A DNA stretch of 32,049 bases from Candidatus Binatia bacterium (GTDB taxonomy: Bacteria > Desulfobacterota > Binatia > UBA12015), in assembly GCA_019749875.1 (NCBI GenBank), contig JAIEPK010000168.1, positions 1-32,049 on the forward strand, read 5' to 3'. Below the pieces are notes generated by a model. It made no database searches and was not told the DNA's origin. It worked only from the letters and a program-made list of their open reading frames with translations. How positions within the stretch are numbered: the stretch's first letter is position 1; each line of letters opens with the position of its first letter. This document shows, in pieces, positions 1 through 32,049 of this stretch. The position numbers were made by a program, and so were the translations under genes.

Positions 1-2199
1 CAGCGGCAGCAGCGCACCGGCGCGCACGAAGAGCGGCAGCTCGTCGAGCGGCGCGGGCACCTCGACCTCGCGCCCGCCGTCGAGCACCGTCGCGCGCCCC
101 TCGAGGTGGTACGCCCCGGTCGCCTCGTCGAACCCGATCGCACGCCAGAAGTCGATCCAGTCGCCGGCCGGCAGATAGGCGCGACGTGTGGTCGCGCCCG
201 CCTCCAGCACCGGTGCCGCGAGCAGATCGGGGCCGAACAGGAGCTCGTCGTCGCGCGCCGCGGCGCGCGCATCGTTCGGATGGGCGAGCAGCAGGTGGCG
301 CATGATGGGCAGGCCGCTCCGCTGGTACTCCTCGGCCGCCGCGGCGAGGTAGGGCTGCAGCTGGGTGCGCAGCTTCGCGTAGCGGCGCCAGTTCGCGATC
401 TGCGCCGGATCGTCCACCTGCGGGCGCTCGTAGTCGGGCAGCGCGATGCCGTCGCGCTCGGTGCGCATGACGCCGGACACCGCACCGAGCTGCACCCAGC
501 GCGCCAGCAGCTCGTCCGTCAAGCGCCGGCCGCGGAACGAGAAGAAGCCGCCGATGTCGGAGCCCCAGAGCCCGACGCCGGACAGGCCCATGCCGAGCCC
601 GGCACGCAGCGCGGACTGCAGGCCGTCGTAGCCCCAGTCGGTGGTCGGGTCGCCGCCCCAGACGACCTGCGCGCAGCGCGCCGCTCCGGTCCAGCCGGAG
701 CGCTGGAAGCGGACGATCGGCTTTCGCTGCTTGCGCGCGAAGTCCCACGCGGCGCAGTGATAGTCGACCACGTAGCGGTTGTGCGCCGCCGCGCCGACGC
801 GACCGTCGTGGGGACGCGCGTCGAGCGGCGTGTACTCGCCGAAGTCCTCCATCCAGCCGTCGTGGCCGTCGGCGACGGCGTCGGCGAGCAGCTGCTGGAA
901 CGCACGACGTCCAGGCCCGAACGAGAAGTCGTACTGTCCGACGACGAACGGCCGCGTGGTGAAGTACGTGTAGAGGTACGGCTCCAGCGCGGGGTCGCGG
1001 AGCAGCGCACCGGTGCGCTCTGCGTGACGGAACGGCTCGGCGTAGCTCTCGCACAGCATCGGATTGAAGTAGGTCGTGACCGCGACCCCCTGCGCGTGCA
1101 GCGCTTCGACGCGCGCCGCCTCGCTGCTCCGGTCGCCGCCGCACGGCAGGTAGTGGAGGTACGTCTGCGCGACCGACACCGGCGCGTCGGCGGCACGCAG
1201 CGCCCTCAGCTGCGATACTTGACCATCGACCGAGCCGCCCGGCTGGTACCACGGTCCGAGCACCCAGGGCGCCGCATCGGCGACCGGCGGCTGGTGACCC
1301 GTCCACGCGGAGAAGCGTGCCAGCGCATCCGCCGGCGCCGGTCCGGCGAACACGACGAAGCGCAGCGCGCGCGGCGCCGGCAGCCGCGGCTCGCCGTCGG
1401 GCGCGCCGTGCACGGTGAAGCTCCAGGCGTCGCTGCGCTCGCTCCCGAGGCGGTGGTAGACCGTGTCGTCGTTCGCGACCAGGACGCCGTAGCCGCGGTT
1501 CGACACGATCCAGGGGATCGGGAAGTAGGTCGCATCGAGGCGGCGGCGGAAGCCCGGCGGCGGCAGGAGCGCGCCGATGCCGTCGTACTCGTCCTCGCGG
1601 TACGGACCGTCCGAGACGTAGCTCTCGACCTCCCGTCCACGGTGCTCCACCGCGTCGGCGCGCTCGCCGAGCCCGAAGAAGCGTTCACCGTCGTCCGTCC
1701 GCCAGGCGATGCCGAGCGCCTCGACGTCGGAGGTGGCACCGCGGATCTCCGCCGACAGCGCGATCACGCCGCTCGCCTCGGCCTCGACGCGAAGCTCGAT
1801 CTGCCGCCCGGCCGGATCATCGGTGTCGAGCCGCAGCAGCGCCGGGCCGCGTGGCACCCGCTGCCGGACGCTCGCGACGCGCACCGCCTGCCGCCAGCCG
1901 GTCGCGTCGCGGAAGCCGAGCGTTCCGGTGCGGGCCGGATCGGCAGTGGGCGCGTCGCGGAGAAAGATGCCCGTCCCGTCGTCGAAGGCCAACGCGAACG
2001 GCTCGGCGGCGATGCGCAGCTCGAGCGAGCCCGACACGACGCGCGTCGCGTCCATGGGCGCACCAAGCGCTGCCGCCTCGGGCGCGGCGAGGGCGAGCAC
2101 GAGGAGAATCCGCCCCCCTCCGGCCCGCACGAAGGAGAGCCCCGCGCGAGCACGCCGGGCCACGGTGGCGACCAGCGACGACGACATCCGGCGAATCAT
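1..2199 (-). CDS. Secreted GH31 family alpha-glycosidase (3' end missing)
   Basis: Retaining alpha-glycoside hydrolase of family 31, probably exported. The frame is open from the ATG at 2199 to the window edge (733 codons, no stop). The N-terminus is basic (MIRRM) and followed by a hydrophobic stretch near residues 33-45 (ILLVLALAAPEAAA), which looks like a signal peptide or membrane anchor. A beta-sandwich-like N domain leads into the barrel. The nucleophile motif GWMEDFGEY has Asp452. The WGGDPTTDW motif has the predicted acid/base Asp517, 65 residues later, which is the usual GH31 spacing. GSDIGGF follows, then the C-terminal motif LDELPLFVRAGALLP. The DFGE form of the nucleophile motif resembles the YicI/YihQ branch (alpha-xylosidase, sulfoquinovosidase) more than classic maltases, but the substrate cannot be read from this. 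It is divergent from the CAP gene across about 280 bp. Probably only the C-terminal beta domain is missing. Confidence 0.9.
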   Translation of the reverse strand, partial: MIRRMSSSLVATVARRARAGLSFVRAGGGRILLVLALAAPEAAALGAPMDATRVVSGSLELRIAAEPFALAFDDGTGIFLRDAPTADPARTGTLGFRDATGWRQAVRVASVRQRVPRGPALLRLDTDDPAGRQIELRVEAEASGVIALSAEIRGATSDVEALGIAWRTDDGERFFGLGERADAVEHRGREVESYVSDGPYREDEYDGIGALLPPPGFRRRLDATYFPIPWIVSNRGYGVLVANDDTVYHRLGSERSDAWSFTVHGAPDGEPRLPAPRALRFVVFAGPAPADALARFSAWTGHQPPVADAAPWVLGPWYQPGGSVDGQVSQLRALRAADAPVSVAQTYLHYLPCGGDRSSEAARVEALHAQGVAVTTYFNPMLCESYAEPFRHAERTGALLRDPALEPYLYTYFTTRPFVVGQYDFSFGPGRRAFQQLLADAVADGHDGWMEDFGEYTPLDARPHDGRVGAAAHNRYVVDYHCAAWDFARKQRKPIVRFQRSGWTGAARCAQVVWGGDPTTDWGYDGLQSALRAGLGMGLSGVGLWGSDIGGFFSFRGRRLTDELLARWVQLGAVSGVMRTERDGIALPDYERPQVDDPAQIANWRRYAKLRTQLQPYLAAAAEEYQRSGLPIMRHLLLAHPNDARAAARDDELLFGPDLLAAPVLEAGATTRRAYLPAGDWIDFWRAIGFDEATGAYHLEGRATVLDGGREVEVPAPLDELPLFVRAGALLPL

Positions 2200-2466
2200 C
2201 GATGCCCCCGGTGGGGCACGCAAGAAGCATTTCGCCGCCCCGGACGTGCGACGACCGGCTGCGCGATGGCTTCCGGCCGAGGCCACACGGCGGAAGCCGC
2301 ACCGGCCCCTTGCGAGGCGACCCCTCGCGGGCGACGCGGCGAACCGTTATGCAGTCGGCGGACCGGCCCACCCCCTCTTGAACGCCCGCCCCGTCCCGGC
2401 CCACGATGACACGCAGTCGCTGGCGCAGTTTCGTCGCGTGCTGCCGATGCTGCCGGAATGAAGAGC
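2200..2466. other. Divergent intergenic region, no gene seen
   Basis: This spacer separates the starts of the GH31 gene (-) and the CAP gene (+), so it should hold both promoters. I could not identify a convincing -35/-10 pair, an operator repeat or an RNA gene in it. Confidence 0.5.
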
Positions 2467-2475
2467 GGAGGGGAG
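2467..2475 (+). promoter_or_regulatory. Ribosome binding site choosing the CAP gene start
   Basis: GGAGGGGAG ends three bases before the ATG at 2479; its GGAGG core (2467-2471) is 7 nt from that ATG. It lies downstream of the earlier in-frame ATG at 2458. The 2479 start is therefore preferred, and it puts a clean signal peptide at the N-terminus. Confidence 0.7.
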
Positions 2476-2478
2476 AGG

Positions 2479-3555
2479 ATGCAGGGGTGGTCGAGCGCAT
2501 GGCGGACGGTCGTCGTCGGGATCGCGTTGCTCGCGACACCGGCCGGAGCGGCCTCGACCGACTGTCTCGGCGATGCGCCGGCCGCACTCGGTGACGCGCA
2601 GGCGATTCGCGACACCCGCACCTGGATCGACGCCGCCTGCCCGTGCGAGGACTTCGACGGCTCGGCGGACCACGACCGGCGCGCGTACAAGCGCTGCGCG
2701 AAGAGCGTCGTCACGTCGCTCGTCGACGCCGGTGCGCTGCGCGCGGCGTGCAGCGGCAAGGTCAAGCGCGTCACGTTCAAGTCGGTGTGCGGCTATGCGC
2801 GCAGCCGGAGCGCAACCGTCTGCACCCATGAGACGCTCGCGACCGGTGCCGTGACGTGCTCGATCGCGCTGCCCGGAACGGCGTGCCGCGACACCGCCGG
2901 TGTGGACGACGCGACGCGCTGCACGGGCTTCACGCACTGCATCGACGCGGCCGACACCAACGGCGACCTGCGCATCGCGGCGCCCGGCGACAGCGGCGGC
3001 TGCGCATCCACGCCGAGCCCGACCCCGCAGCCGACCTCCACACCAGCGCCGTACGCGACCGGCGTACTCGGCAAGCAGCTCTTCGACCTCGTCAATCAAT
3101 ATCGCGCGGCGAACGGCAAGCCGGCCCATCCGTACTCCCCCACCATGGGCATCACCGCAGCGGCGCACGTGTCCGATCTCGCACTGCACCCCGAGATCGA
3201 CTCCGGCGTCTGCATTCCGCACAGCTGGTCGCGCTACGGCGGGCTCCTGTGGACCGGCTGCTGCTACACGATCGACGCCGCGCAGGCCGATTGCATGTGG
3301 AGCAAGCCGCGCCAGCTCAGCGCCGGACTCGGCCTGCAGCACTACAGCGGCAACGGCTACGAGATCGCGCTGCGGGCGTTCGACGGCGTCACGCCGCAGC
3401 AGGTGATCGAGGCGTTCGTCAACAGCCCGCCGCACCGTGCGGTGATGCTGAGCAGCGGCGGCTGGCAGTTCCTCGACGGCCATCCGGCGATGGGAGCGGC
3501 GATCCTCGGCAAGTACGCGGTGGTGTGGTTCGGCGACGCGACGGATCCGAACTGA
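2479..3555 (+). CDS. Secreted protein: Cys-rich N-terminal region plus CAP (SCP/PR-1-like) domain
   Basis: A predicted exported 358-residue protein. The signal peptide is clear (residues 1-25, VVVGIALLATPAGAA). Residues 29-176 hold about 13 cysteines in a region with no function I recognise; its spacing (WIDAACPC, KRCAKS, AACSGK, KSVCGY) suggests disulfides. A Ser/Thr/Pro linker (about 177-191) follows. Residues about 196-355 form a CAP domain: LFDLVNQYRAANGKPAH at the start, PHSW, YEIA, VIEAFVNSPPHRAVML and the closing MGAAILGKYAVVWFGD. CAP domains outside eukaryotes are common in secreted proteins and their biochemical role is mostly unclear. The gene stands alone, with 144 bp to the next one. 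Related low-identity Cys-rich exported proteins occur at 11.3-14.1 kb and 17.9 kb. Confidence 0.82.
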   Translation: MQGWSSAWRTVVVGIALLATPAGAASTDCLGDAPAALGDAQAIRDTRTWIDAACPCEDFDGSADHDRRAYKRCAKSVVTSLVDAGALRAACSGKVKRVTFKSVCGYARSRSATVCTHETLATGAVTCSIALPGTACRDTAGVDDATRCTGFTHCIDAADTNGDLRIAAPGDSGGCASTPSPTPQPTSTPAPYATGVLGKQLFDLVNQYRAANGKPAHPYSPTMGITAAAHVSDLALHPEIDSGVCIPHSWSRYGGLLWTGCCYTIDAAQADCMWSKPRQLSAGLGLQHYSGNGYEIALRAFDGVTPQQVIEAFVNSPPHRAVMLSSGGWQFLDGHPAMGAAILGKYAVVWFGDATDPN

Positions 3556-3699
3556 GCGGCGCGGCAGCGTGGCGGCGTCCGGACGGGTCGCTGGTCGCGC
3601 CACCGTCCGGAGAGGCACGGGTCCTGCACCACCGCCGCTCATCCTGCTCGCTCGGCGCGCGACCGGTGTGATAGGAGGCGCGCTTCCGCGAGCGTCGCC

Positions 3700-6600
3700 G
3701 TGTCCCCTTCCCAGCGCACAACCTCTCCCGCCTCGCACCCCGGCCTCGGGCTGCTCGGACTCTGCTTCTTCCTGTCCGGCATGGGGAGCCTCGCGCTCGA
3801 GGTGGTGTGGACGCGGCAGCTCCGGCTGATTTTTGGCTCGACCACGCTCGCCGCGAGCACGATCCTGGTCGCGTACATGCTCGGGCTCGGGGTGGGCGGC
3901 CTGCTCGGCGGACGCATCGCCGGGCGACTGCGCGACGGCGTGCGCGCGTACGGCTGGATCGAGGTGGCGATCGGGGTCTACGCGCTCGCCGTGCCGTGGC
4001 TGCTGCTGCTCGTCCCGCAGCTCGATCGGACGGTCCTCGCCGGACTCTCGTTCTGGCCGGCCGCGCTGTGCCGCTTCCTGGTCGCGCTGCTCCTGCTGCT
4101 GATCCCGACGGTCCTGATGGGGGCGACGCTGCCGATCCTGGTGGCGGCGCTGGTGCGTCGCCTGCCGCTCGTCGCAGGCGGCACCGGGCTGCTGTACGGC
4201 CTCAACACCTTCGGCGCCGTTGCCGGCGTGTTCCTCGCGACCTTCGTTCTCTTTCCGACGGTCGGCCTGGCACGGACCAACATGCTCGGCGCGCTGCTCG
4301 ACGTCGCGGTCGGCGTGATCGCGCTGACGGTGCTGTCACGCCGCGTCGCTGCGTGGCACGACGATGCAGCGGTCGGCGAGACTGCGTCGTCGCGCGTGCG
4401 CACGGTGGAAGCGCCGCCGATCGCCTTGCTGCTCGGCACGTACGCGACCGTCGGCTTCACGGCGCTGCTCTACGAGGTGGCGTGGACGCGTGCGCTGGCA
4501 GTCGTTCTCGGCTCGTCGATCTACGCCTTCTCCTCGATGCTCGGCTCGTTCCTGACCGGCATCGCGGCCGGCAGCCTGCTGTTCCGACGCTGGATCGACC
4601 GCACGACGCGACCGGTGGCCCTGCTGCAGGCAGGGCTCGTCGCCCTCGCGGCACTCGGTCTCGCGACGACGCTGGCCCTCCCCCACCTGCCCGACCTGCT
4701 GCTCGCATGGATGCTGCGCGAAGGCCTCGGCTCGACCGGGATCACGATCGCGCAGATCGGGCTGTCGATGCTCGCCATGCTGCCGCCGACGCTCATCCTC
4801 GGTGGCTTGTTCCCGCTGGTGACGCGCCTCACGGCGCACGGCACCGGCGATGCGGGCGACGCCGTCGGCAAGGTGTACTTCGCCAACACGCTGGGCTCCG
4901 CGTCGGGCGCGTTCGCGACCGGCTTTCTCCTGATCCCGCGACTCGGGCTGCGCGACACGCTGGCGCTCGGCGCGGTCGTCAACCTGGTCGTCACCGGCAT
5001 CCTGCTGCTCGTCACGCGGCGCGAGCGCCAGAGCGCGATCCCGGCCGTGTGCGCCTTCGCCGCGGCAGCCGCGCTGTGCGTGATCCCGATCCCGTTCGAC
5101 CGCATGGCGCTCACGCGCGGCGTCTTCCGCAGCCCGGAGAGCGTGCTCGACTTCGGGCTGCCGTTCCTGCCGCTCGACGGCATCCAGGCGAACGAGCTGC
5201 TGTACTACCGCGACGGGCTCAACTCGACGGTGTCCGTCGAGCGCGACGGCGCGGTCACCATGCTGCGCGTCAATGGCAAGATCGATGCGTCGGACTTCGG
5301 CGACATGCCGACCCAGGTCCTGCTCGGGCAGCTGCCGCTGCTGTTCGGGCCGCCGGCGAAGAAGGTTCTGGTCATCGGCTACGCATCGGGGGTGACCACC
5401 GGCTCGGTCGCGCGCCACCGCGAGGTGGAGCGCATCGACGCGGTCGAGATCGAGCCCGCGATCGTCGAAGCGTCGCACTTCTTCGACCGCCAGAGCGGGC
5501 GGCCGCTCGACGATCCACGCGTCCATCTCGTCCTCGACGACGCACGCGCCCATCTCGCACGGACGAGTGAGCGCTACGACGTCATCATCTCGGAGCCGTC
5601 GAATCCGTGGATGAGCGGCGTGTCCAACCTGTTCACGCGCGAGTTCTTCCGCATCGCGCACGGCGCGCTCGCGCCGGGCGGACGGCTCCTGCAGTGGGTG
5701 CAGCTGTACTCGCTCGAGCCGCAGGCGCTGGCCTCGATCCTCGCCGCGGTGCGCGGCGAGTTCGGCTACGTCTACGCCTTCGCGCACGCGCAGAACAGCC
5801 CGGACATGCTGCTACTCGCCACCGATCGCCCGCTGAGCCGCGACGATCTGCCGCGCTGGGAGAAGCTCGATCCGGCGGTGCAGGCGGATCTGCAGCGCGT
5901 GGGGAGCTTCTCGACGGAGGATCTCTGGAGCCTGCTGCGCCTGCTGCCCGACCAGATCGAGCAGCTCGCCGCACGAGCGGATGCGGTCAACTCGGACGAC
6001 AATCTGCGCATCGAGCTCGACACGCCGCGCATGCTGCACGTCGAGACGGTGCTGCCGAACTGGGCGGCGTTCGTGGAGCTCTCGCCGAAGGGACCGCTGC
6101 CGCTCCTCGAGCAGCTGGGCGAGCCGCTCGACAAGGACCGGCTCGGACGCCTCGCGCTCTCGTCGATGCAGAGGCGCGCGTCGAGAGAGGTCGCCACGGC
6201 ACTCCTCGAGCCCGCGGTGGCACGCGGCCGTAGCGGGCCCGCGATCGCCGCCGCGGTGCTCATCGCACGCGATCTCGACGAGCAGGGGAAGCTCCGCTTG
6301 GACGATCAGCTCGCCTCGCTCGACGAGGCGGTCGAGCTCGCACCACACGACGTGGACGTCCTCGTCCTGCGCGGTGAGATCGCGCTCGAGGCCGAGCGTC
6401 CCGCGGACGCCCTCACCAGCGCCGACGCCGCTCTCGCCGCCCGCCCCGGGGATCTGCGTGCCGCAGCCGTGCGCGCGCGCGCCCTGGCGGCACTCGAGCG
6501 CTTCGAGGAAGCGCGCACACAGCTCGCACCACTGCTGCAGTCGCCGATGACGAGCTTCGACCCCGAGCTGCTGCAGCTCGCGGCCCGACTCGAGGCGGCC

Positions 6601-6924
6601 ACGGGCCGCGACGCGGAAGCGGTGCGCGCGCTGCGCGCGTATCTGCACGACGACAACGCGAACTGGATCGAGGGGTGGATGCTGCTGGCCGAGAGCGAGC
6701 GCCGCCTCGGGCACGACGCCCAGGCGGCCGCCGCGACGGAGAATGCCGACCGCACCGCGCGCAACCAGGCGATCCTGCTGCACCGTCAAGCACGTGCCGC
6801 GGCCTGGCACGGCGACGACGAGCGCAGCGCGCAGCTGCTCGACATGGCCCTGATGCTCGCCCCCGACGACGCGGCGGCACGCGCGGAGCGCGCTGCCCTC
6901 GGCACGGCCGCGGACCGCCCCTAG
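3700..6924 (+). CDS. Fused MFS-like membrane / spermidine-synthase-like / TPR protein
   Basis: A 1074-residue three-part protein. Residues about 12-455 are a polytopic membrane region of two similar halves, each opening with a motif of the form E-V-(V/A)-W-T-R (FFLSGMGSLALEVVWTRQL and TVGFTALLYEVAWTRAL). This is typical of fused MFS/spermidine synthase proteins. Residues about 550-710 form a Rossmann-like spermidine-synthase domain: VLVIGYASGVTTGS near 556, the acidic ribose-contact motif VEIEP, DDAR, and SEPSNPW near 631. The C-terminal about 250 residues are Ala/Leu/Glu-rich and TPR-like. Aminopropyl transfer is not established for this fused family, so real polyamine synthesis is doubtful. 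The GTG at 3700 is the annotated start; an AGGAGG at 3673-3678 is 21 nt away, which is too far to be a normal Shine-Dalgarno for it. Confidence 0.82.
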   Translation: MSPSQRTTSPASHPGLGLLGLCFFLSGMGSLALEVVWTRQLRLIFGSTTLAASTILVAYMLGLGVGGLLGGRIAGRLRDGVRAYGWIEVAIGVYALAVPWLLLLVPQLDRTVLAGLSFWPAALCRFLVALLLLLIPTVLMGATLPILVAALVRRLPLVAGGTGLLYGLNTFGAVAGVFLATFVLFPTVGLARTNMLGALLDVAVGVIALTVLSRRVAAWHDDAAVGETASSRVRTVEAPPIALLLGTYATVGFTALLYEVAWTRALAVVLGSSIYAFSSMLGSFLTGIAAGSLLFRRWIDRTTRPVALLQAGLVALAALGLATTLALPHLPDLLLAWMLREGLGSTGITIAQIGLSMLAMLPPTLILGGLFPLVTRLTAHGTGDAGDAVGKVYFANTLGSASGAFATGFLLIPRLGLRDTLALGAVVNLVVTGILLLVTRRERQSAIPAVCAFAAAAALCVIPIPFDRMALTRGVFRSPESVLDFGLPFLPLDGIQANELLYYRDGLNSTVSVERDGAVTMLRVNGKIDASDFGDMPTQVLLGQLPLLFGPPAKKVLVIGYASGVTTGSVARHREVERIDAVEIEPAIVEASHFFDRQSGRPLDDPRVHLVLDDARAHLARTSERYDVIISEPSNPWMSGVSNLFTREFFRIAHGALAPGGRLLQWVQLYSLEPQALASILAAVRGEFGYVYAFAHAQNSPDMLLLATDRPLSRDDLPRWEKLDPAVQADLQRVGSFSTEDLWSLLRLLPDQIEQLAARADAVNSDDNLRIELDTPRMLHVETVLPNWAAFVELSPKGPLPLLEQLGEPLDKDRLGRLALSSMQRRASREVATALLEPAVARGRSGPAIAAAVLIARDLDEQGKLRLDDQLASLDEAVELAPHDVDVLVLRGEIALEAERPADALTSADAALAARPGDLRAAAVRARALAALERFEEARTQLAPLLQSPMTSFDPELLQLAARLEAATGRDAEAVRALRAYLHDDNANWIEGWMLLAESERRLGHDAQAAAATENADRTARNQAILLHRQARAAAWHGDDERSAQLLDMALMLAPDDAAARAERAALGTAADRP

Positions 6925-7073
6925 TGCACCGCCGTGCCCCTGGGCAAGCCCTCCGCGGTGTGGTTCGCTGCGCGACACGTGCGAACGGACCCGAACGATC
7001 GCTCCGACGGCAGCGCGGGATCGGCGCGTGTGCCCACCGGACCAAGACGCCGCCGCGCTCGCCGCACGCGCGC

Positions 7074-7631
7074 ATGAGCAAGGCGTTCACGAAGGAGTCC
7101 GACGCCGCGGACGACGACCTCGACCGCGAGGAGGACGCCGGCATCCCGGGCGGGTTCACGAACTACATCACGCCCGCCGGACACAAGCGCCTGAGCGACG
7201 AGCTCGATCGCCTGTGGAAGGTCGACCGGCCGAAGCTGGTCGAGACCATCGCCTGGGCAGCCGGCAACGGCGATCGCTCGGAAAACGGCGACTACATCTA
7301 CGGCAAGAAGAAGCTGCGCGAGATCGACCGCCGGATCCGCTTCCTCGGCAAGCGTCTCGACAGCGCCGTCGTCGTCGACAACGCGGGCAAGGCGCACCAG
7401 CAGGTCTTCTTCGGTGCGACGGTCACGGTCCTCGACGAGGAGGGCCACGAGCGCACCGTGAGCATCGTCGGCGTGGACGAGCTCGATCCGGCACGCGGCC
7501 GCGTGTCGTGGATCTCACCGATCGCGACCGCGTTGCTCAAGGCGAGCGTCGGCGACGTGGTGACGCTCAAGACGCCGCGCGCCACCGAGGAGCTCGAGAT
7601 CGTGGACATCCGCTACGATCCGCTGCCGTGA
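7074..7631 (+). CDS. greB: Transcript cleavage factor GreB
   Basis: GreB binds RNA polymerase's secondary channel and stimulates cleavage of backtracked transcripts. The 185-residue product matches the family along its length: YITPAGHKRLSDELDRLW, the coiled-coil segment WAAGNGDRSENGDYIYGKKK with the acidic tip residues, REIDRRIRFLGKRL, and the C-terminal VSWISPIATALLKASVGD domain. GreB is usually about 160 residues; this one carries an extra N-terminal stretch of about 25 residues rich in Asp/Glu (ESDAADDDLDREEDAG). The start is the ATG at 7074; upstream in-frame sequence does not look like protein. It runs convergent with the cell-wall protein downstream. Confidence 0.93.
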   Translation: MSKAFTKESDAADDDLDREEDAGIPGGFTNYITPAGHKRLSDELDRLWKVDRPKLVETIAWAAGNGDRSENGDYIYGKKKLREIDRRIRFLGKRLDSAVVVDNAGKAHQQVFFGATVTVLDEEGHERTVSIVGVDELDPARGRVSWISPIATALLKASVGDVVTLKTPRATEELEIVDIRYDPLP

Positions 7632-7709
7632 CGGAGCACGCACGGGCGTCGCATGCCGCGGATGCTTGACGCGTCACGCGCGCGGTGGGCGGTCGCTCGC
7701 GATGCGACA

Positions 7710-7734
7710 CGGCGTCGCGCGCCGAGCGACGCCG
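7710..7734. terminator. Possible bidirectional hairpin between convergent genes
   Basis: A 9-bp perfect stem (CGGCGTCGC at 7710-7718 with GCGACGCCG at 7726-7734) around a 7-nt loop lies between the greB stop and the stop of the minus-strand gene ending at 7750. There is no T tract, so rho-independent activity is uncertain. Confidence 0.4.
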
Positions 7735-7749
7735 CGACACGCGCGACCG

Positions 7750-9711
7750 CTACGCCATCGCCGGCTCGCCCTCGATGACGACCACCGCATCGGGAATCGG
7801 CCCGCTCTTCGGAAACGCCGTTCCCATCTTCGTCTTCATCGCCTCGATGATGGCGATCACGCGGCTGCGGCTGTCGGCGAGGTTGATCCGTGAATCGGCG
7901 TCTTTCAGGCCGGTCGCCGGATTGATGCAGCCGATGCTGGAAACGTAGCCGGGTGCGTGGTGCGCGGGGTGGATCAGGATCCAGGTCCGCTTGCCGGTGT
8001 CGAGCAGGAGTAGGCCGGGCAACGGCTTCCCGGACGCGGCGTAGCCGTACGTCTTGTAGTTGGTGCCGTCGTGGACGGACAGCGGGTAACGGCCGGCGGC
8101 GATGCGCAGGTGGCGATCGACGCCGTTCGCGGTGTTGTCGCCCGGGCCGCCGCGCTCCGCCATCTGTCCGTCGAGGTCGAGGAGCGGCGCGCCGTTCCAG
8201 TAGCACTGGTACTCGGCGATCGTCCGAGCGTACTTGACGCCGGCCCGCTGCTCCTCACGCACGCGCCGGATGTGGACGCAGAAGCCCTTGCTCGGAATCG
8301 TGGCGGCTGCCGCAGGAGCGGTCACGGCGGTCGTCGATGCGACGGCGGCCGCCGCGACGGCGGCTCCGGGCAGGCGGCTCTTCCAGCGGCTCAGATACGG
8401 CGTCGGATCGATCAGGTCCTTGCGCCGCAAAAACGGCCGACCGCTCGGCGCGATCGCGCCGGCGGCGGCCGGAACCGTCAATGGCCCGTGCGCGCTCTTG
8501 TCGTAGAGCTCCAGGTGCAGCATGTCGCTCGCGACGGCGATCCCCTGCAGGTGCCCGACGCGCGCGATCGGCTGACCGGCGCGGACGCCGTCGCCTTCCC
8601 GGACGAAGGTGTCGCCGCGGATCTCGCCGTAGCGGGCGAGGAACTTGCCGTGGTCCACCTCCAGCGCGAACGTCTTGGCGTAGAACTCCACCGGTCCGCG
8701 CACGACGGTACCGTCGGCCACCGCGTGAATGACCGTGCCCTCCGGGGCGTAGAGGTCGCAGGCCGCGTGCGCGCGGTTGCCCGACCGGTCGGCTCCGAAC
8801 GCCCTCGCGCCCTTCGTCCAGTCCGCGGTCGGGACGAACGCCAGCGGAAAGGATTCCTCCTCCTTCCCGCTCGCCGCGGCGCTCGGCAAAGCCGTGCCAT
8901 CGACGACCGCGACCAGCTCGCGCCAGGTTCGTCCGCCGACCTCGATCAGTCCGTCCGGCTTGGCGAGGAAGCGCCCCTGGAAGGCGACGATCGCACGCAC
9001 CGTGTCGGACTTCCCGGGCTTCGCGGCGACGCTGCCGTCGATGCTTCCCGGATCGAAGCGCGCATCGCCGAGGATCATCGCGGCGCTGCGCAGCATCGAC
9101 TGGACGGTCTCGACGTCCGCCGCGGCGTTCCGCGCCCCTTTGTCGGCCCGGCCGACCGAGCCGGAGATCGTCCAGCCCTTCGCCTTGGCGTCGGCTGTCG
9201 TCGCGAGCAGCGCCGACGGTCCCGTCCCGTGCTTGGTGATCCCGGGCTCGACCAGCTCCAGACCCGCATCGAGCTCGGCCACCGGCACCACGAAGCCGCC
9301 GCCGACCTCGTAGGCCGCCATCGCCGCGAACAGCGCCCGCAGCTGGCCGAGATCGTCGACGGTCTTGTCGTCGCGGAACAGCGCGAGCTTCTGCGTCTGG
9401 GAGATGCCCATGCGCTGCGCGACGAAGAGCGCGTACTGCGACGGCTCGTTGTGCGGATTGCCCGGCTGCGAGCCGATGGTGTCGGTCGCCGGCGCCCAGC
9501 GCGACAGGATCGCGAGGATGGTGCGCCGATCGTGCTTCAGGAAGTAGGTGCGCAGCAGCAGGAGCCCGGCGCGGATGCCGTAGACCGGGTCGCTGAAGAC
9601 GGCGTGTCCTTTGGGGTCGGTCTTCGACGGCTTGCCGCCGACGTCCATCCAGGGGTCGTCGCCGTTCTTGACGTTCAGGTAGTTCTTGTTCTTGATGGCG
9701 ACTGGCGGCAT
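7750..9711 (-). CDS. Multidomain cell-wall-active protein: P5-like, PG-binding-like, M23 and DUF5675 domains
   Basis: A 653-residue protein with no signal peptide. Residues about 8-105 resemble the phage P5-like lytic domain (FSDPVYGIRAGLLLLRTY, TILAILSRWAPA, NPHNEPSQYALFVAQRMG). Residues about 196-266 look peptidoglycan-binding (DVETVQSMLR, IDG, TVRAIVAFQGR). Residues about 300-405 form an M23/LytM metallopeptidase fold with the three zinc ligands His315 and Asp319 (HAACD) and His399 (MLHLE). The usual first His of HxH is Met397, and the YxH position reads YGE, which I believe is a recurrent variant. After an Ala-rich linker (450-470), residues about 476-600 match DUF5675: NGVDRHLRIAAGRYPLS, ILIHPAHH, and IGCINP with Cys595. 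Lack of a signal peptide fits delivery by lysis, phage-like particles or a type VI system, but no such genes are in the window. The start is the ATG at 9711 behind GAGGGA. Confidence 0.8.
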   Translation of the reverse strand: MPPVAIKNKNYLNVKNGDDPWMDVGGKPSKTDPKGHAVFSDPVYGIRAGLLLLRTYFLKHDRRTILAILSRWAPATDTIGSQPGNPHNEPSQYALFVAQRMGISQTQKLALFRDDKTVDDLGQLRALFAAMAAYEVGGGFVVPVAELDAGLELVEPGITKHGTGPSALLATTADAKAKGWTISGSVGRADKGARNAAADVETVQSMLRSAAMILGDARFDPGSIDGSVAAKPGKSDTVRAIVAFQGRFLAKPDGLIEVGGRTWRELVAVVDGTALPSAAASGKEEESFPLAFVPTADWTKGARAFGADRSGNRAHAACDLYAPEGTVIHAVADGTVVRGPVEFYAKTFALEVDHGKFLARYGEIRGDTFVREGDGVRAGQPIARVGHLQGIAVASDMLHLELYDKSAHGPLTVPAAAGAIAPSGRPFLRRKDLIDPTPYLSRWKSRLPGAAVAAAAVASTTAVTAPAAAATIPSKGFCVHIRRVREEQRAGVKYARTIAEYQCYWNGAPLLDLDGQMAERGGPGDNTANGVDRHLRIAAGRYPLSVHDGTNYKTYGYAASGKPLPGLLLLDTGKRTWILIHPAHHAPGYVSSIGCINPATGLKDADSRINLADSRSRVIAIIEAMKTKMGTAFPKSGPIPDAVVVIEGEPAMA

Positions 9712-9945
9712 GGTCCCTCGCTGTCCGCAGGATGAAGGCGCGGTCTACGCCGCCGTCGCGCCGCCCTCAAGCTGTCGCAGCCGCGTCGCGCCTGCTCCAT
9801 CGGGCGACATCGAGGCTTCCCGGGGCTTCGCCGCCCCTGCCATGACCTGCGAAAGCATCCCGACCGCGGATTCGCGCGGCTGGGAAGCCGGCGCCGATCC
9901 GACGGGCCTTTCTCGCCGGTCCCTGCCTTGCAACGGTCCGGTGGC
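9712..9945. other. Divergent intergenic region
   Basis: This separates the cell-wall protein (-) from the polyferredoxin (+). The last 40 bases (ccggtccctgccttgcaa and neighbours) resemble the sequence just upstream of the decayed polyferredoxin copy near 15190-15210. The duplication therefore included some leader. No clear promoter was found. Confidence 0.5.
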
Positions 9946-10839
9946 ATGGCCACACCGGATCGCCGCCGTCTGCTGCGTCAGGTTCTGACGCGGCCGCACC
10001 GCTACCGCCGCGTGCGAGCGATCACGATGGGCATCACGCTGGCGATCCTCTTCGGCGTGCCGCTGCTCGGCCTCGCACGCCTGGACCTCTTCGGAGACGC
10101 GCACCGGGCGCTGCTGCGACCGGTCGACTTCGCGCACGGCCTGACGGCGGTGCTGGCGGCGATCGTCGCCTTCTACGTCGTGACGTTCACCATCAACATG
10201 CCGGCGGGCCGCATGTTCTGCGGCTTCGGGTGTCCGGTCGGACAGCTGTCCCGCTTCGCGGACGCGATCGACGCGTTTCCCAACGATCCGCTGCGCCGCC
10301 GGCGCGGCTGGCTCGAGCTCGGGGGCTTCGCGCTGGTGCTGTCCCTCGCAGTCACGCTGTGGTGGACGGCGCCCGCCTCGGTCCTCGCCTGGCCGGCGGC
10401 CGCCTTCGCGATGTCGGCCGTATCGACGGTGGCGGCCGCCGCCGTGCTGCACGGCCGCCGCTGGCGGTGGGGCTTCTGCCGCGGCTTCTGCCCGATCGGC
10501 CTCTACTACTCGGTGGTCGAGACCGGAGCGCCGTTCGGCATCGACTTCGATTCCGCCGGCGCGTGCATCGACTGCGGGGCCTGCGACACGATCTGTCCGG
10601 TCCATCTCGAGCCGCGCACACTCGAGGCCGAGGTTCCCGCGCCCGGCGGTCTCGCCTTCGACGGCTTGCCGGGGCTGAACCACTGCCTGCACTGCGGGCT
10701 GTGCGTCGAGGTCTGCGAGCTCGTGACCCAGAAGCAGCCGGGCCGCCCGGCGATGGGCCTGCGTCGCCTGCACCGGAAGCCGCGCCGCCTCGACCGACGG
10801 TCCGACGTGCCCGCGGTCGGCAACGAGCCGACCGCATAG
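9946..10839 (+). CDS. Membrane-bound polyferredoxin, NapH/CcoG-like 4Fe-4S protein
   Basis: An integral membrane iron-sulfur protein, 297 residues, of the kind that passes electrons between the quinone pool and periplasmic or cytoplasmic redox partners. There are roughly four to five membrane segments (about 28-45, 63-85, 124-142, 148-168). Two CxxxCP motifs follow membrane segments (FCGFGCPVGQ, C92/C96; FCRGFCPIGL, C178/C182). Two 4Fe-4S clusters follow: C207-C210-C213-C217 (CIDCGACDTICP) and C247-C250-C253-C257 (CLHCGLCVEVCE). The second cluster ends CE rather than CP. It is shorter than CcoG/RdxA (about 470) and lacks their C-terminal domain, closer to NapH in size. The ATG at 9946 has only a weak ribosome site. 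A decayed paralogue lies at 15190-15485. Confidence 0.88.
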   Translation: MATPDRRRLLRQVLTRPHRYRRVRAITMGITLAILFGVPLLGLARLDLFGDAHRALLRPVDFAHGLTAVLAAIVAFYVVTFTINMPAGRMFCGFGCPVGQLSRFADAIDAFPNDPLRRRRGWLELGGFALVLSLAVTLWWTAPASVLAWPAAAFAMSAVSTVAAAAVLHGRRWRWGFCRGFCPIGLYYSVVETGAPFGIDFDSAGACIDCGACDTICPVHLEPRTLEAEVPAPGGLAFDGLPGLNHCLHCGLCVEVCELVTQKQPGRPAMGLRRLHRKPRRLDRRSDVPAVGNEPTA

Positions 10840-10854
10840 GCGGCGCACGGCTCG
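10824..10854 (+). terminator. Hairpin overlapping the polyferredoxin stop
   Basis: CGAGCCG (10824-10830) pairs with CGGCTCG (10848-10854), and CCGC (10832-10835) pairs with GCGG (10840-10843) inside it. The stop codon lies in the loop region. There is no T tract, so this is only a candidate. Confidence 0.35.
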
Positions 10855-11193
10855 GTGTCGGCGCTCGTCTCGTCGTCCGGTCGAGCGGTGTGCGAGAACA
10901 CCGTTCGCGCCCGCAGCCCGGCGCCCTGGGCCGCCGCATGGCCGTGCCGATCGACGTCGGAGAGAAGAGAAGGCCCAAGGAGCATCGCTCCAGAGGTGTT
11001 CGCCGGTCGCGGGGCGGTTTGGACCGATGCGCCGGTAGCGGCCTCGCTTCTCCAGTGTTTCGCGAAGCCGCGACCGTGGTGTCGCGGATATCGCCGATCG
11101 CGACCGCCGGAACCCGCCGCGCAGAGCGCACGGAACCTGCAAGGCAGTCTGCCACGTGAGCCCGAGCGCGTCACGCCACGACGACTTTGTGTT
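10855..11193. other. Gene-free stretch upstream of the DUF1566 pair
   Basis: About 340 bp with no credible coding frame on either strand. The frames open here lack family motifs and have no ribosome site. Apart from the promoter just downstream I see nothing in it. It could be a long leader or remnant DNA left by the rearrangement that produced the second polyferredoxin copy. Confidence 0.5.
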
Positions 11194-11222
11194 TTGACAG
11201 CAGCGGGCGCCGCCCGTAGTCT
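11194..11222 (+). promoter_or_regulatory. Sigma70-type promoter for the DUF1566 operon
   Basis: TTGACA at 11194-11199, a perfect consensus -35, is followed after 17 bp by TAGTCT (11217-11222) as a -10. It sits about 60 bp before the GTG at 11282. A TTGACA at correct spacing stands out in this GC-rich context. Confidence 0.6.
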
Positions 11223-11266
11223 CGCCGCTCCGCCGACTTCTTCGCACCGGTCGGCGCGGTCGACCT

Positions 11267-11273
11267 GGAAGGA
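11267..11273 (+). promoter_or_regulatory. Ribosome binding site deciding the start of the first DUF1566 gene
   Basis: GGAAGGA lies 8 nt before the GTG at 11282 but only 2 nt before the alternative GTG at 11276. The later start is therefore more likely. Confidence 0.6.
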
Positions 11274-11281
11274 CGGTGTCC

Positions 11282-12484
11282 GTGATCAAACCTGCTTTGG
11301 CCTGGCTCCTCGCTGGCCTCCTCGCGATCGCGGCGCCCGCCGCCGCAGCCGACGCCCCCGCGCAGCTCGCCAGGTGTCAGACGACGATCGCCAGCGCGAG
11401 CACGCGCTACCTGAGCGGCGTGCGTCAAGCCGTGACGCCGTGCCTGAAGCTGATCTCGAAGAGCGTCGTCGCCGGCGGCTCCTCGACGAGCGCCGCCGCG
11501 GCCACCGCCGCGGACGCCTGCGTCAAGGGCTTCGGCAAGCTGAAGAACACGGCGAAGCCGAAGGCACAGCTCGCCGACCAGCTCGACGCCGCCCTCGGCA
11601 AGGCGTGCGATCCGGCGGTGAACCCGGGCCTGCTGTTCGCCGCCACGGACACCGTCACGGTCGGCGCGACGACGCTGAGTGCCGCGAACCTCGGCGCCTT
11701 CTGCCGCAACGCCGGCGGCAACGGGACGATCGCCAGCTTCGCGGACTGGAAGAGCTGCCTGCGCACCCTGACCGACTGTCAGGCGCACCAGTCGATCCTG
11801 CTGCAGTGGCCGCGCGCGGTGGAATACCTGCAGGCGCTCGAGCCCGCCATCGCGTCCCTGCCACCCACCCCGGCGACGACCGACGCGCTCGCGGCGGTGA
11901 CCGCCTTCGCGAAGGGGCTCGCGCAGCCGGAGTGCGACGTGCCGAGCGGACTCCTCGTCACCGGGCAGCAGGGCCTGATCAGGCTGCAGGACGAGGACTC
12001 GATCTGGCGCGCGGGGGTGCCGTTCCAGTACGCGGACAACGGCGACGGCACGATCAGCGACCGCGTCACCGGCCTCGTGTGGGAGAAGCTCGACCGCGCG
12101 GGCGGCGTGCACGACGTGGGCGTCACCGGAAGCTGGTCCGCGGCGCTCGCCAAGGTCGCGCAGCTGAACCAGAGCGCGTTCGCCGGTCACACCGACTGGC
12201 GCGTGCCGAACCGCCGCGAGCTGCTCAGCCTGGTGGACTATGGCTCGCTCGGCCCCAGCGTCCAGCCGGCCTTCAACAGCGCGTGCGCCTCCGGCTGCCC
12301 GGCGACCGACTGCAGCTGCACGGCGGCGAGCGCGTACTGGTCGTCGAGCGCATACGTGCCCGACGCCACGCGCAAGTGGATCGTGTCGTTCAGCGACGGC
12401 TCGACCTCGACCGACGCCAAGCAGAGCGCACATGGTCTCCGCGCGGTGCGCGGCGGCCAGACGCAGACGGGGGTGACGCCGTGA
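11282..12484 (+). CDS. Secreted eight-cysteine domain plus DUF1566 (Lcl C-terminal) protein, copy 1
   Basis: A predicted exported 400-residue protein. The signal peptide spans residues 1-23 (LAWLLAGLLAIAAPAAAA). Residues 28-225 form a helical-looking domain with cysteines at 32, 54, 80, 109, 141, 159, 166 and 218. I know no function for it. Residues about 249-392 are a DUF1566 domain: YADNGDGTISDRVTGLVWEK, HTDWRVPNRRELLSLVDY, AYWSSSAY and HGLRAVRGG. Within the DUF1566 domain sits a CX3CX4CXC cluster (C335, C339, C344, C346). DUF1566 is related to fold modules of surface and secreted proteins and has no settled activity. The GTG at 11282 was chosen for its ribosome site. The stop overlaps the start of the next gene by four bases. 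Confidence 0.85.
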   Translation: MIKPALAWLLAGLLAIAAPAAAADAPAQLARCQTTIASASTRYLSGVRQAVTPCLKLISKSVVAGGSSTSAAAATAADACVKGFGKLKNTAKPKAQLADQLDAALGKACDPAVNPGLLFAATDTVTVGATTLSAANLGAFCRNAGGNGTIASFADWKSCLRTLTDCQAHQSILLQWPRAVEYLQALEPAIASLPPTPATTDALAAVTAFAKGLAQPECDVPSGLLVTGQQGLIRLQDEDSIWRAGVPFQYADNGDGTISDRVTGLVWEKLDRAGGVHDVGVTGSWSAALAKVAQLNQSAFAGHTDWRVPNRRELLSLVDYGSLGPSVQPAFNSACASGCPATDCSCTAASAYWSSSAYVPDATRKWIVSFSDGSTSTDAKQSAHGLRAVRGGQTQTGVTP

Positions 12485-14130
12485 CGCGCGCATTCCGGAC
12501 GATGATTCTCGTCGCGCTGGCGCTGCTCGCCGGAGCGCGGCGCAGCGACGCGGACGCCGCGAAGAACCTGAACGCATGTCAGATCGCGGTCGCGTCCGCC
12601 GCGACGACCTACATCAAGGCCACGACCAAGGCCCTCGGCACGTGCCTCGACGCGATTTCGAGCGAGGTGATCGGCAAGGGCAGCAGTACCGCCGCCGCGG
12701 CGACCGCGGCGGCGCCGACGTGCTCGACGGCGCTGGCGGCCTTCACGAACACCGCGTCGCCGCAGCAGCAGCTGGCCAGCAAGTTCGACGCGAAGGTCGC
12801 GGCGAAGTGCGATCCCGCCGCACATCCGAAGCTCGGCTTCAGCGACGCGGACACGTACACCGTCGGCACGACGACGCTCGGCGCCGCCAATCTCGCCTCG
12901 ACCTGCCGCGCGTTCGGCGGCAACGGCACCATCGACAGCTTCGCCGCCTGGCGCGACTGCCTGCGCGCCGCGACCGAGTGCGAGGCGCGTCAGGCGATCG
13001 CCGTGCAGTGGCCGCGCGCGCTCGAGTCCTTCGCGGCGCTCGAGACCGCGCTCGCGGCTCTGCCGCCGTCGGCGAAGACCGCCGACGCGCTCGCGGCGCT
13101 CACGACCATCGACGCGGCCATCGAGGGCGCCACCGACGACGACCGACCCGAGCTGACGTGCGGCGTGCCGCCGGGCCTCGTCGCGACCGGACAGAAGCAG
13201 TGCGACCAGGGCAACGGCACGATGGGCGCGTGCCCCCCGGGCGACGGCGGTCAGGACGGCGCCGTGCGGGCCGGAGTTCCGCTCCGCTACTCCGACAACG
13301 GCGACGGCACGATCACCGACCGCAGCACCGGCCTCATGTGGGCGAAGCTCGACGACTCCGGCGGGACCCTCGGCGTCGACCGGCAGGCCCTCGCGCTCTC
13401 CGCGGTTGCTCTGCGCGTCGGAAGCAGCGCCAATCCGTACTTCCCGAACGTCGGCGGCTACGGCGACTGGCGCGCACCGAACATTCGCGAGCTCGAGAGC
13501 CTCGTGGATCTCGACCGGCAGAACCCCGCCATCGATCCCGTCTTCGACCACGACTGCGTGCCCGACTGCACCGTCGATCAGTGCAGCTGCACGCGGCCGG
13601 CCGTCTACGTGTCGTCGACCGAGAGCGCCGACGGCGCCTTCTGGGCGGTTTCCTTCGCCGACGGATCGATGGTGAAGCAGGACCTGCTGGAAACCAATGT
13701 GCGAGTTCGCCCGGTGCGTGGCGGCCGGCTGAACCCGCTCTTCACGCCCGGCGTTCCGGCGGCCATCGCGTTCGACCTCAGCATCCGACATCCGTGGAAG
13801 AGCTCGTGCGTCCCGATGATCCTCGAAGGGCTGGACCCCACTGCCGGATTCACACTCGGCAACGGCACCACGTGCGCAGGCCTGAAATTCGCCAGCGTTC
13901 CGAACTACGGATTCATCACCCAATTCACCGACAACTCCTGCCTCTTCAACCTCCCTCCGGGGACGGTGGACATCACTCCCGAAGACTGGTTCCACCTCCA
14001 GGCCACCTACTGCTACATCCCGTTCTCGGAGACGTTTACCGGCTCCGATTCGTTCACGTACCAGATCCTCGATTCCTCCGGGGTCGCCAGCAACGTCGCC
14101 ACGGTGACCATCGAGATCTTCGAGAACTGA
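12481..14130 (+). CDS. Secreted eight-cysteine domain plus DUF1566 protein, copy 2, with extra C-terminal module
   Basis: A 549-residue paralogue of the preceding protein. The GTG at 12481 overlaps the upstream TGA (GTGA), pointing to translational coupling. A signal peptide (MILVALALLAG) precedes cysteines at 33, 55, 81, 110, 142, 160, 167 and 227. Their spacing (22, 26, 29, 32, 18, 7) is identical to copy 1 up to the last one. DUF1566 covers about 269-414 (YSDNGDGTITDRSTGLMWAK, GDWRAPNIRELESLVDL, VRPVRGG) with the same CX3CX4CXC cluster (C359-C370). Residues about 417-549 are absent from copy 1. They end in an Ig/cadherin-like strand pattern (GSDSFTYQILDSSGVASNVATVTIEI) and have four more cysteines. 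The DNA of this module is poorer in GC (105 of 180 bases at 13861-14040) than the body of the gene (45 of 60 at 13021-13080). Confidence 0.85.
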   Translation: MTRAFRTMILVALALLAGARRSDADAAKNLNACQIAVASAATTYIKATTKALGTCLDAISSEVIGKGSSTAAAATAAAPTCSTALAAFTNTASPQQQLASKFDAKVAAKCDPAAHPKLGFSDADTYTVGTTTLGAANLASTCRAFGGNGTIDSFAAWRDCLRAATECEARQAIAVQWPRALESFAALETALAALPPSAKTADALAALTTIDAAIEGATDDDRPELTCGVPPGLVATGQKQCDQGNGTMGACPPGDGGQDGAVRAGVPLRYSDNGDGTITDRSTGLMWAKLDDSGGTLGVDRQALALSAVALRVGSSANPYFPNVGGYGDWRAPNIRELESLVDLDRQNPAIDPVFDHDCVPDCTVDQCSCTRPAVYVSSTESADGAFWAVSFADGSMVKQDLLETNVRVRPVRGGRLNPLFTPGVPAAIAFDLSIRHPWKSSCVPMILEGLDPTAGFTLGNGTTCAGLKFASVPNYGFITQFTDNSCLFNLPPGTVDITPEDWFHLQATYCYIPFSETFTGSDSFTYQILDSSGVASNVATVTIEIFEN

Positions 14131-14161
14131 TCGCCAGGCCGGGGCCGGGACGTCGCTCGCC

Positions 14162-14186
14162 GACGGCGCGCTGCGTGCGCGCCGTC
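14162..14186. terminator. Bidirectional hairpin between convergent genes
   Basis: A 10-bp perfect stem (GACGGCGCGC with GCGCGCCGTC) around the loop TGCGT lies 31 bp after the DUF1566 copy 2 stop. It overlaps the stop codon of the protease on the other strand. It could serve both, though it has no T tract. Confidence 0.55.
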
Positions 14187-15048
14187 ACGGATTGCGCTCC
14201 GGCAGCCCGAGCCGTCGCGGCGCCAGCCCCAGCAGCGTCGGGAGCGCCTGCGCGAAGGCGACGTCACCCGGAGAGCGCGGATCGCTCGTCAACGCGTGCA
14301 TCGACGTGACGCCGATCAGACGCCCGCCGGTGTCGTAGAGCCCGCCGCCGCTGTCCCCGGGCAGTACGGGCACGGTGGTCTGCAGCAGCTCGAACGCGAA
14401 GCCGTCCTGCTCCACGTCACGGATCCGTGCGAGCGTTCCGTCCGAGCGCACCCACCGGCCGTCGCCCGGGTTGCCGATGGCGAACAGCGCGGCGCCGGCC
14501 GCGGGCCGCGCGCTCGCGTCCCAGGGTGCCTCGCGCACCTGTTTCCCGGCAACCGGTGCGAACACGATCGCGAGGTCGATGCCGTGCGGCGCGAGCCACT
14601 CGACGCGTGCGGTCGCGCGCGTCCCGTCGATGGTCGTGACGCTCACGGCCGTCGGCGTGCGCACATCGGGCGGCTGCTCGACGCGCGGGAAGCCCGGATT
14701 CACCACGTGCTGCGCGGTGGCGATCAGCGCCCGGCCATGGCGCAGGCGGAGAACGACGCCCGAGGCGAACGCGGCGCGGCCTCCGGGTCGCACGGACTCG
14801 ATCAGCACGCCGGCGCGCATCGCGCGTGCGACCGGCGCAGGCTGTCCGTCGGCGGGGCTCGCGCCGGGGTCGCGCTTCGCCTCTGCGACGGGCGCGGCGT
14901 CGCTGCTTGACGCAAGCGAGGGGCTCGGCAGCAGCTGGAGCAACGCCAGCATCAGGATCGACGTTGCACTCCGCGGCCGCACGAGGCGGACTCGCGACGG
15001 GCGACGGTCGCGGGTCGAACGCACCCGCTCGAGAGGAGACCGGCGCAT
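14185..15048 (-). CDS. Exported trypsin-like serine protease (S1/HtrA-type fold, no PDZ)
   Basis: A 287-residue protein with a complete catalytic triad: His114 (TAQHVV), Asp158 (GIDLAIV) and Ser233 (LPGDSGGGL). Other S1 landmarks are FASGVVLRL before the His, FAIGNPG, and LIGVTSMHAL after the Ser. There is no PDZ domain. The N-terminus is long and very basic (about 28 residues) before a hydrophobic core (ILMLALLQLLPSPSLA, 31-46), which suggests an export signal or anchor. A GTG at 15072 would add eight residues; neither start has a strong ribosome site. It converges on the DUF1566 pair, so it is not in their operon. Cleavage of the neighbouring secreted proteins is possible but unsupported beyond position. 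Confidence 0.82.
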   Translation of the reverse strand: MRRSPLERVRSTRDRRPSRVRLVRPRSATSILMLALLQLLPSPSLASSSDAAPVAEAKRDPGASPADGQPAPVARAMRAGVLIESVRPGGRAAFASGVVLRLRHGRALIATAQHVVNPGFPRVEQPPDVRTPTAVSVTTIDGTRATARVEWLAPHGIDLAIVFAPVAGKQVREAPWDASARPAAGAALFAIGNPGDGRWVRSDGTLARIRDVEQDGFAFELLQTTVPVLPGDSGGGLYDTGGRLIGVTSMHALTSDPRSPGDVAFAQALPTLLGLAPRRLGLPERNP

Positions 15049-15189
15049 TCGCCCCACATCGGTGTATCCCACGGTGCGACGGATACCGGATGCATCCCAC
15101 CATCGTCACGTCGTGATCCGAGGAAACTGCGCGAGGAGGATCCCCGACCGCGGGAAGGGGCACTAATTTTTAGCCATGACCTCGCGCCG

Positions 15190-15485
15190 GTCCCGGCCTT
15201 GCCCTTGCAATGTCAGGGACATTGCAGCCCGGGCCGCAGACGCCTGCGGCCCCTCACCCTGGCGCAGTCGCACCGCTACCTCCGTGCTCGCTCGAGCACC
15301 ATGTCCATCACGCTCGCGATCCTGTTCGGCGTGCCCCTGATCGGTCTCGCCGTGCGTGACTTTGGGGCCACGCGCACCGCGCGCCGGGCCGCCCCGCGAT
15401 GGGCCTCCGTCGAATGCACCGGCAGGCGCGTCGCGTCGTCCGACCGGCCGACGTGCCGGCGTTCGGGACGGAGCCGGCGCCGTAG
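15190..15485 (+). pseudogene. Internally deleted, frameshifted copy of the polyferredoxin gene
   Basis: The 5' part reads RRRLRPLTLAQSHRYLRARS then TMSITLAILFGVPLIGLA, matching residues about 6-44 of the intact gene at 9946 (TMGITLAILFGVPLLGLA). From 15387, in a different frame, it reads GRPAMGLRRMHRQARRV and ends ADVPAFGTEPAP followed by TAG at 15483-15485. This matches the intact C-terminus from residue 266 (GRPAMGLRRLHRKPRRL, SDVPAVGNEPTA). Between the two matched points the intact gene has 714 bp and this copy 86, a net loss of 628 bp that also shifts the frame. All cysteines of both clusters and both CxxxCP motifs are gone. Upstream similarity (ccggtcccggccttgc) continues before the coding start. 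It cannot encode a working polyferredoxin. Confidence 0.85.
15206..15226. promoter_or_regulatory. Perfect inverted repeat, operator-like
   Basis: TGCAATGTC and GACATTGCA flank a 3-bp AGG. It falls near the expected start of the decayed polyferredoxin copy. A dimeric regulator site is one reading. A short hairpin left by chance is another. Confidence 0.4.
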
Positions 15486-15502
15486 CGCGGCGCCGGCCAG
15501 AA

Positions 15503-15544
15503 CGAGAGCGGCCCCCGGGGCGTTTGCACCGGGGGCCGCTCTCG
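15503..15544 (-). terminator. Strong hairpin terminator downstream of the copper/haem lipoprotein
   Basis: A 16-bp perfect, very GC-rich stem (15503-15518 with 15529-15544, core GAGAGCGGCCCCCGG) around a 10-nt loop lies 24 bp past the stop at 15568. It is symmetrical and could also end readthrough from the pseudogene side. Confidence 0.75.
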
Positions 15545-15567
15545 CTCGCGAACGCTCTGGCGTGCCG

Positions 15568-17451
15568 TCAGTTCGCTGCTTGCGCCGTACCGTCGGCACT
15601 CATTCCGTGCGCCATGTGCTGGTCGGCGGAGCAGCCCATGATGCTCGGAACCGCAGGCTCGCTCCACGTCGAGCGACCGTTCGCATCGAGTCCGGTCACC
15701 GCCTGCGCACGCGCGACGCCGTCGCTCGACGAGCCCGCCGCCGGGTCGATGTAGAAGGTCCCGAACATGATGAACATCTCGTTCTCGGTGCTCTCGCCCC
15801 CGGTGATGCGGCAGGCGTCGCAGTCGCCATCGCCGGCGCCCGGCGACGAGTCGCAGGTCGCGTCGTCGTCCGCGCCGTCGCAGGCAGCACCGATCTTGCC
15901 GGCGACGCACGCGATCGGCTTGCAGCGACCGATCGTCTGCGAAGCGCTCACCGGCACGCGCGAGGCGCGCGTGACGAACTCCGGATCGGGCGATCCGTCC
16001 GGCTTGACGCCGTTGTTGTACAGCGAGCAGTAGCGCAGCGTGCGATCTTTTGCGTCGGGCGAGTCGAAGGCGAGCGGCGGATCGTACTGCTGGCGCACCG
16101 GGTCGTTGTAGACGAAGCTCTCGTAGATCCGGTTCCCGTCCGGCAGATCGACGGTGAAGTGCTTGCCGCGCTTGTGCGTGTGCGACGTCACCTCGAACAG
16201 GCGCGCGCCCTGCGGCAGGACGTGGTCGTTGCACACCGTCTGCTCGGTGTACGGCGCCGCGTTCGCCGCGAAGATCCGCGACGCGTCGAAGATGCTGTTG
16301 ACGGGATACCTCTGCTCGGTCGCGAACAGGTAGTTCAGGCGGCCGTTCATGATCGTGTCTTCTTCGGTGAGATTGAAGGCGTGCGAGTTCCAGTAGATCA
16401 CGCCCTTCATCGGCAGCTGCGCGAACACGCCGTCGCGGAAGACGTTGTACGCCTGCGCCTGCTGCGCGCCGCCGACCGGGATCGCGCGGCCGTTGCCGGG
16501 ACCGTAGCCGATGCACGCGAAGGTCGACTTGGGCTCGCTGGCGCAGAAGCCGCTGCCGCAGAACGCGAGGTCCGTCGGCTCGCAGGTCTCGCCGTCGTGC
16601 TCGCCGCCGGCGCACTTCCACTCGCCGAACGACGGGTCGTGCACGTCGACGCCGCCCGCGCTGAAGTTCTCGCTCGGGTAGTAGAGGATCAGGTGGTGGC
16701 TCTGCGGATCTTGCCGCAGCTCGAAGCCCTTGAAGCGGAACATGCCGTTGTTCTGGAAGTCCGCCGGCACCTGCTGGCTGATGTCGTAGTAGGTCGCGAA
16801 GCAGTACTCGTGCTCGCTCTTCTTCTCGAGGTGCCACTGCGGCATCACGAACTGCACGCCTTCGTTCGGCGCCGGCGGATCGAGCGGCTCGATGGTGATC
16901 GGCTTGGGCGCCGGCAGGCACGCGTCGAGCAGCGTCTCGGTGCCGCCGACCGTCCCGGTCTCCGGCGCACCCGCGTAGATCCACAGGCGCAGCGCCTCGA
17001 GCTCGTTGGCCGTCAGCGGCTCGAGGCCGCTCGGCATCGGCGAGCCCGCGATCTCGTAGCTGCCCGGGTCGGTCTTCGCCGACACCTTCATGAACAGGTA
17101 GCTGCGCGTCCGGTCGCCGGGCGTGATGTACGGGAAGCGGCTGCTCCGCGACGGCTTCTCGAAGATGTTCTGGTAGGCGACGTCCGGCGACAGATCGAGA
17201 CCGTTCGTCGTGCCGCTGCCGTGACAGACCTGCTGCGTGCAGCCGCGCTTCTCGAAGATGACCTTCTGGATCGCTTCGAACGTGCTCTCGAACGCCGGCG
17301 CGTTCTCGCACGACGGTGTGCCGGGATCCGGGGGTGGGGTGGTCGAACCGCCATCACCGCCGCCCCCTCCACCGCCACAGGCCGCGACCAGGGTCGCGAC
17401 GCCCAGGACGACGACGACGTTCCGAAGGGAGCGCACGGAGCGGTTCAGCAT
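15568..17451 (-). CDS. Lipoprotein: CX4CH cytochrome-like domain plus copper type II (PHM-like) monooxygenase domain
   Basis: A predicted 627-residue envelope lipoprotein. The lipobox is LVAAC with Cys25, then a Gly-rich tether and a Pro linker. Residues about 48-165 resemble the small c-type cytochrome domains of multidomain delta and planctomycete proteins: C71TQQVC76H77, ITPGDRTRSYLFMKV, MPSGLEPLTANELEALRLWIYAGAP. The haem motif is CX4CH rather than CXXCH. Residues about 200-570 carry a peptidylglycine-monooxygenase-like set of copper ligands: His252-His253 (SHHLILYY) and His357 (NSHAFN) for one site; His424-x-His426 (SHTHKRGKHF) and Met559 or Met562 (ENEMFIMFGTFY) for the other. Cys-rich insertions (280-313, 510-547) probably form disulfides. 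A C-terminal HMAHGM follows. An oxygen-dependent hydroxylation supplied with electrons through the haem is a plausible reading; the substrate is unknown. The ATG at 17451 has AGAGGA 6 nt upstream. Confidence 0.75.
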   Translation of the reverse strand: MLNRSVRSLRNVVVVLGVATLVAACGGGGGGGDGGSTTPPPDPGTPSCENAPAFESTFEAIQKVIFEKRGCTQQVCHGSGTTNGLDLSPDVAYQNIFEKPSRSSRFPYITPGDRTRSYLFMKVSAKTDPGSYEIAGSPMPSGLEPLTANELEALRLWIYAGAPETGTVGGTETLLDACLPAPKPITIEPLDPPAPNEGVQFVMPQWHLEKKSEHEYCFATYYDISQQVPADFQNNGMFRFKGFELRQDPQSHHLILYYPSENFSAGGVDVHDPSFGEWKCAGGEHDGETCEPTDLAFCGSGFCASEPKSTFACIGYGPGNGRAIPVGGAQQAQAYNVFRDGVFAQLPMKGVIYWNSHAFNLTEEDTIMNGRLNYLFATEQRYPVNSIFDASRIFAANAAPYTEQTVCNDHVLPQGARLFEVTSHTHKRGKHFTVDLPDGNRIYESFVYNDPVRQQYDPPLAFDSPDAKDRTLRYCSLYNNGVKPDGSPDPEFVTRASRVPVSASQTIGRCKPIACVAGKIGAACDGADDDATCDSSPGAGDGDCDACRITGGESTENEMFIMFGTFYIDPAAGSSSDGVARAQAVTGLDANGRSTWSEPAVPSIMGCSADQHMAHGMSADGTAQAAN

Positions 17452-17928
17452 GGTTGGTCCTCTCACCGACCCTCGCTCGGCCGGTTCCCCGGATGGACGC
17501 CCGAGGGTGGCGCGATTCTCGTCACGCCCCGGGCAGCACGCAACCGTCGATCGGCGCGGAATGCCTCTCCGGACGAAACCGCCGCCCGAACGGTCGGGTC
17601 GGACCGCACAGGACTGCTCGCGGTGGACCCGTCGATGACGGCCGACGTGGGGGCACGCATTGACGAAGCGCATCGAGCCCGCGGAGGGCACCCGTCGCCG
17701 TCCGAGAGGAGGCTGCGGACCGAGCGCGCTGCGTCATGCACTTCCGAGAAAGCCATTTCGCGACAGGATCGCGAGGAAAGCCAGATTTTTGCTTGCAAGC
17801 TCGAGCTTCTGGCGCGATGAGGACACACGCAGCTGCGGCGACCGTGGATTGCCGGGTCTCGTGCTGGTCGAGCGCGGTTCTCGGCTGGGGACCACGGTCG
17901 CAAGTCGTTCAACGGAGGAGAACACAAG
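17452..17928. other. Divergent gene-free region
   Basis: About 480 bp between the copper/haem lipoprotein (-) and the small secreted protein (+), which must hold both promoters. No family-matching frame was found. A less GC-rich patch around 17780-17810 contains two overlapping palindromes (listed separately) and is the likeliest regulatory spot. Confidence 0.5.
17791..17808. repeat. Two overlapping palindromes
   Basis: GCTTGCAAGC (17791-17800) and AAGCTCGAGCTT (17797-17808) are each perfect palindromes sharing AAGC. They follow a short T run and precede the small secreted gene by about 120 bp. They may be regulator sites or alternative hairpins. Confidence 0.4.
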
Positions 17929-18387
17929 ATGATGAAGCGAATTCTCGGCACCGCCGCCGCGATCGCGCTGGCGCTGTCCGCGTCGGCAGCCTTCGCCGGC
18001 ACGTACGTCAGCGGCCCGCTCCCGACCGAGTTCGGGGGCGGCTACGTTCCGCCCGATCCCGCGATCCTCAAGAACGTACAGAAGGCGTCCAAGGAAGGTG
18101 CGAAGCTCGCCGCCTCGGTGGAGAAGTGCTACTCGAAGGGCGCCGCGAACTACTCGAAGGGCAAGGCGACCGGAGTGGAGACCTGCCTGAACGATCTCGA
18201 TAAGGGAGTGCTCATCAAGTACGCGGCGAAGATCCAGAGCATCAACCAGAAGGCGCCCGGCCTGCCGCCCTGCCACAATTACGTCGGCGATGGCCTGCTG
18301 ATCGCGGGTCTCGTCAAGGGCTTCAACGGCTCGACGTACTGCCAGTCGCCGAGCGGCGCGTTCGTGGACGGGCCCGCGAGCCTCTGA
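17929..18387 (+). CDS. Small secreted Cys-containing protein, function unknown
   Basis: A 152-residue protein with a textbook signal peptide (MMKRILGTAAAIALALSASAAFA, cut near residue 23). The mature part starts with Gly/Pro-rich sequence, then a Lys/Ala-rich helical region with cysteines near KCYSKG, ETCLND, PPCHNY and TYCQSP. This pattern (KC-Y-KG-Y-KGK then C) recalls the eight-cysteine domain at 11.3-14.1 kb but is not clearly homologous. I do not recognise a named family. The strong ribosome site GGAGGAG (17914-17920) is 8 nt from the first ATG; the next codon is also ATG, so the start could be three bases later. It is monocistronic, followed by a good terminator. Confidence 0.8.
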   Translation: MMKRILGTAAAIALALSASAAFAGTYVSGPLPTEFGGGYVPPDPAILKNVQKASKEGAKLAASVEKCYSKGAANYSKGKATGVETCLNDLDKGVLIKYAAKIQSINQKAPGLPPCHNYVGDGLLIAGLVKGFNGSTYCQSPSGAFVDGPASL

Positions 18388-18439
18388 TCTGAATCCGCAC
18401 ACGGGCGCGTGATGACGATCACGCTGCCCTGCTCGACCC

Positions 18440-18471
18440 GGAGGGGTCCCGGTGCAAGCCGGGGCCCCTTC
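18440..18471 (+). terminator. Terminator after the small secreted protein
   Basis: AGGGGTCCCGG (18442-18452) and CCGGGGCCCCT (18459-18469) pair over 11 bp with a single T-G wobble, around loop TGCAAG; flanking bases extend the stem. It lies about 55 bp past the stop. Confidence 0.65.
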
Positions 18472-18501
18472 GTCATTCCCGCACTGCGCTCGCTGCGCAC
18501 G

Positions 18502-18535
18502 GAGCCCGCGGCGCTCGCGCGCGATCCGCGGGCTC
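18502..18535 (-). terminator. Terminator after lspA
   Basis: A 10-bp perfect stem GAGCCCGCGG/CCGCGGGCTC with a 14-nt loop, 22 bp past the lspA stop. There is no clear T tract. Confidence 0.55.
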
Positions 18536-18557
18536 GAGCATCTCGGCGCCGCGGACG

Positions 18558-19067
18558 TCAGGCCGCGGCGCGACGCTCCGCTTCCTGCTCGTCACGCACA
18601 AAAACGCCGCGCAGCAGCAGGACCACGACGCCGACGCTGATGCCCGAGTCGGCGACGTTGAAGGCCGGCCAGTAGTAGTCCTTCCAGTGTGCGAGCGCGA
18701 AGTCGATCACCTCGCCGTAGGCCACGCGGTCGATCAGGTTGCCGATCGCGCCGCCGAGGACGAGCCCGCACGCGACCAGGACCGACTTCTGCGAGGCCGG
18801 CGTCTGGCGGACGAAGAACGCGATCGCACCGCCCGCGAGTACGAAGACCAGCGTGAAGAACGGCACCCGAAACGCCGACGAGTGATCCGCGAACAAGCTG
18901 AACGCGGCGCCGGGGTTGCGCACGTAGGTCAGGTCGAACCACGAGAAGATCGTGATCGTCTGATGGAGGCGCATGGTGCTCGCGACCCACAGCTTGGTGA
19001 GCTGATCGAGCACGATCACCACCGCCGCGACCACACCGACCAGGGCGTACTTGCCGCCTTCGCTCAT
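18558..19067 (-). CDS. lspA: Lipoprotein signal peptidase (signal peptidase II)
   Basis: An inner-membrane aspartyl protease that cleaves prolipoproteins after lipid attachment to the Cys. The 169-residue product has four predicted membrane segments. The conserved blocks are DQLTKLW (21-27), VRNPGAAFSLF (49-59), GLVLGGAIGNLIDRV with catalytic Asp113, and FNVADSGISVG with catalytic Asp140. It overlaps the upstream ileS stop by four bases (ATGA), so its translation is probably coupled. The ileS-lspA pairing is very common in bacteria. A likely local client is the lipoprotein at 15568-17451. Confidence 0.95.
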   Translation of the reverse strand: MSEGGKYALVGVVAAVVIVLDQLTKLWVASTMRLHQTITIFSWFDLTYVRNPGAAFSLFADHSSAFRVPFFTLVFVLAGGAIAFFVRQTPASQKSVLVACGLVLGGAIGNLIDRVAYGEVIDFALAHWKDYYWPAFNVADSGISVGVVVLLLRGVFVRDEQEAERRAAA

Positions 19068-21919
19068 GAGGCCTCCGCGTGCCCGATGCGGCCGAGCACG
19101 TCGGCGCAGCGGCCGCACGCGCCGGGGTATGCCGCCACGCTGCCGACGTCGAGGCGGTAGTTCCAGCAGCGCGTGCACTTCTCGCCGCGCGCGGCCGCGA
19201 CCTCGATGCCGAGCCCCGGCAGCACCGGGCTCTCGGGCAGCGGTCCGTCCACGAGCTCGACCTCCGAGACGATGAACAGCTCGGCGAGCCGGTCGGCGCG
19301 CTCGCGCAAGAGCGGCGCGATGTCCGCCGGCGGCGCGAGCGTCACGCGCGCCTCGAGCGACTGGCCGATGCGTCCCGCTTGACGCTCGACCTCGAGCGCC
19401 TTGGTCACCGCCGAGCGCACCGCGAGCAGCTTCTCGAAGCGCTGCGCGAGCGCGTCGTCGAGCCACTCGTCGCGCACGGCCGGGAAGTCGGACAGCAGCA
19501 CGCTGTCGGTGCCGCCGCCGCCCGGCAGCGCGTGCCAGATGTCCTCGGCGAGGAAGGTCAGGATCGGAGCGAGCATGCCCGCGAGCGCACGCACGATCTC
19601 GTACATCGCGGTCTGCGCCGCGCGGCGGCCGGGATCGTCGGGCGCACTGCAGTAGGCGCGGTCCTTGACGACGTCGAGGTAGAGCGCGCTCAGGTCCACC
19701 GCGCAGAAGTTGTTCAGCAGGTGATAAACTGCATGGAACTCGTACGCCTCGTAGCCGTCGCGTGCGCGCTGCACGACGCGCGCGAGGCGGTCGAGGGCAT
19801 GGCGCTCCAGCTCCGGCAGCTCGGCGTACGGCACGGCATCGCGCTGCGCATCGAAGTCGCCGAGGTTGCCGAGCAGGAAGCGGGCGGTGTTGCGCAGGCG
19901 GCGGTACGACTCGACCAGGTGGCCGAGGATCTCCTTCGAGAGCTTGACGTCGCCGCGATAGTCCTCGGCCGCGACCCAGAGGCGCAGCACGTCGGCGCCC
20001 GAGTCCTTCATGATCGCGTCGGGCGACATCGCGTTGCCGCCCGACTTCGACATCTTCTTGCCCTGGCCGTCGAGGATGAAGCCGTGCGTCAAGCAAGCGA
20101 TGTACGGCGCGTTGCCGCGCGTCGCGACCGACGTCAGGATCGAGGTATGGAACCAGCCGCGGTGCTGGTCGGAGCCCTCGAGGTAGAGGTCGGCGGGGGC
20201 GCGCAGCTCGGGACGGCGCTCGAGCACCGCCGCGTGGCTCACGCCCGAGTCGAACCACACGTCGAGGATGTCGGTCTCCTTTCGCAGCTCGTGCGACCCG
20301 CAGCGCTCGCAGCGGAAGCCTCGCGGCAACAGCTCGCTCACCGGATGCGCGAACCACGCGTTGGAGCCCTCGCGCTCGACGATCCCGGCGACGTGCTCCG
20401 CGAGCTCCTTGCTGGCGTGCGCGTGGCCACAGTGGTCGCAGTGCACCGCGACGATCGGCACGCCCCAGCTGCGCTGGCGCGAGATGCACCAGTCGGGTCG
20501 CGTCGAGATCATGCCGTGGATGCGGTCGCGCCCCCAGGGCGGGATCCAGCGTACGCGGTCGATCGCGGCAAGCGTCTCGGCGCGCAGATCGTTCGCCGAC
20601 AGCGACACGAACCACTGCTCCGTCGCGCGGAAGAACAGCGGCTTCTTGCAGCGCCAGCAGTGCGGATAGCTGTGCGTGAACGGCGCCTCGGCGATCAGGT
20701 TGCCGGCCTCGCGGATGCGCTCGACGACCTTCTTGTCGGCGTCGAAGATGCGCTCGCCCTCGAGCTCGGGGACGTCCTTGGTGAAGCGACCGCGCGCGTC
20801 CACCGGCGAGTAGACGTCGAGGCCGTAGCGAAGCCCGATCTCGTAGTCCTCCTGCCCGTGGCCCGGGGCGGTGTGCACGATCCCCGTTCCGGTCTCGAGC
20901 GTGACGTGGTCGCCGAGCAGGACGGGCACGCGACGGTCGAGCCACGGATGGTGGAACTCGACGTTCTCGAGGCGCTTGGCGTCGAAGCGGAGCCGCGCCG
21001 TGCCGGCGTCCTCGGCGATCTTCGCGTCGCGCAGGAACGCGTCGACGAGGCCTTCGGCGACGATCAGCAGCTCACCGCCGACGTGCAGTCCGACGTACGC
21101 GAAGTCGGGATTCAGCGACAGCGCGAGGTTTGCCGGCAGCGTCCACGGCGTGGTCGTCCACGCGACCAGCGCGACCCGGCGCGCGTCCATCGCCTGCAGC
21201 GCGTCGCGCGACGCGGGCTCGACCGCACCGAGCAGCGCCACGGGCACGGGTGCCGGCGCGTCGCCGCGCGCGGCAGGGAACTTGACGTGCACGCTGTGCG
21301 AGCGCTTCTCCTCGTACTCGACCTCGGCCTCGGCGAGCGCGGTCTCGCACGACGCGCACCAGTACACTGGCTTCTTCCGCCGGTAGAGCGCACCGGCGCT
21401 CGCGAGCTTGCCGAGCTCGCGGATCTCCTGCGCCTCGTACTCGGGCGCCAGCGTCAAGTAGGGATGGTCCCAGTCGCCGACGACGCCGAGGCGCCGCACC
21501 TCGCCGCGCTGGATGTCGACGAACTTGCGCGCGTACGCGTCGCACAGACGCCGCACCTCGACCACCGGCAGCTCGGCCTTCTTCGCGCGCCCGACTTCCT
21601 TCTCGACCTGGAGCTCGATCGGCAGCCCGTGACAGTCCCAGCCCGGCACGTACGGCGTCCGGTGGCCGCTCAGGTGCTTGTACTTGACGACGATGTCCTT
21701 CAGCACCCGGTTCAGCACGTGCCCCATGTGCATGTTGCCGTTCGCGTACGGCGGTCCGTCGTGCAGGATGAAGAGCGGGGCGTCGGCGCGCTGTGCGAGC
21801 ATGCGCTCGTACACGCCGATCTCGTTCCACCGCGACAGCATCTCCGGCTCGCGCTTGGGCGCGTTGGCGCGCATCGGAAACGTGGTTTCCGGCAGGTTCA
21901 GGGTGCCGCGGTAATCCAT
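19064..21919 (-). CDS. ileS: Isoleucyl-tRNA synthetase
   Basis: A class I aminoacyl-tRNA synthetase that charges tRNA-Ile, with an editing domain. The 951-residue product has the HIGH-type motif as HMGH (64-67, in PYANGNMHMGHVLN) and KMSKS at 622-626 (GQGKKMSKSGGN). The CP1 editing region has TTPWTLPANLAL, and the C-terminal zinc site has Cys915, Cys918, Cys935 and Cys938 (KCTRCWNYR, ACGRC), as in the E. coli-type enzyme. The ATG at 21919 (MDYRGTLNLPETTFPMRAN) aligns with the normal family N-terminus; an in-frame start at 21982 would add 21 atypical residues and overlap the hairpin at 21957-21979. The Shine-Dalgarno is weak. Confidence 0.95.
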   Translation of the reverse strand: MDYRGTLNLPETTFPMRANAPKREPEMLSRWNEIGVYERMLAQRADAPLFILHDGPPYANGNMHMGHVLNRVLKDIVVKYKHLSGHRTPYVPGWDCHGLPIELQVEKEVGRAKKAELPVVEVRRLCDAYARKFVDIQRGEVRRLGVVGDWDHPYLTLAPEYEAQEIRELGKLASAGALYRRKKPVYWCASCETALAEAEVEYEEKRSHSVHVKFPAARGDAPAPVPVALLGAVEPASRDALQAMDARRVALVAWTTTPWTLPANLALSLNPDFAYVGLHVGGELLIVAEGLVDAFLRDAKIAEDAGTARLRFDAKRLENVEFHHPWLDRRVPVLLGDHVTLETGTGIVHTAPGHGQEDYEIGLRYGLDVYSPVDARGRFTKDVPELEGERIFDADKKVVERIREAGNLIAEAPFTHSYPHCWRCKKPLFFRATEQWFVSLSANDLRAETLAAIDRVRWIPPWGRDRIHGMISTRPDWCISRQRSWGVPIVAVHCDHCGHAHASKELAEHVAGIVEREGSNAWFAHPVSELLPRGFRCERCGSHELRKETDILDVWFDSGVSHAAVLERRPELRAPADLYLEGSDQHRGWFHTSILTSVATRGNAPYIACLTHGFILDGQGKKMSKSGGNAMSPDAIMKDSGADVLRLWVAAEDYRGDVKLSKEILGHLVESYRRLRNTARFLLGNLGDFDAQRDAVPYAELPELERHALDRLARVVQRARDGYEAYEFHAVYHLLNNFCAVDLSALYLDVVKDRAYCSAPDDPGRRAAQTAMYEIVRALAGMLAPILTFLAEDIWHALPGGGGTDSVLLSDFPAVRDEWLDDALAQRFEKLLAVRSAVTKALEVERQAGRIGQSLEARVTLAPPADIAPLLRERADRLAELFIVSEVELVDGPLPESPVLPGLGIEVAAARGEKCTRCWNYRLDVGSVAAYPGACGRCADVLGRIGHAEAS

Positions 21920-21956
21920 CCCGTGCGGGTACCAACCACCCGGTGGCCTTTCAATT

Positions 21957-21979
21957 GAAGCCGCGCCCCGCGCGGCTTC
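21957..21979 (-). terminator. Hairpin between the DUF3553-like gene and ileS
   Basis: GAAGCCGCG and CGCGGCTTC pair perfectly over 9 bp around a 5-nt loop, 9 bp past the upstream stop. The minus strand then reads AATTGAAA. It may end the upstream transcript or attenuate ileS; only about 37 bp remain before the ileS ATG. Confidence 0.5.
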
Positions 21980-21988
21980 CACGGGCGT

Positions 21989-22387
21989 CTACTTCGCGGG
22001 CAGGCGCTTGCGGGGCGACGCGATCTCACGCGGCTTCGCCGGACGCCGTGCACGCGGGGCGCGTGCGACCGGGTCACCGCGGAGGTCCTCGATCGGCGTC
22101 GGCGCGCGCGGATGCTCCGGGCGCCGCGTCTCGGTGCCCTCGAACGGGTCGAACGAATGGATCTTCCGGACGCCGAAGAAGTAGCAGCACTGCTCGTGGT
22201 CGAGGTCGTTGTTGAACGTCCGCTGCTGCCCGTCCTCCCACAGCAGACGCACCAGGCACGTCCCGCCCGGAACGATGGACGTACGCTCCTCCACCACGGC
22301 CCCCTCGCCCCACTCCTCGTAGCGGAGGTGCGTCACGCGATCGCCGAGCCGGAGGTACAGCCTCTTGCCGGTCGCCGAGTACTCCAT
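21989..22387 (-). CDS. Small DUF3553-like protein with basic tail
   Basis: A 132-residue cytoplasmic protein. Residues about 13-60 read LGDRVTHLRYEEWGEGAVVEE then VRLLWEDGQQRTFNN. This is the pattern of the small beta-barrel DUF3553 domain (GDRVxHxxxxxWGxGxVxx, then a GKxxxx-type strand), which is also found appended to UvrD-type helicases. Residues 61-77 (DLDHEQCCYFFGVRKIHSF) follow, and then a Pro/Arg-rich basic tail (about 83-132) that may be disordered or nucleic-acid binding. It lies 69 bp upstream of ileS on the same strand, with a hairpin between. Assignment rests on the short motif, and the start ATG at 22387 has no strong ribosome site. Confidence 0.6.
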   Translation of the reverse strand: MEYSATGKRLYLRLGDRVTHLRYEEWGEGAVVEERTSIVPGGTCLVRLLWEDGQQRTFNNDLDHEQCCYFFGVRKIHSFDPFEGTETRRPEHPRAPTPIEDLRGDPVARAPRARRPAKPREIASPRKRLPAK

Positions 22388-22499
22388 GCGCAACGCTCGT
22401 TCTACCGCACGGGTCCTGCCGCCGGTAGACGACGCTCGTGAAATTCCCCGCGCCCCGCGCGCGCTGGCCGCGCGCGGGCGCGCCGGATAGCGTCGCGCG

Positions 22500-23489
22500 A
22501 TGGCCGCGTCGCCGCAGTCGGACGATCGGATCGCCAGGCGCGGGTCGCTGCGGCCCGCGACAGCCACCCACGCTGCACGCGAGCATGCGATAGCCGCGCA
22601 TCCGTACGTCGCTCACGCACACCCGTCGCGCGCGACGCTGGTCCTGGCGCTGCTCGCGGTGTGGATCGTCTGGGGCTCGACGTATCTCGCGATCAAGCTC
22701 GCGATCGTCTCGATTCCGCCGTTCCTCATGGGCGGCGCGCGCTCGATGATCGCGGGCACACTGCTGTTCGCCGGACTCCGCCTGCGCGGCGTGCCGTCAC
22801 CACCGCGCGTGCAATGGCGGAACGCCGCGCTCATCGGCTTGCTCATGGTGACGCTCGCGAACGGGGCCGTGGTGTGGGCGCAGGGCACGATCCCGTCGAG
22901 CCTCGCGGCGCTCGGCGTCGCGACGACGCCGCTGTGGGTGGCACTCGCGACCGGATTCCTCGAGGGCTGGCCACGGCCGCTCGAGTGGCTCGGGCTCGCG
23001 ATCGGCTTCGCCGGCGTCGTCCTGCTGAACGGCGACGGCGCGCTGCGCGCGACGCCGCTCGCGGCGCTGCTGCTGCTCGTGGCGCAGCTGTCGTGGGGCG
23101 CGGGCACGATCCTGAACCGTCGCGTCGCCTTGCCGCCCGGAGCGATGGCGAGCGCCACGCAGATGCTCACCGGCGGCACGATGCTGTTCGTGGTCGGGCT
23201 GCTGTCCGGCGAGCGCTTGACGGTGCTGCCGACGGCGACGTCGCTCGCCGCCCTCGCCTACCTGGTCGTCTTCGGCTCGATCATCGCCTTCAGCGCGTTC
23301 AACTTCCTGATCCGCAACGTCTCGCCGGCGCTCGCGACCAGCAACGCGTACGTCAATCCGCTGGTCGCCGTGCTGCTCGGCGTCGGCCTCGGCGGCGAGC
23401 GCCTCGGACACGCGACGCTGGTGGCGATGCTGGTGATCCTCGCGGGCGTCGCGCTGGTGCTGCTCGCGCACGACCGCACGCGGCGCTGA
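22500..23489 (+). CDS. EamA/DMT family transporter
   Basis: A ten-segment drug/metabolite transporter, 329 residues. The first membrane segment begins near residue 46 with VLALLAVWIVWGSTYLAIKLAI, the typical YedA/RhaT-type start; each half is an EamA repeat (GVATTPLWVAL, LLVAQLSWGAGTILNRRV, NAYVNPLVAVLLGVGLGGE). The substrate cannot be inferred. The N-terminus is about 35 residues longer than usual for the family, but no internal in-frame start with a ribosome site exists before the first helix. It is divergent from the DUF3553-like gene. Confidence 0.85.
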   Translation: MAASPQSDDRIARRGSLRPATATHAAREHAIAAHPYVAHAHPSRATLVLALLAVWIVWGSTYLAIKLAIVSIPPFLMGGARSMIAGTLLFAGLRLRGVPSPPRVQWRNAALIGLLMVTLANGAVVWAQGTIPSSLAALGVATTPLWVALATGFLEGWPRPLEWLGLAIGFAGVVLLNGDGALRATPLAALLLLVAQLSWGAGTILNRRVALPPGAMASATQMLTGGTMLFVVGLLSGERLTVLPTATSLAALAYLVVFGSIIAFSAFNFLIRNVSPALATSNAYVNPLVAVLLGVGLGGERLGHATLVAMLVILAGVALVLLAHDRTRR

Positions 23490-23531
23490 GCAAGATCCGG
23501 CTCGAGCAAGACTCCGGCCCGCGTGCGGCGG

Positions 23532-23555
23532 CGAAGGCTCTTGTTTGAGCCTTCG
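23532..23555 (+). terminator. Terminator after the EamA transporter
   Basis: A 9-bp perfect stem CGAAGGCTC/GAGCCTTCG around the loop TTGTTT, about 45 bp past the stop. Confidence 0.55.
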
Positions 23556-23642
23556 GCCCGCGCCCAAGATCGCGCGCCACGATGGCGGGATCGGTGCGCG
23601 GACCGCACACCGACCAGCGGAGCCGGGTGGCAAGGAGCGGCG

Positions 23643-24110
23643 ATGCTGCGCGGCACGGGAAGCGGGGAAGTGGCGGCCGTCGGATTCACCGCCGGATTCG
23701 TCGGTGCAGCGGTCGTCGTCCTGACCGCACGGCTGCTGTTCGCAGCCGGCGTCGGCCCCGCACTCGGCGTCACGTCGCCTTTGCCGCTGACACCGCCGGA
23801 CGTCTACCGACCACTCGTGTGGGGTGGTCTCTGGGGCATCCCGCTCGCGTTCCTTCTCCGGCGGCTGACGAGCAGACACCGCCTCGTCGGCTTCCTCTAT
23901 TTCCTGGCGCCGGTCGCGGCGCTCTTCCTCGTCTTCATGCCGAGGGCCGGCGCCGGCTTCTTCGGCCTCGACGGCGGCCCCGGCGTCATGGTGAACGCGC
24001 TCCTCGCCAATGCACCCTTCGGGATCGTCACGACCCTCGCGATCGAAGCGCTCGGCCGGCGTCCGCTCGAGCAGCGCCAGGCGGTGCCCGAGCGAGCATT
24101 GCGCTCGTGA
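23643..24110 (+). CDS. Four-helix membrane protein, function unknown
   Basis: A 155-residue inner-membrane protein with hydrophobic segments near 11-35, 56-73, 80-99 and 114-136. A conserved-looking loop PPDVYRPLVWGGLWGIPLAF lies before segment 2. No named family is recognised. The start is well supported: AGGAG lies 7 nt before the ATG at 23643. The upstream frame is not protein-like. It is followed at 64 bp by the short-chain dehydrogenase on the same strand. Confidence 0.65.
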   Translation: MLRGTGSGEVAAVGFTAGFVGAAVVVLTARLLFAAGVGPALGVTSPLPLTPPDVYRPLVWGGLWGIPLAFLLRRLTSRHRLVGFLYFLAPVAALFLVFMPRAGAGFFGLDGGPGVMVNALLANAPFGIVTTLAIEALGRRPLEQRQAVPERALRS

Positions 24111-24174
24111 CGATCTCGCGCGCGCCGTCACGACATCCCAGCCGGCGTATCCCGACGCCAATGGAGACCGACTC

Positions 24175-24978
24175 ATGACCATGCCAGCCGGCGTCGCCCT
24201 GGTGACCGGAGCCTCCTCCGGGATCGGCGCGGTCTACGCCGATCGTCTCGCCCGTCGTGGGCACGATCTGCTTCTCGTCGCGCGTGACCGGAGCCGACTC
24301 GAGGGAGTCGCCGGCCGCATCCGCGAAGCGACCGGACGTGCCGTGGAGATCCGGCTGGCCGACCTCACCGATGCCGGCTCCGTGGCGGAGATCGCGAGCC
24401 GCGTCGGCAGCGATGCCACGATCTCGGTGCTGGTGAACAACGCCGGGATCTCGCTCGAGGGGGGGCTGCTCGACAATCCGCCGGCCCGGCTGCGCGAGCT
24501 GATCTCGGTCAACATCACCGCGCCGACGCTGCTCGCCGCCGCCGCCGGCAAGGCGTTCGCCGGTCGCGGTGCGGGCGTGATCATCAACATCTCGTCCGTG
24601 CTGGCTTTGTCACCCGAGCTCTTCGACGGCGTCTACAGCGGCTCGAAGGCGTACCTGCTGAACCTGTCGCTGAAGCTGGCGCGCGACGTCGCGGAGCGCG
24701 GTGTACGGGTGCAGGCGGTGCTGCCGGGCGCGACCCGGACGGAGATCTGGCAGCGCTCGGGCAAGGACGTCGACGCGCTGCTGCCGGGCATGGTGATGGA
24801 CGTCGACGACCTCGTCGACGCCGCCCTGGTCGGATTCGACGCCGGCGAGGTGGTGACGATCCCGTCGCTCGCCGACGAGGGACCGTGGAACACGTACAAC
24901 GAGGCCCGGCTCGCGATGGCACCGCTCCTCTCGCGCCGCGACGTCGCCGCGCGCTACCGCGTCAAGACGAGCATCTGA
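24175..24978 (+). CDS. Short-chain dehydrogenase/reductase
   Basis: A classical SDR, 267 residues: NAD(P)-binding TGASSGIG (11-18), the NNAG motif (88-91), and the catalytic set Ser141, Tyr154 and Lys158 (YSGSK). A basic Arg37 in VARDRSRL after strand 2 suggests NADP preference. The C-terminal part (PGATRTEIWQRSG, FDAGEVVTIPSL) resembles the YqjQ/DltE-like SDR branch of uncharacterised oxidoreductases. The ATG at 24175 has GGAGA 8 nt upstream. It converges on ilvD, leaving 27 bp between stops. The substrate is unknown. Confidence 0.9.
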   Translation: MTMPAGVALVTGASSGIGAVYADRLARRGHDLLLVARDRSRLEGVAGRIREATGRAVEIRLADLTDAGSVAEIASRVGSDATISVLVNNAGISLEGGLLDNPPARLRELISVNITAPTLLAAAAGKAFAGRGAGVIINISSVLALSPELFDGVYSGSKAYLLNLSLKLARDVAERGVRVQAVLPGATRTEIWQRSGKDVDALLPGMVMDVDDLVDAALVGFDAGEVVTIPSLADEGPWNTYNEARLAMAPLLSRRDVAARYRVKTSI

Positions 24979-25005
24979 GCGGCGCGGCGACGATCGCGGC
25001 GAGCT

Positions 25006-26892
25006 TCAGCGCCGCGCGGTGGCGGCGACGAGCTTCGAGATGTCGCGTACCGCGCCGTTCGCGGCACTCGTCGTCATGAGCGCGTACGCGCGCAGCGCGA
25101 GCGACACCTCGCGCTCGCGGTTCGGACGGAACGCGTCCGCGCCGCGCGCGTTCTCCTCGTCGCGCCGCGCGCGCAGCGTCGCCTCGTCGACCACGACGTC
25201 GATGCGGCGCTGCGGGATGTCGATGCGGATGCGGTCGCCCTCGCGCACGAGGCCGATCGCACCGCCCTCCGCCGCCTCCGGCGAGACGTGGCCGATGCTG
25301 AGCCCCGACGTGCCGCCGCTGAAGCGTCCGTCGGTGACCAGCGCGCACGCCTTGCCGAGGCCCTTCCCCTTCAGGAACGACGTCGGGTAGAGCATCTCCT
25401 GCATGCCGGGTCCGCCCTTCGGGCCCTCGTAGACGATCACGACGACGTCGCCCTCTTTCACCTGATCGCCGAGGATCGCGTCGCACGCCGCGTCCTGCGA
25501 GTGGAACACGCGCGCGGGGCCTTCGAAGACCAGGATCGACGCGTCGACGCCGGCGGTCTTCACGATGCAGCCGTCCGCGGCGAGGTTGCCGTAGAGCACG
25601 GCGAGGCCGCCGTCCTTGCTGTAGGCGTGCTCGACGTCGCGAATGCAGCCGTTTCCGCGATCGGTGTCGGCGTCGGCGAAGTACTTGTCCTGCGAGAACG
25701 CGACCTGGGTCGGCACGCCGCCGGGTGCGGCGAGAGCGCGCGCCTTCGCTTCGTTCGAGGCGGTCGCGCGCAGGATGTCGTTGCGGTCGATCGCCTCGCC
25801 CATGGTCTTCGCGTGCACGGTTCCCACGTTGCGGTGGATGAGCCCGGCCTTGTCGAGCTCGCCGAGGATCGACAGGATGCCGCCCGCGCGGTGCACGTCC
25901 TCGACGTGATAGTGCGACGACGGTGCGACCTTGCAGATGTTCGGGACTTTGCGCGACATGCGATCGATGTCGGCCATGGTGAAGTTCACGCCGCCCTCGC
26001 GCGCGATCGCGAGGATGTGCAGCACGGTGTTGGTCGAGCCGCCCATCGCGATGTCGAGCGCCATCGCGTTCTCGAACGCCTCGAAGGTCGCGATGTTGCG
26101 CGGCAGGACGGACGGATCGCCGCCCTTGTAGTGCTGCTTCGCGAGCTCGACGATGCGCTTCGCCGCGTCCTCGAAGAGCTCCCAGCGTCGCGCGTGCGTC
26201 GCGAGGTACGTGCCGTTGCCCGGCAGCGCGAGACCGAGCGCTTCGTTCAGGCAGTTCATGCTGTTCGCGGTGAACATGCCCGAGCACGAGCCGCAGGTCG
26301 GACACGCGGAGCGCTCCATCTCGGCGAGCTCCTCGTCGGAGACCTTGGCGTCGCTCGCGGCGATCATCGGATCGATCAGGTCGAGCTTGCGCACGACCTG
26401 CTTGCCGTCGCGGTCGTGCGTGCCGGCCATCTTGCCGGCTTCCATCGGGCCGCCGGAGACGAAGATGGTCGGGATGTTGAGGCGCATCGCGGCCATCAGC
26501 ATGCCGGGCGTGATCTTGTCGCAGTTCGAGATGCAGAACAGCGCGTCGGCGCAGTGCGCGTTGACCATGTACTCGACGCTGTCGGCGATCAGATCCCGGC
26601 TCGGCAGCGAGTACAGCATGCCGCCGTGGCCCATCGCGATGCCGTCGTCGACCGCGATGGTGTTGAACTCGACGCCCCAGCCGCCGGCCGCGTCGATCAC
26701 TTTCTTGACGCGCTGTCCGATGTCGTGCAGGTGCACGTGCCCGGGAACGAACTGCGTGAAGCTGTTGGCGATCGCGACGATCGGCTTCGCGAAGTCCTCG
26801 TCCTTCATGCCGGTGGCGCGCCAGAGCGCACGGGCGCCCGCCATGTTGCGACCAAACGTGGACGTACGGCTGCGGTATCCGAGAGACGACAT
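25006..26892 (-). CDS. ilvD: Dihydroxy-acid dehydratase
   Basis: The third common step of isoleucine/valine synthesis: dehydration of 2,3-dihydroxy-3-methyl acids using an Fe-S cluster and Mg. The 628-residue product is the long E. coli-type form. It contains cluster cysteines Cys124 ([10 protein letters not shown]) and Cys197 ([21 protein letters not shown]), a metal-binding Asp83 region (VDDGIAMGH), and the C-terminal signature [17 protein letters not shown]. The ATG at 26892 is the family start ([29 protein letters not shown]). It is monocistronic here and divergent from the DUF3556-like gene. The pathway partners are elsewhere. Confidence 0.97.
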
Positions 26893-27027
26893 GCCGCGAC
26901 GCTAGTGTGGCGGTCGGGATCGCGCAATCGCGAGCCCGTCCCGCCTCTGCACGAGCGTCGCGACGGCCACCGGACACCCCGTGCGCGGAGCTTGCACGAC
27001 GCCGGACGCCAAGCGAGAACCGCCGCC

Positions 27028-28737
27028 ATGAACCAGCCCGCCGCCGCGACGGACCTGCCGCCGTTCGACCCCCAGCGGATCCTGAACGCACCCTTCCCCG
27101 AGCGCGTCCGCCTCGCCTGCGTCACCTGGGCCAACGCGAGCCCGAACCTGCCGAGCGTCATGGCGCTCTACTGGATCAAGTACTTCGTCCCGCTGATCGG
27201 CGGCTGGGCCTTCTGGTGCAGCTGGAATGCCGGCTCCCCGGGCTTCTGGTCGCCCGGCCAGTGGGCGTTCACGGCCGAGGCCTTCAAGAAGGCGATGGTG
27301 TGGTCGATGTTCTGGGAGCTCGCCGGCTTCGGCTGCGGCTGGGGTCCGATGAACGCGCGCTTCGACCCGTGGTTCGGCGGCTGCCGCCACTTCCTTCGTA
27401 CGGGCACGATCAAGCTGCCGGTGTTCCGCGGCGCGCCGCTGATCGGCGGCGACACGCGCAACGCGCTCGACGTGATCGTCTACGCGGCGAACCAGCTCTT
27501 CCTGCTGCGCGCGCTGCTCTCGCCCGAGGTCACGCCGTGGCTGCTCGCGCCCGTCATGCTGACCATCCCGGCGATGGGCCTCCTCGACAAGACGCTCTAC
27601 CTCGCGTGCCGCGCCGAGCACTACTTCGTCGTGCTGTTCTGCATCACGTTCGCCTACGCGAACGATCTCTGGATCTCGGGCGCGAAGCTGGTGTGGTGCT
27701 TCATCTGGTTCTGGGCCGCGACCTCGAAGCTCAACCGCCACTTCCCGACGGTCATCATGTTCATGATGAACAACGGGCCGTTCTTCCCGAAGAAGCTGAA
27801 GAAGAGCCTGTTCAGGGACTTCCCGACCGACCTGCGCGCATCGCGCTTCGCGGCCTTCATGGCGCACTTCGGCACGGCGGCGGAGTACGCGATCCCGGTG
27901 ATCCTCGTGCTCGGCGCGGGCAACACGGTCGTGACGATCCTCGGCCTGGTCCTGATGACCGGTTTCCACGGCTTCATCGGCACGAACAACCCGAACGGCA
28001 TGCCGGTCGAGTGGAACATCCTGATGATCTACGGCGGCATCTTCCTGTTCGGGTTCCATCCCGAGGCGCACCTGTCGGCGCTGACGCAGCAGCCGCTGCT
28101 GCTCACGATCCTGCTGCTGTCGCTCGCGGTCGTGCCGACCTTCGGCAACTTCATCCCGTCGAAGGCGTCGTTCCTGCTGTCGATGCGCTACTACGCCGGC
28201 AACTGGGCCTACAACATCTGGCTGGTCCGCAAGGGCGGCGCCGCGCAGAAGTTCGACAAGCTCAAGAAATCCGCGCCGCTGGTCTACGACCAGCTCGCGA
28301 AGCTCGTCCCCGACCCGGTCCAGCTCGAGGTCGCGAAGACCATGATGACGGTGAGCCGCTTCATGCACTTCGAGGGCCGCGCGCTGCTCGAGGCGCTGCC
28401 CGCGGCGGTCGAGAGCATCGAGGAGTACGAGTGGCACGAGGGCGAGCTCATGGGCGGCATGATCCTCGGCTGGAACTTCGGCGACGGGCACCTGAACGGC
28501 GAGCAGCTGCTGCGCGCGATCCAGCCGATCTGCGGCTTCGAGGCCGGTGAAGTGCGCATCGTGTCGGTCGAGTCGCAGCCGCTGTTCGGCCCGACCATGC
28601 ACTGGCGCGTGATCGACGCGGTCGACGGGGTCGTCGCGGAGGGCCGCACGCGGCTGAACGACTACCTCGACGTGCAGCCCTGGCCGACCGGACGCGCGGC
28701 CGAGGCGCTGTCGCGCGGACATCGCGCGGCGGGCTGA
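27028..28737 (+). CDS. Polytopic membrane protein, DUF3556 type
   Basis: A 569-residue membrane protein with many hydrophobic segments between about 45 and 420 and a soluble C-terminal domain of about 140 residues. Conserved-looking stretches include WANASPNLPSVMALYWIKYF, FWELAGFGCGWGPMNARF, FRGAPLIGGDTRNALDVIVY, WAATSKLNRHFPTVIMFMMNNGP, and FHGFIGTNNPNGMPVEWNI. These fit the DUF3556 family known mainly from mycobacteria and other actinobacteria, function unknown, often near lipid metabolism. The assignment is from memory of the family. The ATG at 27028 lacks a strong ribosome site. It is the first gene of a probable three-gene unit. Confidence 0.75.
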   Translation: MNQPAAATDLPPFDPQRILNAPFPERVRLACVTWANASPNLPSVMALYWIKYFVPLIGGWAFWCSWNAGSPGFWSPGQWAFTAEAFKKAMVWSMFWELAGFGCGWGPMNARFDPWFGGCRHFLRTGTIKLPVFRGAPLIGGDTRNALDVIVYAANQLFLLRALLSPEVTPWLLAPVMLTIPAMGLLDKTLYLACRAEHYFVVLFCITFAYANDLWISGAKLVWCFIWFWAATSKLNRHFPTVIMFMMNNGPFFPKKLKKSLFRDFPTDLRASRFAAFMAHFGTAAEYAIPVILVLGAGNTVVTILGLVLMTGFHGFIGTNNPNGMPVEWNILMIYGGIFLFGFHPEAHLSALTQQPLLLTILLLSLAVVPTFGNFIPSKASFLLSMRYYAGNWAYNIWLVRKGGAAQKFDKLKKSAPLVYDQLAKLVPDPVQLEVAKTMMTVSRFMHFEGRALLEALPAAVESIEEYEWHEGELMGGMILGWNFGDGHLNGEQLLRAIQPICGFEAGEVRIVSVESQPLFGPTMHWRVIDAVDGVVAEGRTRLNDYLDVQPWPTGRAAEALSRGHRAAG

Positions 28738-28738
28738 G

Positions 28739-28993
28739 ATGGTCCTGGTGGAAGGTCCGCCGCCGCGCCGCGTCCCTGCGAGCGGCGGACGCGTCGAGCA
28801 GACCATCACCGCGCTCTCGATGCTCGCGGCCCTCGCCTGGTGGCCCTACATGCTCACCTGGTGGATGCGGAACGGCTGGCCGCCGTACCCCGAGACGTAC
28901 TTCGTCGGGCTCGTGGTGATCCCGGGCGCGATCCTCGCCGCCGGGCGCGGCATCGTCCTCGCTCTGCGAGCGGTGCGCGCGCGGTGGAGCTGA
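28739..28993 (+). CDS. Small two-helix membrane protein
   Basis: An 84-residue product with two hydrophobic segments (about 24-41 and 55-78) joined by the aromatic loop WWMRNGWPPYPETYF. It starts one base after the preceding stop (TGAgATG), so translation is probably coupled to the DUF3556-type gene. That position is the main evidence that it is real. No family recognised; it may be an accessory subunit of the large membrane protein. Confidence 0.65.
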   Translation: MVLVEGPPPRRVPASGGRVEQTITALSMLAALAWWPYMLTWWMRNGWPPYPETYFVGLVVIPGAILAAGRGIVLALRAVRARWS

Positions 28994-29023
28994 GCGCACG
29001 AGCGTAGGCGCGGACGCTCCGAG

Positions 29024-31195
29024 GTGGCGAAGAAGCGCAAGACCACGGCCGCCGCCGCGCACGGCGGCACCACACCGACGCCCGCGCCGCGACGTGCGGC
29101 CGCCGCTCCCGAGGCCGCAGAGCGGGCCGCACCGCCGCCGCGATGCGCGGAGCCCACGACGGGCCGGCGCCACACGCTCGCGACGCTGCTCGCGATCGAG
29201 CTGGTGGTCGCGTTCGCCTACGCGAACGCGCTCGACGGCGGCTTTCTCCTCGACGCGCGCGCGCTGATCCCGCTCAACCCGAGCGTCCACGTCGCGAGCT
29301 GGTCGAACGTCGCGGCGCTGTTCACGCAGGATTACTGGAACCCGTTCGGCGCGGGCGGCCTCTACCGACCCGCCACGACGTCGTCGTTCCTGCTGAACTA
29401 CGCGGTGCTCGGCAACGGCGACCGCCCGCTCGGCTATCACCTGACGAACCTCGCGCTGCACCTCGGCTGCGTCGCGCTGCTGCACGTGCTCGTGCTGCGC
29501 GTCACGCGCCGCCCGTGGAGCGCGGCCGTCGCGGCCGCGCTGTTCGGCCTGCATCCGATCGCGACCGAGGCGGTCACCTACATCGCCGGACGTGCGGACC
29601 TGCTGATGGCGGCGGGGACGCTCACCGCGCTTTCGATTCACGCCGGCAGCAGCGGCGGCCTCGGCGCACTCGCGATGTTCGCGCTCGCGGCGGCCGTCGC
29701 GACGTTCGCCAAGGAGAGCGGGCTCGTGCTGGTGGGCATGCTGCTCGCGCACGACGTTCTGCTCGGCCCCCGGCGCGGCGCGCGCTCGCGCTACGCCGCG
29801 ATCGCCCTCGTGCTGGTGCTCTACGCGCTCGGCCGCTTCGCCGCGGCGACGAGCGACGTGCCGGTCACCGACACGCCGGCGCTCGACAATCCGCTCGTCG
29901 CGGTGGATCCGCTCCGCGCGCGGCTCACGGCGCTGGCGCTGACCGCCAAGGCCGTCGGCCTGCTGCTCTGGCCGCGCGCGCTCAGCGCGGACTACTCGTG
30001 CTGCGCGATCACCCCGCTCGGCTGGCCGCCGTCGCCGGGCGAGATCGCGACGCTGCTGCTCGTGCTCGGCGTCGCGTCCGGCGTCACCATGTGGGCGTGG
30101 CGCCAGCGTCGGAGCCATCCCGAGCGTGCGTTCTTCGTGATCGCCGCGTCGCTCGCGGCGCTCCCGGCATCGAACCTGCTCGTGGTGATCGGCACGCCGC
30201 TCGCCGAGCGCACCCTCTACCTGCCGTGCGCCTTGCTCGCGGCACTCGTCGCGAGCGTGCTCGACGACGTGCGACGGCGCGTGCCGCGCGCGGGCGTCAT
30301 CGCGCTGCACGCAGCGCTCGCCGCCGTGCTGATCACCTGCATCGTGCGCACGCGGCTGCGCAACGAGGACTGGCGCAGCGAGACCGCGCTGTGGAGCAGC
30401 GCCGTCGCGGTCGTGCCCGACAGCGCCAAGGCGAACGCGGCGCTCGCGGCGGCGCTGTTCGCCGCGGACGGAGCGCGCGCGGATCTCGACCGCATCCTCG
30501 CGCTCGGCGAGCGCGCGATCGCGCTCCAGCCCGATTATCAGAACGCGCTGGTCGCGCTGGGTGGCCACGCCGTCGTCAAGGGCGATCGCCTCGCGGCGGC
30601 GGGGCAGACGGCCGCCGCACGCAACCTCTACCAGCGCGCGATCGGCGTGCTCGAGCGCGCCCGCACGCTCGACGAAGCATCCGTCGCCCGCTCTCGGGCG
30701 CACCTCGCAGGACGACCCGTCTCCGGTCCCGAGCGCGGCGACGCGAACCTCTACAACAACCTGTCGCTCGCCTACGCGCGCACCGGACGCGGCGACGACG
30801 CGCTGACCGCGTACCGGCGCTCGCGCGACCTCGACCCGCTGAACGCGAGCCGTCAAGCCGACGTCGGCGCGGTGCTCGCGCAGCTCGGGCGCTGGGACGA
30901 GGCCGCGGTCGCGTACTGGAGCGCGATCCTGCTGGCACCCGGCGACGCCGCGCTGAAGCGCCAGCTGGTCGAGGTCTACCGGCGCCTGCCGACCACCGAC
31001 GGCTCGCAGCCGCTCGTCGAATCCGGCGCGCAGGTGCAGATCGTCATCGATCATCCCGCCGTGCGGCAGCAACGCTGCCGCGCGCTGGCGGACGTCGCGG
31101 CGCACCTGGATGCCGGCGGGCGCGCGGCGGAAGCGGCCCAGCTGCGTGCGCGTCGCGCCGCGGAGTGCACGAGCCCAGGAACGTCCGCCGGGTGA
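29024..31195 (+). CDS. GT-C type membrane protein with C-terminal TPR repeats (TMTC-like)
   Basis: A 723-residue protein: about 50 residues of Ala/Pro-rich cytoplasmic leader, roughly 10 membrane segments (about 52-430), then TPR-like helices (about 445-715). The membrane part carries motifs of TMTC-like proteins: LYRPATTSSFLLNYAVLG, GYHLTNLALHL, LFGLHPIATEAVTYIAGRADLL, ATFAKESGL and a late NLLVVIGTPLAERTLYLPC. In the TMTC/GT-C group the first loop usually has two acidic residues; here it reads LLDARALIPLNP with Asp77 followed by Ala. A sugar transferase using a lipid-linked donor is the family expectation, not demonstrated. The GTG at 29024 lies 30 bp after the small membrane gene and has a weak ribosome site. 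Confidence 0.78.
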   Translation: MAKKRKTTAAAAHGGTTPTPAPRRAAAAPEAAERAAPPPRCAEPTTGRRHTLATLLAIELVVAFAYANALDGGFLLDARALIPLNPSVHVASWSNVAALFTQDYWNPFGAGGLYRPATTSSFLLNYAVLGNGDRPLGYHLTNLALHLGCVALLHVLVLRVTRRPWSAAVAAALFGLHPIATEAVTYIAGRADLLMAAGTLTALSIHAGSSGGLGALAMFALAAAVATFAKESGLVLVGMLLAHDVLLGPRRGARSRYAAIALVLVLYALGRFAAATSDVPVTDTPALDNPLVAVDPLRARLTALALTAKAVGLLLWPRALSADYSCCAITPLGWPPSPGEIATLLLVLGVASGVTMWAWRQRRSHPERAFFVIAASLAALPASNLLVVIGTPLAERTLYLPCALLAALVASVLDDVRRRVPRAGVIALHAALAAVLITCIVRTRLRNEDWRSETALWSSAVAVVPDSAKANAALAAALFAADGARADLDRILALGERAIALQPDYQNALVALGGHAVVKGDRLAAAGQTAAARNLYQRAIGVLERARTLDEASVARSRAHLAGRPVSGPERGDANLYNNLSLAYARTGRGDDALTAYRRSRDLDPLNASRQADVGAVLAQLGRWDEAAVAYWSAILLAPGDAALKRQLVEVYRRLPTTDGSQPLVESGAQVQIVIDHPAVRQQRCRALADVAAHLDAGGRAAEAAQLRARRAAECTSPGTSAG

Positions 31196-31217
31196 CGGAC
31201 CGATCGCGTGCGGTCCG
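31196..31217. terminator. Weak hairpin between convergent genes
   Basis: CGGACCG and CGGTCCG pair over 7 bp around an 8-nt loop just past the TPR protein stop. It is short and has no T tract. Confidence 0.3.
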
Positions 31218-31282
31218 GCGACGGCCGGCGCCCGCGACGAGCCCGCATCCTCGTAGGGCGGAGTACAGCGGGTGTCTCGGGT

Positions 31283-31912
31283 TCAACGCGGGCGGCGGTT
31301 CGCCGCCACGGGAAGGTCGCCGATACGGCGCATCTCCGGCGTCCGCAGAATCGACGGGTCGGCCAGGAAGTCGCGTGCGAAGTCGATCGCATCGGCACCC
31401 CAGAACGGCTCGCCGTCGATCACCAGCGTCGGCACGCCGAACACGCCGCGCTGGACCGCCTCCTCGGTGTTGCGACGCAGGCGGTCCTTGACGTCCGCTG
31501 CAGCGAGGCGGCCGGGGTCGATGCCGAGCTCGGCCGCGAGACCGTCGACCAGCGCCGGATCGGCAGGATCCGCGGCCGTCGTCCAGAGTGCTTCGAAGAT
31601 GCGGCGGATCGCAGCCGGGTCGGCGTCGGCGGCAATCGCGAGCCGCAGGTAGGGCAGCGAGTTGAACGGATGCGCCGCCGGCATGCGAAACGACACCCCG
31701 TACCGTGCCGCCCACCAGGCGCACGAGCGGTACGTCCAGACCCGCTTGCCCGCGATCTCCGCCGGTCCCTTCTGCCCCCAGTGCTCGAGCAGGCCGGCAA
31801 ACAGCACCGGGTGGTGGCGGATCTTCAGGTCCGCGGGCAGCTCGTCGAGCCGGACGAGCGCGAGCCACGAGTACGGCGAGATGAAGTCGAAGTACCAGTC
31901 CGCAGCGTGCAT
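31283..31912 (-). CDS. 2-hydroxychromene-2-carboxylate isomerase (DsbA-like, GST-kappa type)
   Basis: A glutathione-dependent isomerase family of aromatic (naphthalene-type) degradation, thioredoxin-fold with a helical insert. The 209-residue product opens with WYFDFISPYSWLAL, in which Ser12 takes the catalytic position that is Cys in DsbA. Other family features are KIRHHPVLFAGLLEHWG, the AHPFNSLPYLRLAIA segment, EEAVQRGVFGVPTLVIDGEPFWGADAIDF with the cis-Pro VPT motif, and a C-terminal helix. Many relatives are generic GST-kappa-like proteins, so the exact substrate is unproven. It lies 35 bp downstream of the glutaredoxin-like gene end, probably co-transcribed. Confidence 0.88.
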   Translation of the reverse strand: MHAADWYFDFISPYSWLALVRLDELPADLKIRHHPVLFAGLLEHWGQKGPAEIAGKRVWTYRSCAWWAARYGVSFRMPAAHPFNSLPYLRLAIAADADPAAIRRIFEALWTTAADPADPALVDGLAAELGIDPGRLAAADVKDRLRRNTEEAVQRGVFGVPTLVIDGEPFWGADAIDFARDFLADPSILRTPEMRRIGDLPVAANRRPR

Positions 31913-31947
31913 CGATCCCTCCGCATGCCGGAGCCGACCGTCCCCCT

Positions 31948-32049
31948 TCAGAACTCCGAGCCGCCCTCCGGTGCGATCACGATGCGTCCCTGGCGAACCA
32001 GCACCGGTACGATCCTACGTCCGCCGGTGAGCTTCAGGAACTCCGTCAC
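31948..32049 (-). CDS. C-terminal end of a glutaredoxin-like protein (5' end missing)
   Basis: The last 33 codons before a TGA at 31948-31950: VTEFLKLTGGRRIVPVLVR, then QGRIVIAPEGGSEF. The LxLTGGRR(I)VPV segment is the cis-Pro and following strand of small glutaredoxin/UXX-star-type thioredoxin-fold proteins. The active-site Cys (or Sec) would lie outside the window. The GTG at the window edge should not be taken as the start. With the thioredoxin-fold isomerase immediately downstream, a redox or glutathione-linked operon is possible. Confidence 0.6.
   Translation of the reverse strand: MTEFLKLTGGRRIVPVLVRQGRIVIAPEGGSEF

Follow-up and report, generated by a model that had tools for sequence, protein, structure and literature searches.

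The window, a stretch of 32,049 nucleotides from a Candidatus Binatia bacterium, carries on its minus strand, at positions 15568–17451, an open reading frame that translates into 627 amino acids plus stop. From the translation, an AlphaFold model, Foldseek searches and an alignment of homologues, the product is predicted to be a lipoprotein that combines a cytochrome c domain with copper domains of the type found in peptidylglycine alpha-hydroxylating monooxygenase (PHM) and dopamine beta-hydroxylase (DBH); all parts of the gene given below lie on the same strand. Starting from the N terminus, a predicted signal peptide (17377–17451) ends in the lipobox LVAAC, with Cys25, present in 38 of 42 homologues, as the predicted lipidated residue, a motif that bears out the lipoprotein call of an earlier note made from the letters of the DNA. 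A c-type cytochrome (PSCyt1-like) domain follows (residues 46–172, 16936–17316), recognised by conservation, by profile matches in the PDB and by matches to PSCyt1, and then a PHM/DBH-like catalytic core (residues 176–575, 15727–16926). The protein closes with C607 and a short C-terminal tail (15571–15633) that is His-rich here and in many close paralogues; across 17 proteins, histidine makes up 11.3% of the tail versus 2.2% of the remainder of the protein, and the tail may aid copper loading. The residues on which the earlier note had built its proposal (C71, C76, H77, H252/H253, H357, H424/H426 and M559) are all found at the positions it gave. Pfam and NCBIfam scans of the single protein gave no model above cut-off, a whole-protein sequence search of the PDB and a search with profile A1 both gave zero matches, and scans for Rfam families, promoters and terminators around the gene found nothing.

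The fold identifies the copper domain. The AlphaFold model of the mature protein, built from an 18-member alignment, has a pLDDT of 77 and a pTM of 0.76. Its best fold match in the PDB is DBH (4zel, E=1.6e-9), PHM entries come next, from E=1.4e-7, and ranks 1–31 are all DBH or PHM (E=1.6e-9 to 1e-5, Foldseek probability 1.00), after which the matches are to unrelated jelly rolls with E values of 1.3e-5 and weaker and low TM-scores. The TM-scores to DBH and PHM are themselves modest, about 0.5–0.57 over the length of PHM and 0.34 over the length of DBH, because of inserts and, probably, the angle between domains. Profile alignment to PHM with hhalign, for which the PHM query was checked to be identical to PDB 4e4z, is near the limit of similarity and aligned only the HTH region (E=0.07). 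The Pfam model Cu2_monoox_C (PF03712) scores 11.6 bits against a cut-off of 23 in the window protein (E=0.2), the best match among 18 family members being at E=0.005.

The ligands fall into place on this fold. CuH is predicted to be bound by H252–H253 (16693–16698; H107/H108 in PHM) and H357 (16381–16383; H172 in PHM), and CuM by H424-T-H426 (16174–16182; H242/H244 in PHM), which lies in HTHKRGK and is paired by hhalign with HTHHLGK of PHM, together with M559 of ENEMF (15775–15777; M314 of DEMC in PHM); we infer both sites from the fold and from complete conservation. In DBH, the equivalents are H262/H263, H333, H412/H414 and M487, its published copper ligands (PMC4846438). H252, H253, H357, H424 and H426 are invariant in 42 of 42 non-redundant full-length homologues and M559 is kept in all 41 that reach its position, the remaining one ending short. 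Judged from these alignments, the conservation of the residues singled out by the earlier note exceeds chance. The copper centre that it proposed thus finds strong support in the DBH/PHM fold match and the complete ligand conservation; as modelled, the domain is best described as a divergent branch, by fold and ligands, of the PHM/DBH superfamily of copper type II, ascorbate-dependent monooxygenases, and not as a member of the Pfam family.

Two Cys-rich inserts stretch the spacing between the ligands. Insert 1 (C280–C313, 16513–16614) lies within the CuH domain, where PHM has no counterpart, and lengthens the gap between H253 and H357. Insert 2 (C510–C547, CDSSPGAGDGDCDAC, 15811–15924), modelled with low confidence, stands immediately before the CuM methionine and lengthens the gap between H426 and M559. 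Each cysteine is conserved in 41–42 of 42 homologues in the first insert and in 40–41 of 42 in the second, and the cysteines of both are probably disulfide-bonded. One relative (L011:5926-7899) has a dockerin-like repeat and an additional Cys-rich module between its HTH and Met copper ligands.

The N-terminal domain contains the haem attachment motif C71-TQQV-C76-H77 (CX4CH, 17221–17241) and an MP motif whose methionine, M139 (17035–17037), is the probable axial haem ligand. C71, C76, H77, M139, P140 and W157 are invariant across 61 copies of the domain, a set that takes in copies from proteins without a copper domain, and C71, C76, H77 and M139 are present in all 42 full-length fusions. In the PDB, the domain profile matches FoxE (9.7e-7), hydrazine synthase alpha (7.9e-6) and, marginally, cytochromes c6. 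PSCyt1 is matched by 25 of the 61 domain relatives, at best with 1.7e-16; the window protein’s own haem domain, searched alone, has no cytochrome Pfam match. Modelled in isolation, the domain reaches a pLDDT of 94.7, and its best fold match, a weak one (E=0.029, probability 0.63), is the cytochrome of hydrazine synthase alpha.

The spacing within the attachment motif varies. Two full-length fusions have a canonical CX2CH where the others have CX4CH: CVGCH in L050 and CVQCH in L052. Both belong to a clade that also contains CX4CH members, and one spacing can thus replace the other within a single enzyme family. CX2CH occurs in 4 of the 61 domain relatives, and CX4CH in 50 of 52 fusions counted (some being the same gene fetched twice) and in 12 of 18 cytochrome-only matches. 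CX4CH is thus the commonest spacing of this haem domain in the lineage and not peculiar to the window protein and, as the usual variant, it should need no special haem lyase. Cytochrome-only relatives from the same clade of domains (L022, L023, L061:1865-2965 and L076) have a further, unusual haem-motif spacing, CX5CH, as in CANSDACH and CSNLAGCH. Ccm is also the system that matures the CX4CH haems in cytochrome c3. A check of the genome for cytochrome c maturation genes, which the earlier note had advised, found a CcmF-type protein and CcmH at C544 and PF01578 at C599 and C645; ResB was not found in the genome, so maturation would proceed by System I. The proposal that the domain holds haem is supported by the PDB profile matches, PSCyt1, the invariant axial-type methionine, the interchange of CX2CH and CX4CH and the Ccm System I genes, all of which favour a c-type haem domain at the N terminus.

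The family is widespread in one uncultured lineage. In GTDB species genomes, a scan recovered 11 loci with 45–61% identity. Every one comes from an uncultured MAG whose label is Deltaproteobacteria or just bacterium, and several are from Lake Tanganyika, to judge from the bin names. The genome that contains the window has seven full-length copies including the window gene, the others being 56–65% identical to it. An 18-member profile detected the family in 41 of the 58 related genomes sampled, and a single genome gave as many as 26 matches, partial ones included. Within the same taxonomic family, each of the 14 genomes sampled, that of the window among them, carries it. In a phylum-wide sample of 395 genomes, with three candidates scored per genome, long matches were confined to the same class and no full-length member was found outside it; of the six genomes outside the class that gave matches, five matched in nothing but the cytochrome domain, and in the other (G205) a weak match fell near the CuM methionine. 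The fusion and its domain order are the same in all full-length homologues recovered.

The nearest relative of the window gene, 75% identical and from another genus, adjoins lspA-ileS as it does here, and this common neighbourhood shows the window copy to be vertically inherited. A plasmid search gave no match. Members of the family occur as tandem pairs in L055:8189-13369 and L004:3786-7743, both on the plus strand, and the expansion is therefore partly due to local duplication. The many diverged paralogues per genome suggest that the family has diversified by substrate. Two PHM-like proteins of the same class have no cytochrome domain (L001:1486-2790 and one in L098, both on the minus strand). 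The CuM methionine is replaced in each, by NEHC in L098 and SEEQC in L001, and they are possible single-copper or altered-site relatives. We considered them as a bridge to PHM and set them aside, since L001 has no PDB match and both have lost the CuM methionine. Taken singly, the copper fold, its ligands and the cytochrome domain are already known, and databases may contain bacterial architectures that pair cytochrome c with Cu2_monoox domains. What has no name in Pfam, NCBIfam or the literature searched is the multi-copy, haem-bearing fusion family. That literature yielded no PHM–cytochrome c fusion, a result that does not prove absence, and the Binatota paper does not mention the enzyme.

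The earlier note had seen a redox theme in the surroundings of the gene, and part of this stands. A membrane polyferredoxin gene (10027–10836, plus strand) with two 4Fe-4S motifs and the motifs CGFGCP and CRGFCP is real, as is a decayed copy of it (15259–15497, plus strand) 4.4 kb from the intact gene, which retains only the two gene ends, at about 76% and 81% DNA identity, the middle ~630 bases being deleted. No operon links the polyferredoxin or its copy to the monooxygenase gene, and the theme finds no support beyond proximity. Among 93 neighbour genes of 30-odd copies of the family, no conserved operon or partner gene names an electron donor or a substrate. Recurrent Pfams among these neighbours have three members at most; CoA-transferases, amidases, AMP-ligases, hydrolases and TonB receptors occur twice each, types that fit, without proving, a catabolic role. 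Divergent from the monooxygenase gene in the window, a small gene (17929–18384, plus strand) encodes an exported protein of 152 amino acids with four cysteines and no Pfam match; it is absent from the syntenic lspA–monooxygenase junction in another genome (G003). Two adjacent genes at 11297–12481 and 12502–14127, both on the plus strand, encode secreted proteins that look like tandem paralogues: their N-terminal regions, which contain Cys, are alike and their C-terminal regions are related, with Lcl_C in the second.

Taken as a whole, the product is predicted to be a surface lipoprotein in which a small c-type cytochrome is joined to a copper oxygenase domain of the type that, in animals, produces noradrenaline and amidated peptides. 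The reading that we favour, and think probable, is that the protein is exported and anchored by lipid, that it is a two-copper monooxygenase on the PHM/DBH fold and that the haem of its fused c-type cytochrome feeds CuH as ascorbate would. Following its sequence motif, the protein would be exported and lipidated at Cys25; by homology and conservation, the Ccm system would attach haem at C71/C76/H77, with M139 as the distal ligand, and the fold and the complete conservation of the ligands would place CuH at H252/H253/H357 and CuM at H424/H426/M559. A donor in the periplasm or the membrane would then supply the haem with electrons one at a time, the haem would hand them to CuH, as ascorbate does for PHM and DBH, and O2 at CuM would hydroxylate a C–H bond of a small molecule. 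The architecture thus suggests a built-in haem instead of vitamin C (ascorbate) as the electron source; we infer the haem and metal content, the direction and path of the electrons and the oxygenase activity. To a broader claim we give about an even chance: that these are lineage-specific, multi-copy, self-sufficient two-copper hydroxylases, in which the fused cytochrome c replaces ascorbate as electron source for CuH and whose paralogues oxidise many small molecules outside the cytoplasm.

The same cytochrome domain is found in proteins without a copper domain (L020, L077, L093, L096 and others) and is therefore a mobile module. It could accompany a PHM-like monooxygenase without reducing its copper in turnover, acting in partner docking, as a structural module or as an acceptor of electrons that leave the site, while some other small reductant feeds CuH. 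The two Cys-rich inserts could serve another partner, and the N-terminal DOMON domain of DBH itself has a haem-domain fold and no haem ligands (PMC4846438). Unlike in that DOMON domain, however, the haem ligands are invariant in 42 of 42 fusions, and the cytochrome domain is kept in every full-length homologue recovered; we regard a cytochrome outside the reductive path as unlikely. We find it harder still to credit that the protein binds copper and haem but has no oxygenase function, its PHM fold serving, for example, as a sensor that binds copper, for storage or as an electron sink. The fold does occur in non-oxygenases, PNGase F among them (weak matches to 3ks7), relatives with an altered CuM methionine (L098 and L001) exist in the same class and many members have the His-rich tail, but the six ligands, methionine included, never vary in the family, which is the pattern of a catalytic two-site centre and not of copper storage. 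That C71 and C76 form a disulfide in a domain without haem is very improbable: the spacing does vary in the wider domain family, from CX2CH through CX4CH to CX5CH, and the isolated domain model found only a weak fold match, but CX2CH takes the position of CX4CH in two fusions, the equally invariant H77 and M139 would not be required by a disulfide alone, the domain profile matches solved c-type cytochromes and published surveys count CX4CH as a haem motif (PMC10734462).

In the literature searched, no form of PHM or DBH is named that carries its own, optically visible electron donor. The coppers of these enzymes lie more than 10 Å apart, and the mechanism of electron transfer between them is still debated. 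A fused haem would let spectroscopy follow the entry of electrons into CuH and would separate the chemistry of the reductant from that of the substrate. For the uncultured bacterial class, this is an unannotated family, missed by Pfam and NCBIfam, that can reach about two dozen genes in one genome, and it probably represents a large part of the oxygen-dependent chemistry of the class.

Among known systems, DBH (PDB 4zel) gives the best fold match; its CuH ligands (His-His...His) and CuM ligands (His-X-His...Met) come in the same order, and it too has an extra N-terminal domain ahead of the CuH domain. Identity is only about 10%, and a c-type cytochrome stands here where DBH, which uses ascorbate, has its DOMON domain without haem ligands (PMC4846438). 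PHM (PDB 3mll, 1phm and 4e4z) shares the fold (E=1.4e-7), the HTHxxGK and (N/D)EM motifs, seen as HTHKRGK against HTHHLGK and (N/D)EMF against DEMC, and the six ligands. The haem-copper family differs from PHM in its two long Cys-rich inserts, its fused cytochrome c and its lipid anchor. It also differs around the substrate: at the position of PHM Arg240, which precedes H242 by two residues, the family has T, S, F or another non-Arg residue, Tyr318 is never Tyr, Asn316 is rarely Asn and Cys315 is mostly Phe. Arg240 and Tyr318 (with Asn316) form the peptide-carboxylate site of PHM and, since equivalents of Arg240 and Tyr318 are missing, the enzyme described here is not a peptide-amidating one.

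The cytochrome half has relatives of its own. PSCyt1 or planctomycete-type cytochrome c domains, FoxE and the C-terminal domain of hydrazine synthase alpha share the pattern CXnCH...MP...W-I-x-x-GA and give the profile matches; unlike these, the domain here is mostly CX4CH and is fused to a two-copper domain. For the division of labour between the two halves, the comparison is with cellobiose dehydrogenase and LPMO, where a type 2 copper monooxygenase receives its electrons from a haem domain. In that system, the b-type haem belongs to a separate enzyme, and a single histidine brace forms the copper site; the likeness that we draw is one of how the systems work, with no claim of homology.
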